From Diplonema papillatum (Eukaryota > Euglenozoa > Diplonemea > Diplonemida > Diplonemidae), in contig JAPJBO010000524.1 of the NCBI GenBank assembly GCA_030068145.1, positions 62,001-126,000 on the forward strand: a stretch of DNA of 64,000 bases. The letters are read 5' to 3'. The position numbers were made by a program, and so were the translations under genes. This document shows positions 1 through 64,000 of this stretch, piece after piece (position 1 is the first letter of the stretch; each line of letters starts with the position of its first letter). Below the pieces are notes generated by a model. That model searched no databases. It was not told where the DNA came from and worked only from the letters and a program-made list of their open reading frames with translations.

Positions 1-1
1 G

Positions 2-835
2 CGGGTGTACCGCGAAATCAGCACGAACCGGTCGATCCAAGAAGACTACGACGCGCTGGTCCGCATGAAGGCCGCCCAGAAGCGCGAGCTCCTCGCGGCC
101 CTCGAAGGCACCGCCGCGCCGCCGCCGCCGCGCGCGCCCGCCTCGTACCTGTCGCCGGCCCGGCGCCACCCCCCGCACCCCGACGACGCAGAGCCGGAGG
201 AGGAGCCCGCGGCTCCTGCGGTGGTGCGGCAGGCGAGCGAGCCGACGCACCACCACTCGGACCCGCCGCAGCGGGCTTCCGTGAGCGAGCCGGTGCACCA
301 CTCGTCCGCCGGGGACCTGCCGCAGCGGGCTTCGAAGGCGCCGTCGGTGCGGAATTCGGCCGTTTCGATCAAGAGCGACCCAGACGTGCTCTCCGCGGGC
401 GACGAACAGGACCCCGCGGCGGGCAGCGAGAGCAACACGCCCGAAGGCCCCGCCAGCCGGCCCAGCAGCTCGGTCGGGAACGCGTCGAAGCCCGCGCCCG
501 GGTCGCCGGCCGCGAAGAAGAACACCGCGATCGCCCTCGACACCGACGAAGTGCAGCTCTCCGCGTCGACGGTCAGCCTGCTGCCGCCGGGCGACAGCCG
601 GGCGGCGGGGCCGCACAGCCCGCACGACACCGAAAGCGCGAAGCACTCCGTCCCCGTGAGCAGGCAGTCGAGCGGCGCCGTCGCGCCGGGCCCCGCGTCC
701 GAGCCGGCGTCCGAGTCGCCCCCCGCGCGGAAGACTGCCTTGAAGAAGGGCAAGAAGCCCGCCAAGAAGGCGGCCAAAGCCCCGAAGAAGAAAGCCGGCT
801 CCGCCCCCGGATCCCCAGAAGAGGCCGCGGAGTGA
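2..835 (+). CDS. Hypothetical low-complexity protein, 5' truncated by window edge
   Basis: The reading frame is open from the first bases of the window and ends at TGA 833-835, so the N-terminus lies outside. About 277 residues are visible. The first 35 or so look helical and charged; the rest is Pro/Ala/Ser-rich and disordered. The last 35 residues form a lysine-rich tail with KKGKKPAKK-like runs, which could bind nucleic acid or act as a nuclear signal (inference). Codon third positions are strongly G/C, as in the other intact genes here, which supports this frame over the overlapping minus-strand frames. No known domain is recognised. Parts of its 3' half reappear in decayed form at 1046-1320. 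Confidence 0.6.
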   Translation, partial: RVYREISTNRSIQEDYDALVRMKAAQKRELLAALEGTAAPPPPRAPASYLSPARRHPPHPDDAEPEEEPAAPAVVRQASEPTHHHSDPPQRASVSEPVHHSSAGDLPQRASKAPSVRNSAVSIKSDPDVLSAGDEQDPAAGSESNTPEGPASRPSSSVGNASKPAPGSPAAKKNTAIALDTDEVQLSASTVSLLPPGDSRAAGPHSPHDTESAKHSVPVSRQSSGAVAPGPASEPASESPPARKTALKKGKKPAKKAAKAPKKKAGSAPGSPEEAAE

Positions 836-1045
836 CACCGGAGGACTGTTGTGCGTGAATCGGATGCTTTGAAGAAGAAGAGAAGAGGAAGACCCGATAG
901 AAGAGTGATGCTCTTCCAATAGTTACCGCCTCCGATGAAGTACTGCTTTCCACAACATCGTCAGCTTACTCAAGGGCGTAAATCGAACGGCGTAGAGAGC
1001 GCACAGCACTCAAACCGGCGGGACTGTACCACTGACCTACCACAC

Positions 1046-1320
1046 CGAGTCCCCCCCCGTCGCGGAAGACTGTCTTTCAGAAGGGCAAGAAGCTTGCCCA
1101 CAAAGCAGCCGAAGTCGACCGCCGCGCCCAGGTCCCCGCCCGCCGAAGAAGAACATCCCGCAATCGCCCTGGACACCCGACGAAGTGCAGCTCTCCGCGT
1201 CGACGGTCAGCCTGCTGCCGCCGGGCGACAGCCGAGCGGCGGGGCCGCACAGCCCACACGACAACGAGAGCACGAAGCACTCGGTCCCCGTGAGCAGGCA
1301 GTCGAGCGCGTCTATCTCGC
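1046..1320 (+). pseudogene. Degenerate, rearranged copy of the 3' half of the gene at 2-835
   Basis: Bases 1046-1125 match the lysine-rich end of the upstream gene (about 705-790). Bases 1126-1318 match an earlier part of it (about 490-700). The order is swapped, as expected at a tandem-duplication junction. Substitutions and small indels break the frame, so this is a relic and not a gene. Confidence 0.7.
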
Positions 1321-3148
1321 CCAGAGTCTCCGCTGCGTGTCTGGGCGTGATCTGGACGCTCCAAGAAGAAAAGACAGCAGAAGAAGACACGATGGCAGAG
1401 CGATTTGCTGAAGCTTGTCGTGGGGACTGTGGCCGCTACGGAACTCGTTCTTTGCGCATTTGCGATCGATGTTCCAAGGTGGCAATCAATCAGCCAAACT
1501 GTGTGGCCTGCTGAGCAAGTTTTGCAAGATCAGTTGTAGCCCCGTTTGCAGCGATCTCCTCAGTTCAAAGAGCTGCAACTCAACCATTCACACACCCGCT
1601 TTGCCGGTGACAAAAATCGCTTTCAGGTTGCTTCGCCGCGTTCTCGTCCACAGGCAAGCACCTCGCGTCGTGGGAAAGAGCACAATAGCAAGCTACAAGG
1701 CTGCTCGACGACCATGCCTGTTCTATGTACCATCCCTTCCCACTGCACCCTTGTTGTTCGTTTTTTTTTTTTTGCTGTCGATGACGTTTTCCATGAAAGA
1801 AATTGAATGTGAATCCTTTTGCTTTTCTTTCGTTAGGTTGCCCTACAGTGTATTGTAAAGGCTAAAAAAAGTAGGCAGCATGCTTCGGTGGTCAGAACCT
1901 CGACAAGTCCGTATAATGAGAAACAGGGTAAACGCAAGAGAGACGTGGGCCAACCGGCACGCACAAACAAACGAAGCGCCTGTCTTTTCTTTCGGAGTCT
2001 TCCCCTTTTCACCTCTCGCGTATAGCCCCACGTCTGGATGCCGCGTTGAATGAGGCGAGTGCGTGCTCAGACACACCTCCGCAGACGCAGTACTGATCCA
2101 ATGCGCCCGTCTGACAATGCGGAGGCAGAAACTCCTGTATTCGTCTGAGCTGATCGGATGCAGCATGAGCTACGCGACTTGCCAATGTCGTCTCCGTCGA
2201 GTCTCCGGGCGACCTGCGGCAAATTGACTACCTCTCACAAGACACGGCACAATCGACGATGCGTCCGGACGCGCAGGATTGTCAAAAGGGATGCCGGAAT
2301 TGCAGATATCCGAGTAGCTCTGAAAGAAGGCACCGGGTGGTGCACGACCTCCATTCGTTACTGCGAAGCAGAGAACGACGAAAAACAATCTTCACGTGCT
2401 AACTTGTAAACCAAAATCAATGCACGCAATATCGACCGGGCTTCGGATTGTTGTATCGTAGCCGTTGCAGTGCATGCCCCGCTTTGGCTTGAACTCGACG
2501 CTTAGCCCGCTTGCATCCTTCGTCAGGGCAATCCATATTAGCAAGCCGAGAAACACGTAAAAAACGACGGTTGTATCTGCGAGATGCTTACGTTCCAGGC
2601 AACAGCCTGTGGGACACAGGGCCACACAACGAAAAGCAAGAAGAAATAATACAGGAAAGGCCGGAAACACAAAGGGTGGAGCGGCAGGGCGTGCAAAAGG
2701 GAAGCAAACGACAATGACAGCAAGATGAACACAGCCGGAGCCCGTCTGTGTCAAGTACAACCCGCTGACGGGTTCTGCCGCCGGCTGAGCACGCAGCAAT
2801 ACCTGGTGGTCTGGTCCACAACCTGACACTCTGTCTCCTACGACACAATTTCTGACGTCGCGCCCGACGGGTTCGCAGGAGTGGTCCGCCTGGGGAAGTT
2901 GGCACTTCAAAAACGGATCCGGCGCTTCCTTTGTTGAGATTGCCTCCCTCAGGTGGCACCACTGCTTTATCTTTAACCTACCTCAACGTTCTTGCGCACT
3001 TCCTTCAATTCAACGTTCTTGCGCACTTCCTTCAACCTTCTCTTATTGATCCAACGGGAGTGAGGATCGATCAGGGGTTGTTGACAAAGTTGTTTGTTGC
3101 AAACACCATCAAAGAGCCGAGGCATCGAGAGCAGAAGGCGAAGGTTCC
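1321..3148. other. Intergenic stretch with one dispersed repeat
   Basis: No convincing gene is seen. It holds a T-rich run near 1757-1775, a RepB copy at 1836-1996, and a short tandem duplication of about 26 bp near 2985-3036. Short open frames here have neither the codon bias nor the residue patterns of the intact genes. Confidence 0.5.
1836..1996 (+). repeat. RepB dispersed repeat copy
   Basis: It shares ordered blocks with 50141-50295 and with the reverse complement of 28160-28330. Shared blocks are GGTTGCCCT near the start, AGGCTAAAAA followed by GTAGGC, then CCAACCGGCACGCACA and ACGAAGC near the end. No coding potential. The name RepB is used only in this annotation. Confidence 0.65.
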
Positions 3149-6100
3149 ATGCCAATTTGGGGCGCCTCCCGGCGCGTGCGTGCCTGCCGGAAGTTGTCGG
3201 TGGTCGCCGGGACGGGGTGCGGCGAGAAGCGGGCCGGCAGCCAGCGCGCGAGGGACGCGGGGCTGCACCGGGTGAGCGGCTGGGTCGAGGGCAACTCGAA
3301 CGACTGGATCCGGGTGGTCCTCGAAGGCTGGTTCTCCGCGCTGTGCGACCGCACTACGGGCGTCGTGCCGTGGGGCTCGGCCCTCCTCCTCTTCGAGTGC
3401 ATCGCCGAATACGCCGGAACCGACCCCGCGGTGGCGCTGGGGCTCCTCTCTCGGTGCTCCGCCGGCGCCTTCGACATCCGCACGATCGAACGCGAAACAA
3501 CGTGCCCCTGCACCACCCGCGAAGCAACCCGAACACCCCCCGGCCCCACGCAAGGCAACCCGCACCGGGCGGAACCCTGCGCCGCCGAGCCAGCAAGGGA
3601 GACCGACCCAGGCCCACACGCCGAGGGCAAAACGCACCGGGGAGACGCCCACTGGAGCGTGTTCCCGGGGTTCCACCGAGAGCGGGCGGTTCCGCGGATC
3701 AGCAGCGAGGCGCGGGGGGGCGCCGCGCCCGAGCGGCGCAAACGCGCGCGGAAAAGCGAAGGCGGGAGCCGCGGCTCGTACACGGCCTCCGGCCGGTTCG
3801 TCTCGCAGCACTGGGCGCCGCCGGTGGCCGGGCCTTCGAAGCCGTTTCGGAAGCCTGAATTTTTCGCGGTCGCGCTGCTGGCCCTCAGCAGGAGCTTCGC
3901 CCTCTCGCCTTCCTCCCGCGGCGCGGCGCGGCCGGCCGCCGTCGACCCCGCGCTGATCTCGGCGGCGCTGAGCCTCGACTGCATGCGCAGCGTGTCGGCC
4001 GCGCTCCGCACCCGCCTCGCGGCCTCGAAAAAGCAGGTGCCCGCGCCCCGCCCGGCGACTGCGGCGGCCGCGCCGCAGGCCGAGGCCGAAGGGGGCGGCT
4101 GCGTGGGGGATCGCACCGAGCGACAGGCCCTTCGCCACCGGGAGCTGGCCGGACGAGGCAACGGGCGAGAATTTGGAAGAGAAGGAAGCGGCGGGTTGTG
4201 CACGGAGAAGGAGAGTGGGTGGGAGCCGCGGCTGGTGAGCCAAGGCGGCGGCGTGTGCGCACAGGGCGGGGTGTCGTGCACGGGGAAAGAGAGTGGGTGG
4301 GAGCCGCGGCTGGTGAGCCAAGGCGGCGGCGTGTGCGCACAGGGCGGGATGTCGTGCACGGGGAAAGAGAGTGGCTGGGAGCCGCGGCTGGTGATCCAAG
4401 CCGGCGGCGTGTGCGTGCGGCGGGCGACGCCCGCGTGCAATAGCATGCGCGGCGCGGCGGAGGGTGCCGCTGCTGAGAAAAGCGGGGCGAGTCCCCGGAG
4501 TGTGGCGGGGGAGGCCGCGATGCGGCAGCTGTCGGTGACCGGCCAGCTGGCCCTGCCAGCCCACGGGACCGCGCGCGCCGCCGAACCGCAACGCTGCAGA
4601 GGACCGCACCTCCGCCACTTGCCCGTCGCCGCGAACCCCCCTTTATCCCGCCCGCGCAGTGCCCCTGCAGTGGACAACGCCAGGCCCTCCATCGTAGTCC
4701 TCCCGCGGCCGCACCATGAAACCGTCGTCTCGCCGACCGTCGCGGCGACGTCTCCGAGTGCCCTCTCAGGCACGCCTCGGTCGCCGCTCCCCGGCACTCG
4801 ATGCGGCGACGGGCGCATTTGTCAAACCATTTGCCAAACAAGGCAGCCCGCCCCGAACCCGTCCTCCACCGCAGCGCGCGGGTCTCCCCGAGAGCCACCA
4901 AGGGGGACCCCCTGGCCGCTGCCGGACGAGCCCCCGAAGGCCTTGGTAGTTGCGGCCGCCGACGCCGTCGGCCCGTCGTACCCTGCGGCACCTGTGTTGT
5001 CCGGCTTCCCAACTGGTGGCACTGTGTCCCCACACCCCGCAGCGACTCTGTTGTCCATCGACCCCGTGCGAACGGCAGCTGCAACCGACGACATGTACCC
5101 ACACCCCGCCGCACCTTTGTCGTCCAACGGCTCTGTGCCAACGCAAGCTGCAACCGACGACGTTGTGTACCCACACCCCGCAGCACCTCTGCTGTCCAAC
5201 GGCTCTGTGCCAACGCAAGCTGTAACCGACGAAGTTGTGTATCCGCACCCTGCAGCTCCTCTGGTGTCTAACGGCCCTGTGCCAACGCTAGCTGCAACCG
5301 AAGACATTGCGCTCTCACACCCCGCAGCACCTCTGTTGTCTCACGGCCCCGTGCCAACGCTAGCTGCAACCGAAGACATTGCGTACCCACGCCCCGCAGC
5401 ATCTCTATTGTCCATCGACCCCCTGCTAGCGCTAGCCGCACCCGACGAAACCGCGTCCCCGCGCCCCGGAGCACCCCTCCTGCCCGCCAGCCCCGTGCCG
5501 TCGCTGGCCGCAACCGACGACACCGTGCAGCAGCTGCTGAGCCAGTCGGCGCACGAGCCGCCGCGGGGCAAGCGCCGCTCGCGCGACGCCGGCTCCGGGC
5601 TCGACCCGTGGAACACCTGCCCGGCCGACGACGCGTTCGACCTCGCAGCCGCCGCCGGCGGCAGCGGCGGCGGGGGAGGGAGAGTCTTGATTGCAGGCGG
5701 GGGGAAAGTCTCAGGTGCAGGCGGCGGGGGTGCCGCGCGGAAGAAGCGCGCCCCGCGGCCGACGCTGCCGCCGCGCGTCGCTTCGCAGAAGCCGCCGGCG
5801 CACCACGCCGGCCCCGCCGGCGCAGGGTACCGCCCCCCCGGCACTATGCCGCGGTTTCCCCCCGGCCCGTGGGCGCCCAGGGACCCAGCGTTCGCGCTGA
5901 CCGGCGCGCTTGCCGACGGCGAAGGCGGAAATCCGTGCATGGCGGTGGCAGGCCTGTTCCGGAGCTGCAGCTTCAGCCGCGTCGGGCCGGGCAACCGCGG
6001 GGAAGGGGCGGGCCCGTCCGAGGTCGACGACGGCGCCGAGCCGGGCAGGTGTTCTCCGGCCGCCGCTTCGCCGGATCTGCGCCTGCTTCGGCAGAGACCG

Positions 6101-6583
6101 GGCAGCGCCGTCAAACCGGCGCACGGCCGGCATCCGCACGCCAACCCGCCCCTGCAACAGCGCCCGCTCAGCGCGGGGGCCCCTGCGGTGGCGCGGGAGT
6201 GGGCGCTGGAGGGGAAGCACTGCATCTCTTCGCTCCCGGCGGCCCGTGGCGGCGTGGGCAAAGGAAGGGAGCTCGGCGGCAAAGTGGCCGAGCCGGCGGG
6301 CGCAACGGCGGCCAGCCGCGGCGCGCAGGCGGCGGAGAGGTCGAGCCAGGCGGATCGAAGTGCGGGTTGCGCGCCCATCTTGGGCACCAGGGCGAGGCAC
6401 CTGCTGCCGCTGGCTTTGAGCGAGCTGGGCGAGACCGTTTCGGCCGACACGCGCGGGCAGCTGCTGCGGTTGGCCGTGCTCGACTCGGGGCTCTCGGCGG
6501 GGGCCAAGCTCTCCAACCGGGCGCGGTGCTGGCACGAGTTGCGGTTGCGCAAGACCTTGGCCGAGGTGGCTCTTCCCCGCTGA
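3149..6583 (+). CDS. Large hypothetical protein with two internal tandem-repeat regions
   Basis: ATG 3149 opens a 1144-codon frame. The first 110 residues look globular and helical (WIRVVLEGWFSALCDR, SALLLFECIAEYAG). Another helical stretch lies near residues 245-300. The middle is disordered and contains a 26-residue unit repeated three times (4199-4432) and a 24-residue Pro/Ala-rich unit repeated about seven times (5023-5535). The last 70 residues are again helical and Leu/Arg-rich. Codon bias is strongly G/C-ending. No known family is recognised. The Thr/Pro-rich section around 3490-3700 reads less naturally and could hide an unspliced intron. Pieces of the 3' end recur in decayed form at 6800-7380. 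Long minus-strand frames overlap it; the plus frame is preferred for its hydrophobic pattern and its copy structure. Confidence 0.55.
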   Translation: MPIWGASRRVRACRKLSVVAGTGCGEKRAGSQRARDAGLHRVSGWVEGNSNDWIRVVLEGWFSALCDRTTGVVPWGSALLLFECIAEYAGTDPAVALGLLSRCSAGAFDIRTIERETTCPCTTREATRTPPGPTQGNPHRAEPCAAEPARETDPGPHAEGKTHRGDAHWSVFPGFHRERAVPRISSEARGGAAPERRKRARKSEGGSRGSYTASGRFVSQHWAPPVAGPSKPFRKPEFFAVALLALSRSFALSPSSRGAARPAAVDPALISAALSLDCMRSVSAALRTRLAASKKQVPAPRPATAAAAPQAEAEGGGCVGDRTERQALRHRELAGRGNGREFGREGSGGLCTEKESGWEPRLVSQGGGVCAQGGVSCTGKESGWEPRLVSQGGGVCAQGGMSCTGKESGWEPRLVIQAGGVCVRRATPACNSMRGAAEGAAAEKSGASPRSVAGEAAMRQLSVTGQLALPAHGTARAAEPQRCRGPHLRHLPVAANPPLSRPRSAPAVDNARPSIVVLPRPHHETVVSPTVAATSPSALSGTPRSPLPGTRCGDGRICQTICQTRQPAPNPSSTAARGSPREPPRGTPWPLPDEPPKALVVAAADAVGPSYPAAPVLSGFPTGGTVSPHPAATLLSIDPVRTAAATDDMYPHPAAPLSSNGSVPTQAATDDVVYPHPAAPLLSNGSVPTQAVTDEVVYPHPAAPLVSNGPVPTLAATEDIALSHPAAPLLSHGPVPTLAATEDIAYPRPAASLLSIDPLLALAAPDETASPRPGAPLLPASPVPSLAATDDTVQQLLSQSAHEPPRGKRRSRDAGSGLDPWNTCPADDAFDLAAAAGGSGGGGGRVLIAGGGKVSGAGGGGAARKKRAPRPTLPPRVASQKPPAHHAGPAGAGYRPPGTMPRFPPGPWAPRDPAFALTGALADGEGGNPCMAVAGLFRSCSFSRVGPGNRGEGAGPSEVDDGAEPGRCSPAAASPDLRLLRQRPGSAVKPAHGRHPHANPPLQQRPLSAGAPAVAREWALEGKHCISSLPAARGGVGKGRELGGKVAEPAGATAASRGAQAAERSSQADRSAGCAPILGTRARHLLPLALSELGETVSADTRGQLLRLAVLDSGLSAGAKLSNRARCWHELRLRKTLAEVALPR
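4199..4432 (+). repeat. 78-bp tandem repeat, three copies, coding
   Basis: Units start at 4199, 4277 and 4355 (exactly 78 bp apart) and encode a 26-residue unit containing KESGWEPRLVSQGGGVCAQGG. The first two units are nearly identical and the third has drifted. The period keeps the frame of the host gene. Confidence 0.85.
5023..5535 (+). repeat. 72-bp tandem repeat, about seven copies, coding
   Basis: A 24-residue unit with the core YPHPAAPLLSNGSVPTQA repeats with a 72-bp period (for example from 5096, 5168 and 5240). Central copies are most alike and the outer ones are diverged, as in arrays that turn over by unequal exchange. All copies stay in frame. Confidence 0.85.
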
Positions 6584-6799
6584 CGCACTGTTCCTGGGCG
6601 TCCCCACGCACAATAGTTAAAAACCCCCGTGCAACGCGCACGGCGTAGTGTTTTGCTTTCACTGTTGCCGTCGTTCCTGCTTTCGATCGTAATTGGCGGT
6701 ACGACTTCCCTACTGAAGCGAGTGTTGCGCTCGTAAGGTGCTGCGCTCGCAAGTAGGTCGACGGCTGATCGAAACGTGGGCAAGAAACCGCGCCGCCCG

Positions 6800-7380
6800 C
6801 CCATCTTGGGCACCAGGGCGAGGCCCCTGGTTTTGAGTGAGCTGAGCGAGACCGTTTCGGACGACGCGGCTCGACGTTTCAGACCACGCTGCTGGCTTTG
6901 AGCGAGCTGGGATACGCGCGGGCTGCTGCTGTCATGACCTGCGGATTGAGATGAACACGGCGCTGGAGTACAACCCGTGCAGCATCACGTACACACCGGC
7001 GCCTGAGCCTGTGACAGAGTTCAACTACACCAGTTCCAAGAACGATGCCGTCATCAACGCAGTATTCGACGGGACAGCCATCCCTATCGCCGACGTGGAA
7101 TCGCAGGCGTTGGCGGTGCTCAACAAATCATTGCTTCCGGCGTTTCCGTCGACGGCGTGCACGCCGAGATCTGGGTAAGTCTGGGATGGTGGCACTTTCG
7201 GCTGGATCGGTGCTCGTCTTGCCCGGAGCAACATCGGGCTTCGCCATCAAGGTTGACGTGTTCGTTGACAGGATCTCGTTGGTGGGTGAGCTGTCGCGTC
7301 CGGAAGAAGGCTCGACTCCGGGCACACGCGGGGGGCCAAGCTCTCTCACCGGGCGCGGTGCTGGCGCGCGCAGACCTTAG
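6800..7380 (+). pseudogene. Decayed fragments of the 3' end of the 3149-6583 gene
   Basis: Bases 6800-6915 match about 6375-6460 of the upstream gene (the block encoding ILGTRAR and LSELGETVS), with deletions and a partial internal repeat. Bases 7331-7380 match about 6500-6560 (the block encoding AKLSNRARCW). Between them lies unrelated sequence with a 75-codon ATG frame at 6951-7178 that ends at a GTAAGT donor-like site. I cannot tell whether that is an exon. Confidence 0.55.
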
Positions 7381-7659
7381 CCGCACACTGGATTTGCGGG
7401 TGTACCCCAAGGACCCTGTGCTATTATTCCACGAAGAGAAAGTTTTGGTTCTGCCTGTGTGCGTCGTGCCTAGCAGATTCCGGTGAGGGCGTCGCTCAGT
7501 CGCGCCCGTTTGGGCGGGACTCACACCCTGCCGTGGGAATCCCCCCTCAGATCGATCAAGGAACCACGAGCAGACGGGTCACGAGGTGGCGAGCGCTCAG
7601 AGAAAACACAACTTGACCTTTAGAATTATTGCTTGCACCAGTTCTCGAACGGCACGTTC

Positions 7660-8246
7660 CGCTTTTAACAACCCCCCTGAGAGGCAGTGTTCTGCCTAGC
7701 CATTAAACTAAGTTTCCCCCCCCCGAAGAAGACTTGATGCTAGCATCAAACATGCATGCGAGGCAGTACTCTGCCTAAACATTAAACTAAGTTTTTCCCC
7801 CTCAGTTGTTGCTCTAACCTTGCTTGAAGTGTTCTCGGAGTCAGTAAACCCCGCTTTTCCAAGCGAGGGGCGAAACGGGAACGAACCGACTTTCTGCGTT
7901 CAGCATTCCCGTCCAGGGGTTGACACATGCGCATCAATGAGCGGACAGAGCACGCGCGGGTCCGACTTGGAGTGGTGTTACCAAGGAGTGGTGCCGAGAC
8001 TAATAATTAAGGATTCATAAATTAGCGGCCGATAAATTATAAACCACGCTTAGTATTGGCCTATAAATCAGAGGCTGGACGGGTCCGACTTGGAGCGGTG
8101 TTACCAAGAGCGGGGTGTCAAGCCTATGTGCACACGGACGGACGAGAAGCAGGCCGACACATTGCAGATAACCCGGGAGTACTTGAGAGGAAACATGGTG
8201 GGAAAGCGCATCAACGCACCTCAGAACTGTCTAAGCATTGACACCT
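7660..8246. repeat. Short tandem repeats in a non-coding spacer
   Basis: A block of about 35 bp (GAGGCAG, then TCTGCCTA, then CATTAAACTAAGTTT) occurs at 7681 and again near 7760. Between the copies is GAAGACTTGATGCTAGC, which also occurs near 52131. A second repeated block, GGGTCCGACTTGGAG followed by GGTGTTACCAAG, lies near 7960 and 8081. No gene is seen. Confidence 0.6.
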
Positions 8247-8463
8247 TCAAATAGCTGAAGACGTACCCGCGTGGTAGTGGAGCTGCTGCTGCTCGCACTG
8301 GTACGCGGCCGCGTTCGCCTTGTTCTTCACCGTGAGGGTCTCGACCTTTTTGTGGGCCTCCACCAGCTGCTGCCCGCGGTGGGCCAGCTGCCTCTCGAGC
8401 AACGCGCACCCGGCGCACGGGCTGTGTGCCGCGGCGGGCCCCGGCTGCTCCGAATTCCCAGCG
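8247..8463 (-). pseudogene. Coiled-coil gene fragment or single exon, minus strand
   Basis: Read on the minus strand, a frame open from about 8463 to a TGA at 8247-8249 encodes about 70 residues with a CAGC motif followed by a heptad-like, Glu/Gln-rich helix (LLERQLAHRGQQLVEAHKK). It has G/C-ending codons typical of genes here but no start codon. The 3' end runs into GGTACGTC, which could be a splice donor. It is either an exon of an unseen gene or a gene relic. The plus-strand frames over it look unnatural. Confidence 0.4.
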
Positions 8464-9350
8464 ACAGACTAGCTACAGGCTCGTGTACAGAAGAGCCCTC
8501 ATGCCTGATGGAGCCAGAGCGGCGTGCCTTGCCAGGGGTGTGCAGAAAAACACTGCCACGCACATCCTAACCGCCACGGACCACCTCCATCGAAGTTTCT
8601 ACGACACAAAACATCAACCCGAGTGCGGAAGAACCGACCCTCCAGCAGGTACTAGCTGACTTTGCCACATGTGACCGGGGTGTAATGCGGAGTCTGCGGA
8701 CTTTTTTCTGGGCATCCAAGGGCCCAAAAGGGGGGTTGAATGGTCCACGCGACAGGTACCTCTCGCGCAAAAAGCAAAACAGAGTAAACACGGGGGTGTT
8801 GCAGCTGAAATGAAAGCGTTGCGGCAGGTCACCGCTCGGTTGAGCGCCGGCTCGGCACTCGGGAAAGCTATGCGGCCGTACTCCGTTCCGTGGCCCAACG
8901 TATGCTCCTTGTGATCTCGCGCACGTGGGCGCACTAGTTGACACACGTTAAGATCCAAAGCAAGTGGCTCATTCTCAATACTATCATGCAACGTGATACG
9001 TCTGCTGGCCTTTAAGTAAGCGCGGGGAGGCGAACCTCTTTCTGGATAAGTCTCGGTGTCCGTCTATATGAACTTCGTCTCCTTGCGCAGGCAAACCATC
9101 GCAGATGTGTCAGTTCCATCCGTGACCATTCGGACCAAAATACGGAGGAGTCAACGGGGCTACTGCCTTCGACTCAAAGCTTTGCAAGCTGTGGTTACCC
9201 GTCACGTTCCTGGGACCCGGAGCGGTCTTTTTTTGGTTTCTATTTCTTTTTTCTCCCTAAAAACAAAGGCTACTCATCGGTGTCCGACGGGTGCTCGGGC
9301 GGGGTATCCCGAGCAACAGGGGGAGCGATCCACCTGGCCTTAGTCGTTAA
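8464..9350. other. No gene recognised; probable 5' flank of the retroelement
   Basis: No convincing coding frame is seen. A pyrimidine-rich stretch at about 9228-9260 precedes the retroelement frame and could serve as a splice acceptor region (inference). In the retroelement frame the last stop before the ORF is TAA 9348-9350. Confidence 0.4.
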
Positions 9351-12300
9351 AACAATCGACCTGCTGCTTCTAAATCCACGAAGGGGGGCCCTCCCCGAAA
9401 CGGGCATTCCAAAGGGTGTCCTCCCTCTAAAGGACAGCAAAACGTTCGCTCTCCGGCAAAAGGGCGAAAGACACCAATCAACAAGGAAGGCTCAAAAGGA
9501 AAAGGCAAAAGCAAGGGACAAACGTCAGGGAAAGGTTGGAAAGGTAATAAACAAAGTCACGATCGCAGTCACACTCCTCCTCCCCCGAAAAGCTCTGTTC
9601 AGGACTTGACTGGTCTTGTCGTGAGCCTTCTTGTTAGGGAGAACCTGCACCGCGACTTCCGTGTCGCAGCTGCACACCTGGGAAAAGACCGTACACTGAA
9701 CGTGTTTGGTCATTTCTTAAGGAAGGCGTCAACGGGGGAGCTTCAAGGTTATTTGGAGCAAACCCTCCTCGGTAGGCTCAAACCATTGAGAGTTTGCATC
9801 CACCAAACCAATGGCCCCCCGAAAGCTGCAGACAAAAAGAGCAAAGCTCCCCTGCCGAAGCCGACGAAGACGAGATTGCACTCGTTTAAGCGGCCAGAGG
9901 TGAGGAAGAATCCGTGGATGACCTCCTTCAACTGCTACGAGGTCCTGCGGAACAAAAAGGCCTTCCACAAAGAAGAATCTCCGCATTTCACCGACGGCAA
10001 GCTAGACAGTGCCGCCTATGCTGAGGCATGTGCTAACGCATTGGCTACGGCTGGAAAACGCTACCGTCACAAGATTCCGCAAGCTTCTTCTAGCATCCGA
10101 CAACCCGGTGTCGTTTATGCTCTCGTTAAGGAAAACGGCGAAATCGTTTATGTTGGCCAAACAAGTGGCACGGCACGGGATCGAGCCTCAGCGCACTTCT
10201 CAGGCGCCAAGCACAAGACCAAAACTGGAAAGCCGACAACGAAAGTTGAACAATTCCTCTTACAGAGAGGATCACCGCTCCCTGTAATTGTGTTGGAAAA
10301 GATTGACTTCGAAGCTACCCGCGACATGGACCCCAAGCGGAAGCGTTTCCTATTCTTTCGCCAAGCTCTACCGAGGGAATATCATTATATTAACACGCTC
10401 CAACCTCTGCTCAACCAAAAAGGCTTTTACTCGGCGGCAGTGCCCAAACGCAAAAGAAAGAAAAAGAAGCGTCCTCCCCCAAAATCGAGGAAAAAGGAAC
10501 GGCCTCGCAAAACCGAGGAACCGCAAACGATTGTCCTCGAGGACAACGTTCCCCACCTCGAAGAGAGCGGCCGTTATGCGGGGATCAAAAGGCAATTAAA
10601 TTACCTTTTGAGACTCGACGAGACACGGCTGGCGAACTACGACCTCGAGAACTGGCAACTCCGTCGAGTTGTCAAAGTCCTCGAGTTCATGCGTAAGTAC
10701 CTTGTCGGGGAGTTCTTCACCCCAAAAGTCGAGATTCTTGAACGGAAACTGATCTCGCGACTTACGCCGTTTGCCCTCTCGAAGATGCAAAAGAAAAAGG
10801 ACACCGCCGTCAAGTGGTTCAAGCTTAGGTTTGACCACAAGACCCTCGACGCGGTTCAGATCGCCTCGCTTCTTCGCTCAGAAGAGACCCGCGCTCTGTG
10901 TCCGGATCCAGAGCTGCTCGACCGAACTCGGATCTGCAACAAGTTGGGACCTCCAATTTCGGCGTTCCTCCTCAACGCTACGAAGGAGAGTCTCAACACC
11001 CCCGGTCCACCAACTCAAGCTGACCTTGACAGCTGCCCCTGCAAGAGTTTCCTAAACTCCGAGGCGGACGCGGTTTTCGATGGTCACGTAATGTGTACTG
11101 CACAGGATCTGAAACTTGAGCCTGAACTGCAACACCTTTTCACTATGGGACTGAAGTTCCGTCTCTCCCACCACGTCGACGAGGTTTTCCATAACCTAGA
11201 AGAAGATGTGAAAGAATACGTCATGACGACGTTCAAGAAAGCCACAGAAGAGGAACAAAGTAGGTTCAGCGCGCACCTAACCACCGAGATCAAACAAAGG
11301 TTCGTTTCAAACCCGCACTTGTCTCCTGACTCTCTCTCTGGGCCGACAAAGCAAGCTCTCTCCAAGTTGCACGAACACTTTGTCGTTACAAAGGTAGACA
11401 AAAGCAGGCACGACGCGGGGTTTGTTTGCAAACGGCTTTACCATAAGCTTCTCAACGAGCACCTCACAAACGCCTGTTACAGAAAGGTCGATGACCGACC
11501 GAATGCCCTGCGACCGTTACATGAAGCCAATAGCTCATTCGGCTTTCCTGCAGTCGATAAGCTACCTTACGTCTATGGTCTGCCAAAGCTGCACAAACAG
11601 CAAAAAGGGATGCGGTGGATCGCAGGGGTGTCGTCACGAGAGCCGCCTCCCGTTGAGGGAACTTCTTCTCTTTCAGAAGAGGAAGAAAGGCCAAACGTGG
11701 AGCCCCGCAAAAAAGAAGGCAAGCCCCGCGCAGTCACCACAGAAGCGAACAAAACGCTTTCCCTGATCCTCAAACAAATCATGCGGTTGCTTAAAGAAAA
11801 AGACCTGATTCTGCGCAAAAAATACGGCATCTCGCGGTATTGGATTGTCGAAAGCGCTGACGAAGTCGCCGTTGACATCAAACAGCGTTATAGACAACTC
11901 AAGCACAAAAAACCGCGAACCTTCGATTTTACGACCATGTTCAACCTACTCCCCCAAGGGGCGCTAAAAGAAGGTGTACTAAAGGCAATCAAAGAGGCCC
12001 TCCTTTTTGGTAACTGCTCTGGAATTACTCTTAATCTACCAGGGAACAAAAACAAGAGTTTCTCACTCGACGAAATCGCGTCCCTCATAGACCTTTGCGT
12101 GGACAACTGCTTCATCGAACAAGGTGGTTTGCTCCTCCAGCAAGTTTGTGGACTGCCTCTGGGGGCTAACGCCTCCCCCGACCTGGCCAACCTATTCTGT
12201 TATAGTGTTGAAGCCGGGTTCGTGGATGAGTTGATGAAAGAGGACCCGGCAAAGGCTCGCCAATATGCCGACACGAAGAGGTACATCGATGACTTCCTAA

Positions 12301-13724
12301 CCTTCGATGTACCTCCACCACCTCAGGAGTTGTACCACATGCAGTACAAAGAAACAACACTGAAAGAAGGTGACGTCGAGTATATCGGAATACGCATCAG
12401 ACTCGAACCTGACTCGAACACGCACCATTTCTTTGTACGCTTGTCGGTGAACGAAAAGTCGCGCAACTGGCACTTCAAGCCGGTCCGTTTCATCCACAGC
12501 TGGTCTACCATCCCCCACCACCAGGGGTCAGCAATCCTAAAGAACCTCTTAGTCCGTTGCCTTACCCTAACAAACAATTGGCCAGACGCTCTACGAGAGA
12601 TCCAGCTCTCAATTTTTCTTCTCCTTAACAGAGGCCACTTGAAGCACAAACTGAAGAAGGTCTTCTTCCAAGGGGTACAGGAGCGTCTCCCTAACCTCGA
12701 ACCTTCCCAACGTCACTTGAGAAAGTGGTTTCACTCGTGTGTGGCAGCATACGAAGCAGGTCTCCCCCTCATAGAAGAGGAACCCATCGTGGGGCGCAAA
12801 AGAAAGCAAAAGCTCGGAAAGTTTGTTGACGAACTAACGCACACCACGAAGTCGGCCTTCTTCCCACTCGCAGAAAACGAGGAGGTAGGCAAGCCTCAAT
12901 GGGTACGGCCGCTGGCCAGTAACGGCATGATCGCACGCGAAGCGAGACTGAACACACGTCTTCGCAGCATTGGCCTTCAGCCACGGTCAGTACCCGGCGA
13001 CGGTAACTGCCTCTTCCACAGTCTTGCTTATGGCAAGCAGGAAGACGCGCAACATCTCCGCCAGGAGATAGCGGACTATTGGGAAAGCAACCAATCCTAC
13101 CTTCGACCGTTCTGCGTAGACTGGTCTACAACGAGCTACATCGAAGGTTTACGGAACGGTGCGTGGGGAGACCACTTCGCCCTTGAAGGCTTCTCCCGCC
13201 TGCGAGACACCCAACTCTGTATCTTCCAGATCACGGAAGCGGGTGATTACAAGTACAGCGAAGTAGGAAACGGCTCTAACCGCCAATTGCTTGGCCACAT
13301 TGCCCAATGGCATTTCATACCAGTCCAGGGCAACATGAACGATGACACAAAAACTCGGTTTATCACCCGGTCGTCGAACATGGGTCCCGTTCCCAATCCC
13401 ACTGGGGACGGGTCAAGCTTCTTCAACGAAGTACTTGAAGGCCTATCGCAGTCGCAACCCGAGTCGCCACCTCGCAGAAAACGCCCACGCATGCCAACAG
13501 CCAGTCCAACAGCCAGCCAGTCACCAAGCGGGAAACCGGACACGAAGAAGACACGGTCCGACCAGGATGTTGATAAGACATCTCAAGGTAACGCTCAGCC
13601 ACTGGAATGTTCCCACTGTGGGGCAACCGAAAAACTGAGCGGCGGATCTTTCGCCAACGCACGGGGTGTCGAAATCCACGAGCGCACCTGTGCAAAAAAC
13701 CCCGCATGCTACCAAAGTACCTAG
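9351..13724 (+). mobile_element. Penelope-like retroelement ORF: GIY-YIG, CxC, reverse transcriptase, OTU, zinc finger
   Basis: A single frame is open from 9351 to the stop at 13722-13724 (about 1457 codons). The numbering below counts from TTG 9606. A basic Gly/Lys-rich leader comes first. A GIY-YIG endonuclease follows at about 168-250 (VVYALVKENGEIVYVGQTS, then ARDRASAH). A CPC motif sits at 477-479 with GHVMCTAQDL nearby. The reverse transcriptase spans about 650-960: YGLPKLHK, TFDFTTMF with the motif A aspartate, CGLPLGANASPDLANLF and RYIDDFLTF. An OTU cysteine protease lies at about 1120-1240, with GDGNCLFHSL (Asp1132, Cys1135) and AQWHFIPV (His1236). A C2HC finger (CSHC, then VEIHERTC) ends the protein. 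Endonuclease at the N-terminus plus a CxC linker is the known signature of permuted Penelope-like elements (Naiad/Chlamys). No in-frame ATG occurs before 9918, which lies after the leader but before the endonuclease. Target repeats and element ends were not found. Confidence 0.85.
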
Positions 13725-13939
13725 CCCAGTCCTATCTGGAGCGCTGGCCCGGCGAGCTACGAGGGCACAAACCTTTTCCCCCCTTTTTTTTTTTCCCCCG
13801 TCTCCTTTCCATTCTTGCATTTCAGGCCTGCATGCCCCATCAAAAGCAATCGAAAAGGAAATAAACGAGCGTTCTACCACCTCGCGCGGTGTCACGGGAT
13901 GTTTGGCAGCCGCTGCTAAACAAACATAACGTGGGCGGC

Positions 13940-13962
13940 GCCGAAGCTTTACCAGCTTCGGC
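13940..13962. other. Perfect hairpin downstream of the retroelement ORF
   Basis: GCCGAAGCT and AGCTTCGGC form a perfect 9-bp stem around a five-base loop, about 215 bp after the ORF stop and after a long T/C run (13778-13803). It may belong to the element's 3' UTR, but no terminal structure was established. The ACGTGGGCGG just before it also occurs near 39985 and 49857 in a similar local context. Confidence 0.4.
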
Positions 13963-14248
13963 TGACACCATTTGCGCACTTAACCATGGTTAAGAAGACA
14001 ACTGAAAGCAAAGACACAAAGATAGCCCAAAGCATCTGCAGAATAACACGAAAAGCCTCTAGGCAAAAACCCGTTTTCACATTTCTTCTTGGAGCGAAGC
14101 GGCAGGCTGGGCGCCTTCGGCAACAGAAGCAAACGTCACCTTGTTGTGCAATTCAAGCCGGCGCCACGACACGCCATTAGGGAGCTCTCATTCGGACACG
14201 CCATGAATCAAATACAATCCCAAGCGAACTTTAACTAAAATACAACAG

Positions 14249-16306
14249 CACGTCGACACGCCGCAAGACAATGAGCGTGTTCCGTGGGATTTCACGGAAG
14301 CGAGCTACAAAAAGATTCAAGTGATCATGGACCAGTACCCTTCCATCAACCGGCAAAGCGGCATCATGCCGCTGCTCCATCTCGCCCAGTGGCAGAACGG
14401 CGGGTGGATTCCCGTGTCGGCGATGAACAAAATCGCGCAGATCTGCGAGGTACCCTCTGTAAGAGTGTACGAGACGGTCACTTTCTACGCGATGTTCAAC
14501 CGCAGGCCCGTAGGGGACTACCACGTGCAATTCTGCATCACGACGCCTTGCATGATCGTCGGGTCAGACGAGCTGATCCAAGCGGCGTTGAAGCACTTAG
14601 GTCTCACTCGCTTTGGCGAGACAACCAGCGGAGCTGACGGTGCCAAGACATTGACCTTGGGCGAGATGGAGTGCATGGGTGCCTGCGTAAATGCGCCTAT
14701 GCTCGTCGTTTCCGACTACAGGTGCGCAACCACCCCCCGTTCGCAAAGTGTTTTGTTTGTTTTGTTTCAATTACCGTAAACGGAAATAACTTGGACCGGA
14801 CAAAACGGCCCAACTCACCTATTTTAGGATCTGGCGGTCCAACTTTTGCCCGGTCCGACCTTTTTCGGGGGATCCTGTGTACTTCGTGAAATTTTGCGGC
14901 TGGCCACTGAACAGCTCTCGCTCCACGCTGTAGTTTGAAAGTCGCGCATGGGCCCGCCGCCAGGAGTTCCCGAACACTGCGCGGCACTGCGTAACCCGCT
15001 GTGTCCCTCCAGCAACTCGCAACGAGGCACCCTGGCCATGATCCAGCCATTGGTAGCCATGGCCCTGTGGTAGGTAAACACAAACTCTTCCTTGCGTGGA
15101 AGGATGTTTGATCGTGACCGGTTGCGGTTGGTCAGTGCCGAGGGTGGACCAAAATGCGTCCACCGTCTGTTCCATTGCTTTGGTAGAGTGCAAACGCAAA
15201 AATGCAGAGTGCAAATCGAGGTTGGCTGACAGGGAAGGAAAAAGTATGAGCCGCCAATAGTGACAATCTCGGTGCGCTCAAGAAGAAACCCAACGCATCT
15301 CTCGCGCCTGACTACCCATTTGTCAAGGGACTTTTTTTTACCTCATGCCCATCGGCCCAACCATCCCACCATAAGTGAATACGTGCCTGGGCGGAAATAT
15401 GTTGGACCGGACAAAATGGTCCAACTGTTTTGGTCGTCGCGCGGTCCAACTTTTGTCCGGTCCAACATATTTCCGGTCCAACTTCTTTCTGCTTACGGTA
15501 CCATACTTCTTGCGGATTGCCCTGCAATCCATTGCGAAAGACTAACAGCATGCAAACGCAGCGCGATTTGATGGCCGATGGGCAAAATATCACGCCGGGG
15601 CGAGAGTGTTGAGCTTTGAAGCCGACACTTACACTCATTTCCGGGCCCGTTTTGCAAACATGGCCTTAAGGAGTGGTGACCTGCGCTCAGGTTGGAGACT
15701 CAGGAACATTTTCGGAGTAGGGGCTTGCACTGATAAACGAAGTAACGGACGACCAGCATCAACTGACCAAAGGTGATGAAATTGATAAGGCCAAAGTTTC
15801 TTGTTCTTCGCGTGTACAGGGCATAACCCTCTCTGTGGGGGGGTTTGCGCCTGTGCTCGTCAGTACGACGGCCTCCTCAACAACACCCTCAACGTTCTGC
15901 GCAGCCGTGCACATAATTACCTTGAAGGGTGTGTTGAACATAATGGAGAAGACGAATTTGTGCCGATGCCTGCAGAAGGATGGTATTACACCCGAATTGT
16001 GGCAGATGCCATCCACCAAACAGAGAAGGCACGTGCAAGTCTGTATTATGTGCAATCTGTTCCGGAAGTTTTCCGTCAGTACAGATGTACGATTCAAAAG
16101 CTCAATAAACCTGACAGCAACGCGCCGCAGTTCTACTATGACTACTACGAGGACCTGACAGTCGAGACTCTCGTGGAGCTCCTGGACGCTTTGAGGGCAG
16201 GCAAACGTGGTCAGCTTGCCTTGGGCTCGCAAGCCGGCCGGCAACACTCCGCGCCACTCGGTGGCAAGACATGCCTCACGACCACTCCACCGGGGCCTTT
16301 CTGCCG
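14249..16306 (+). CDS. NDUFV2: NADH:ubiquinone oxidoreductase 24 kDa subunit (complex I), two visible exons
   Basis: This is the [2Fe-2S] subunit of the complex I N-module in the mitochondrial inner membrane. Exon A is 14249-14721 and begins HVDTPQDNERVPWDFTE, the usual start of the mature protein, right after a TAACTAAAATACAACAG acceptor. It contains TTPCMIVGS and MECMGACVNAPM; the four cluster cysteines are those of CITTPC and of CMGAC. Exon B is 16118-16306. Joining donor CAG|GTGCGC at 14721/14722 to acceptor CTGACAG|C at 16117/16118 restores the frame and gives DYSNAPQFYYDYYEDLT, as in the family. The end reads PLGGKTCLTTTPPGPFCR and then runs into a GGTGTGT donor, so a short last exon is probably missing. 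The presequence exon upstream was also not found; the retroelement may lie in that intron. Confidence 0.88.
14781..14868. repeat. Foldback (inverted-repeat) element, older copy
   Basis: Two arms of about 25 bp, 14781-14805 and 14844-14868, are imperfect reverse complements with the core TTGGACCGGACAAAA. It is the same family as 15392-15475 but more decayed. Confidence 0.75.
15392..15475. repeat. Foldback (inverted-repeat) element with perfect 25-bp arms
   Basis: Arms 15392-15416 and 15451-15475 are exact reverse complements, with a 34-bp centre that itself carries GGTCCAAC motifs. The size and symmetry fit a small MITE-like element. No target duplication was recognised. Confidence 0.85.
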
Positions 16307-17830
16307 GTGTGTACTTTCACAGTGGCGTCGTGCCAGGGGGATTTCAGCCCTTCGCTACGGCGCACGCTTAGTTCTTTTACATAAGCGCCAGCTTGAAAGG
16401 AAATGCTTGACGAAGCCGCCTGACAAAGCACCGAAGGAATCTCAAGTGCTGTAACTACCGAACCACGTGGTAGAACGAAAAAGGGTAAAACCCTTTGGCA
16501 GCACATACTCCAAGAAATGACCGGCAGCTGAAAGTAACGTCCGTATCACGCCCACACACACGCACAGGGATCTCGACGCCAAGAAGGAGGAGGCGAAGAA
16601 ATGATAGGCGAGTGGTTTTGTTTTTCGCCGCGGTTCTTTGAGAACGACGGACCCGCCGGGCTTGCTGGTTGGAGGTGCAGCTGCCGGCTTGGTGCCTCGG
16701 ACTTCATTCGACCCGGCCAATGAAGCGCGCACCCTCGCACGGTGGAGTCCAGCCGAGCAGAAGCTGGGGGGGATTTCTCCCCCCCCCCCCCCTATTGACA
16801 ACCACGCAGCAAGCATCGAAAGCACGCGCACCGGCTTCAGGCATCGTTTTGCGACGCGCAGTACTGCCTAGTGCTCTCGGGCTTGCTCTTTTCATTGATC
16901 TGTTCTGTCTTTTCAAACCATTCACCATTGCCCGTCTGTCCAGCTTTGAAAAGTGTACACCTGCCTAGGGTTTGGATGGGGAGTAACGCCTGAGCCGCTG
17001 CCTGGCGTGCAGAACACGAGAGTTTCAGGCCTGCACCAAGGAACACCGAGGGACATATAATTATTCCGGCAATCGCAGGTTCAAGCCGGGTGCGAGCCAC
17101 CGGCTCTTTCGAGTCTGCTTCACACACGGCAGTTTGTCGCGGGTTGTTTTTTTGAGTATCCACCTGTTTGTCGGAAATCCGTAGGGGTAGATACGTACCC
17201 CACGCAAAAACACGAAGGCACAACAAGGCGGCTGTGCGCAAAAGAGTGTCGAGTCACTTTTCGAACCACCTGGATGTCCAACCTACCTGACAGACAGACC
17301 CGAGCCGGTTTTGTACCGTCATGAGGGTTGCCCGCAAGCAGCGAGTCTTCAGTCGAATCACTTTCTTGATGGCGCGGAAGGAGGTAGGATGGCTTCTCCA
17401 TTCTGCCGTCGGCCGTCCCCGTCGTAGCAGTCTCTCGACGTATCGTGTATTCGTTCTTCGTCTCTTCCACGTCCTTCGACGCCTGTTCGCTTCCATTATG
17501 TCTCTGTCCGGTTTATTCGATTCGTAAGCTTTACATCGCCGTTTTTCTTTCTTGCACGCATCGGTTTCTTGTTGCGTGCGGGTGTGCGCGTATGTGTGTT
17601 GTGTGTTGTGTGTTGTGTGTTGTGTATGGCATGCAAAGCTCACTCAGAAAGTAGTGATACCGACATACGCGCTGTCAAGCAATGGCTGAGGTAAGAAGTT
17701 CACCCAGTAGTGGCGACAAGGACTGCTGCGGGAAGGTGGGGGAGATTGCACGACTGGGCTGGGGGAGAAACATTTGTCACCGATTGTACCGCATTGCCTC
17801 CGCTGCTACTGGAAATGCACGCGCGGTACA
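16307..17830. other. Intergenic stretch with a weak RepA relic and a microsatellite
   Basis: A decayed RepA-like block starts near 16378. A GTGTGTT-type 7-bp microsatellite lies at about 17591-17626. A C-run is at 16780-16793. The open frame from about 16638 reads plausibly for some 45 residues but matches nothing known to me. Confidence 0.45.
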
Positions 17831-18560
17831 GTCACGAGGTCTGTGTTGCGGACCCGTTTCAACGTGGTTGCCTCCCTCAGGTACTTATTTGTGCAGTATC
17901 ACAGATCGTTGCCGCACTTCCACGTTCGAACTACTCTGCCTCGTTTCGTGAAGATGGTCGGGCTTTTTTTGTATAAGCACCTGCTTTGTAGGAAATACTT
18001 GAGGAGGCTGCCAGTTGCAAAGATCAAAGGAGGTAAATGTGCTGTAGCCCACACGAAACACAGGTGAATCTGGGTTTAGTGGCGGGCGTAAGCGTTCAAC
18101 AAAAAAGACCCATTTTGTAGTTGTATTGTTTCTCCCCCTCTAGCCTCCTTCGAAGTAAGCACAAGGCAGCCCCTCGAGTATTTTTGGCGACAATCAGCGT
18201 GAGAGATGGGAGCGAGCTTGATTGTGCAGAGAGAGCGGCGGAAGGCCTATACTTCCAGAGCGTCGACGGGCAGGGCTTCATAAAGACCCAGGGGGACCCG
18301 GCGGAGCCTGAGACGGAGCCGGCGAGCCTTGAATGGGTCCCCGGAGACCACGGCCGGGGTGATGGTCTCGTCACCGACAGCCGGAGAGCAGATTGCCATC
18401 AGCGGCCGCGTTGCGGGCCTCTGCAGGCTCCCGCGGCACAGTTTCAACGTCTCGTCACCGACAGCCGGAGAGCAGATTGCCATCAGCGGCCGCGTTGCGG
18501 GCCTCTGCAAGCTCCCGCGGCACAGTTTCAACGTGGTGTCGCCCTCAGGTACTACAGTCA
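17831..18560 (+). pseudogene. Array of broken copies of the N-terminal part of the LRR gene, interrupted by RepA
   Basis: Bases 18186-18545 match 18725-18960 of the intact gene: the block encoding SVRDGS, FQSVDGQG, then SLEWVPGDHGRG. They end with a unit encoding AGEQIAISGRVAGLC that is itself duplicated (about 18372-18455 and 18456-18535). Another partial copy lies at 17831-17963 and ends in GTGAAGATGGTCGGG, where the intact gene has GTGAAGGTGGTCGGG at about 18675. RepA sits exactly at that break. Each copy ends in CCCTCAGGTACT, which looks like a splice donor. Confidence 0.7.
17971..18185 (+). repeat. RepA dispersed element, inserted in a duplicated gene fragment
   Basis: This is a full-length copy beginning GTATAAGCACCTGCTTTG. 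Near its start it has AAATACTTGAGGAGGCTGCC and at its end GGCAGCCCCTCGAGTATTTT, which are inverted repeats of each other. It is nearly identical to 28376-28592. It interrupts a copy of the LRR gene between sequences that are about 35 bp apart in the intact gene. Confidence 0.85.
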
Positions 18561-18644
18561 TGTTCGAACCTCTATGTGACTACTTTACTACTGAACGCAC
18601 CCCCACTAAGTTAGGAGAAGGGATGGTCTCACTCACTGAAAACC

Positions 18645-20843
18645 ATGTCGCCGGCCTCGGGAGACCGGAGTTACGTGAAGGTGGTCGGGTGGTCGCGCAC
18701 TACCACTTTCAGGCAGGCGACACTCAGCGTGAGAGATGGGAGCGGGCTTGATTTTGCAGAGAAAGCGGCGGAAGGCGTGTACCTCCAGAGCGTCGACGGG
18801 CAGGGCTACGTGAAGACCCATGGGGACCCGGCGGAGCAGCCGGCGAGCCTTGAATGGGTCCCCGGAGACCACGGCCGGGGCCAGTGGGTGGTCTCGTCGC
18901 CGGCGGTTGAAGGGCTGATCGCCGTCAGCGGCAGCGTCGCGGGCCACTGCAGGCACGCGCCGCCGCCGACGGGCGCGTGGGAGCTGGCGTTCGCGAACCC
19001 GGTGCCGCTGGCGGCCGGGGAGGAGGCGGGCCCGCGGAAGCAGGCGGTCCCGCTGCAGTTCCAGCCGCCGACGGCCGCGACGCGGCTGCGGGCGTGGGAA
19101 AAAGCGTTCGGGCTCCCCCTCCGCGCGGCCGCCGACGAAGACGAGTCCCCTTGGTACTCCACACCCGCACCCGCCGCCCCACCGCCCGACCCCCAGCGGC
19201 AGGCCTCCGCCTCCCCGCCGCCGGACGTCCCTCCGGCGTCCCCTCGACCGCGGAGCCTCCGGAGCAGCCAGTCCATGTGGTCTCCCCGCCGGGCGGTGCG
19301 TTCGCACCCCCGGTTCGTCGGCATCCAGCGCCCGTCAACCGCGCCCCAGTCCCGCGGCAGAGGCCCTAAAAAGCTCGGCCGTAAAAAGGACCGCAGGCCC
19401 GGGTCCGACGCGTCTTGCCGGTCGTCGGAGTCTCCCCCCGCCGGCGCGAGGTACCCAGCCTCGGTGTCGATCCCGTGCGTGTCGCCCGAAGCCAGCGGGG
19501 GCACGGCATCACCCCCGGCTGGCGGGCTCCCGCGCCGCGGCGCCGGGATGCATGCCGGAAATCGAAAATCCCGAGCAATCGGAAAGGCGAAACAACTGTT
19601 CCCCTCGGCTCAACCGCGGTTGATCGAGGACCCCGTCAGGGTGCACGCCGGGCGCCCGCCGCCGCCGCCCGTGAAGGAGCAGATCGTGGTGGGGCCGGAC
19701 GCTGTGCGGGGGCTCGCTGAGTACAGAGCGCAGCTGTCGGCGTTCTACGCCGGGGCGAAGGGGGACCCCCGCGCTCCGGGCAACCGGCCGGCCTACGAGA
19801 CCAGCGAGGGGTCCGACAGCAGCACCACGCCGCCGGTCAAACCGGGCGCGGGGCGGCTGAAGTACGCGTCGATGCGTCGATACCCCGACGCCCGGTCCAA
19901 GCTGCCCGCTCCCGGGACCCCCGCGACGGAGCACACCCTCGACTACTCGTTCCTCGCGTTGCCGACGCCGCTGCACGCTGTGTTCCTCGCGCCGAAGAAC
20001 GGGTCCTCCCTCACCGGCGCCATCGAGCGGTCCAACGACGACGCCTCCTCGCCGCCGGCGCCGCACCCATTGTCCGGATGCCGGTGCCTGCGGAAGTTCA
20101 TCCGGCCTCCGGCGCTCAAGCCGAACGAGTCGGTCAATTCGGCCGCCGTCGGCGGCTTGCGCGGGTCGGACTGGCTCGGCGCGGCGGCGAAGAGGGACGC
20201 GGCGGGCGGGGCGTCCGGCGCCGGGGCTTCGCAGGGCGGGGGGGCGAGGGGTTTTTTTGCGGTGTCGCGGTTGCGGTTGATGGCAAAAAGGGGCGGCCGC
20301 GCCACGCGGCACCGGAACAACGTGCGGAAGGCCGTCCAGCTGTTCGTGGACGGGCTGCCGTTGGACGAGCAGCTGGCCCTGGCGGCCGCGATGAAGGGTG
20401 CGCCGGACCTCCCGTCGGTGGATAGGTACGCCTGCACCCGCGTGATCTTGCGGGGAAACGCGTTCCAAGAGCTCTCCCACCTGTCGGTCACGCTGTCATG
20501 CCGTCTCTCGTGCCCCGCCGACCTGACCTTCCTCGACCTCAGCGACAACCGGCTGGCCTGCCTGCCTCCGATGCTGTTCAGCTCCGTCCCCGGGCTCCGC
20601 AGCCTGTTCCTGCACAAAAACTCGTTTTGCACCCCTGCCAGCATCTCGTCGCTCTCCGAGGCCGCGTCTCTGACGACCCTCACCATGCACGGGTGCCCGT
20701 TCGAAGTTTCGGACAGGAAGGGCTACCGATTCGCGGTGCTCTGCCTTGTCCCGAGCCTCCGGAAGCTGGATCACTGCGTGCTCACCGACGCCGACTTCGA
20801 GTGGAGGGCGCACAGGGCCATCGCCAGGCCACGGAGGTCGTGA
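18645..20843 (+). CDS. Leucine-rich repeat protein with an LRRC51-like C-terminal domain
   Basis: ATG 18645 opens a 732-residue frame. The N-terminal 110 residues form a unit (SVRDGSGLDFAEKAAEG, SLEWVPGDHGRG, GLIAVSGSVAG) also seen in the upstream broken copies. A long Pro/Ser/Arg-rich disordered region follows. The last 140 residues contain leucine-rich repeats (LTFLDLSDNRLACLPP, LRSLFLHKN, LTTLTMHGCPFE) and an LRR-cap motif (GYRFAVLCLVPSLRKLD). The cap region resembles the ciliary or flagellar LRRC51 family in its pattern GYR-VLC-LP-LD, so a flagellar role is possible (inference). The 3' end with its UTR is duplicated immediately downstream. Confidence 0.75.
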   Translation: MSPASGDRSYVKVVGWSRTTTFRQATLSVRDGSGLDFAEKAAEGVYLQSVDGQGYVKTHGDPAEQPASLEWVPGDHGRGQWVVSSPAVEGLIAVSGSVAGHCRHAPPPTGAWELAFANPVPLAAGEEAGPRKQAVPLQFQPPTAATRLRAWEKAFGLPLRAAADEDESPWYSTPAPAAPPPDPQRQASASPPPDVPPASPRPRSLRSSQSMWSPRRAVRSHPRFVGIQRPSTAPQSRGRGPKKLGRKKDRRPGSDASCRSSESPPAGARYPASVSIPCVSPEASGGTASPPAGGLPRRGAGMHAGNRKSRAIGKAKQLFPSAQPRLIEDPVRVHAGRPPPPPVKEQIVVGPDAVRGLAEYRAQLSAFYAGAKGDPRAPGNRPAYETSEGSDSSTTPPVKPGAGRLKYASMRRYPDARSKLPAPGTPATEHTLDYSFLALPTPLHAVFLAPKNGSSLTGAIERSNDDASSPPAPHPLSGCRCLRKFIRPPALKPNESVNSAAVGGLRGSDWLGAAAKRDAAGGASGAGASQGGGARGFFAVSRLRLMAKRGGRATRHRNNVRKAVQLFVDGLPLDEQLALAAAMKGAPDLPSVDRYACTRVILRGNAFQELSHLSVTLSCRLSCPADLTFLDLSDNRLACLPPMLFSSVPGLRSLFLHKNSFCTPASISSLSEAASLTTLTMHGCPFEVSDRKGYRFAVLCLVPSLRKLDHCVLTDADFEWRAHRAIARPRRS

Positions 20844-21580
20844 CGATACCTCCGATGGTAGACGGTCCGCCTCCAAGCTCCAAGCCAGCTTTTCCGTGTG
20901 TCCAGCGCCATGGTGATGCTCCAGGTTCTCAGCACAGCTGCAGCCAGGCGCTTCAATCTCGGCTCGTTTCCGGCGACATAGCAACGGATCCCTACAGGGC
21001 TCCTTTCGACGACATATAGCGGGTCTGGGGCTTCCTCCCCCGGGTCAGCTAGTGCTTTGAACTCCTTCGTATCGCCGGTGTGACGAACTGTTGTCGCCAG
21101 CCTCACTCTCCGCGTCGCTCTCCGAGGCCGCGTCTCTGACGACCCTCACCATGCACGGGTGCCCGTTCGAAGTTTCGGACAGGAAGGGCTACCGATTCGC
21201 GGTGCTCTGCCTCGCCCCGGGCCTCCGGAAGCTGGATCACTGCGTGCTCACCGACGCCGACTTCGAGTGGAGGGTGCACAGGGCCATCACCAGGCCACGG
21301 AGGTCGTGGCGATACCTCCGATGGTAGACGGTCCGCCTGCGGCTGCAAACGCTCCAAGCTCCAAGCCAGATTTTCCGTGTGTCCAGCGCCATGGTGATGC
21401 TCCAGGTTCTCAGCACAGCTGCAGGCCCTTCACTCTCGGCTCGTTTCCGGCGCCATAACAATGGACCCTTACAGGTTCCTTTCGACGACACAGAAAACGG
21501 ATCTGGCGCTTCCTCCCCCAGTCAGCTAGTGCTTTGAACTCCTTCGTATCGCAGACGGTGTGACGAACTGTTGTTGCCAG
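20651..21580 (+). repeat. 466-bp tandem duplication of the LRR gene 3' end
   Basis: Bases 20651-21100 recur at 21117-21580 with few changes, an offset of 466 bp. The unit covers the last 60 codons, the stop and about 250 bp of 3' flank. The second copy has an extra 12 bp near 21340 and a short deletion near 21430. Confidence 0.85.
21106..21327 (+). pseudogene. 3' partial copy of the LRR gene
   Basis: It encodes the LRR-cap region again (LTTLTMHGCPFEVSDRKGYR) and ends at a TAG at 21325-21327. No start, promoter or upstream LRR is attached, so it is not expected to be a functional gene. High identity implies a recent event. Confidence 0.75.
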
Positions 21581-21589
21581 CGTTCAGGT

Positions 21590-22408
21590 TACGACTTCAC
21601 ACACTAATTGCTTGGGAACCCGATTCATAACCATCAATTTGAGCTTCTGTCCAGCCGGGTGAACCGACTGCACGCTATCCTTACAGCGCTTGCTACCGAA
21701 GGAGTACGTTGTTTGCCAGCTATCATCATCGCCTTTCCGGCGGTACTCTTGGGCCACGAGCGGCTGTTTCCACAGCAGGCCCGTTTTCCCGAATTTTAAC
21801 GATTGCTACCTGCGTGCTTCTACTCTTGGCCTCTCGCGCATCTGACTTCGTACGACGATGTTGAACACACGAACGAACGGTACACGAGCCAAAGCGATTC
21901 TGACACTAGTGTCTGCCAGTTCCTTCCCTTTATTTGCCATGTTACAGGTGTCATGGCAGGTCTTGGCAGCACTGGTTAACAACTACTTGATTTACATCTA
22001 AATGGCACCGACGTGATAATGTTATGCCCTCGACAGCGAACAGGTAAAAGGACAAACCTGACTACGCATTCTGTTGATGCAGAGCACGGAAATGAAAACG
22101 CCATGGAAAATAAGGAAAAGGAGCAGACGTCAGGCCTAGGACAGTTTGGGGCAGGCTTTGGCACATGAGGAGCCGCACAGCTTTATAAGCCAAGGCAGAC
22201 TGAAAGAGCACAAACAAGGCGAGAACGATCCCTCAGCCAAGTTGGGGAACCCCCCAAGAGCCGAACGTCGAACGAACCCCACAGAAACCCTGTACCAGTG
22301 TGTCAGAAAGAGGACTCGCCCGCCCAACAAGACACAATCCACCACACGCAGAAAGTGCAGCTTTGCGTAGCGAAGCAAAGCAGCGAGAGGCGGGGGTAGA
22401 GGGGCAAG
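21590..22408. other. No gene recognised
   Basis: Lower GC than the flanking genes. The short open frames show no codon bias. The last 40 bp (GCGAGAGGCGGGGGTAGAG before the ATG) could include the trans-splice acceptor of the RRM gene. Confidence 0.4.
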
Positions 22409-23221
22409 ATGCTGAAACGATGCGGACCCCTGCTGGGGTATCGTGCCGTGGCCACGGACATGATCCGCCTCTGGCGGCAGTACGGAAAGCGCGTTGGCGA
22501 AGTGCACGCCAACATAGAAAACGTGCACTGGTCCATCAACGACGAAATGCTCGCCAGCTACCTGGAGCAGTACGCCGAGGTGACCGACGTGAAGGTCATC
22601 CGGGACAGCGAGAACCGGCGGGGCGTCCACGACGGCACGCGCAAGTGGGGCCGCAGCCTCGGCACCGCGACCTGCATATTTAAGCCGGGGCAGGAGGACC
22701 GGCTGAAGCGGTTCTTCACGACCCGGCACGTGCTCAACGGCCGCGAGCTCATCGTCGACGCGCCCGAGCTGCAGCCGCAGTTCAACTTTTACATCCCGAA
22801 CACGCACGAGCAGGATTCGGAGGGCATGAGCCCTGAGGTGGTGCAGCGCATGTCTTCGCAGGTTGTGGATCTCAGCATGACAGTCACGGGCCGCTGGTCC
22901 GACTCGAAGGCGTGGAAGCTGCAAAAGCTCCGCGACGCCGCTCGCAGGACCAACCCCAGCCCGGCACCCTCCGACCCCGACCGGCCTTGGTTCACCGAAC
23001 TCGGCGACGAAAGCTGGGACAACGGCGAGGCGGAGCCCGAAGCCGCCGCCCGGGGCGCTCCCTCCCAGCGCCGCCGGCAACCCTTTTCCACCAACCAGCA
23101 GTCCGTCGCGAATTGGCTGCGCGACCGACAGGAAGCTGCGAAGGCGGGCCCCGCCGGCGACCGTGTGCACGACGAGGAGATCCCGAACACAAACTACTAC
23201 CGCAAAGCCCCGTTGCAATGA
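22409..23221 (+). CDS. RRM-domain RNA-binding protein with probable mitochondrial presequence
   Basis: ATG 22409 encodes 270 residues. The first 30 (MLKRCGPLLGYRAVATDMIR and on) are basic, hydroxylated and free of acidic residues until Asp17, typical of a mitochondrial targeting signal. A single RNA recognition motif spans about 31-120: an RNP2-like VHANIENVHW, an RNP1-like GRSLGTATCIF, then NGRELIVDAPEL. A predicted helical segment (DSKAWKLQKLRDAARR) and a polar tail follow. Family knowledge supports single-stranded RNA binding. A role in mitochondrial RNA processing or translation is inferred from the presequence and is consistent with the PPR gene 1.3 kb downstream on the same strand. Length is normal for a small RRM protein and the frame is intact. 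Confidence 0.82.
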   Translation: MLKRCGPLLGYRAVATDMIRLWRQYGKRVGEVHANIENVHWSINDEMLASYLEQYAEVTDVKVIRDSENRRGVHDGTRKWGRSLGTATCIFKPGQEDRLKRFFTTRHVLNGRELIVDAPELQPQFNFYIPNTHEQDSEGMSPEVVQRMSSQVVDLSMTVTGRWSDSKAWKLQKLRDAARRTNPSPAPSDPDRPWFTELGDESWDNGEAEPEAAARGAPSQRRRQPFSTNQQSVANWLRDRQEAAKAGPAGDRVHDEEIPNTNYYRKAPLQ

Positions 23222-24522
23222 AAACGGTGCCGTGCAAACGTGTCCGGAGGACAGAAGATTCTGCGGTGCTCTGCTTGCGCACGAAGCCCGAACACACACG
23301 CCGCTTGCGGCGTTCTACGAAAGAACGTTTGCCTGGTGCGCGATCGAAGCTGCTTGGATCGAGCCGTTGCTCACATGTACCAGCAGCTGTGCACGATACT
23401 GTGGTATCGTGCAGTGAATGTTTCACAACGGCCTGCGTTCCGACCTGTTCGACCCGCAGTGACCGTTTTTGCAGAAGTGGAATGTGAGATTATGTGAAGT
23501 AAGTCGGTGCATCCCCTCCTGATAGATCGTGATAGTCCGTCACAAATGCTCCAAACAGGGATGGACCTGATAGACCGTGATGCATCGTGGTAAACGGTGG
23601 CAGGCAAGTTGCAGATCAGGCGACGGCTTTGTGGAGAGTCATTTGCGTCAATATTCATCTCCAAACGCACAGCCATCCGGCCAGAGCTAAGTCTGGCCGG
23701 AAGCCAGCGTGTGGTTACCGTCTTTCCTCCCTTGCCCTTCCTTATCTTTTGCGTGCCCAAGCTTGTCTCACGCGTTCACTGTATATTGGTGATCCCTTAT
23801 TCTAAAATCCGCGATCCGATGCGATACTGGCCGATATCCTTTTGACGAGACAGCATTAAGGCAGGGACAACAAATCCCCAATGGAAAGGGAAATCCGGTT
23901 TGACGGTTTGCACTTGCCACCTGCTACCAACAGCATGCACAGTCGGAAAAGACAAAAAATTGTAGAAAAAAGAAAAAAACCCTGCGCACGTCTGACAGCA
24001 TCTCGCTTTCGAAAAATGCGCGTTCCTTTCGTGCTCGCCCGCGCGCTCCCAGTACCCTTGCCTAAACTCAAAAACACCGTTCCTCTCCTTTTACTTTAGC
24101 TGGAGAAAAATAAAGGCGGACTAGCCAGTGAGCAGCGGGCAGGCACGGACCAGTTGCGAAAAGAAGCTCTTCGCGGCCAATGCACGCCCGGTCACCCGAC
24201 AATGATGTAGATTGCTGTGAGAGAGAGCAAGCGGAAAAATCAGCGCAGGCGCACTCGACCGCATGTTTATGAGCAAGGCGAAGAAGACCGACGACGTGAA
24301 AGCATTCATTTACAGTTTCCCTGTCCCGCCGCGTGCTCAACGATTGAGTAAATATGGACCCCCCGTCACCTTCACACGGGCGATGATCCCAAAGCCGACT
24401 GTGGCGGATGCCCGAACGGAACACCCGCTCACAAACACACGAACCAGTCTAAACACTGGGCGCGGCGAATCAAAAAGAAGGAAAATACACAAAAGAAGAA
24501 CATGCGGTGAAAGTATCGCCGA
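23222..24522. other. No gene recognised
   Basis: AT-richer spacer. GATAGATCGTGATAG-like motifs recur at 23521-23585. The ATG frame starting at 24263 overlaps the PPR start and shows no domain. I see no further structure. Confidence 0.4.
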
Positions 24523-25770
24523 ATGCTCCGGGTGCGCGGGCCGTGCCTTACTGCCGTACGGCAGCAGCAAGTGGCCAGGCGGACGACCGATGCCGAAGGC
24601 GCGAAGATCTTCAGCCAGCGGTTCAAGCACACGAAAAGCTGGCGGCACGTCGACGCGGATAAGAAAGTGAGGCTGAAAGGCGACGTGCGAAGGACACTCA
24701 ATGAGCTCGGCAGCTCGGTCGGTGTGAAGACGTACGCCGCCGCGATCTCCGTGATCGGACGGGTCGGGATGTCTCAGACGGTCGACGAGCTCTGGGAAGA
24801 GAGCAAGCACTTGCGGCAGAAAGCACTGCAGGCACGATCAACCGACCCAAACATGCACAACGCGTTGCTGCACGCCCGTTTGAGCAAGACGAAGGACGCC
24901 GACGAAGTGAAAGCAGTGACGACGTCACTCTTCAGCCTCATGTCCAAAGACAGGGTCTACCCGGATCTCTACACCTTCAACATAGCGCTGAAGGGTGCTG
25001 CCCGCTGGGCGTTGCTGCCGGCCTGCCAGAAGATGCTTTGCACGATGCAGAACAGACGAATCCACCCCGACCTGGTCACATTCAACACGCTGCTGTCCGG
25101 AAGCACGCCCGAGACCGTGCAAACCGTGATGAAGCAGATGCAGAAGGCCGGCCACCGGCCCAACGCGAAAAGCTACACCGCCGTCATCTCCGTGTACTGC
25201 AAAGCACGCCACTGCGCCGGCGCGGTGTTGTGGTTCGAGAAGGCACTCGGCGAGAAGCAGGCGACCGTGAGGGACGTCGTCAACGTGATGAAGGCGCTGC
25301 TCTACGCTGAAAACCCCGCAAAAAGCCTCGAAATCATGCGCTCGGCCCTGGCCGGCGGGATCGCCGCCGACAGCGAAGTGTACCACGTCGGCATGCTCTG
25401 CCACTCGAAGCTGCGCGACTTCGCCTCCACCGCGTCCCTTTACCGCGAGATGATAGCCGGCGACGTGCCAGTGTCGTACCGAACGTACTCCATTTTCATC
25501 GACGCCGTCTGCAGCGCGGTCGCGGAGCCGTCGAACACCGCGGAGCGGGTTCGGCAGCTGGTCACCGTGGCGGAAAGCGCGCTGACGGCGGGGCTGCAAA
25601 AAAACGCGTGCTCCAACAGCCAGCCCTTCGAGGCCCTCGCCCGCGTGTACCACCGGGTGGGCGACGCAGCCAAGCTCGAGAAGCTGGCGAAGAACTACGC
25701 GCAGTCGCCGAAGCTGCCGCCGTCCGAGGAGATCGCCCGGCTCCTTGCCGAAAGCAGGTCCTCGACGTAG
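24523..25770 (+). CDS. Pentatricopeptide repeat (PPR) protein, probably mitochondrial
   Basis: ATG 24523 encodes 415 residues. The N-terminus (MLRVRGPCLTAVRQQQVARR) is a basic presequence-like segment. About eight PPR motifs of roughly 35 residues follow between 68 and 392, for example DLYTFNIALKGAARWALLP, DLVTFNTLLSGS with MKQMQKAGHRP, and AKSYTAVISVYCKARH. PPR proteins bind single-stranded organellar RNA one base per repeat and act in processing, stability, editing or translation; here the mitochondrion is the likely site. No catalytic tail is attached. The 3' third is copied downstream as a pseudogene. Confidence 0.85.
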   Translation: MLRVRGPCLTAVRQQQVARRTTDAEGAKIFSQRFKHTKSWRHVDADKKVRLKGDVRRTLNELGSSVGVKTYAAAISVIGRVGMSQTVDELWEESKHLRQKALQARSTDPNMHNALLHARLSKTKDADEVKAVTTSLFSLMSKDRVYPDLYTFNIALKGAARWALLPACQKMLCTMQNRRIHPDLVTFNTLLSGSTPETVQTVMKQMQKAGHRPNAKSYTAVISVYCKARHCAGAVLWFEKALGEKQATVRDVVNVMKALLYAENPAKSLEIMRSALAGGIAADSEVYHVGMLCHSKLRDFASTASLYREMIAGDVPVSYRTYSIFIDAVCSAVAEPSNTAERVRQLVTVAESALTAGLQKNACSNSQPFEALARVYHRVGDAAKLEKLAKNYAQSPKLPPSEEIARLLAESRSST

Positions 25771-25825
25771 CCCGTCGTCGGACTGCGGGTTTCTAGTTTT
25801 GGTCAGTATCTGACCCGCATTTCGA

Positions 25826-26290
25826 TTCCTACGCCGAAACCCCCGAGAAAAGCCTCGACATCGTGCGCTCGGCCCTGGCCGTCGAGATCGCCGCCGACAA
25901 CGAAGTGTACCATCGTCGTCGGCATGCTCTGCCACTCGAAGCTGCGCAACTTCGCCTCCACCGCGTCCCTTTACCGCGAGACGATCGCCGGCGACGTGCC
26001 GAACGTACTCCATTTTCATCGACGCCGTCTGCAGCGCGGTCGCGGAGCCGTCGAACACCGCGGAGCGGGTTCGGCAGCTGGTCGCCGTGGCGGAAAGCGC
26101 GCTGACGGCGGGGCTGCAAAAAAACGCGTGCTCCAACAGCCAGCCCTTCGAGGCCCTCGCCCGCGTGTACCACCGGGTGGGCGACGCAGCCAAGCTCGAG
26201 AAGCTGGCGAAGAACTACGCGCAGTCGCCGAAGCTGCCGCCGTCCGAGGAGATCGCCCGGCTCCTTGCTGAAAGCAGGTCCTCGACGTAG
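25826..26290 (+). pseudogene. Frameshifted 3' partial copy of the PPR gene
   Basis: It matches 25305-25770 at an offset of about 520 bp. Relative to the intact gene it has a 4-bp insertion near 25916 and an 11-bp deletion near 25999, which together break the frame. The last 250 bp, including the stop codon and the first bases of the 3' flank, are almost identical, with single changes near 26082 and 26269. This points to a recent tandem duplication followed by decay. Confidence 0.88.
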
Positions 26291-26539
26291 CCCGTCGTCG
26301 GAACGGGTACACCCGCAGGCACAGCCGCTCCGAATCCGCCTGGCAAAGCAGCTCGCCGCTGCCTCGTCTGAAGATACTCAAAGCTCCGCGCTGATATTGT
26401 CCGCCTTATATCTCCGTCACTGCACACTGCTTGGCTTCAGACTTTTGAACTCCCCGGTGCCAGCGAGTCTCTAAGCAGGACTCAAAACTGTGACCCACAT
26501 GGTAACTGACGGACGCCTGCATCAGAAGTTTGATAGATC

Positions 26540-26656
26540 GTCCTGACCTAGTAAAATTCCCCGTGTTGAGTCAAATTAAGCCGCATACTCCACGCCCGGT
26601 GGTGTCATTCCGTCGATTCCCTTAAGTTTCAGCCTTGCGAAGATACTCCCCCGAGC
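26540..26656 (-). rRNA. Small-subunit (18S) rRNA fragment, minus strand
   Basis: The reverse complement contains the universal core: GGGGGAGTAT, GCAAGGCTGAAACTTAA, GGCGTGGAG, GCGGCTTAATTTGACTCAAC and ACGGGGAA, in the right order and spacing. Outside this stretch of about 117 bp the match to standard 18S is lost on both sides. It is most likely a dispersed rRNA fragment rather than a working gene. A highly divergent intact SSU extending further to the right cannot be excluded by eye. Confidence 0.75.
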
Positions 26657-28159
26657 CAAAATGTGGATGTGATATGGATTGGAACAGCTAGTCAACCCAA
26701 TCTCATTTCACAGAGAGAGTTTGCCACAGCCATCGGGTAAGATGACTCAGAGGACCGAAACACGGCGCAGCCCGGTGTCGAGCACATAACCATTCCAAGC
26801 ACCTTCCTGCAACCCTCACACAACAAATGAATGAAGTTCCCCAGTAATTTAGCCGCTTTGTGGCGAAGGCTTTTTTGGAGGAGTTATGCCTTCGCGGGCA
26901 CGGCGGAGCTCGGAATTCCTCCATTCATTCATGTTCGACGCCGCGTGGGGTTGCCGTAGGAGGGAACCGATCGATCTCTCGGGGCACTCTTCACACAGCA
27001 GGTCCATCAATCTAGGCTGCCACGTTTTGATGTCCGGTCTTGCCTGTGCCACAGCCTCTTCCGAGAGCTGAAGAATGGTCCATCAATGTAGATATGACAG
27101 ACTCTCTTCTGCCGTCGGTCTAACTTACCCAGGTTAGCATCCATGTACCCGAACGATGCGATGCTGTTTCGCAGCACTTAGCCGTTGTACACGTGACTGG
27201 TTTGAAGACCAGCAAGTGCGGTGGCTTTACGCTTTTTCAGACGCCTATCGTCAGACGTATTCCCCGACGTTGTGTTCTCCTGTCCTCCTCTCACAAAGTT
27301 TTAGTTATCTTCACTAGTTGAAATATCCCACGGGGCCGACCAGTTCGGAAAAGACTTGTTGTTGTTCGTAGCACTGTCCACAATAAATAGCAACCCTGTC
27401 ACGTCACAAAGGGACAGTAGGATGGGCCCGTCTCGGAGACACTCCAGTTATGCATGGACAGATACCCGACACGGCCAACGACAACTGGGGGCTTCCAAGT
27501 TGCTGCAATTCGTCTGAACCGTGCTTCATTGTTGTGGGGGGCAAACTCTTCGACAAACTGCTTCCCACACCCCAGCCGTAGGCCGCATCAGTCAAGGCGT
27601 CTTCCTCGGTCTGGGAGCTCGAAAAACATGCGTGCAGATACGACTCAGTAGGGCACACACTCACAGGGTAGGGAAGGGAGTGGATGGAGGGATGGCGTGA
27701 CCCCCAAACCCGCAATATCTGAGCGTGGGACAGTTCGCGTATATGCCCACGGTTTGGTTCGGGCACGGAGAGCTCAACGTTTGCTGTGGTGGGTCCGACC
27801 CTGACCCTGGACGAGCGCAGCCGATTTCAAGACAATCGTACCAGCGCACTCTGGCTCTCTTGAAGGGGATCCCAGCCCCTGGCGTCATATCGTACGGAAG
27901 GGGCGAGTTTGAAGCCGGCTAGGCGCATTTCATGTTTGGCAAAGAAAGAGACGAGGAACCCCGTCCCTTCCAGCTCGCAAGGCGAGCATAGCAGAGAGGA
28001 GAGGGGGGAGAGGTCAGCGCACCGTTTCGCGCACACGCCGCCGCTGAAAGAAAGCAGAACCCCCCGAGGTGAGGAGGCAAGCATCGTCCCTCGTACTGTG
28101 TGGTCGTTTCGGGCGTGCGGGGGTAGAAATCTTGCACGCAACCTCCCCGCCGCCCGATT
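26657..28159. other. No gene recognised; possible coding relics near 27.4-27.9 kb
   Basis: Frames at 27440-27580 and 27725-27922 read like natural protein for 40-65 residues but are broken by stops and match nothing I know. The stretch 26850-27050 carries a 67-residue minus-strand frame of no recognised family. The rest shows no structure. Confidence 0.35.
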
Positions 28160-28330
28160 CTCGAGCGAAAAAGACAGCCGCTTTCGTTTTGTTTGTGCGC
28201 GGCGGTTGATCGTTTTCCGACTTGCATATACCCTGTGTCATTTTCAGGTGAGGAATTCTGATCAACCACCAAACACGCCGCCTACGTCTTTTTTAGCCTG
28301 CGCCAACCCATTGCAGGACAACCCGCAAAG
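28160..28330 (-). repeat. RepB dispersed repeat copy, inverted
   Basis: The reverse complement aligns along its length with 50141-50295: GTAGGC, then GGTTGATCAGAATTCC, then GAAAATGACAC, GGGTA, and CGCACA near the end. It lies 45 bp from a RepA copy. The same RepB-RepA neighbourhood occurs at 58.5-58.85 kb. Confidence 0.75.
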
Positions 28331-28375
28331 CTTGCAAGCTAGTACCAAGAAACGTCGCTTTTTTTTTTTTTGTTT

Positions 28376-28592
28376 GTATAAGCACCTGCTTTGTAGGAAA
28401 TACTTGAGGAGGCTGCCAGTTGCAAAAGATCAAAGGAGGTAAATGTGCTGTAGCCCACACGAAACACAGGTAAATCTGGGTTTAGTGGCGGGCGTAAGCG
28501 TTCAACAAAAAAGACCCATTTTGTCGTTGTATTGTTTTCTCCCCCTCTAGCCTCCTTCGAAGTAAGCACAAGGCAGCCCCTCGAGTATTTTT
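28376..28592 (+). repeat. RepA dispersed element, directly upstream of a gene
   Basis: Full-length copy with both inverted termini, nearly identical to 17971-18185. It ends 52 bp before the ATG at 28645. Its 3' part contains TTTTCTCCCCCTCTAGCC, a pyrimidine tract with AG that could act as a trans-splice acceptor (inference). Confidence 0.85.
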
Positions 28593-28644
28593 CGGGTCTG
28601 TTGAAACCGGGCGCAGCCGCCACCCTCTCGGGGACAACTGCGAA

Positions 28645-31600
28645 ATGGGCCCTCCTCGGCCCGCGCGCGACGCGGAGGACTTCCGCCTGGCCATGCAGCT
28701 GTACGAGAAGAACCGGCCGCCGCCCGGCGGCGGCGGCGGCGTCTCGCGTGCGGGATGTTTTGCCCCCGGGGTGCGGCGGCCCGACAGCCCGAAGTCGCCC
28801 GGCCGCCGCCGCGGCCGTCCCAGCAAGAAGCCGGCGCCCGTCGACGGGGAGGACCTGCGCGGGGTGTGGGCCGCGCTTGCGGCCGAAGACGGCGCGCGGG
28901 GCTCCGACGCGTTCTGCCGCGACTTGTACAAGATCGCCCTCTGCGACCCTTCCCTCATGGCGGACTGCGAGGAAGCCGACACTTCGCTGCTCGACGGCGC
29001 TGGCTACTACCACACCGTCTCCGAGTCCGCGGAGGGAGCCTTGAACAACCTCGTCGCCCGCGAATCCATCGTTCAACGCGAGCTCTCAGCCGTCTCCCCG
29101 GAGCCTACCCCATCTGCCTCCGACAGCGAGGACAGCGCCGCGTTCATCGGCGCGCTGCTCGCGGGCCACGGCGAGGACGCCGCGGCGCCCGCCGAAGCCG
29201 CGCCGAAAAAGGTGGCGGCGAGGCGGGACAATCAGGGCCGGCCGCGTGAGGACCCGGACCTCGCGTACGCCATCGACCGGTATGCACCGCTTTGCTCGGC
29301 GGACGCGGAGACCCTCGGAGGCGAGTCCGACGACAACCTCCGCGGCCCCGCCGCGCCGGGGCTGCTGAGCGAGGTGTTCCGGAGCCAGGCCGCCCGCGAC
29401 GCGTCGTGCGGGTACAACGAGCTGCTAAACGCGCTGCGGAGCGTCGGGCGGAAGGTGAGGAGGGACAAGAGGGAGCGAGAGCGGCTTGCCCGCCTGGAAG
29501 AGTACCTACCGTCGGCTGCGGCCGCGGCGGCGGCGCCGCCGCCCGGGGGGTACAGCGACATCGGCGCGGCCGCACCCGTGCTGGCGCGGCCCGGCGGCCT
29601 GCAGGGGCCCACCGAGCGGGCGTCTTACCGCCGACTAGCTGGCGGCAACCCCCCGGCGCTTGGTTCCGCGGGGGCCCTGCCCTACGGGCAGGTCGCGTTG
29701 GAAGTAACGCCGGCGTCCCCGGGGGCGAGGGGTCTAGGGCAGGCGGCGGTTGCCGTTCCGGTGGGGGGAGGAGACGACGCTTCTGCGGGGGACGTCATCG
29801 CAAAGGCGGCACAGCTCAGCGGGTTCGACGAAACCCGCGTGCAGGCGTTGCTGCGCGACGTCGTCGGGACGCTCAGCTTCGAAGAAGCCGGCCGCGTCGT
29901 CGGCGCGGCGGGGTTGGCGGCGGGCGGCGGGCTCCCGTCGCCCGCCCGCCGCCGCCTCGCCCAGGTCACCCTCCGGCTCGCGCAGCGAGCCAGGCTGCCC
30001 AAGGACCACGTCGCGCGGCTCCTCACCTTCGTGACCACCCGCGCCACCGCGCGGGACCTCGTCGACGAAGTCTTCCCGCGGCCCAGCCACGCCACCAACG
30101 CCGAGCCCCTGCCTCCCGCTGGCTTCGGCACTTCCTCCAGCCCGCTTCCTCTCGACAACGTCGATCCGGTGGCCCAGCGCCTCCTCAGTCCCCCGGTCGG
30201 TAGTAAAAAAAGCAAGTCGGCTCGGTCCTTGAAAGCGAGCGGCAGCACCGTGGGGCGGAAGCAGCGCGCGCCGGGCGCGGCGTCGAATAAGAAGGAAAAG
30301 CCGCCGGCGAAGCCGAAGGCCGGCCGGAAGGCAAAAAGCGCCCCGCCGAGGAACCGGGCCAAGCCGCCAGGGCAACCCGACGGCTCGAACGACAGGGACG
30401 ACGACATTGCGATGGCCTCTACGACGGGCACTGACGACGAGAGTGCGACCGAGTTCGCACGGAGCGTTGCGAGCAGCGGATCACCTCGACAAGGGGTCAA
30501 ACCGCCGTCTTCAAGCAAGGTGAAGAAGAAGAAAAAGAAGAAGACGTCAAAGAAGCGGACGGCGCCGAGCCGAGGGAATAAAAGAAAGCCGAAGCTCAAG
30601 GCCACCCGTTCGATGCGACGGCCCGGCGGCGTTGACCATGACGCAACTCCCTTCACCTCAGACGATGACGGGCCGGACATAGCAATCCGAAGCCCCGCAT
30701 CAAGCGGCATCCAACATGCGAAACGAAACGGAGAAAATCCGGACGAACCGCCAACGGCCGAGGGGACTAGCAGCGCAGCCGCGGAGAAGATGGCGACTGC
30801 AAAACCGCGAATGGGAAAGGAGGCAGGGCTGAATGAAGCTTCTGAAGGAGCGAGTGACCACGCGTCCGCACGCAGCGACTCTGAACCCTTTTCCGCATCG
30901 GAAGGAGACAACGAGGGCACCGGAGAAGGCGCCGATGCGACGAAAACCGGCGAGAAGCTGCCGGCGGACACGCGAACCGACGAAGCCCCCGCTCTTGCCG
31001 AAAAAGACCCGACGACAACGCCGGAACGACGGCACGAAGGTGAAGGAACCCGGAGCGAAAAACCCGCCAGCCAACCGGACAACTGCGACACCGACCCGTC
31101 GTCGACAACGGGAGGAGAGAACGAGGACATCTGTGAAGATGCGAAGGAAGGCCCGCGGAGCGCGCCGCCGGGCGAGGAGAAAGGGCGAGACCACCTTCCA
31201 GGCGCCGCTTCCACGGCATTGACGACCGCAGAAGAAGACGGCGAGAGTGCGCAGGGCGGTTGGGCGGGTGTTGATGCGTCGCACAATGCTCAGCTCGCAG
31301 AGGAATGCCCCAGCTCGGCACCCGACGCCCATTCTAACGGGAGCGCGCGGTCTGTATCAGAGAACACAGCCACCGAACCGTCTGAAACCCGCAGCAGAGA
31401 CGAGGAAAGACCGACGCAACCAACCCCTCCCTCTGTTCCTCGCCGTCCATCCGTATCTCATGCCGCCCCGACGACGACGGGCTTCCAACGAGTCGGAAGC
31501 GTGTCCACACCGGGTGCGACCAAAGTGACGCAAGCCGCCCCCCTCGCTCGCCGCAAGGACCGTCCTAAGAGGGCGAGCGCGCAGCCGGCGCCGCCCGCCG

Positions 31601-32502
31601 CCTCGTTCCGGAAGCAGAAGACCGCCAAACCCCGGAAAGTCAGCCGGCCCCCCTGCAGCAGCAGGAGACCGAGCCCCGCGGGCAGCCGGGCTCGAAGCGC
31701 GGCGTCTGCGGCCAGCGAGACGCCGGGACTCGACGCGACAGGGGACCCTTGGATGCCGTCAACTCCGAAGCCAGAGGGGCTCCACGTGCTCCCAATGGAC
31801 GCGAACGCAAACCGGCAGGCCACGGGGGACAGCTCGACTTCGTCGAATTCGTCGCCTGCCGGGAGAGCGAGGAACCGACGGGCCGCCTCGGGCGTCGGGC
31901 ACAAACGGCTTTCCGCGTACCACCCGCCGGCGCTGCTGGCGCGCGCCCACTCCCACCGCCAGCTACCCGCGTCCGCCGCCGCCGCGCGGCGAAAGCAGTC
32001 GTCGCCGGTCGTCCACCTGGCCATCCCCCCCCGCACGGCCGCGCAGCCGCCCGAATGGCCTCCTCCCCACAGCCTCGTTCCCATCTTCGCGCCGCCGCCC
32101 CCAGGCAGCGCCCCGGGCAGCCCGGCCGTCCCGAATTTGCACGGGTCCCACCCCGCTCCGCAGCCCCCGCCGCGGGGCGGCTTAACGGAGAGCTTCGCGC
32201 CTGCGCCGCCGCCGGCAAGCGCGGGGCAGGGCTGCCGCCCCGCCCGGTTCTCTTCTCTGCGGCCGCCGAGCGTTGAGACTTGCTCGGTGCCGCCCGCTGG
32301 TTCGTCGCCCGACCTCGCCCGGCACGCGGGCGGGCATGCCGGCGGCTTCCGGCAGAAATCGCGGTCGGTCGCTGCGCAGTGCGACCGGTGCTCGCGGCTG
32401 GAGGCGTCGAATGCCGAAATCGCGGCTGCCCTGCAGCACCGCGTCAACGAGAATGCGGCAATGCAGTCGACTCTGTCAAGGCTTCTCGCCGCCGGCGGCT
32501 GA
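28645..32502 (+). CDS. Large charged, mostly disordered protein with an AT-hook-like motif
   Basis: ATG 28645 encodes 1285 residues. An AT-hook-like RRRGRPSKK lies at about 54-62. A helical, more globular part spans about 60-180 (DLRGVWAALAAEDG, AFCRDLYKIALCDP). A charged helix lies near 260-290 and another helical block near 385-480 (RVQALLRDVVGTLSFEEAGR). The middle 800 residues are Lys/Glu/Ser/Pro-rich and disordered, with several basic clusters (KVKKKKKKKTSKKR). The C-terminus ends in CDRC followed by a short coiled coil (LEASNAEIAAALQHR). A chromatin or nuclear role is a guess from the AT hook and basic clusters. No family is recognised. A RepA copy supplies the sequence up to 52 bp before the start. 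Confidence 0.6.
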   Translation: MGPPRPARDAEDFRLAMQLYEKNRPPPGGGGGVSRAGCFAPGVRRPDSPKSPGRRRGRPSKKPAPVDGEDLRGVWAALAAEDGARGSDAFCRDLYKIALCDPSLMADCEEADTSLLDGAGYYHTVSESAEGALNNLVARESIVQRELSAVSPEPTPSASDSEDSAAFIGALLAGHGEDAAAPAEAAPKKVAARRDNQGRPREDPDLAYAIDRYAPLCSADAETLGGESDDNLRGPAAPGLLSEVFRSQAARDASCGYNELLNALRSVGRKVRRDKRERERLARLEEYLPSAAAAAAAPPPGGYSDIGAAAPVLARPGGLQGPTERASYRRLAGGNPPALGSAGALPYGQVALEVTPASPGARGLGQAAVAVPVGGGDDASAGDVIAKAAQLSGFDETRVQALLRDVVGTLSFEEAGRVVGAAGLAAGGGLPSPARRRLAQVTLRLAQRARLPKDHVARLLTFVTTRATARDLVDEVFPRPSHATNAEPLPPAGFGTSSSPLPLDNVDPVAQRLLSPPVGSKKSKSARSLKASGSTVGRKQRAPGAASNKKEKPPAKPKAGRKAKSAPPRNRAKPPGQPDGSNDRDDDIAMASTTGTDDESATEFARSVASSGSPRQGVKPPSSSKVKKKKKKKTSKKRTAPSRGNKRKPKLKATRSMRRPGGVDHDATPFTSDDDGPDIAIRSPASSGIQHAKRNGENPDEPPTAEGTSSAAAEKMATAKPRMGKEAGLNEASEGASDHASARSDSEPFSASEGDNEGTGEGADATKTGEKLPADTRTDEAPALAEKDPTTTPERRHEGEGTRSEKPASQPDNCDTDPSSTTGGENEDICEDAKEGPRSAPPGEEKGRDHLPGAASTALTTAEEDGESAQGGWAGVDASHNAQLAEECPSSAPDAHSNGSARSVSENTATEPSETRSRDEERPTQPTPPSVPRRPSVSHAAPTTTGFQRVGSVSTPGATKVTQAAPLARRKDRPKRASAQPAPPAASFRKQKTAKPRKVSRPPCSSRRPSPAGSRARSAASAASETPGLDATGDPWMPSTPKPEGLHVLPMDANANRQATGDSSTSSNSSPAGRARNRRAASGVGHKRLSAYHPPALLARAHSHRQLPASAAAARRKQSSPVVHLAIPPRTAAQPPEWPPPHSLVPIFAPPPPGSAPGSPAVPNLHGSHPAPQPPPRGGLTESFAPAPPPASAGQGCRPARFSSLRPPSVETCSVPPAGSSPDLARHAGGHAGGFRQKSRSVAAQCDRCSRLEASNAEIAAALQHRVNENAAMQSTLSRLLAAGG

Positions 32503-32926
32503 GATGGGGGACAAGTTTCGTCAGTGCTGTTGACAAGTGTGACGCACACCTACAATGACAGGACCGGACGCTTCCTGCCAGACAGCCCAATCCGGCCGAA
32601 AGGGGGAGGGGTTTTTGTCGCAACGGCGCATCGCCACCGTCCGTTTTTGCAGGCCCCCCGGGCCTCTTCTTTGCGGCTGGCTTGCGTTGATACCTGGCTT
32701 TGCAACTACACGTTTACACTAGCCTTGCTTCCACCCCCCCCACCCTCTCAGCGAGCGAAGCTAGCTATTTCAGAAGCAATCCCTCTTTTTAACTGCGGCC
32801 TTTGAGACTGGGCTTCACCCTATGACGGCAAACGACACCTCCTTCCGCCGACAGTCCGGACTTTTCCAAGTTCCGAAATAACCTGAAAAGCAGACCAGCT
32901 AGCTTTGTTCGCCTCTTTCTTTTTTT
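32503..32926. other. No gene recognised
   Basis: 3' flank of the large gene. A C-run lies at 32733-32748. No coding frame with gene-like codon use is seen. Confidence 0.45.
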
Positions 32927-33088
32927 GTATAAGCACCTGCTTTGTAGGAAATGCTTGAGGAGACTGCCAGTTGCGATAGACAAAGGAGGTAAATGTGCTG
33001 TAGCCCACACGAAACACAGGTAAATCTGGGTTCAGTGGCGGGCGTTAGCGTTCAACAATGTGCACAAGACAGTCCCTCGAGTATTTCC
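32927..33088 (+). repeat. RepA dispersed element, internally deleted copy
   Basis: It begins GTATAAGCACCTGC and ends TCCCTCGAGTATTTCC, but lacks about 50 bp in the centre (the pyrimidine-rich part) compared with 28376-28592. Confidence 0.8.
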
Positions 33089-33737
33089 ACCATGGCACCG
33101 CAACGGATGCTCTGTCCTCAACGGGAGGCAGCACCCGAGTTGATCGAGTCTTGCTGTGTGCGTGAGCCTGCTCGTATCATAGGCACAGCTATGGGGGCGA
33201 GTGGCGGTTGTGCAGGGAAGCTGACCGGCGACTGGCCTTTCCAGGTTGCTCCAAACCGCGTCGCTGCAAAGGAGTGTTTCGTAGTCAAGAGACCCGACCC
33301 TAGAGCTACAGGGCACCGAAACCAACGAAGGCGTTGCAGGCAACGTATCTCGTCATCGAGTTGGTTTCTTCGGACATGTATTGGCAATGGAGTTACCATT
33401 GTTATCCAACTGGGCCCAAAAGGCGCCTTCTCCACATCGATTTGCCACCGACATTCAATGAGCCGTCTGCAGGCCCACCGTTACACTGTAAGTCTGTTAA
33501 TCCATTTAGTCTGAGACATGGCTGAATCCTTGAAACAAGCATATGACTACTGGCAGGATCAACCGGGTGTCTTGCCACTCAAACAAGACGGCACCGAGGA
33601 AAATCTGGCGAATCAAAGAGAGATATTCCCGGATACCAGAACGAATGCAAGTCCGTTCGCGACACCGTCCCGAGTGAGCACGATGCTACCGACGGGAAGC
33701 CGGATCCAAGACACCACACACAACGCATTATCACAGG
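33089..33737 (+). other. Spacer with a candidate 87-codon ORF (33518-33781)
   Basis: ATG 33518 opens MAESLKQAYDYWQDQPGVLP, which reads like a natural N-terminus, but the remainder is polar and the frame overlaps the start of the phosphatase gene in another frame. It could be a first exon, a small gene or chance. Nothing else is recognised from 33089 to 33517. Confidence 0.25.
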
Positions 33738-34490
33738 ATGACCTCAGCGACAAAGGAACAGCACCCCCACAGCGCGGATGAGCGGCTGATTAGCAAGGAC
33801 AGGAAAAGATGGAAGAAAACCGTCGTTGTCGACATGGACGAGACGCTGCTCCACTCGATGCTGGCCAGCCCGGCGAACGGCGGCAAAGCGCCGCCTTCGG
33901 CAACGGCGGAGCGGCAAGGGAATAAGATATGCATCCGATGGAGCGACGGGTTCGGACTAGACAGCCACCTACGACCTGGCGCAGAGCACTTCCTCGCCTT
34001 CCTGGCCGGTCGCTTCGAGGTGGTCCTGTGGACAGCGGGCACGTACCCGTACGCGAAGGAAGTGCTGAAGGTGTTGGACCCTGAGGACGCCATATTTAGC
34101 CACGTGATTTGGAGGGACAGCAGGTGGTTTCGGCCCGAATTAGACGGCCGCGGGTATGCGAAGGAGCTTGCTCGCTTAGGCCGCGAGCTGGAGACCGTCG
34201 TCGTCATTGACAACGACGCAAACGTGTGCCGGTTCAACCTCCCGCACGCCGTCATTGTCAGTGACTGGGACCGGTCGGCCGTTGTGGGCAACAAAAACGA
34301 CACCGAGTTCGCCACCATCATGTCGGTGCTGGAAGACTGGGCATCCAAACCAGACCTGCGCGCCTCGGAGCTCCTTGCCGCGACGCCGCTGCTCCACCAC
34401 ACAGATCTTGGGAACAAGATCTCCGCGCATGCAACCTTCCCGCTGCCGTTGGCTGTGCCTCCCAGCACCGCACACCCTGCGAAACTGTGA
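33738..34490 (+). CDS. FCP1/NIF-type (CTD small phosphatase/TIM50-like) HAD phosphatase
   Basis: ATG 33738 encodes 250 residues. The HAD signature is VVDMDETLLHS with Asp32 and Asp34 (DxDxT). It is followed by LRPGAEHFLAFLAGRFEVVLWTAGT (written here as its two halves LRPGAEHFLAF and EVVLWTAGT), LDPEDAIFSHVIWRD, and KELARLGRELETVVVIDND with Asp158 and Asp160. These are the motifs of the FCP1/SCP/TIM50 domain, which hydrolyses phosphoserine or phosphothreonine through an aspartyl-phosphate. Both catalytic aspartates are present, so activity is expected. There is no membrane segment or clear presequence, so RNA polymerase II tail or another nuclear or cytosolic substrate is more likely than TIM50 (inference). 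Length fits a stand-alone domain. A decayed copy of its end lies downstream. Confidence 0.85.
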   Translation: MTSATKEQHPHSADERLISKDRKRWKKTVVVDMDETLLHSMLASPANGGKAPPSATAERQGNKICIRWSDGFGLDSHLRPGAEHFLAFLAGRFEVVLWTAGTYPYAKEVLKVLDPEDAIFSHVIWRDSRWFRPELDGRGYAKELARLGRELETVVVIDNDANVCRFNLPHAVIVSDWDRSAVVGNKNDTEFATIMSVLEDWASKPDLRASELLAATPLLHHTDLGNKISAHATFPLPLAVPPSTAHPAKL

Positions 34491-34639
34491 CGGGTGCGAG
34501 GCTAAGGGACTCGAGCCAAAGCACGGCTGCTTGGAAGTGCTTTCGGGTTGTTCGGGGGCGTGGCTCCGCGGACGCGAAAAGGTCTTCGCAGCCTGCTGTC
34601 TTCTTTTGGGACGGCCTTAGCAGCACTGCGGCACTGCGT

Positions 34640-34800
34640 GTCGGTGTTACGGCTGCACATTCAAACCAAGCCAGCACGCCTCGCCGCACTGATCTTATAC
34701 AAACCCTGCACAAGATCTCTGCGCATCTGACTTCCCCGCCGCCGTTTGCTGCGCATGCCAGCACCGCACTCGCAGCGATCCTGTGGCGAGCAAGACCAGC
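34640..34800 (+). pseudogene. Decayed copy of the 3' end of the phosphatase gene
   Basis: ACATTCAAACCAAGCCAG, ACAAGATCTCTGCGCAT and CCAGCACCGCACTC follow the same order and spacing as in 34345-34480 of the intact gene, with many substitutions. No frame is retained. Confidence 0.65.
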
Positions 34801-36011
34801 AAGCAGAGCACCACGTTCATACGTGCTTCGGACGTGTGAACGTCAAAGTGCTGCTTGGCCTTCACGGGGAAACTGGCGCTGTTAACCTCAAGCGCGCCAT
34901 CCTGGGCATGGTACGCGCAACAAATCGCGGGCGTGGCCTTCTCCGGCAACAGAAGGTGGACCCGCGATGTTTACACCCCAATCTCAAGGCTGCACGACGA
35001 TCAGGTTATTCCCAACAACTGTCTTTAGTACCGACCTGAAGCTGAAGTGTCGCGGCCGTCGCGTCTGCCCAGTGCCTAGGCGCAATATCTTCGCGACACC
35101 TTCTACCCCAGTGCTCCATTGCGACGCTCATGAGTGGGCTCAACGTTGTTGTGTGTTTTAATTGTTTCTAACCTGTGCAATGCGTGTGGCACGAAGACGA
35201 GAGGTCGTGTCCGCAATCGTAGGGAAGGGGGATGCATTTCCGATTTGCGGCGCCTATCTGTCTTTAGAATACTCTCCTTTTCCCCCTTTTCGCGTGGCGG
35301 TTCTTCGCGAAAACTCGGTCAGCGGTCCAAACCTCGCATGCGACCATCTTGCATATAAGTCGAACTTTGAGTGCGTGGGCCCCTCCGAAGAAGGGCCTCT
35401 CACACTGGTTACAGGCTGCTCAGCCAGGGTTTCTGGGGAGTTTCTACTCTTCGCATTGTCGTCTGACGAGAACTGCCTTGAAGGAAGGAAGAAGTAAGAA
35501 CACGTCTTTGTGACTGGTATCACTAGCGCAAGGGAATGCTGAGTGACTGCCTTAACTTGAGGAAACGGGCTTGGGCGAGGTCACCTTCCATCCACCGACG
35601 AAGACGTGTAAAAACTTGACCTTCTTTGAACCAACCACACCCTGAAGGCTGTGCGAAGTTTTCTCATCGAAGACGGGCTAAAAGAGGCGAAAGCATGTCA
35701 CATCACGTGCGAAGAGATAACCGCGCTGCCGGCGATGCAGATTATCGCTACAGATTCTTTGCATTCTAACCCATAACTCTCATCGACCTTCGTGGTGCAT
35801 CAACTCCCTCAGTAAAACTGTGATCGCGTCCCCTCCTTCTCTCAATCGCCTGGTCTTGAATCTCGCTGGTTCGTCCGTGCGACCATCTTGCAATCGGTCC
35901 ACCGTGTGCTGAATGTCCGGAGTAGTTCCGATGAACTACATCGTCCTACTGATGCGCTCGTTTGACACATTTCCGTTATTTTTTTGTCACACATCCACCG
36001 ACCCTCGCAGG
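34801..36011. other. No gene recognised
   Basis: Mixed-composition spacer. The 111-codon frame ending at 35497 has neither codon bias nor a domain. No repeat was recognised. Confidence 0.4.
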
Positions 36012-36390
36012 AATCAAACCACCCCGGGCGGGCTTGTCTCACACTTGCTGGGTGGAGGGTGGGGGGGGGGGTGAAATGAAGAAACGACCTAGGGACAGCG
36101 ACGCCGCGGCGGTCGACTTCGAGAAGAGACGGCGGCATGCCGGGCTCGGCGCGCTCAGCAGGTTCCCGGCGCTGCGGCTGGCGGAGGGCTCGTTCGCCGT
36201 CCCCGAAACGGTGCGCATGGGCACAGGGCTGCTGCCCGTGGCCGACGCCGACGCGCCCGTGGTCGAGGAGAGCGGAGCGCGCACTATAGACAAGCTCACG
36301 TACGTCCTCTGCACCAAGCGCCTCCCCGGCTCCGCCGGCGGCGACCGACGGCTGGGGGCGGGCATCCTGCATTTCCGCAGGAATAGTTGA
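36012..36390 (+). pseudogene. 5' partial copy of the FHA gene (copy 1)
   Basis: From CGCAG|GAATCAAACCACC onward it is almost identical to the intact gene's leader and first 104 codons (ATG 36076 to TAG 36390), ending inside the codons for ILHFRRNS. The upstream pyrimidine-rich TTTTTTTGTCAC...CTCGCAG looks like a splice acceptor. It could produce a short protein but lacks the FHA domain. Confidence 0.8.
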
Positions 36391-36629
36391 GTTGCAGCTC
36401 TTGACAAAGATAGATGGAAAACAGAGGTGTTTTTCTTCTTCGCTTTTTCTCACGAACGGGGGGGTCGGTCCTGCTTTTGGCTTTGTAGGTTCTCCCGACT
36501 CCCCAATTCGTGGTTAGCACAAACTCAAGAGGTCTAGTCAACTATTCCCTGCAGTATTAGCATACTTTTAAGAAGCAAACCTTGTACAGATGCGCTCTTT
36601 TGACACCTTTCTGTTATCAACGACCCTTG

Positions 36630-36930
36630 CAGGAATCAAACCACCCCGGGCGGGCTTGTCTTACACTTGCTGAGTGGAGGGGTGGGGGGTGAAGTGAAGA
36701 AGCGACCTAGGGACAGCGACCCCGCGGCGGTCGACTTCGAGAAGAGACGGTGGCATGCCGGGCTCGGCGCGCTCAGCAGGTTCCCGGCGCTGCGGCTGGC
36801 GGAGGGCTCGTTCGCCGTCTCCAAAACGGTGCGCATGGGCACAGGGCTGTTGCCTGTAGCCGACGCCGACGACTCCGGTGTTCTCGACATGCTCGCGAGT
36901 GCTTGGGAATCCTCCCTGGAGCCTGGTTGA
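36630..36930 (+). pseudogene. 5' partial copy of the FHA gene (copy 2, start codon lost)
   Basis: It begins at the same leader after CCCTTGCAG|GAATC. The initiator ATG is changed to GTG at 36694. Identity to the intact gene ends near 36872, followed by unrelated sequence to a stop at 36928-36930. Confidence 0.8.
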
Positions 36931-36999
36931 GCACTGATCCGTACCAGAGGGACCGTACCACTGCTTACTGATGCGCTGGTTGGACACTTTTCTGTCACA

Positions 37000-37013
37000 G
37001 GAATCAAACCACC
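37000..37013 (+). promoter_or_regulatory. Probable trans-splice acceptor of the FHA gene
   Basis: ACTTTTCTGTCACAG|GAATC precedes the ATG by about 65 bp. The same AG|GAATCAAACC junction with a different pyrimidine tract occurs in both partial copies (near 36010 and 36634). Start-proximal acceptors fit spliced-leader addition (inference). Confidence 0.45.
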
Positions 37014-37066
37014 CCGGGCGGGCTTGTCTCACACTTGCTGGGTGGAGGGGTGGGAGGGGGGGTGAA

Positions 37067-38344
37067 ATGAAGAAGCGACCTAGGGACAGCGACCCCGCGG
37101 CGGTCGACTTCGAGAAGAGACGGCGGCATGCCGGGCTCGGCGCGCTCAGCAGGTTCCCGGCGCTTCGGCTGGCGGAGGGCTCGTTCGCCGTCCCCGAAAC
37201 GGTGCGCATGGGCACAGGGCTGCTGCCCGTGGCCGACGCCGACGCGCCCGTGGTCGAGGAGAGCGGAGCGCGCACTATAGACAAGCTCACGTACGTCCTC
37301 TGCACCGAGCGCCTCCCCGGCTCCGCCGGCGGCGACCGACGGCTGGGGGCGGGCATCCTGCAGTTCCGCAGGAAGCAAACGCTGGCTGCGTGCCTCGACC
37401 GGCTGCAGAGCCTCGTGCCCCCCGGCAACGACGCAGCGAGGAGGCTCGTCCGCTCGCAGGCGTTCCTCCGCGTCCTCGCGACCCAGCGCCTGCGGCAGCT
37501 CCTGCAACCGCCGGACCCCCATCCCGCCCCGTCCGGCCCCTTGGAGAGCGACGACGACGCAGACACGCCGTTGGTCGACCCGCAGCGCGCGGCGGCGGCG
37601 GGCGGGCCTCAAACCCGGCCGCTCCGCCTGTCCCCCGGCAAGGCGTACCCGTGGCTCGGCGAAGTCGAAGCGTTGACCGGCGCCTCGTTCGAAGTGGCCG
37701 CCGCCGCACCTGACGTCAGCCGTGACATCTTCTTCCCCGCGGCACCGGGCACCGCCGCGCAGGCCACCCTCGTACAGTTCAGCTGCGCGGAGGCCCCGGC
37801 TGCTGAGGAGAAACCCGGACAAAACGCTGGCGGTGCCGGGATCGGAGAGGGGGAACCGGATGCTCCGGCGTCGGTTGTAGTGCCGCTTGGGTTCGTGTCC
37901 GTGGCGGGGCGCAGCGGGGACACGCCGCCGGCGGCGCGGTCGTCGCCGATCGTCGCGAAGGCGCCGCGGAACTCGGTGCCGCAGCCCGCGCTGCGCGCCA
38001 AGCTGCGGCCGCACGCGAAGTGCATCGTGCACCACCCCAACGACACGCTGTGCCACGACATGATGCTTCCGACGCTCACCATCGGCCGCGACCCCACGAC
38101 GCCGCTCACCCTCGACATCTCGACTCCTTCTGCCGTGCCCAAGCGGATATCCCGGAAGCACGCACTCCTCGCTGCCCATCCATCCGGAATCATCATCCTA
38201 CCCCTCGGTCTCAACAGCTTCGACATCAGCGTTGGAGGCGAGGAAACGCAAACGCTGTCCACGAGCTCGCACCCCCTCATCGTGCGGCAGAGGGCTGTCA
38301 TCACCGTCGTCGATGTGACGATTGTTCTCATCCCGGGCTGTTAA
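37067..38344 (+). CDS. FHA (forkhead-associated) domain protein
   Basis: The start is ATG 37067, the first ATG after the conserved leader and the one shared with copy 1; the frame is open further upstream but without support. The protein has 425 residues. The N-terminal part is basic (MKKRPRDSD, FEKRRRH) and then Pro/Ala-rich. The C-terminal 90 residues form an FHA domain: LTIGRDP, a serine-containing RISRKHALL loop, then IIILPLGLNSFDISV and RQRAVITVVDVTIVL. FHA domains bind phosphothreonine peptides, often in DNA-damage or nuclear signalling. The conserved Gly-Arg and Ser-Arg-Lys-His are present; the usual Asn-Gly after the histidine strand is replaced by LNSF. Partial copies flank it on both sides. 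Confidence 0.8.
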   Translation: MKKRPRDSDPAAVDFEKRRRHAGLGALSRFPALRLAEGSFAVPETVRMGTGLLPVADADAPVVEESGARTIDKLTYVLCTERLPGSAGGDRRLGAGILQFRRKQTLAACLDRLQSLVPPGNDAARRLVRSQAFLRVLATQRLRQLLQPPDPHPAPSGPLESDDDADTPLVDPQRAAAAGGPQTRPLRLSPGKAYPWLGEVEALTGASFEVAAAAPDVSRDIFFPAAPGTAAQATLVQFSCAEAPAAEEKPGQNAGGAGIGEGEPDAPASVVVPLGFVSVAGRSGDTPPAARSSPIVAKAPRNSVPQPALRAKLRPHAKCIVHHPNDTLCHDMMLPTLTIGRDPTTPLTLDISTPSAVPKRISRKHALLAAHPSGIIILPLGLNSFDISVGGEETQTLSTSSHPLIVRQRAVITVVDVTIVLIPGC

Positions 38345-38507
38345 CCCACACACCCACACCGCCGCTAGATAGTTCAATTCGCGCGCAAAACCCCCTGTCG
38401 CTGGGTTGAAAGCTGAAGGTGTGAGATCGAAATCGCAGAGGTCCCTCTGTTGTCGGTTTTTGATGCCGCTCGACTTCCTCTCCGATTTTTGCCGAAGCCC
38501 GTCGAAG

Positions 38508-38965
38508 TTCGGCGAGCTGCGACCGCGCGCCAAAGGCAGTGTCGATCATCCCTGTGACACACAATGCTGCGGGCACTTTCCATCGGCCGTGACCCTCCCG
38601 TAGCTCACCATCTCGACTTCGTCTGCTGACCTCAAGCGCAGGTGTGGACAAGGCAGCAACAGTTGGGTACCTCACCGTTGCGGCAGCGAGTATTTCTATC
38701 GGGTCTCGGTGCCGTGTCCAACGCTGGACGACGACCGCACCCTCAGGACAGGGAGACCTGAAGAACGACGCGGACGCGACCCGGGCTAATTAGCCTTGAG
38801 GCAATGTCGCAGGTCCTTCTCCGGCTCACACAGTCAAACTCGATTTTGTACACTCAGGGGAAATAGGGTCACCTGTGTTGTCTTCGGGATAGAAACCAGC
38901 CTTGCTAGCTCATGACCACTGTGCTCCTCCTTCTCCATTCATCCGTCTGGAATCATCCCGAGTGA
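38508..38965 (+). pseudogene. Decayed 3' copy of the FHA gene
   Basis: 38508-38575 matches about 37995-38075 and 38580-38645 matches about 38082-38145 (CATCGGCCG, then CATCTCGACTTC, GACCTCAAGCG). 38928-38960 matches about 38172-38200 (ATCCGTCTGGAATCATC). There are many substitutions and stops. It complements the 5' copies upstream of the intact gene. Confidence 0.6.
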
Positions 38966-40189
38966 GGAAGCAAGCATCGCCCTCATTTGAGCGGTCATTC
39001 CGGGCTGTGCAAGGGGTGAATAGAACTTTTACAGCAAACTCCCTGGTTCTCAAGCGAAAACGTCGCTTTCGGAGGTTGTTCGAACTGAGCGAAGTCGTAC
39101 CCTCACGACAAGAGGGATGGGCCCTTCTCGGGGAGCTCGCGTACTTGCAGCAACTCGACTTCCACGCATCCTCTCACGGCAAAGCCGTGTGGTGAAGACG
39201 ATCTCCGCAACTCGCAAGGGGAGGTGTCATATGCGGTCACCTGCACCGACTCATGAACCAGCCTTTCTAGCTGAGGCAGTCCAATGCGGTTGCCCGTTGC
39301 CATGTTCCTTTTATCTGCTACTAGCCTTGGCCAGCATGTCTCAGGCTGCTAGTTGTACGTCCCGGCGCATAGCGAGGACTCTACAACGGGTCGACGACGC
39401 TTCAAGCTCGTGTGCTTGACCACTCAGAATGTTCTCGTTCCCGTTCTTGTACTCGATACCTGCATAACTGGCGTCATCTGACGTACGGTAACGGTATGAC
39501 ACTGCAGAAAGGCTCGCCCCCCCCCCCCCTTCAAACCCAATAAACATTTTCCCCCCGTTGAGACCTGCCGGCCCTAAAACGGCACAGGATTGGTTCTCCA
39601 TTGACAAACGCCTTGCTTAAGCTCGGCACCCGGTTGCTTTGGCAACCTGTCGCTTTTGTGACGCCACAAACTTCGTTTCCCGAGACGTTACCATACGGCC
39701 CAACCCCCGAACACCAAGAGAGGTACAGTTTGGAAGGGACTGCATGTCAAAGCAGGAAAAGGCATATGGAAACGCTCAGAACCGATAAAGAACAAAAAAA
39801 GTCGTAACCCAACACAGGACGAGAAGGAAGGAGCAGCACCACCAGAACCGAGAAAGAACAAAAAAAGAAGAATACTACGCACCAAACCCACCACCCTCCC
39901 CAACCCGGGCTTCCTTTTTACCCCTGCAAACCCGTGAATAGGTGCTACGGGAGTATCTGGCAACCGCTGCTTAACAGTGCTCACGTGGGCGGTGTCTTCG
40001 GACAGCACCTCGTGATGTTCGCATCACAAAACAAAGAAGACAGTGAAATGGTCGTTACCTGGTCGGGTTTCGCTCGCGACCGTTTCCTGAACAATCATTC
40101 ACTAAATTCGCGGTTAAATAACCTGGCCTCAGTGGTGCAAGCACCACGCGCTCTTCAAACCCAAGAAACATTTCCCCCCCCTTTTTAAT
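38966..40189. other. Gene-poor spacer with local repeats
   Basis: CTTCAAACCCAATAAACATTTTCCCCCC near 39528 and CTTCAAACCCAAGAAACATTTCCCCCC near 40153 are copies of one motif (shown here only as the short shared parts CTTCAAACCCAA and AAACATTT). AACCGATAAAGAACAAAAAAA-like sequence occurs twice (39780 and 39848). GCTTAAC and ACGTGGGCGG near 39970 recall 13906-13940 and 49841-49862. No gene is seen. Confidence 0.4.
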
Positions 40190-40400
40190 GTATAAGCACC
40201 TGCTTTGTAGGAAATGCTGAGGAGACTGCCAGTTGCGATAGACAAAGGAGGTAAATGTGCTGTAGCCCACGAAACACAGGTAAATCTGGGTTCTGTGGCG
40301 GGCGTAAGCGTTCAACAAAAAAGACCCACTTTGTAGTTGTATTGTTCTCCCCCATTAGCCTCCTTTGAAATGAGCACAAGGCAGCCCCTCGAGTATTTTT
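40190..40400 (+). repeat. RepA dispersed element
   Basis: Full-length copy with both inverted termini. It has small differences from 28376-28592, such as GGAAATGCTGAGGAGACTGCC-like changes in the left terminus and loss of two bases in the ACACGAAACACAG block. Confidence 0.85.
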
Positions 40401-41128
40401 CGGTAGTACGTCGCGCGTCCACCGGCCGAGCTGCTAGGCCGCTACTCGCCCGGCAAAACTTGCAGCACCCCCCCCCCCTCCAGACGAGCAGAAGCAAACC
40501 GATTCCCAAGCCAAACCCAAATTAGTCTGCACTTGCTGTCGACGGCGGTTAAAAGAGATGTCCCGCACCGCTGCCTCGCAGTGCACCGCAGCAGATCAGC
40601 AGCACTACTAAGCAAATAAATGAACCGTACACCGCGAGAGTAGGAGAAAGTAGAAAGTGAAACTAGAGATTTCGTTGACCGCACTACTGAGCCCAAATCC
40701 TGGACGTGGTTTCAGGTGGCAAATTTGCAAATGATCATGATCAGAAGGTCCTACTTGGGCGGTTCGGTTTCCTCACACATTGCATGTGGCTAAACATCGA
40801 GCCCTCCATTCAAAACGAACGCCCTCACAGGCAACTGCGCGAACTCCGCCGGAAACACAGAAAACACAGAAGAAAAAAGTTCTCGGCACAACACAAGAAA
40901 AAGAGCGTCGGAAACACACAAAAAGAAGAGAAAAAAAAAAAAGAAAAAAAAAGCAAAGACGACGGCTCCGGGAACCACGTGCGCCCTGCGCCGCAGCGGC
41001 GCTACCGCGCCCCGCGCCTCGCGTGCGTAGCGTCGCGCCGGCGCGGCGGCGGGGGAACGCGCAGCCGCGGGCAACGCATCGTGGCGTAGCGGGGAGGCGG
41101 CGGCGGCGGCGGCGGCGGCGGGGAGAGC
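40401..41128. other. No gene recognised; purine-rich leader of the next gene
   Basis: A strongly purine-rich stretch (about 40850-40970) and then GGC-rich sequence lead into the ATG at 41129. No coding frame is supported. Confidence 0.4.
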
Positions 41129-43447
41129 ATGATCGAGCTTCAAAAACGATCGGCCAACCAAGTGGTCGCCGCGTCCGTGTCGCTGTCTTCCCTCGCGATC
41201 GCTTGCCTCGGCTGGGTCGCCTTCGCAAGGTCCGAGTACGATGCCGGAGCCATCTGCGCGGTGGTCGGCTGCTTGCTCGTGCACGTCGTTGCTGCGACAG
41301 TCCCGGCTCTTTACCTCTCCACCCGGGTCACCAGAAGCCTAACCGGATTTAATGACACATGGCACATGATCGGCGCCCTCCAACTCGCCCACGCAGGAGA
41401 CCCGTGGAACCGCTTCATCTCGAGTAACCCCCCGCCCCCTGAACTGGAAGAATCCGCGAAGGCGGTGCGGGTCGCTCTGTTCTCGCTGCTGCAGGTCTCG
41501 CGGTACATCCCCGAGAACGTCTCGGACCAGATGACCCTCCCGAAGGCGCAGATGGTCGAGCTGGATGAGTTCGACGCGTATTCGCCGCACATGGCGGTCC
41601 AGCTGCCGCCGGACTGGGGGTCCGACGCGGGCGACCTGCCGTCGCAGGCGCTGCAGATGGCGCCGCAGTCGACCGCGACGCACAGCGCGGCTTCCCCGCA
41701 GGACCTCTCCGCGGACACCGACGCGTTCGAGGGCCCCGCCGACGAGAGCGACGACGACGACTCCTCGCTCGGTGACTACGACGGCAGCGACGCGCGCACG
41801 ACGATCTCCCTCGAGAAGCGCAGCTGCGGCTCCCGCGCCAGCAGCCACCGCACCAAGCGCTCCGCCGGCTCCTCCGTGCAGTCCGGGTCCTTCGTGCACA
41901 TCGACTCCAGCAGCGGCATCCATGCCAGCCCGATGGCCCACCCGAAGCCGCTCGCGTCGATGCGCGGGCTGGCGACGGTCATCTCCGCCAAAAACGCGTT
42001 CCTCCGCTCCGCGAAACCGCCGCCGTGCGCCCCGGAACTCGTCCAGCGCAGGGTTGTCACGGAGGTCATCTTGAACACGAAGGGGTTCACCGACTTCTGT
42101 CGGCAGTACGAAGTCGACGTCGTGCAAAAGTTCCACACCCGGTGGCTTGAAGCCTGCGTGACCGACACCCGCAAGGAGGGCGGGTTCGTCGAGCGGTTCA
42201 TTGCCGACGAGCTGCAAGTGAACTTCGGAGGCATCATCCACTGCTCATCCCCGGGCCAGAAGGCCGGGCGGTATCTCCTCCGCGTGCGGGAAAGGCTCGA
42301 TGCTCTGCACGCCCATGGCGACGAAGAACTGCCGGGGGAGCACATGCCCGCGACGTACATCGGCGCCGCCCAGGGCCCCGCTATCTGCGGGACGTTGGGC
42401 TTCGAAGGTTACATCAAGGGGACCGCGGTCCTTGGCCGGGTCATCGGCGGCGCGAGAGCGCTGCAAGCAGTCGCGCGGGACACCGGCTTCGACATCATCG
42501 TGGACCGAAGGATCGCGGACGAGTGCCAAGGGCACATTTCGTCGGTGCCGGTTGACGTGATCCAGGTGGGCGTCGACGGGACACCGCAGGAAGTTTGCTA
42601 CTTGATAGGCAGGTCCGGGGCGGATCAAAATGAGTGGCTTTACGGTATGGCCGCCGACTTGAATTACGACCGAGCGTGGAAGGTGTTGCGGCTGGGGGAC
42701 GTTGCGCAGGCGACGGAGATGATGGCGAGCTACGTGCAGCAGGCGCGGAACCACACGGCGGCGCTGGTGTGCGCGCGGCTGCAGAGGTTCCTGGCTGAGG
42801 TCAAGCGCGCGACCGGCGACCCGCCGCGGGAGTACTGCAGGACGATCCGCATGATGACGTTCACGCCGCGGCCGCTGCTGTCGCGGATTCCCCGCGCCAG
42901 CATCGCGTCCGTCGTCCTCCCCGCGCCCCTGCGCAACGGCACGTTCGCAGTGTCCCGCCGGCGGAAGGCCTCCACCAACAGCCCCACGAACCCCAACAAC
43001 CTCTCCGTCACCGACCCATCGACCTTCCAACTCGGCCTGCCCACCATCCCCCGCCCGGGCGCGGGGCCGGAAGCTTCGGCGGGGCCTCCGCTTCTCCCGA
43101 CAGGCCACCCCTCGCCGATCTTGCAGTCCCGCTTGGCCAACTTCCGTTTGGGCGTGTCGGGCAGCGACGACGGCGGTGTGTCCTTTTTTTGGGTCTTCTT
43201 CGAAACAGGTGTTCATAACGCGCCCCCAGTCCAACGGGCTGGAGTCGAGGATCGGGTGTGGATTGCGAGCTCCAGCCTCTGGAGTTCGACACCACCGTGC
43301 ACACGATGATCCTCCCGATGCCCATCGGCAGAGCTGCCGGCGCGGCGCGAAAACGCAGCATTCCGAGAAATGGAGCTGGATACTACGAGCCCGACCTCAG
43401 CTTCGTCCATCACATCGAGATCGTCTTCGGACGACGGTATCAAGTAA
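41129..43447 (+). CDS. Membrane protein with degenerate class III nucleotide cyclase domain
   Basis: ATG 41129. Two hydrophobic segments (about 11-32 and 38-64) anchor the N-terminus. A linker with LFSLLQVSRYIPENVSDQM follows, then an acidic and Ser-rich disordered stretch to about 290. A cyclase-like fold spans about 305-460: VVTEVILNTKGFTDF, GGFVERFIADELQ, ATYIGAAQGPAICGTLGFEGYIKGT (given by its parts ATYIGAAQG and CGTLGFEGYIKG), and LGRVIGGARAL. Of the two metal aspartates the first is replaced by Asn316, while Asp360 is present. The transition-state Asn is Gly, though the Arg is kept. It is probably a pseudo-cyclase. The uninterrupted frame stops at 43307-43309. Removing 43176-43331 (G|GTGTGT...GGCAG|AG) keeps the frame and adds a Ser-rich end finishing SSSDDGIK at 43445-43447; I prefer this model. 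Confidence 0.72.
43176..43331 (+). other. Proposed 156-bp intron near the 3' end of the cyclase-like gene
   Basis: Donor GTGTGTCC and acceptor ATCGGCAG. The length is divisible by three and the piece contains the only in-frame stop. The residues after it (ELPARRENAAFREMELDTTS) fit the Ser-rich style of the protein better than the residues inside it. Confidence 0.45.
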
Positions 43448-45506
43448 CCCTAGCCTTTGACAATGCAAGCCTACCCTCGTGTACCTGCATTTCAATTTAA
43501 CCACGCAAACGGGGGAGTCCAGCCTCAGAAGGCACACCCGAAAAAGCGGATGTGCTACCCCCGAAGAAGGGGCGCAGCACGCGCTTCCCTACTTCAGCGT
43601 TAGCTCCAGCTTCTGCGGTTGGCGTGAGCAAGTTCAGTTTCAAGCGCCACGAAGCACCTTCTTCAAGTGGATGTGAACAGTGTCTCCCATCATTCGAAGG
43701 TGTCTCCGCCTTACTTCTGAATGGTACCCAGCGGGCTCGTCGGTTTTCGGAGAGTGATGTACCATGTCGATGCGTCCGTGGCTTAAAGGACCGAATGACG
43801 GTGCAGATAGGACAAGAGCACATGCTATCCAAGGATGCCTGGATAGGGAGAAACCCAGGACGTTCATGCATCCCCCCCCAACCCGCGATATTGCACGAAG
43901 GAATGTACTTGGTGTCGGTCACAAACAGTCCCGGACATGGCTAGCCATAACCCATAACGAAAGCGTGCACTAAATATACAACCCGTAACCATACAACCCT
44001 TTCTTGCTCTAAGAGAACCCATTCATGAACGGTCACACGGAGACCCTAAACCCCCGGAATTTCAAGCGAACTTTAACTCTGAAATGTACCCGGAGGCACC
44101 GCTACTAAAATCCAGCCGCACGAGAGTACTGTGTGGGAGTTGCTGCGTGCTTTCTTTCGTTTGCAACTGACCTTTGCAATGGTGGCCACTGGATTTCCTA
44201 GCAGAACACAACCCCCACCCCACAGAAGCCGACGAAAAGCCCGAGGCCGGCAAAGACGCGGCGGCACCCGACGACGACTCGCGGCAATCGGTAGACCCGA
44301 AAGCACCTTAGACTAAGCCTTATGGCATGCCCCCGGCAACCATCGTGTGAAGCTAGGCAAGTAGGCAATGTGGCTGACAATGGGGTGCGGCGCCTTGCAA
44401 ACGGTAGGTGACCCGCACACGAGTCACGTGCTTAGGCACACGGAAGCCGAGTACACATCGGCAAGCATATGTACCTCCCATCGCGACGAATCCAATTGCT
44501 TGTCGTTTGTCAGGCATCCAGATCCTTCTTAGAGGAGCTCTCACCCGTAGCCGTGTGCTGCGCAGCCATGCCGCGCAAGGGTTCGCGCCTTCATGCTCGG
44601 AAGTCTTGGTTCAGGAAGTCAGTGGCCATTCGGTTGGATACACTCTCCCACTGGCCGACCTGTAGTAAAATACACTCTATGTACTCGTACGGGGTTGTTC
44701 TACAGCTCCTTCCCCGTACCGCCTAGCAGGTGGCGGTATCGGGAGGGCAGGCCATCCACAGCATGTGGTGGTTTCAAGCCTCTGGTTGAACGTAGCGGCA
44801 GGAAGGGAAAACGAAGGCGTGTGCTCAACACCGTCTCGTATCTACACCGTGTTTTGCCCGCCCTACAAGGACGTAGCCGTTTCGACAGCACCCGTGCTCA
44901 AGTTTCGTGAGGGATGCAGACGACAGAGTGGGGCTTGAAGCTTCCTTTTTGTGGTAGAGGTCTTGCCTTTTCTTCTCCCCGCCTGCGTGTGTGCAAGTTG
45001 ATGTCCAGTCGGAAGGGATAGAGCAATGAAGGGATGGGAGGCAGTACGGCTTCTTCGCCCTTGCCTTCAGCCTTTCCAACTTCGAAACGAGTGGAGAAAA
45101 TAAGAATCCATCGCCTTTCTCGGGACAGTAAACGATTTCGTTTCCCTGACGCGCCGTTTGTGAGTGTGAATGTGAATGGTGTGTGTGTGTTCGGGGCCCG
45201 TCGTCACATTGCTGTCCCGTTGTTCACTGATAGCATACCCGCACTCGCGGGGTGCAATGCGTGCCAGCGACGCGCCCCGTCTCCAGGACGGCTGCTCACC
45301 ACTGCCCACGGTGCGCGATGACAGCGAAGGTCGTGCATACGACTCCTGTCATCCAGCGGCGTGCAAAGCCGAGGACTGCTGTGTGACGTGCGTGCATGTG
45401 TCAGTTCTTTGACGTCAGCTGATGCCGTCGCCTTTTGTCTGCCGTTGCCGTTCCGCATCTTTCTGAAGCCTCCCCCCCCCTAGGCATAGTGGTCAAACGA
45501 TTCACA
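43448..45506. other. Gene-poor spacer
   Basis: It contains the repeat at 43985-44095 (paired with 49995-50120). A frame at 44165-44311 ends in an acidic tail (EADEKPEAGKDAAAPDDDS) preceded by TTTCCTAGCAG, and could be a terminal exon; low confidence. Nothing else is recognised. Confidence 0.4.
43985..44095 (-). repeat. Dispersed repeat paired with 49995-50120
   Basis: The reverse complement shares AGTTCGCTTG, TTTAGGGTCTCCGTGTGACC and ATGGGTTCTCTTAGAGCAAG with 50032-50106, in the same order. Confidence 0.75.
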
Positions 45507-45690
45507 TGCGATAATAATTAGGTGAATTTCCCTTATATCCCAGCACTTCGAACTTTGTTCCCTTATATCCCAATGGGACAACAAATTTTGTTCCCTTATA
45601 TCCCAATGGGCAAGGCAATCCCATTGGGATATAAGGGAACACAATTTCAAGTGTTGGGACGTAAGGAAATTACACCTAATAATTATCGCA
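45507..45690. repeat. Foldback element with long nested inverted repeats
   Basis: The left arm starts TGCGATAATAATTAGGTG and the right arm is its near-exact complement ending TAATTATCGCA. Inside, GTTCCCTTATATCCCAATGG occurs twice in direct orientation and once inverted around a 9-bp centre near 45611. Further TGCGATAAT copies occur at 45724 and 45769, so the element may be nested in a larger one reaching about 45780. Confidence 0.8.
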
Positions 45691-48446
45691 TTATCGCACA
45701 AGACTATCGCAAATAATCGGCATGCGATAATGTGCACCATGATGCTGTATTCGCCCAGATCTTCATCGTGCGATAATTGACAAAAGGGGTGGAATCACTT
45801 CGGAAATGGGGTGAGTACGTGCAGGGGTCCGGGGTGCACATCCCAGCCCACCGAAAAGCGACTGTCTGCACCCCTTGTGTTTTGGAGAGTGGAATTACTT
45901 CGGAATCACTTCGGAAATGGGCCCTGTGTGGCAGACCAATAATGCGAATGAAAATAACGCTAGAAGAAATGCGACATTTGGTGCCAAACTCCCCCAAATG
46001 CAATAGTATGCGATACTGCGAATCATTTGACTATTATCCGGAATCCCTCCCCCGCCAATCGGCTCGAACAGAGCCCGCCTTTTTGCCTCCCCACCATGCG
46101 CAGCTCCCATCAAAAGGGTTTGCCACCTTTTGCTGGCAAAACTAAAAAGTCCACGTGACAGCAAAAAAACAAAAAGTGAGTTCGTAAAAGTGAAAAGTCA
46201 AAACGTACGTTAGACGCCTGAAATGCTGAATCGTGCCTCCCAGCACAACTATCCCACCCGCAAGGAAACCAATTATGCGTGGAGTTCGTTCCTTACACCA
46301 TTCTAGAGATTCGACCCCGGGGTTTCAAGGGAAATTTCCCCAAGCGATCTCCCATTCCCAAATCCCGGCACCTGGGTGTCTAACGTTCGGTCCCTTCGAA
46401 GGGTTTCAACCTCTGCGTGCGTCTCCAAAACAAGAAGCACCTGCGCGTTGGCTGTGTGCATTCCGGGTAGTTCTGAGTGCAAACTTGCCCAAAGTTCTGG
46501 GAGCTCGGGAGCGATCGGCAAACAAGAACCAAGACCTGGAAGGCACGCAAGATTGCTAAACATACTGGGAGTTCAAGTCGGCAAGTACACAAGGGGACCT
46601 GCGAGTTCATGCGTGGATGGTCTATGCGTGTGAGGGAAGTGTAAAAGACATCTGTTTCTAGCAAAGAAAAAAGGCGCATCCATGAAGGCAAGACTCGGTG
46701 CATTCTAGCCAGCGATCACGCGAGCCTTACTTGCTCGGTGAGGTAGTCGATATCAACCCCGGGTGCTGGAACGGGTAAAGCCATGACACCTGCGCTTTAC
46801 TGATCTCATGCCTTAGCACTACGCCCGTTCTGGGGGAAGTGTTCAGTTCTGACCGGGGCCTGACACTGATTACCGCGCAGCATCTTACTGCTTGTTTGAG
46901 CTCGTTCGAGAATCAAGCAGCCTTTTCCGTTCTTGAAGCGCACAGATTAGCCAGCAAAACCACGACCGCGCTACCCGAAGTGAACTACTCGGTGACGCGG
47001 ATTTCCGCGTCCGTAGTTGCACTCATCGTATAGAGAGGTACTCAACGGGTCAAAGAACGTGGCAGTACCCCGAAAGACCGTGAACATATTGGGGGGGGGG
47101 GGGGGGGGGGTTTCGGCGAATGCGGTCTATCCCCGTCACTACTCCGGGAGAAGTGCCTGCGACAGCAGAACGTAGTCGTCGGAGTTTTGCTCTTAATATC
47201 GTCGGCGCCGGTCTCGAGACGCGCCTCGTGACAGGCCAACGGCCGCAAGACCGAACAGTCTGATAGACGCTCGTTTGCAACTCAAAAGACGGCAGTAGCA
47301 GCTGCCCGATCTTTGGGGCGGACTGGTATTCGGCGGGGCAGGCATGTGGAAGCCCGGTCCAGGTCCAGTTGCAGGGAGCACATCCAACCAAATCAGCCAA
47401 AGCCTTGCGCAAAAAAGGCTATTTATCCAAACAAACTCCAAAGCCCCAGCAACTGACAGCGCAGTCTTTTGACAACCGCGCGGAGGCTCTGTTTCATATC
47501 TAAGCGGGCTGGCGAAGGGCCGTCGCCGCGGGAGACCTGGTTGTCGTATGGCTGCGTGGCACCCAGAGAACGTGAGATATATACGATGAAGTGCCTCGTG
47601 TGCCAAGGGGCCACGTTGTGGAGCCGTGTGATGACTTCTCATTGGGGAAAGGCTCTGCCATAGTAGGCACAAGGTTGTGCGTAAGTAACCAACAGTTCGC
47701 GGGGAGAATTAAAGCAACCCGCCAAAAGAAAGTGAGAGGGAGCTAGAATAGAGCATCTATTTTGCACTCATAGTTTGTGGCGTGAACACTTCAAGCTTCT
47801 AATGTTAAGCAAAAGCGACGATCGCCAGAAGCGCAAAAAAAGGGGGGACAAAAGTCGAAAGAATGAAGTCGAGGGAATACACAGACCGTAATAAATTATT
47901 CTCCGTTTATCTCTCTCACCGCCCTGCCTTTTTGGGTTTTGTTTGCGTTAGTTTTCCAGTCATATCGTTTTTCAAAGCAGTTTACCATCAGAAGTTCCTT
48001 TTCCCAAGTATGGTACTGAGTACCAATATTCGCTTCTTTCAAGAGAGAATACCGTCGGTGGGCTGGTCCGACACGCTGTCGATCAGGAAAAGGCTTTTCC
48101 ATCAACTCAAGCAACAAAGTAGTTGTCCTGGTGAGCCAGCCGGACGCTTGCCGTCGTCCGGGGGGAAGACAAGTAGAGCGGAGACAGGGGTGGTCGGCGC
48201 ACACACAGCGGGGAAGAGCCACGAGATTGCGTAACATTAGCACGGGGAGTCGGTGGCATGATAGAGAGAGCCGCACCTATTGGACTCGACTATGACACCG
48301 AAACACGTGTCGCTTGGTATAAAAAAGCAGCCTTTTCGGGCTCGTTTCCCCAACACCAAACTAAAGACATGTAGACCCCTACTTCCGCGTGGCACTTCCT
48401 ATTATTAACGAAAAACAACAATGCCGACCACCCTCTTTCCCTCCAG
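45691..48446. other. No gene recognised; G-run and short repeats
   Basis: A GGAATCACTTCGGAAATGGG-type motif recurs at 45791 and 45904. A run of 20 Gs lies at 47091-47110. The 123-codon ATG frame at 47863-48234 has neither codon bias nor a domain. Confidence 0.4.
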
Positions 48447-48582
48447 AAAGAAATACTCGAGGGACCGCCCGGTGCTTAGTTCGGAGACTAGAGGGGAGAA
48501 ACAAATAGAACGGCAACGTGGGCCTTTATGTTGAACGCCTACGCCCGGCACTAACTAAACTCATAATCCACCTGTGTTTGAT
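48447..48582 (-). repeat. RepA dispersed element, decayed inverted copy
   Basis: The reverse complement follows the RepA order: CACAGGTGGAT, GCGGGCGTAGGCGTTCAAC-like block, CTCCCCTCTAG, then CTCGAGTATTTC. Several substitutions separate it from the full copies. Confidence 0.7.
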
Positions 48583-50140
48583 GTCCCCGTGGATCGAGAG
48601 TACACAGGCGGTCCTGGTACGTGAACATCGCCCGGAGGGTCTTCCGAAGGGCCAGGGATGTCGCAACCGGACTAGACCTCGAAGTCCAGGAGCCGAGTGT
48701 TCAGTGGCACCCTCACCTTCACCACCCAACGGCCGTGGCACGCTTTGCACACGCCTGGCACTAGCATCCGGCCGCCAGCAAGCATGGCACAACCGTACCG
48801 GAAAAAAGGTGGGACGAGACACTGGCAGTCAAGCTGGGTGTCCGATGAAGCCCGTCGTCAGCACCACCAAACGGCTGCGATGCGCATTGCAAGAGCAAAT
48901 CCGACACAACCGTCGCCGAAAGGTGAAACGAAAGGCACCGGCACAATTTGTCAAAGCGAAGTGACAGTTGTGCAAACCTTCACCCCATGTGGCATGCAGC
49001 AGACGTCGCGTTTCTCTGCCCACGTCGCGTATCACCGGTGCAACGAGGCCCGGATGAAGAGGGCACGTACGAAGGCCTCAAAATAGTTGTTCTATCCCTC
49101 ACGCAGCTTGCGGTGCCCGCGGACAAACAAACCAGCAACTCGTCAGACTGTCACGGAGCCTGAGCTCTCGCCAGTTGAACGAGATATACCGTCTCGTTTG
49201 ACGTATAAGATCGCAGATCTTACAAGATTACTATATCCGAAGAATACCCTGCGTCCCCTCCCCTTCCCCCTGCCTGCTCGCTCAGTGCAGCAGAATCGCA
49301 AAAAGACCTAGCCCCGCTATCCCCACACGTACTCGATCTTAACGACGCAAATAGCAGGCGACGGCGACGTTATCAAGTAGCGCAAGTCCGTGAACAGTGA
49401 TTGACTGCCTTGCTGTCGATGCTTGCCAGACAAAGGAGGGAGGAAAAGTAGAAAGTTAACACCACCGTCGCTATCCCGGAGAACATTGCGACTTCCCCCT
49501 GCTTGCCCACGTTGAAAAATGCTCACGACTGAGACGGTTGCAGAAGAGCATCTACTCTTCTTCCACTCAAGACCGTCTGCCTTTGCCGTGAACTGTACCA
49601 GTCGTCCGCCCAGACGAGCAGCACAATCCCATTAGAGGTTCGGTCAACTGCTCCCCCGCAGTAGGTCGAATTAAGGACAATAGTTTAGAAATGGCTGCAA
49701 ACCCCATGCTGCAGCACCGGGGGCGAAGCTCCAACCCACAGCGTTCGCTAAACCCTCACCAATAAGCCCGTCCCCGGCGAGCTAACCCGTGGTAAGTGCA
49801 CGCAGATCCGTGTGATCCGTGTACTTAAAAGTTCCCAGTGCTTAACGGCTTTATCACGTGGGCGGCCCTGAGATTCCATACTTCAACTCCCTTTGGTTGG
49901 TGGTTCAGCGTAGGACCGTCGGATCCAATGGCCAGATATGCGAGGGGGAGGATGCCTGGTGCCCGATGAGCGACGCTACGGAACCAGGACCAACACCACG
50001 GGTTGCTCTGGGGTTCGCTCACTTTTTAGAGTTAGAGTTCGCTTGCAACTCCGGGATTTTAGGGTCTCCGTGTGACCGTTGTTAAATGGGTTCTCTTAGA
50101 GCAAGGGCTGTACGGTTAAAGTGGTCTTGTACTAAAAATT
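48583..50140. other. No gene recognised
   Basis: Frames at 48600-49090 have neither codon bias nor a domain. The right end carries the copy of the 43985-44095 repeat (49995-50120). Confidence 0.4.
49995..50120 (+). repeat. Dispersed repeat paired with 43985-44095
   Basis: See the shared blocks TTTAGGGTCTCCGTGTGACC and ATGGGTTCTCTTAGAGCAAG. The orientation is opposite to the other copy. Confidence 0.75.
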
Positions 50141-50295
50141 TGCGGGTTGCCCTTCAATGTATTGTGCAGGCTAAAAAGACGTAGGCAGCGTGTTTTGGCG
50201 GTTGATCAGAATTCCTTCTCTGAAAATGACACCGGGTAAATACAAGTGGGAAAAGGATCAACCGGCACGCACACACAAAACGAAGCACGCTCCTT
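50141..50295 (+). repeat. RepB dispersed repeat copy
   Basis: The best-preserved plus-strand copy: GCGGGTTGCCC, AGGCTAAAAAGACGTAGGC, GGTTGATCAGAATTCC and CAACCGGCACGCACACA. It is followed by a perfect hairpin CACGCTCC-TTC-GGAGCGTG near 50284. Confidence 0.75.
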
Positions 50296-50583
50296 CGGAG
50301 CGTGGGTTACTTCCTCAAGCCAGGCCTAGCTCACAAGTCAAACGGAGACTTCAATAAACCGACCGCTTACTGCAAGAAAGAGTCTAAAAACGAAAAGTCG
50401 CAAAAAACGACCAAATTACCCTCGAACGCGTCCAAACACCCGAACACCCCCGAAAACAGGTGTCAATCTTCTTTCGAAAAAAAGACCGGGGTGCGCAAAA
50501 TCTGACCAAGGGGGGGGTTGGCGACCGAAAAAAACTCCGGCGTCGAAAAATCGGTCTCCCAACCTCCAAACACCCCGAAAACC

Positions 50584-50893
50584 TCGAAAACTCCTTGTCA
50601 TTTCTGGGATTTCTTTTTTTGACCCCGGGAATAATGCGCTGAAGTACATCGACCAACTCATTTGTGCGGCACCGACCTGCCACGTTCAAGCTTGCTCCGA
50701 CCACTGCACCCTCTGCCGACACTCGCTAGCCGTCGACGCTCATGACGGCAGCCCCATCCTGAAGTGCAAATACTGCCGACGCGTCACTGCTGCTGTGTGC
50801 GCTCGGATTGGCGCCGCTCAAGCGGCCACCTTATGTCACTCGTTTGTTTGTAAAGATTGCTCCGTTCTTCTCCCTGACTTGTTCCCGGATTAG
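50584..50893 (+). CDS. Cys/His-rich zinc-binding domain, C-terminal fragment without a start codon
   Basis: A frame ending at TAG 50891-50893 and open back to about 50584 has no ATG. It encodes about 100 residues: LKYIDQLICAAPTCHVQACS, then DHCTLCRHSL, KCKYCRRVTAAVC, LCHSFVCKDCSVLLPDLFPD. At least eleven Cys and three His in 65 residues, largely in CxxC pairs, indicate a treble-clef or RING-like zinc module. It could be the last exon of an unseen gene or the remnant of a mobile-element protein. The RepB copies on either side (50141-50295 and 50941-50986) favour the second reading, weakly. Confidence 0.5.
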
Positions 50894-50940
50894 GATGACA
50901 CATACTACTACTACTACTGACCCCGGGAAGCCGCCCATTT

Positions 50941-50986
50941 AGATAACCGGCATGCACCCACAAAACGAAGCACCCGTCTTTTCTGT
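50941..50986 (+). repeat. RepB partial copy
   Basis: AACCGGCATGCACCCACA then ACGAAGCACCCGTCTTTTC matches the end of the RepB copy at 1836-1996. Confidence 0.6.
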
Positions 50987-51092
50987 TACCAGGTCGGAGA
51001 GAATGCCTGAACGAACCCGCATCTTCCAAAAATGGAAAATGAACCCTTTTTTATTTGCCCGGGAGTTCTCAGAGGTTTCCAGAGTAGGATCA

Positions 51093-51587
51093 TTCAAAAA
51101 TACTCGAGGCGGAGGCTTTTTTTACGGCAACACGCTTGCTTGTCTATATCAAAAAGCGTCGGATGGCAGCGCGCCGTGCTGAATTACTTGAAACAGGGTT
51201 TACACAAGTACGCGCAACCAAGGCGGTGTGCACAAATAGAGCCACGACACTTTGTAGAACGCTTACACCGCACTTAACCCAGGTTTACCTGTGTTGTTGT
51301 GGGCTACAACACAATTCAGCTCCTTTGGGATTGGAGTTGTTGCGATTGTGGGGAATCGTCGGCATGCTGATGCGTACCACACTGTGCCTCCTTTGGGGTT
51401 GGAGTTGTTGCGATTGTGGGGAATCGTCGGCATGCTGATGCGTACCACACTGTGCCTCCTTTGGGGTTGGAGTTGTTGCGATAGTGGGGAATCGTCGGCA
51501 TGCTGATGCGTACCACACTGTGCCTCATTTGGGATTTCGCAACTGGCAGCCTCCTCAAGTATTTCCTGCAAAGCAGGTGCTTATCCG
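51093..51587 (-). repeat. RepA element, inverted, enlarged by internal sequence
   Basis: One terminus is AAAAATACTCGAGG (51096) and the other CTCCTCAAGTATTTCCTGC followed by AAGCAGGTGCTTAT (51550-51584). The internal ACCCAGGTTTACCTGTGTT block is present. Extra sequence, including a 68-bp tandem array, makes it more than twice the length of other copies. Confidence 0.8.
51331..51531. repeat. 68-bp tandem repeat, three copies, inside RepA
   Basis: Units start at 51331, 51399 and 51467 (exactly 68 bp apart), each containing TTGGAGTTGTTGCGAT and CGGCATGCTGATGCGTACC. They differ by only a few bases, so the expansion is recent. Confidence 0.9.
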
Positions 51588-52980
51588 AAGTACGGTCGTT
51601 GAGGACGCCTACAGGACCCACAGGACTACCCGCCAGGGCATGAAGAGACGTACTCCGCTCATCTTACAGCCTCGGTGCTGACTCCCCGCAGCACATCACC
51701 TCTGCTCTAATCTCATTGGTTCCATCACTCCCAACCGCACTGCTACTTGGCAGTGCGTCGCAGCGGATCAGCAGCACATTAAGCAACCCAATCATTTGAG
51801 CCTCCTGAGCTCCCTGCAAAAAGAGCGCTTTTTCGCAAGCGCTGGCAACTGACCGAGAGGAGAACGCCGGAACCATAAACTTCAACTAAGACCTGCCCCA
51901 CCTCCCCCGCCCCCTTTGAATGAATAATGTGTTCGTGGTGTCGGCCGCAGGAGTCTTTTTTGGCTTGCCAAAGAGAGTAAAAGAGTGAAAGCGTACGTAC
52001 AGTAGTGAGTAGAGAAGAGAACGAGTGTAAAAGAACGGAGGTAGCACGAACTACCAGACCGGCGGAGGCCACTCTTACCTTTTCCTTATCCCTCAAAACC
52101 AGCACCAAAAACAACGGCCCCCTTTGAAGGAAGACTTGATGCTAGCTCGAACGTACAGGCAGGAATTCTGCGTCGACACTGAACAAACCCCCGACTTGCG
52201 GAGCTCGTTCTGGTGGAGGCTTTTGCCCTGGAAGTGAAGTTGACACTAGAAAAAAAAAAAAAAAAAAAGAAATCACGTTTCTGCTCGGGTGCCCGACGCT
52301 GGGCTGGTTTCCTCAGGACCTCGTTCCTTTTGTTTTGTGCTCGATCGACCGGATACAGATCTCCGAAAACCATGCCAATATGTTGCCTCACCCCTCGCTC
52401 GCGGCAAAGAAAACTCGTCCAAGCAAGCCGCTAATTTAATTGTTCTACTCTGTTCGGTGTTTCGTCTCCTGACTCAGCCTATTGGTCCTTTCGATGCCCC
52501 TGCGTCCCTTCAAAATACGCGTCTCCAGAGATATTGTCACTTCAAAGATGACACGAATAATTTTCGCGCACAGGACGCTTCTGGTCACGGTGTGGCTTGT
52601 TGGCCCATCTTGTCCGCCCTTGTCTCGGCTTCCAGCCTAGGGACAACCTTGTTCAAGGATGTCGAAGACGTGGGTTGGTCGTGGACAGAGCTTGGGCAGA
52701 TCGAAGCGGAAGATAGTGTCACGATCAGACAGTGGCGAGTCGAAACCAACAAGCAGTGCGAGAGGCTACCCGTACCGGAAGGTACTCCAAGCTCGTGCGA
52801 GCGCAGCTCGAGAGAATCGAGCAGGTGTCAACGTCAGGCAACCAGACGATTGGTTGACGGAAGGTAGACTGACCGGATACCTATCGTGTCAAAGCAAGCG
52901 CAGTACTGCGAACGTGGCAAGCAACAACCGGACGGTTGCCTATAATTGAATTTCACGCACATACACATCACTCACCCGCA
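51588..52980. other. No gene recognised
   Basis: GAAGACTTGATGCTAGC near 52131 is shared with 7726. A run of about 25 As (interrupted once) lies at 52249-52275. Two overlapping frames between 52289 and 52949 read partly like protein but have no family and no agreed frame. Confidence 0.4.
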
Positions 52981-53060
52981 CATGTAACCAGTTAGTTAGC
53001 AGCTCCGTGAACACACGTGAAGAAAGAGGGTAAAGCCACCAACCGAAGGCACAAAGCATT

Positions 53061-53705
53061 ATGTTGCGAACCGTTGTAGCGTGCGCAGTTCTGTCGCTAG
53101 CTGAGTCAGCATGGGTTGCCCCGTGGTTCTGCCACGGGTTGAATTGCCCTGAGTACGTTATGGAGAAGAACATGACATTCGGAAACCAGACTGTGGAGAT
53201 GAGGCAGTACACAGCACAGCAAATGTGGACGTCGACCACCGTTATGAGCACGTCGTTGACTGAGGCAGACAACGTTGGGTTCCAGAGACTGTTCGACTAC
53301 ATCAGTGGTGACAACCAGGGGTCGGTTAGCGTGCCGATGACATGTCCCGTGCGGGAGTACATCCAGCCAGGAGCAGGTCCCAACTGCAACTCGACGTTCA
53401 CCGTGGCGTTCTACGTACCTTACAAGTATCAATCGGCATTGAACGCATCGGCAACAACGCCGCCGAAGCCTGCGAAGAGTGACGTCTCGACCACAGTTGA
53501 CGAGAAACCTCTGCGCGTTGCTGTGTTGGGGTTTCCGGGCATGGCCCCACAGGATGTCGTCATCCAGCGTGTAGCGGAGTTGTACACGTACCTGTCGACA
53601 ACGAACCTGAAGTACGACGAAGAGAACTGGTTCTTCTCTTCGTACGACCCACCCTTCCGCATCGTGAACCGCCACCAGGAGGTCTGGGTTCAGCTCTTCG
53701 ACTGA
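53061..53705 (+). CDS. SOUL haem-binding family protein (copy 1), probably secreted or lumenal
   Basis: ATG 53061 encodes 214 residues. The first 20 (MLRTVVACAVLSLAESAW) are a probable signal peptide. The SOUL/HEBP fold follows: VEMRQYTAQQMWTSTTV, FQRLFDYISGDNQ, VSVPMTCPV, FTVAFYVPYKYQ, then a PP-containing segment, LRVAVLGFPG, and FSSYDPPFRIVNRHQEVWV at the end. The family binds haem or related tetrapyrroles; the precise cargo is unknown. Length matches the family and all conserved blocks are present. A CHGLNC pair near the N-terminus could form a disulphide. The next copy differs by one residue. Confidence 0.9.
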   Translation: MLRTVVACAVLSLAESAWVAPWFCHGLNCPEYVMEKNMTFGNQTVEMRQYTAQQMWTSTTVMSTSLTEADNVGFQRLFDYISGDNQGSVSVPMTCPVREYIQPGAGPNCNSTFTVAFYVPYKYQSALNASATTPPKPAKSDVSTTVDEKPLRVAVLGFPGMAPQDVVIQRVAELYTYLSTTNLKYDEENWFFSSYDPPFRIVNRHQEVWVQLFD

Positions 53706-54997
53706 AGCAAGCAACGAGGTCACATTTCCCGCGTTTCTTGAGCCGTTTGCACAATCAACGTTGTTCTTCCAGGAAGACATATCGCACACAGGCCCTGAAT
53801 GAGATCGTGACTTCACTCCCTTTTCGCAATATCCAACGAACCCGGGGCAAGCTTTGTGACTGAAAACGTCAGGTGTCACAAACCTTGCACCCAATATTAC
53901 TAGGTCTCCCACAACTGACCTCTGGGAGCTTATCGATTGTTTTCCTTTCCTCCCTTTTTTCGTAAGTGCGCACATGTGTGCTCCCTTTTCTTTGCAACAG
54001 CTCGGCTTATCCGAACTTGCGCCTGATGCCTCTGCACGACCGATGGGAAACCAGACCAACGTGGAACAACAGCAAAGTCGACAAGTCCCGTGGCGTTCTA
54101 CAGTTTGCTGCACAGAGTTATGTCCACCTTTGACCAGGGTGCAGGATCATCTGGTCCTGCTCGTTCCTGTACAACCACGTTTCCGTCCTCCCTCTCACCT
54201 ACCTACGCTCTCTCTTCGCACATTGTGCGAGGAAATGATTCGATCGATAGAAGACGACAGCAGAGGATTAGGCGCGACCAACCTCTACAACTGCGCAGGA
54301 ACATAGTATAGTGAACAAGGCGCCCAACTGGAAAGAAGCTTTCGAAGAGGGACTACACAAGTTTAAACTTCGTAAACAGAGCTGAGTTCCTTATCTTTTT
54401 CGGCGACGGTGTTCGGGGGTCCTGCGACACTTGTACGCAGCCAATGGCTGCATTCCTCTCTTACACTTTGTTGTTCATGTCTTCTGCACAGTGTGCGCTA
54501 CGCCCACCTACCTGGCGAAACGTGTGCTCGTATTCTTTTGGTTCTCAATTTTTGTTTCTTGACTGATAGTTAAACAGCTGCCGGCCGTAACCCTGCGGAT
54601 ATGAGGGGCGCGACTCGCGAAGTTCGAGTCGCACAAGAATGACTGAATACGTGAAATGTGCTTGCAGCTGAGTCGTCCCGAAGACGTTGCCACGATTTTG
54701 GGTCGATCTGCACCTGGCGGGTACGGGTAAGAAACCGTTCTCACCGAAAGGTTGTAGCCTGCTTTGAGTTGTGCTGAGCCTGATTTTCAAGATATCGTAT
54801 AGAGTTAGCTAGGTAGGACAATATGGCGCAGGTTGAAGTAAAAGAATACAACAAAACTACGCACTTCTTTGTTGATTGTATTCGCACCCAGAAGTACAGC
54901 CACTTCCACGCACTCACACACAAACCAGGTAGTTAGCAGCTCCGTGAACACACGTGAAGAAAGAGGGTAAAGCCACCAACCGAAGGCACAAAGCATT

Positions 54998-55642
54998 ATG
55001 TTGCGAGCCGTTGTAGCATGCGCAGTTCTGTCGCTAGCTGAGTCAGCATGGGTTGCCCCGTGGTTCTGCCACGGGTTGAATTGCCCTGAGTACGTTATGG
55101 AGAAGAACATGACATTCGGAAACCAGACTGTGGAGATGAGGCAGTACACAGCACAGCAAATGTGGACGTCGACCACCGTTATGAGCACGTCGTTGACTGA
55201 GGCAGACAACGTCGGGTTCCAGAGGCTGTTTGACTACATCAGCGGTGACAACCAGGGGTCGGTTAGCGTGCCGATGACATGTCCCGTGCGGGAGTACATC
55301 CAGCCAGGAGCAGGTCCCAACTGCAACTCGACGTTCACCGTGGCGTTTTACGTACCTTACAAGTATCAATCGGCATTGAACGCATCGGCAACAACGCCGC
55401 CGAAGCCTGCGAAGAGTGACGTCTCGACCACAGTTGACGAGAAACCTCTGCGCGTTGCTGTGTTGGGGTTTCCGGGCATGGCCCCACAGGATGTCGTCAT
55501 CCAGCGTGTAGCGGAGTTGTACACGTACCTGTCGACAACGAACCTGAAGTACGACGAAGAGAACTGGTTCTTCTCTTCGTACGACCCACCCTTCCGCATC
55601 GTGAACCGCCACCAGGAGGTCTGGGTTCAGCTCTTCGACTGA
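54998..55642 (+). CDS. SOUL haem-binding family protein (copy 2)
   Basis: 214 residues. It differs from copy 1 only at position 4 (Ala for Thr), plus about six silent changes (for example GTC for GTT in the codons of NVGF, and TTT for TTC in LFDY). Signal peptide, conserved MTCPV and EVWV motifs and stop context are all retained. Both copies look functional. The leader including CACGTGAAGAAAGAGGG is the same, so expression control is probably shared. Confidence 0.9.
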   Translation: MLRAVVACAVLSLAESAWVAPWFCHGLNCPEYVMEKNMTFGNQTVEMRQYTAQQMWTSTTVMSTSLTEADNVGFQRLFDYISGDNQGSVSVPMTCPVREYIQPGAGPNCNSTFTVAFYVPYKYQSALNASATTPPKPAKSDVSTTVDEKPLRVAVLGFPGMAPQDVVIQRVAELYTYLSTTNLKYDEENWFFSSYDPPFRIVNRHQEVWVQLFD

Positions 55643-56400
55643 AGCAAGCAACGAGGTCACATTTCCCGCGTTTCTTGAGCCGTTTGCACAATCAACGTTG
55701 TTCTTCCAGGAAGACATATCGCACACAGGCCCTGAATGAGATCGTGACTTCACTCCCTTTTCGCAATATCCAACGAACCCGGGGCAAGCTTTGTGACTGG
55801 AAACGTCAGGTGTCACAAACCTCGTACCCAATATATTACTTGTCTCCCACAACTGACCTATGGGGGCTTTTCGATTGTTTTCTTTTCCTCCCTTTTTTTA
55901 AGTGCGCACATGTGCATTCCCTTTTCGTTGCATTAGGCGGAGGGAGCCACGGCTTATCCGAACTTGCACCTGATGCCTCTGCACAACCGATGCGAAACCA
56001 GACCAAAGTGGAACAACAGCAAGTCAACAAGTCCCGTTGTGTTCGCCGGTTTGCTGGCACGGACTCACGTGTTCACCTTTGACCAGGGTGCATGATCATC
56101 AGGTTCTACTCGTTCCTAACAACCACGTTTCAGTTCCCCCTCTCACCTACCCACGCTCTCTCTTTGCCTCTCGCACATTGTGCGAGGAAATGTTTCGATC
56201 GATAGAAGACGGCAGAGGATTAGGCGTGACCAACACTGGTTTGGCAGCCAATGACTGCATGTGCCGAGATGTTCATCTCTTACACTTTCTTGTTCATGCC
56301 TTCTGCCCAGAGTGCGCTACGCCCACCTACCTGGCGAAGCGTGTGCTCGTTTTCTTTCGGTTCCCCATTTTTGTTCCTTGACTGATAGAGTCGAACAGAT

Positions 56401-56963
56401 GCTGTTGCCGAGGATTCGAATCCATCAGCAGCCGCGCCGCAACCGCTACTGCAAGCAGGCGACACGCGACCTCCGCGTTCAACGGTGGTGGCTTTTGTGC
56501 AGGGGCTAGCGTCGTGTTGCTGAGATGCGGCAAACCTTTGAGGGCCACAAATTGCGGCAGTGTGTGCGGGTGTGTCTGTGCGACCTGGACGATAGCGAGA
56601 CAGTGTGCAGTTCCACTTGTGCTCGTCTCACAACTCGTGGACGAAGCATTGCGTCTTGGCCACTGGTAGAGTAGATACGATCAATGCAGGCCAGAAGAAC
56701 AGCGAGTTTCTGAGGACCTGTCCATGCGTGTGCAGGTCTTTTGTTCACAGACCTCCGTCTTCCTGACGACTACCTTTGCTTGTGTCAATCCAACCCCCAC
56801 CAAGGGATGATTGGTTCCCCAGAGATAGGTGGGACCATATCCCTATATGCCTAGCTCCACCACGAGCTAGCGCTGTGCAGCGGCCAGCTCTTTTGGATTT
56901 TGCTTTAGTGAACTACTCAGATCCACCATCGTCGGCAACCGGCGAGGAGGGGGTTTCGCTCGC
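56401..56963. other. No gene recognised
   Basis: 3' flank of the second duplication unit and 5' flank of the sirtuin-like gene. No motif or coding frame is supported. Confidence 0.45.
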
Positions 56964-57989
56964 ATGTACGCAGCCTCGGCGGGGGCATATCGCAAAGGAC
57001 TGCAGCACTGCTTGAAGAATGGCGGGAACGTCGTGGTCGTCGTGGGGCAGGGCATGTCGAGGGAGGCGGGGATAGAGAAGCCGAACTGGAGCATCGGCGA
57101 CATGGAGTACCCCTACGAGCGCATGCGGACCCACGTGAGCTTCAAGCGAATGTGGTGGGAAGTCTGGGCGTGGATGGCCAGCCGCGCGTCCGCCGCTTTA
57201 GTCGCCGAACCGACTTCAGGATACAGGGCAGTCGTCGACTTACTTGTCCTCCTCGGCCGCCGAGCGAACGCCGTCAGCACAAGCTCAGACGGACTGTTGA
57301 GACGGGCGGCTGTTGATGCTGTGGACTATGGCGCGGAGATTCTGACGTCGCAGGTTGTCGAGCTGAACGGCAATGTGACTACCATGCGATGCTGCCACCC
57401 GCAGTCGCCGCACCCTCATGAGGACTTCCCGCTGCCGGAGCTTGAGTCTGTCGGCAGTTGGACGGACTTCATCAACCCGGCCCGGCGGCGTCTGACGCAA
57501 GACGAAGTGCGGCTCCTGCGCTGCCCCCTGTGCCTGAGCCCCGCCCGACCGAGCGAAACCTTCCTCGACGAGGACCTGAACGCTCTCGCCGCCTCTCGGC
57601 ATCTCCAGCAACTCGCGAGGGAGCCGACGGTAGTCCTGCTACTCGGTTGCGATGCTCCGCTGTCGCCCTTCGAGCGCAGTCTATTGCAAGCGACACGACT
57701 CCACGGCGGATGGGTCATCCGCGTAGGCTGCCGAGAGCCTGCTCAACACGGAGACGAGCACGCCGCAGACCCCGCGAACGCACTCGGGCAGACCGGCATC
57801 CGAGACAAGGATGACATTCAATACTTCGCGCATCCAGCCAATGCGCTGCTGTCGCCTGGCAGGCAACCAGATTCGCAGCCGGAGGTTATGCACATCGGCA
57901 TGCAGCTGTCTGGCATTGTCGACGTGACGGAGGAGCTGCTAAAGGAGCACCAAGCTATGCCGCCCAGCTACCAGCGCTTGAGTATCTGA
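56964..57989 (+). CDS. Divergent sirtuin (SIR2) family protein lacking catalytic residues
   Basis: ATG 56964 encodes 341 residues with the sirtuin motif order. GQGMSREAGIEKP (28-40) stands where GAGIS-x-SGIPDF is usual. PTSGYRAVVDLL corresponds to the P-x-x-H-x-AL helix. STSSDGLLRRA (105-115) replaces TQNIDGLH-x-RAG. VVELNGNV (131-138) replaces the catalytic LHG, with Asn for His. CC (143-144) and CPLC (187-190) resemble the zinc site. RPSETFLDEDL replaces RPxVVxFGE. VVLLLGCDAPLSP replaces the GTSL region. The fold is therefore recognisable, but the QN of QNID and the catalytic His are gone. NAD-dependent deacylase activity is unlikely; a binding or scaffold role is inferred. The length is typical and the frame intact. 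Confidence 0.75.
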   Translation: MYAASAGAYRKGLQHCLKNGGNVVVVVGQGMSREAGIEKPNWSIGDMEYPYERMRTHVSFKRMWWEVWAWMASRASAALVAEPTSGYRAVVDLLVLLGRRANAVSTSSDGLLRRAAVDAVDYGAEILTSQVVELNGNVTTMRCCHPQSPHPHEDFPLPELESVGSWTDFINPARRRLTQDEVRLLRCPLCLSPARPSETFLDEDLNALAASRHLQQLAREPTVVLLLGCDAPLSPFERSLLQATRLHGGWVIRVGCREPAQHGDEHAADPANALGQTGIRDKDDIQYFAHPANALLSPGRQPDSQPEVMHIGMQLSGIVDVTEELLKEHQAMPPSYQRLSI

Positions 57990-58507
57990 TTAGCGTTGTG
58001 CCCGTGTACAGCGCCCTACTTCAGACCCTGGCAAGTGTATCGCCCTCCGGAAGATAGAGTGCGGCTTCGCCCCGACGGATCGAAGTGAAACCTGAACAGT
58101 TTCGCCTTGCGGCATCTGTATGCAGAAGCCGACAGTGGTCTGCTGGAGGGTTGCGATCCATCGTCAGGCCGCCTCTTGCAAACATGATCCACTCGGCACT
58201 GACCCAGACTTTGCCTGTCACGAATCGTGCGAACGATCGTGTCCTCCTCCTGCTCAGCAGTTTACGTGGTTCTCATCATTCTGATTCTGATTCCAGCACT
58301 GAATACGGATTTGTCGCCAGCTGCCAGCAACGTTTGCAACCGCCACGAGCTGCGCCCGCTACTGAAGCGCGCCTTCAAAATTGATTCCCTAGCGAACCAT
58401 TGTTCGTATCCGGACTTCGCAAGCAAAACGGGTCTGCCCACGTGGCAAGGCGTTCAAAAGGGAGGGGAACAATGTCTCGTCAAGCTGGGTGCGACAAGGC
58501 GAAATCT
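57990..58507. other. No gene recognised
   Basis: Short frames on both strands lack codon bias. No repeats were recognised. Confidence 0.4.
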
Positions 58508-58615
58508 TGCGGGACCGCCCTAAATGACGTGGGCTGCGTGTTTTGGTCAGAATTACCCACCTGGAAACAGTACAAGCACAAGGTAAAAGCAAGCGGGAAG
58601 ACGATCAAGCACACG
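58508..58615 (+). repeat. RepB dispersed repeat, decayed copy
   Basis: GCGGGACCGCCC, GACGTGGGCTGCGTGTTTTG, GTCAGAATTACC and GATCAAGCACACG follow the RepB order of 50141-50270. Confidence 0.6.
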
Positions 58616-58688
58616 ACTTGAATCGGTGGCACCTTCGAATTCTCGCGAGCAGGGAGCGGAAGTGCAGGCTTCCGGCGTGCTTTCTTTT

Positions 58689-58842
58689 GTATGAGCACTT
58701 GCTTTGCAGGAAATACTCGAGTTGCAAACTCTCGAAGGAGTTTTTTGTGTGCTTGAGTCTGTGAGGTGGCGGGCGTAACGCACGTTGTTCCTCTCTTCTC
58801 TGGCCGTCGGAATAGGCACCGTGCGGCACCGCGAGTATTTCC
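58689..58842 (+). repeat. RepA dispersed element, diverged copy
   Basis: GTATGAGCACTTGCTTTGC and AGGAAATACTCGAG at the start, GGTGGCGGGCGTAACG in the middle and GCGAGTATTTCC at the end. It is the most diverged of the clear copies. Confidence 0.7.
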
Positions 58843-59403
58843 AGCGGAGCCCGTCCCAGTGTTTTTTTTCTTCCTGATCGCTGCAGAGCTCGGCATCGGC
58901 AGCAATCTTTCTTCTTTGCGTTTCGGAGACGCGTCCGGGCGAAGTAGTAACTGCGCCCGCGGGGTTTCCCGCCTTTTTATTTTTCATTTTCAGTTGTTGC
59001 TCGTCTGAGTCATCAGGAACAGAAAGAAACTGAGCTCCCCCTGCATTTGCTTGCTTTTTTCTGGCTTCGTCCAACTTGAGCCAAAAGGTGGCCGGAGCAG
59101 CGCAACGATTGAACCCATTGCAAACGATTGCAACCATCAAAAAGGCGCCCGTTAGGGTTGAGAGTGACCCTTCACGCGACTTAGCTACGAGGCACAACGT
59201 GGAACTGCAACGCATTGCCGCTGTCTCATCGCGTTAAGGTCTCTCAGGTCCATCCCTACCTCCTGGCCTGCCTAGCATCAATCATATCATACATGGACAA
59301 TGTTGATTTCTCCCTTGGGGGTTCTTCTTGGTGGCGACCGATTGTAGGCTAGATCGCTAGCCCAAAGGCTTCAGGTGAGTGAGGACGGGACGTGGGAGGT
59401 GCA
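58843..59403. other. No gene recognised
   Basis: Spacer up to the hydroxylase gene. GCTTCAGGTGAGTGAGG just before the gene combines an AG acceptor and a donor-like GTGAGT; which is used cannot be told. Confidence 0.4.
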
Positions 59404-60531
59404 ATGGCTCGGGCGCAGCTGCAATTCGCTTTGTTTGCCTGCGCGGCTGTGGCTGTGTTCGCGCTGGGGCTGCTCGTGTGGGCCCCGCAGCGTCGGGTCG
59501 CGAAGGCGGACACGCTCGAGACAGCCGCCCATGCGCTGGCGGACGAGCTGCTGCAGCAAACCGCGCTCCTGGAGGGCGTCCTGTCGGAGACGCAGCGGCG
59601 CGGCGGGCCCCACCGCCGCGCAACAGGCCTCCAGCGGCAGGCCTCCCGCGAGGCGCGGACAGTCGCCACCGAGCTCTCCCGCGACCTCGGCAGAGCCAAC
59701 CACGCCCTGTTCGCAGACGCCGCCCTCGTCAAGGCGGACTACGATGTCCTGCACCCGATGCTGCCCGACCCGCTGCTCTACGCGTACCCCACCGGGAAGC
59801 AGCCGCCGTTTCGCTACCCAGAGGACACGGACGAGGCGAGAGCAGGGGGCGGAATCAATTCGTTCAACTGGCAGCTGCTGTCGTACATGCCGCGCACCTA
59901 CTTCATGACCGACTTCCTCGACGCTTCCGACGCTCGGGAGATAGTTCTGCTCGCGCGACCGAAGATGAAGCGGTCGCAGGTGCAAGAGTTCAAGGACGAC
60001 CAAAAAGACAAAAAGGGAGACGCAGAGACCCTCGACGACGTTCGCACATCCGAAGGCGCGTGGCTTACTCTTCATCACAAAGTCGTGCGCCGAGTGAAGG
60101 AGCGGATTGCGCAGATAAGCGGGTACCCGGTGTCCTCCATGGAGGACATGCAGGTCTTGAAGTACGAGGTCGGCCAGCTGTACGAGTCGCACCACGACTT
60201 CTTCGACCCGAAGTACTACGGGAAGCAGAGCTGGAACCGCGTCGCCACGTTTTACATGTTCCTCACCGACGACTTCGAAGGGGGCGAGTTCGCGCTCCCG
60301 CTCGCCAATGCGCGCGACGCGTCGGTCGACTTCAAGAAGTGCGAGTACGGGCTGCGGGTGGAGCCGAGGGTCGGCAGCGGCGTGCTCTTCTACGGCATGC
60401 GCCCGGACATGGTCCTCGACAAGTACTCTCTGCACACCGGTTGTCCTGTGACGAAGGGGACCAAGTGGAGCGCGGTGGTGTGGATCGACCACAAGGGAGA
60501 AGCCTTCAGCGATATAGACGACCGCAGCTGA
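59404..60531 (+). CDS. Prolyl 4-hydroxylase, 2-oxoglutarate/Fe(II) dioxygenase, membrane-anchored
   Basis: The start is ATG 59404; the frame runs 4 codons further up but only from GTG. The protein has 375 residues. An N-terminal signal anchor spans about 8-26 (FALFACAAVAVFALGLLVW), then a coiled-coil stretch to about 100. The catalytic domain runs from about 155: LSYMPRTYFMTDFLDASDAR, MQVLKYEVGQLYESHHDFF with the iron ligands His263 and Asp265, FYMFLTDDFEGGEF, GVLFYGM, and SLHTGCPVTKGTKWSAVVW with the distal His344 and the 2-oxoglutarate lysine Lys354. All catalytic residues are present. It should hydroxylate proline residues of secretory or cell-surface proteins in the ER or Golgi. Decayed copies of its 3' half lie downstream. 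Confidence 0.9.
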   Translation: MARAQLQFALFACAAVAVFALGLLVWAPQRRVAKADTLETAAHALADELLQQTALLEGVLSETQRRGGPHRRATGLQRQASREARTVATELSRDLGRANHALFADAALVKADYDVLHPMLPDPLLYAYPTGKQPPFRYPEDTDEARAGGGINSFNWQLLSYMPRTYFMTDFLDASDAREIVLLARPKMKRSQVQEFKDDQKDKKGDAETLDDVRTSEGAWLTLHHKVVRRVKERIAQISGYPVSSMEDMQVLKYEVGQLYESHHDFFDPKYYGKQSWNRVATFYMFLTDDFEGGEFALPLANARDASVDFKKCEYGLRVEPRVGSGVLFYGMRPDMVLDKYSLHTGCPVTKGTKWSAVVWIDHKGEAFSDIDDRS

Positions 60532-60708
60532 ACGGAACGAGGCCCTGTTTTTTCCATGCACATCCACAAGACACCCTACTGCACGAAGAAAGTGCAGCTT
60601 TCCAGGATAGTTAACCCTGTCCCCGCTTGAAGCGTTTCTAGGGTCAACCCTTCCTTCAAAAAGAGACGACTGCATCATCCGCGGCCAGGCTGTCGCAGTA
60701 CTGCGACT

Positions 60709-61078
60709 GCGTCGCCACGTCTATATGTGGCTGCGCGTGCGACTGAAGGGTTGGAGTCTCTGGCTGCAGACTTCTCACTGCAAATCGGTTGCCCGGTGAC
60801 ACAGGGGACCAAGTGGAGCGCGGTGTGGATCGGCCCCAAAGGAGAAGTCTTCAGCGAGACAGACGACCGGAGCTGAACGGAACGAGGCTGTCGCGATTCG
60901 AAGAACTGCGACCGTGTGTGTCGCCACATACTCACATGTTCCCGCGCTGGCGACTTCGAAGGGGCGGAGGCTCGCACTCCCGCTGACAAACGTCGGTGGA
61001 CAGTCGGCACCGGCAGGTCGGTAGTTTCTGACGGCATCTACCCGGACATGGTTCACCGGTTGCCCTGTGTCAAAAAGA
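60709..61078 (+). pseudogene. Two decayed copies of the 3' part of the hydroxylase gene
   Basis: Copy A (60709-60895) joins GCGTCGCCACGT to GGTTGCCCGGTGACAC and ends with GACGACCGGAGCTGAACGGA (a stop context like that at 60525). Copy B (about 60905-61075) has GTCGCCACATACTCACATGT, GGCGACTTCGAAGGGG, GACGGCATCTACCCGGACAT and CACCGGTTGCCCTGTG. Internal deletions and stops disable both. Confidence 0.78.
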
Positions 61079-61690
61079 GCGCAGCGTCGACCCATTCGAA
61101 GCTTGAGAACAGACCGAAGCAGCGGTTTTCGTCCAAGCAACGCGCTTCCCTGACGTACCTCCTCACGTGTCGGAAGGTGCGGTGTCAAACTTCTCAACGA
61201 TGTGACCTCTGCCGGAGTTCTGATGGCTGTGGGTATTTTAAAGCCAGAAAGCATAGAGAACCCCTTGAAACCCGGCCATCTCCGCGTCTGCTTGGCAAGC
61301 GTGGTATTCGACAATTTGGCGGACGTACCGAACCTGCTGTGCGACTTTGTGTCTTCGCCCCAATGACGTTCAAAACCAGACCCTCGCGACGCAGAGACCC
61401 CCCCCCCCCGTCTCCCCCGCGAGAGAAAGCGAAGCAGGCAATACCCTTTTACTTGCCTTCAAAGCGCATGCCGTCACTGCGTTACAGCGCAGGTCCGAAT
61501 CGAGCCTGCTCTTGGTTGCTTGCCTCTTCGAGCCCCGGCATAAGCTGGGGGTTGCTTTTTCTGGTCTCATGGCAAAGTGCTTGAAAAAAGACCCGGCACC
61601 AATGAAGCGTCGATAAGACCGCCGACGCCTGTTCCGCTATTTGCAGGACTACAGCAGTCCGCCACACTTCGTTCTGTCCCCCACTTTCTG
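61079..61690. other. No gene recognised
   Basis: No frame with gene-like codon use. A C-run lies at 61398-61410. Confidence 0.4.
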
Positions 61691-61719
61691 CCCGAACGGG
61701 TTGCTTTAAGGCGCACAGG

Positions 61720-62050
61720 GGGGGGGGCGGCAGCAGTCGGCAGCCCTGCAGTCGGAGTTGGAACGGCTACCAGATCGCGCCTTCCCCAATAGCCTAATAT
61801 ACAGTTGACGGAGGGAGGCAAAGGCTTCCGTAAGCCGGGTTCATCCCCTCCGGATACACCGTGATGTACCGTGAACTACAGCATCAGCTTGAATTTAGAA
61901 TGCCGAATATCTGTGCCTAACCCCTGTTACGTCCAGGACACAAAAAAAGAACGGCCCCGCGAAGCCGGCTACCAAATCGCGCCTCCCAATAGCTAATATA
62001 CTTGAGGGAGGCGAAGGCTTCTGTAAGCCGTCCGTCCCCTCCTGGTATAC
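61720..62050 (+). pseudogene. Two partial copies of the leader and 5' coding part of the downstream PPR gene
   Basis: Coding relics (GCAGTCGGAGTTGGAACGG near 61749; GCGAAGCCGGCTACCAAATC near 61957) match about 62460-62505 of the gene. Each is followed by a copy of its leader: CCAATAGCCTAATATACAG at 61788 and CCAATAGCTAATATAC at 61985, both matching 62050-62070. So the unit 'end of fragment, then leader' is repeated before the intact gene. Confidence 0.75.
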
Positions 62051-62254
62051 CGTGCCAATAGCCTATTATACAGTTGACGAAGGGAAGCAAAGGCTTCTGA
62101 AAGTCGGGTCTATCCCCTCCTGGAACACCGTGATGTACACGGTGAAACGCGGCATCAGCTTGAATTTGGAATGCAGAATGTGCCTGAACCCTGCTACGCC
62201 CAGAAAAAAAAAGAAATACACAAAAGAAAGAAGGGGAAGTGGCGGGAGAGGCCA

Positions 62255-63397
62255 ATGCACCGGTCGCTCGCTCGTGCGCTGCAGCGCCAAGCCCGGGCTA
62301 GCAGCTGGGGGTACGCGCCGTCGTCGTTCGACTTGGGGCCGCGGAAGCTGCCTGACGGGCTCCTCGACAAGGACGTCGCCGACTACCTGCGGTGGACCCT
62401 GGGCACCGTGCAGCACGTGCGCGTGGGGCAGCAGCGGTCGGCAGCCCTGGCGGCAGCCCTCAAGTCGGAGTTGGAACGGCTCCGCGAAGCCGGCTACCAG
62501 ATCGGGCCGCAGGCGCACACGCAGGCCATCACACTGCTTGCTCGGTGGGGGCGCAACGTGGAGGCCCGCGTCACGTTGGAAGAGGCGAAAAGGAAAGGGA
62601 TGATCGAGAGCGCCGAACCCTACGAAGAACTCATGAAGGGCCACGCCATGTGCGGCGATCTGCACGGCATCCAGCAGGTCATCCGCGAAATGCACCAGGC
62701 CGGGTGGAAGATCACGAAGCAGGCGTACAACTACCTGCTGATGGGGTTCTCGAAGCGCGGGGAGCAAAGCCACGCGCTGTCCATCCTGGAAGCCATGAAG
62801 GACTCCGGCCTCCAACCGGACCGCATGTCGTACCACTGGACCATCATGGCCTGCAACAACTACACGGCGGCGCGCCGGGTATTCGACGACATGATCGAAA
62901 AAGGGATCCAGTTCAACGACCAGACGTTCAGTGCCCTTTTGAAGACCTGCGTCAAGGCCGGGGATGCCGCCAACGGGATGGCCGTGCTCGTGGAAGCCAT
63001 CTCCGACGGCCTCAAGCCGAGCAGCACCGTCTTCAACCAAGTCATGCGCCTGCACTTGAAGCCGCTGGACATGAACGCCGTCGCCTCCCTGTACCGCAAA
63101 ATGAGGGAAATCCGGATCCCACCCGACTTCGTCACGTACTGCATTTTCATCCGCGCGTGCAAGCTCGAGTGCCGCGGCGGGATTAAGGTGGACGGCCGCG
63201 CCATATCCCTGGCGGAAGCGGGGCTCGAGCAGGCGAGGAGAGACGGCACGGACCACCGCGAGGTGTACAGAGAGCTGCTGTCGCTGTACAACAAGGTGGG
63301 CGACCGGAAGAAGGCCGAGGAAATCGCCAACGTCATGCTGAAAGCTCTGCCGGGCGACAACCGCACCATCGACACGTCGCCTACTGTGTGGGCGTAA
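62255..63397 (+). CDS. Pentatricopeptide repeat (PPR) protein, probably mitochondrial
   Basis: I choose ATG 62255 because it begins a presequence-like MHRSLARALQRQARASSWGY; an in-frame ATG at 62171 lies in the repeated leader and would add 28 unlikely residues. The protein is 380 residues long. About seven PPR motifs span 90-330, for example PYEELMKGHAMCGDLHGIQQ, AYNYLLMGFSKRGEQSHAL, SYHWTIMACNNYTAARRVF, TFSALLKTCVKAGDAANGM and VTYCIFIRACKLE. They are P-type motifs without a catalytic tail. Role: sequence-specific organellar RNA binding. It is a different protein from the PPR at 24.5 kb. The end (TIDTSPTVWA) is intact. Confidence 0.87.
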   Translation: MHRSLARALQRQARASSWGYAPSSFDLGPRKLPDGLLDKDVADYLRWTLGTVQHVRVGQQRSAALAAALKSELERLREAGYQIGPQAHTQAITLLARWGRNVEARVTLEEAKRKGMIESAEPYEELMKGHAMCGDLHGIQQVIREMHQAGWKITKQAYNYLLMGFSKRGEQSHALSILEAMKDSGLQPDRMSYHWTIMACNNYTAARRVFDDMIEKGIQFNDQTFSALLKTCVKAGDAANGMAVLVEAISDGLKPSSTVFNQVMRLHLKPLDMNAVASLYRKMREIRIPPDFVTYCIFIRACKLECRGGIKVDGRAISLAEAGLEQARRDGTDHREVYRELLSLYNKVGDRKKAEEIANVMLKALPGDNRTIDTSPTVWA

Positions 63398-64000
63398 GTC
63401 CTCGTTCCTCCACGAGTTTTCCATGGGTCAGTCGGTCCTACGGCACGATACACTTGCCCGCGCGCAGGATGCCGGAGGGAAGCGCGGGAACATTCCGCAA
63501 ACCCACACGGGAGGCAACAAATCTGAAGTGGCGACACATCAACGATTCTGACCATGTCTCGCAGGTCCCGGGTGATGCAGTCGTCTCTATTCGGAGGAAA
63601 AAAGCTGACGCTTGAAGCGCCTCACGCGGGGACGGGGTTGGCTATCCTTGAGTTTGACGTCTACAGTTTCTTCGCGCACTTCTGATTGTGCACGGAAGAA
63701 TACCCCAGGGGCACCCCGCTCATCCCGCAGGCTGACTGCCACCAGGTGTTCAGTTGTCGCCACTCCTCGAAGCTTACCGCTATTCGATAGTTCGGGCTGA
63801 TCGAGCATGTTCATCGCTTTCAGACCTACGACGACGACCCTGTGCACCATCTGATATCGCCGCTAATGTTGGCCGAATGATCAGAATATCGTGTTGCGCG
63901 GAGACGTCCTGCGCGCAAGGCTACAAAACATTCATTATTGATACAGCGGAGGCTATCCGAACGGCCTCTGCGAGTAGTCGGGTGCAAGACACGTTCTAGC
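63398..64000. other. No gene recognised
   Basis: Short frames on both strands have mixed codon use. The 81-codon frame at 63754-63999 ends at the window edge and shows no family. Confidence 0.4.

Follow-up and report, generated by a model that had tools for sequence, protein, structure and literature searches.

Within the window (the whole 64,000-nucleotide stretch of DNA that was analysed), one plus-strand frame is free of stop codons from 9351 to 13721, with a stop codon reaching to 13724 (1457 codons), and encodes without interruption and in this order a GIY-YIG nuclease, a CPC linker, a reverse transcriptase (RT), an OTU domain, and a C2HC finger motif. All of the parts that the earlier note had assigned to one frame were found in 9351–13724 of the plus strand. 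The features of the locus are as follows:

8900–14248, plus strand: inferred intron 1 of NDUFV2, from exon reconstruction, holding the retroelement ORF in sense orientation
9918–13724, plus strand: probable ORF (1268 aa) from the only in-frame ATG upstream of the nuclease, within the stop-free run that begins at 9351
10107–10415, plus strand: GIY-YIG endonuclease domain (Pfam PF01541, E 2.2e-8 for the piece; alignment to a relative, L014)
10446–10502, plus strand: Lys/Arg-rich stretch, a possible nuclear localisation signal, with a basic stretch at the same place in L014
11034–11042, plus strand: CPC motif, aligned to CKC of L014
11268–12680, plus strand: RT region (motifs; residues 640–1010 match L014; Pfam RVT_1 E 0.046)
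12933–13385, plus strand: putative OTU cysteine-protease domain (Pfam PF02338, E 2.9e-6; PDB OTUD3, 4.7e-7)
13608–13691, plus strand: C2HC finger-like motif CSHC...HERTC, recognised by its motif

A stop-free run of 1457 codons was seen in none of 2000 first-order simulated sequences, and one of 189 codons in 7 of 2000. Position 9351 marks no more than the beginning of this run. Two ATGs lie between 9200 and 10000, one out of frame (9811) and one in frame (9918). Codon preference, for which the same ORF from residue 241 onward served as the training set and which therefore tests continuity rather than coding as such, was positive for the main frame in all 50-codon intervals from 9700 to 13600 and weak upstream of about 9800. 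Another plus-strand frame outscored it in the intervals at 9300, 9400, 9800, and 13600 (the last extends beyond the stop), and the higher score of the other frame in the early intervals makes the first 189 codons uncertain. Since 9918 is the sole in-frame ATG before the nuclease and the codon preference is weak before about 9800, the protein probably starts there, or else at a non-ATG codon or in an upstream exon. Across the join between the RT and the OTU domain (intervals 12700–13300), the main frame scored 9.4 to 16.7 and the other two plus-strand frames were negative, the preference being continuous through 12700–13400. Chance read-through into the OTU domain, which the earlier note had named as an outcome that would overturn its reading, is made unlikely by the open frame and by this continuity.

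The nuclease carries GVVY (10107), YVG (10149), R278 (10182), E343 (10377), and N355 (10413), which we take to be the catalytic residues of the GIY-YIG fold. Its Pfam match exceeds the curated cut-off both in the whole protein (E 3.9e-6) and as a piece (E 2.2e-8). The profile search proposed earlier for this protein recovered the GIY-YIG and OTU domains (E 2.2e-8 and 2.9e-6) above the Pfam cut-offs, together with a weak RVT_1 match (E 0.046). Residues 253–355 of the nuclease include no cysteine, and the L014 nuclease carries CKKC there. In both alignments, CPC and the CKC of L014 are two columns off register, with the first Cys of the former opposite the second of the latter.

The RT region holds YGLPKLHK (11574), a hallmark of Penelope-like elements, followed by FDFTTMF (11922), QVCGLPLG (12141), and YIDD (12282). 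Pfam RVT_1 was matched by the RT piece alone at E 0.046, below the cut-off, and the whole protein did not match it at E up to 1; because this match is weak, the identity of the RT is drawn from its motifs and from L014. Motifs A and B' are separated by 66 residues here and by 74 in L014, a long spacer that may correspond to the fingers-domain insertion described for Naiad and Chlamys. Against the PDB, the RT piece gave four matches (E 0.13–2.5), all to unrelated molecules, and the A2 profile gave none. A group II RT match in NCBIfam (E 0.051) was far under the cut-off and was set aside. AlphaFold2 models built without relatives were unusable, with pLDDT values of 37.7 for the OTU domain and 39.2 for the RT.

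A degenerate YGLPKxHK pattern located 27 loci in the genome contig collection, of which one, L014, has an ORF joining GIY-YIG and RT. In 25 others the motif stands in short or unrelated frames, and the remaining locus, L013, was not used: at the end of its contig, which is labelled as Bacteroidetes, a PLE-like piece with YGLPKIHK...RPI is joined in frame to an unrelated protein (L013:1–200), and the join may be an artefact of assembly. L014 (QIJL01000205.1), the nearest sequence located in this analysis, is labelled as a Flavobacteriales MAG, although the contig is probably a eukaryotic contaminant. Its 1013-aa stop-to-stop ORF comprises an N-terminal GIY-YIG domain (Pfam E 2.4e-6), a CKC motif, and an RT (RVT_1 E 2.2e-4, below the cut-off), with no OTU domain. 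L014 is unannotated, and its architecture and motifs suggest that it is a Penelope-like element.

The window protein matches L014 collinearly over its residues 254–981 with 21% identity and many gaps (110 bits; E 4e-28 by blastp with composition statistics off and a single subject sequence). Piecewise comparison under default statistics, with 200 shuffles per piece, gave 93.2 bits for the RT piece (residues 640–1010; best shuffle 23.9), 26.6 bits for the GIY-YIG piece (best shuffle 23.1), and 28.5 bits for the CxC piece (best shuffle 24.6); the N-terminal, linker, post-RT, and OTU pieces did not rise above their own 200 shuffles each. Judged by these alignments, the kinship is strong in the RT and modest in the GIY-YIG and CxC parts (3–4 bits over shuffles), with all three collinear. 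Against the window RT, L014 scored 92.8 bits and two group II intron RTs 31.2 and 21.2 bits; the latter are controls that were chosen among the L014 matches in a plasmid collection and not among matches of the window protein (two of three group II records, within eight records matched); the L014 RT scored 43.9 and 37.4 bits to the same two. Searches of the viral contig collection with the whole protein, the RT, the GIY-YIG domain, L014, and the A2 alignment returned no relative except L001, a stand-alone GIY-YIG gene, and the four loci that carry the motif pattern there include no Penelope-like element. Phages gave no tblastn match at E 1e-5, and PHROGs gave four weak matches, the best two over the GIY-YIG domain (E 0.018 and 0.36). 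No second OTU-bearing relative was found among the collections searched.

The OTU domain exceeds its curated Pfam cut-off in the whole protein (E 1.6e-5) and as a piece (E 2.9e-6), the Pfam stretch ending upstream of the His. In the PDB, phmmer matched the piece to OTUD3 (4.7e-7), OTUD5 (2.1e-3, two sequences), and OTU1 (0.051), and also to a chain named RNA-dependent RNA polymerase (E 0.015). The alignment with OTUD3 passes through DGNC (12999; D1217 and C1220 within 12999–13010), and the weak alignment with OTU1 (E 0.051) reaches the His region, where the His of WHF (13308; H1321 at 13311–13313) falls on HYD of OTU1. We take this His to be the catalytic one. The domain is a putative protease with Cys and His in place; the Asp that had also been claimed as in place is that of DGNC. 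About 90 residues separate the RT from the OTU domain. Downstream, CSHC (13608) and HERTC (13677) form the finger motif; with the OTU-finger piece at E up to 10, Pfam listed OTU alone and no finger.

The ORF is followed by an NDUFV2-like exon (Pfam PF01257, E 5.6e-40, with PDB matches). The NDUFV2 frame is open from 14207 and has no ATG before the conserved HVDTPQDN, which calls for an NDUFV2 exon further upstream. One candidate for the first exon, at 8810–8899, would encode a mitochondrial-presequence-like peptide, and the phase of its GT donor agrees with that of an AG acceptor ahead of 14249. The search, which considered phase-0 donors only, found four ATG exons with such a donor in 8000–9900 and 13725–14248; every one of them precedes the retroelement ORF, and none follows it. 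Of the 634 ATGs in the window, 18 passed the presequence criteria. After 15501, a later stretch in one frame resembles by eye the C-terminal part of NDUFV2. Against this model, the best PDB match starts ten residues ahead of the presumed acceptor. The retroelement ORF probably, though not certainly, lies in sense orientation within the first intron of the host NDUFV2 gene.

Elsewhere in the neighbourhood, 14772–15500 may be a MITE-like element, probably inside an NDUFV2 intron: its TIR-like arms of 29 nt are 86% complementary and stand 671 nt apart, and related short repeats lie between them. A gene for a SOUL heme-binding protein is tandemly duplicated at 53061–53705 and 54998–55642, with very similar flanks (first copy Pfam E 1.5e-38). 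All host ORFs with a Pfam match above the cut-off (NDUFV2, two PPR proteins, a NIF phosphatase, and SOUL) are on the plus strand, and 20 longer minus-strand frames that were scanned gave no match at E 0.01; among this subset of frames, the bias may reflect a one-way gene order.

Searches of the 64-kb window with tblastn and blastn recovered the element itself and local repeats near 15 kb, and all other matches were weak and of the kind expected by chance. The exact repeats that link the two flanks of the ORF are six of 9 bases and none longer, and no pseudo-LTRs, target-site duplication, or element ends were identified in these flanks. With one copy and none of these marks, mobility can only be presumed. 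In a rotifer, canonical Penelope families often have just a single copy (PMC3846280, in the portion available), so one copy is no bar to a mobile element.

Penelope-like elements (PLEs) and telomerase share a common ancestry. Naiad and Chlamys are PLEs with an N-terminal endonuclease and an insertion in the fingers domain; the hammerhead ribozyme found in the pseudo-LTR of canonical PLEs with a C-terminal endonuclease is not known from them. Like Naiad and Chlamys, the window protein joins GIY-YIG, CxC, and RT in one ORF, and the distance between its RT motifs A and B' is long, as their fingers-domain insertion would lead one to expect; unlike them, it adds an OTU domain and a C2HC finger. The GIY-YIG endonuclease expected of a PLE is present with its motif residues (PF01541, E 2.2e-8), and the order GIY-YIG, CxC, RT that marks the N-terminal-endonuclease type recurs here and in L014, with CPC and CKC two columns off. 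It departs from the canonical Penelope/Poseidon type, as the GIY-YIG domain is N-terminal to the RT. An Rfam scan of 8000–15500 at E up to 5 found no hammerhead in this interval, and the pattern CTGANGA followed by GAAA within 60 bases was absent from 8900–14300. Craig et al. are said to have described in 2021 a Chlamys endonuclease without the CCHH motif; the window nuclease likewise has no Cys in residues 253–355 and, unlike that of L014, no CKKC, an absence that is Chlamys-like. The OTU sequence has the Cys and His of a cysteine protease (PF02338; DGNC with OTUD3 and, weakly, WHF with OTU1). Compared with L014 rather than with named PLE proteins, this architecture supports an N-terminal-endonuclease PLE of the Naiad/Chlamys type with a C-terminal OTU-finger module. 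The permuted PLE with an OTU domain proposed in the earlier note is borne out as to the N-terminal GIY-YIG, CxC, and RT (collinear with L014) and the OTU domain in the same ORF; the new lineage that it suggested is a conjecture, with one copy and no second OTU-bearing relative in the collections searched, and so are its proposals that the protein counters ubiquitin signalling or processes itself.

OTU domains are known in other mobile elements, reportedly also in the Dualen non-LTR element. Some Helitron proteins are described as containing an OTU-like cysteine protease, and Ginger1 transposases as carrying one C-terminally (PMC2836005), and here, as in Ginger1 and Helitrons/Helentrons, it belongs to the main mobility protein; those are, however, DNA transposons, and no RT or GIY-YIG is described in the portions available of these sources (PMC2836005, PMC6431247). 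Utopia-1_TSP and the nematode NeSL families carry Ulp1-like proteases (PMC4640811, in part), which likewise place a ubiquitin/SUMO-type cysteine protease in a retroelement ORF, in Utopia also with zinc fingers; unlike the window protein, they have a restriction-like endonuclease and a non-LTR RT, and the protease is N-terminal in the nematode families. The Athena/Terminon PLEs of rotifers resemble the window element in that a Penelope-like RT is associated with enzymes captured from elsewhere (GDSL esterase, DEDDy exonuclease). They differ in being endonuclease-deficient and in that these accessory enzymes have, according to the excerpts of PMC6431247 and PMC5408684, ORFs of their own. These excerpts mention OTU once, for Helentrons (PMC6431247), and not at all in PMC5408684. 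An element from shrimp that includes a GIY-YIG piece of Penelope type (PMC3849965, in part) proved irrelevant. No description of a PLE with an OTU domain was found among the matches listed in a literature search whose scope did not extend to most subscription papers or to Craig et al. 2021; the pairing of OTU with a Penelope-type RT, not met in the literature searched, may have been described before.

We consider it fairly probable that the locus is a copy of an N-terminal-endonuclease PLE whose ORF gained a C-terminal OTU and zinc-finger module, probably within NDUFV2 intron 1, with the OTU domain acting as a deubiquitinase in cis, its most likely role. The GIY-YIG nuclease would cut target DNA and the RT would copy the element RNA at the cut site, as is thought for PLEs generally; the OTU domain would strip ubiquitin in cis, whether from the ribonucleoprotein of the element or, at the insertion site, from chromatin or repair proteins, and removal of ubiquitin would prolong or license integration. 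The GIY-YIG nuclease of a PLE cuts DNA in vitro, an activity that its active-site mutants lack, and the domains of that element were judged to make target-primed copying likely (PMC11167929, in the sections available). More tentatively, and at somewhat below even chances, the element may represent a distinct N-terminal-endonuclease PLE lineage in which a telomerase-related RT travels with a deubiquitinase in cis, whose use during insertion would be to protect the integration complex or to change the ubiquitin marks of the target. Speaking against the preferred reading are the single copy in the window, the RVT_1 match below the cut-off, and the absence of OTU from the only relative.

That one copy, the OTU-less L014, and the failure to find a second OTU-bearing relative also fit an OTU-finger module that belonged to a host gene or to the ORF of another element and became joined to the rest through one rearrangement in this particular copy, with no stable mobile lineage. 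We regard this as unlikely, as there is no stop or frame change and the codon preference is continuous across the join, and the key residues are kept in all three enzymes, hinting at selection on the whole. The main rival concerns the role of the domain: a cysteine-protease-type domain with Cys and His in place, some 90 residues from the RT, could be a processing protease, which would release the individual enzymes by cleaving the polyprotein at a site between RT and OTU (or one between GIY-YIG and RT). Most studied OTU domains, however, are deubiquitinases, and L014 has GIY-YIG and RT as one ORF without a protease. In addition, the purified product of a full Penelope-like ORF was used in in-vitro assays, according to the sections available of PMC11167929, and we give processing a still lower probability.

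The long intact ORF, single within the window, might instead be a domesticated host gene in which a former Penelope-like protein serves the host. This seems very improbable to us, given that the ORF probably lies inside an intron of another gene and that the nuclease and RT motifs are all kept; nothing in the analysis supported a host role.

Under the preferred reading of a PLE with a deubiquitinase in cis, the novelty lies in an OTU domain on a Penelope-type RT, as OTU or Ulp1 domains are found repeatedly in other transposons. For Ginger1 and Helitrons, it was earlier proposed that the ubiquitin pathway takes part in transposition, for example through DNA repair (PMC2836005, in part). If the ubiquitin-cleaving domain is real, an accessory enzyme of the sort present in Ginger1 and Helitron transposons would have been captured here independently. 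A ubiquitin-cleaving PLE reverse transcriptase would strengthen the case for the ubiquitin system as a recurrent control point of transposition, and its presence in one polypeptide would allow the link between ubiquitin and transposition to be tested.
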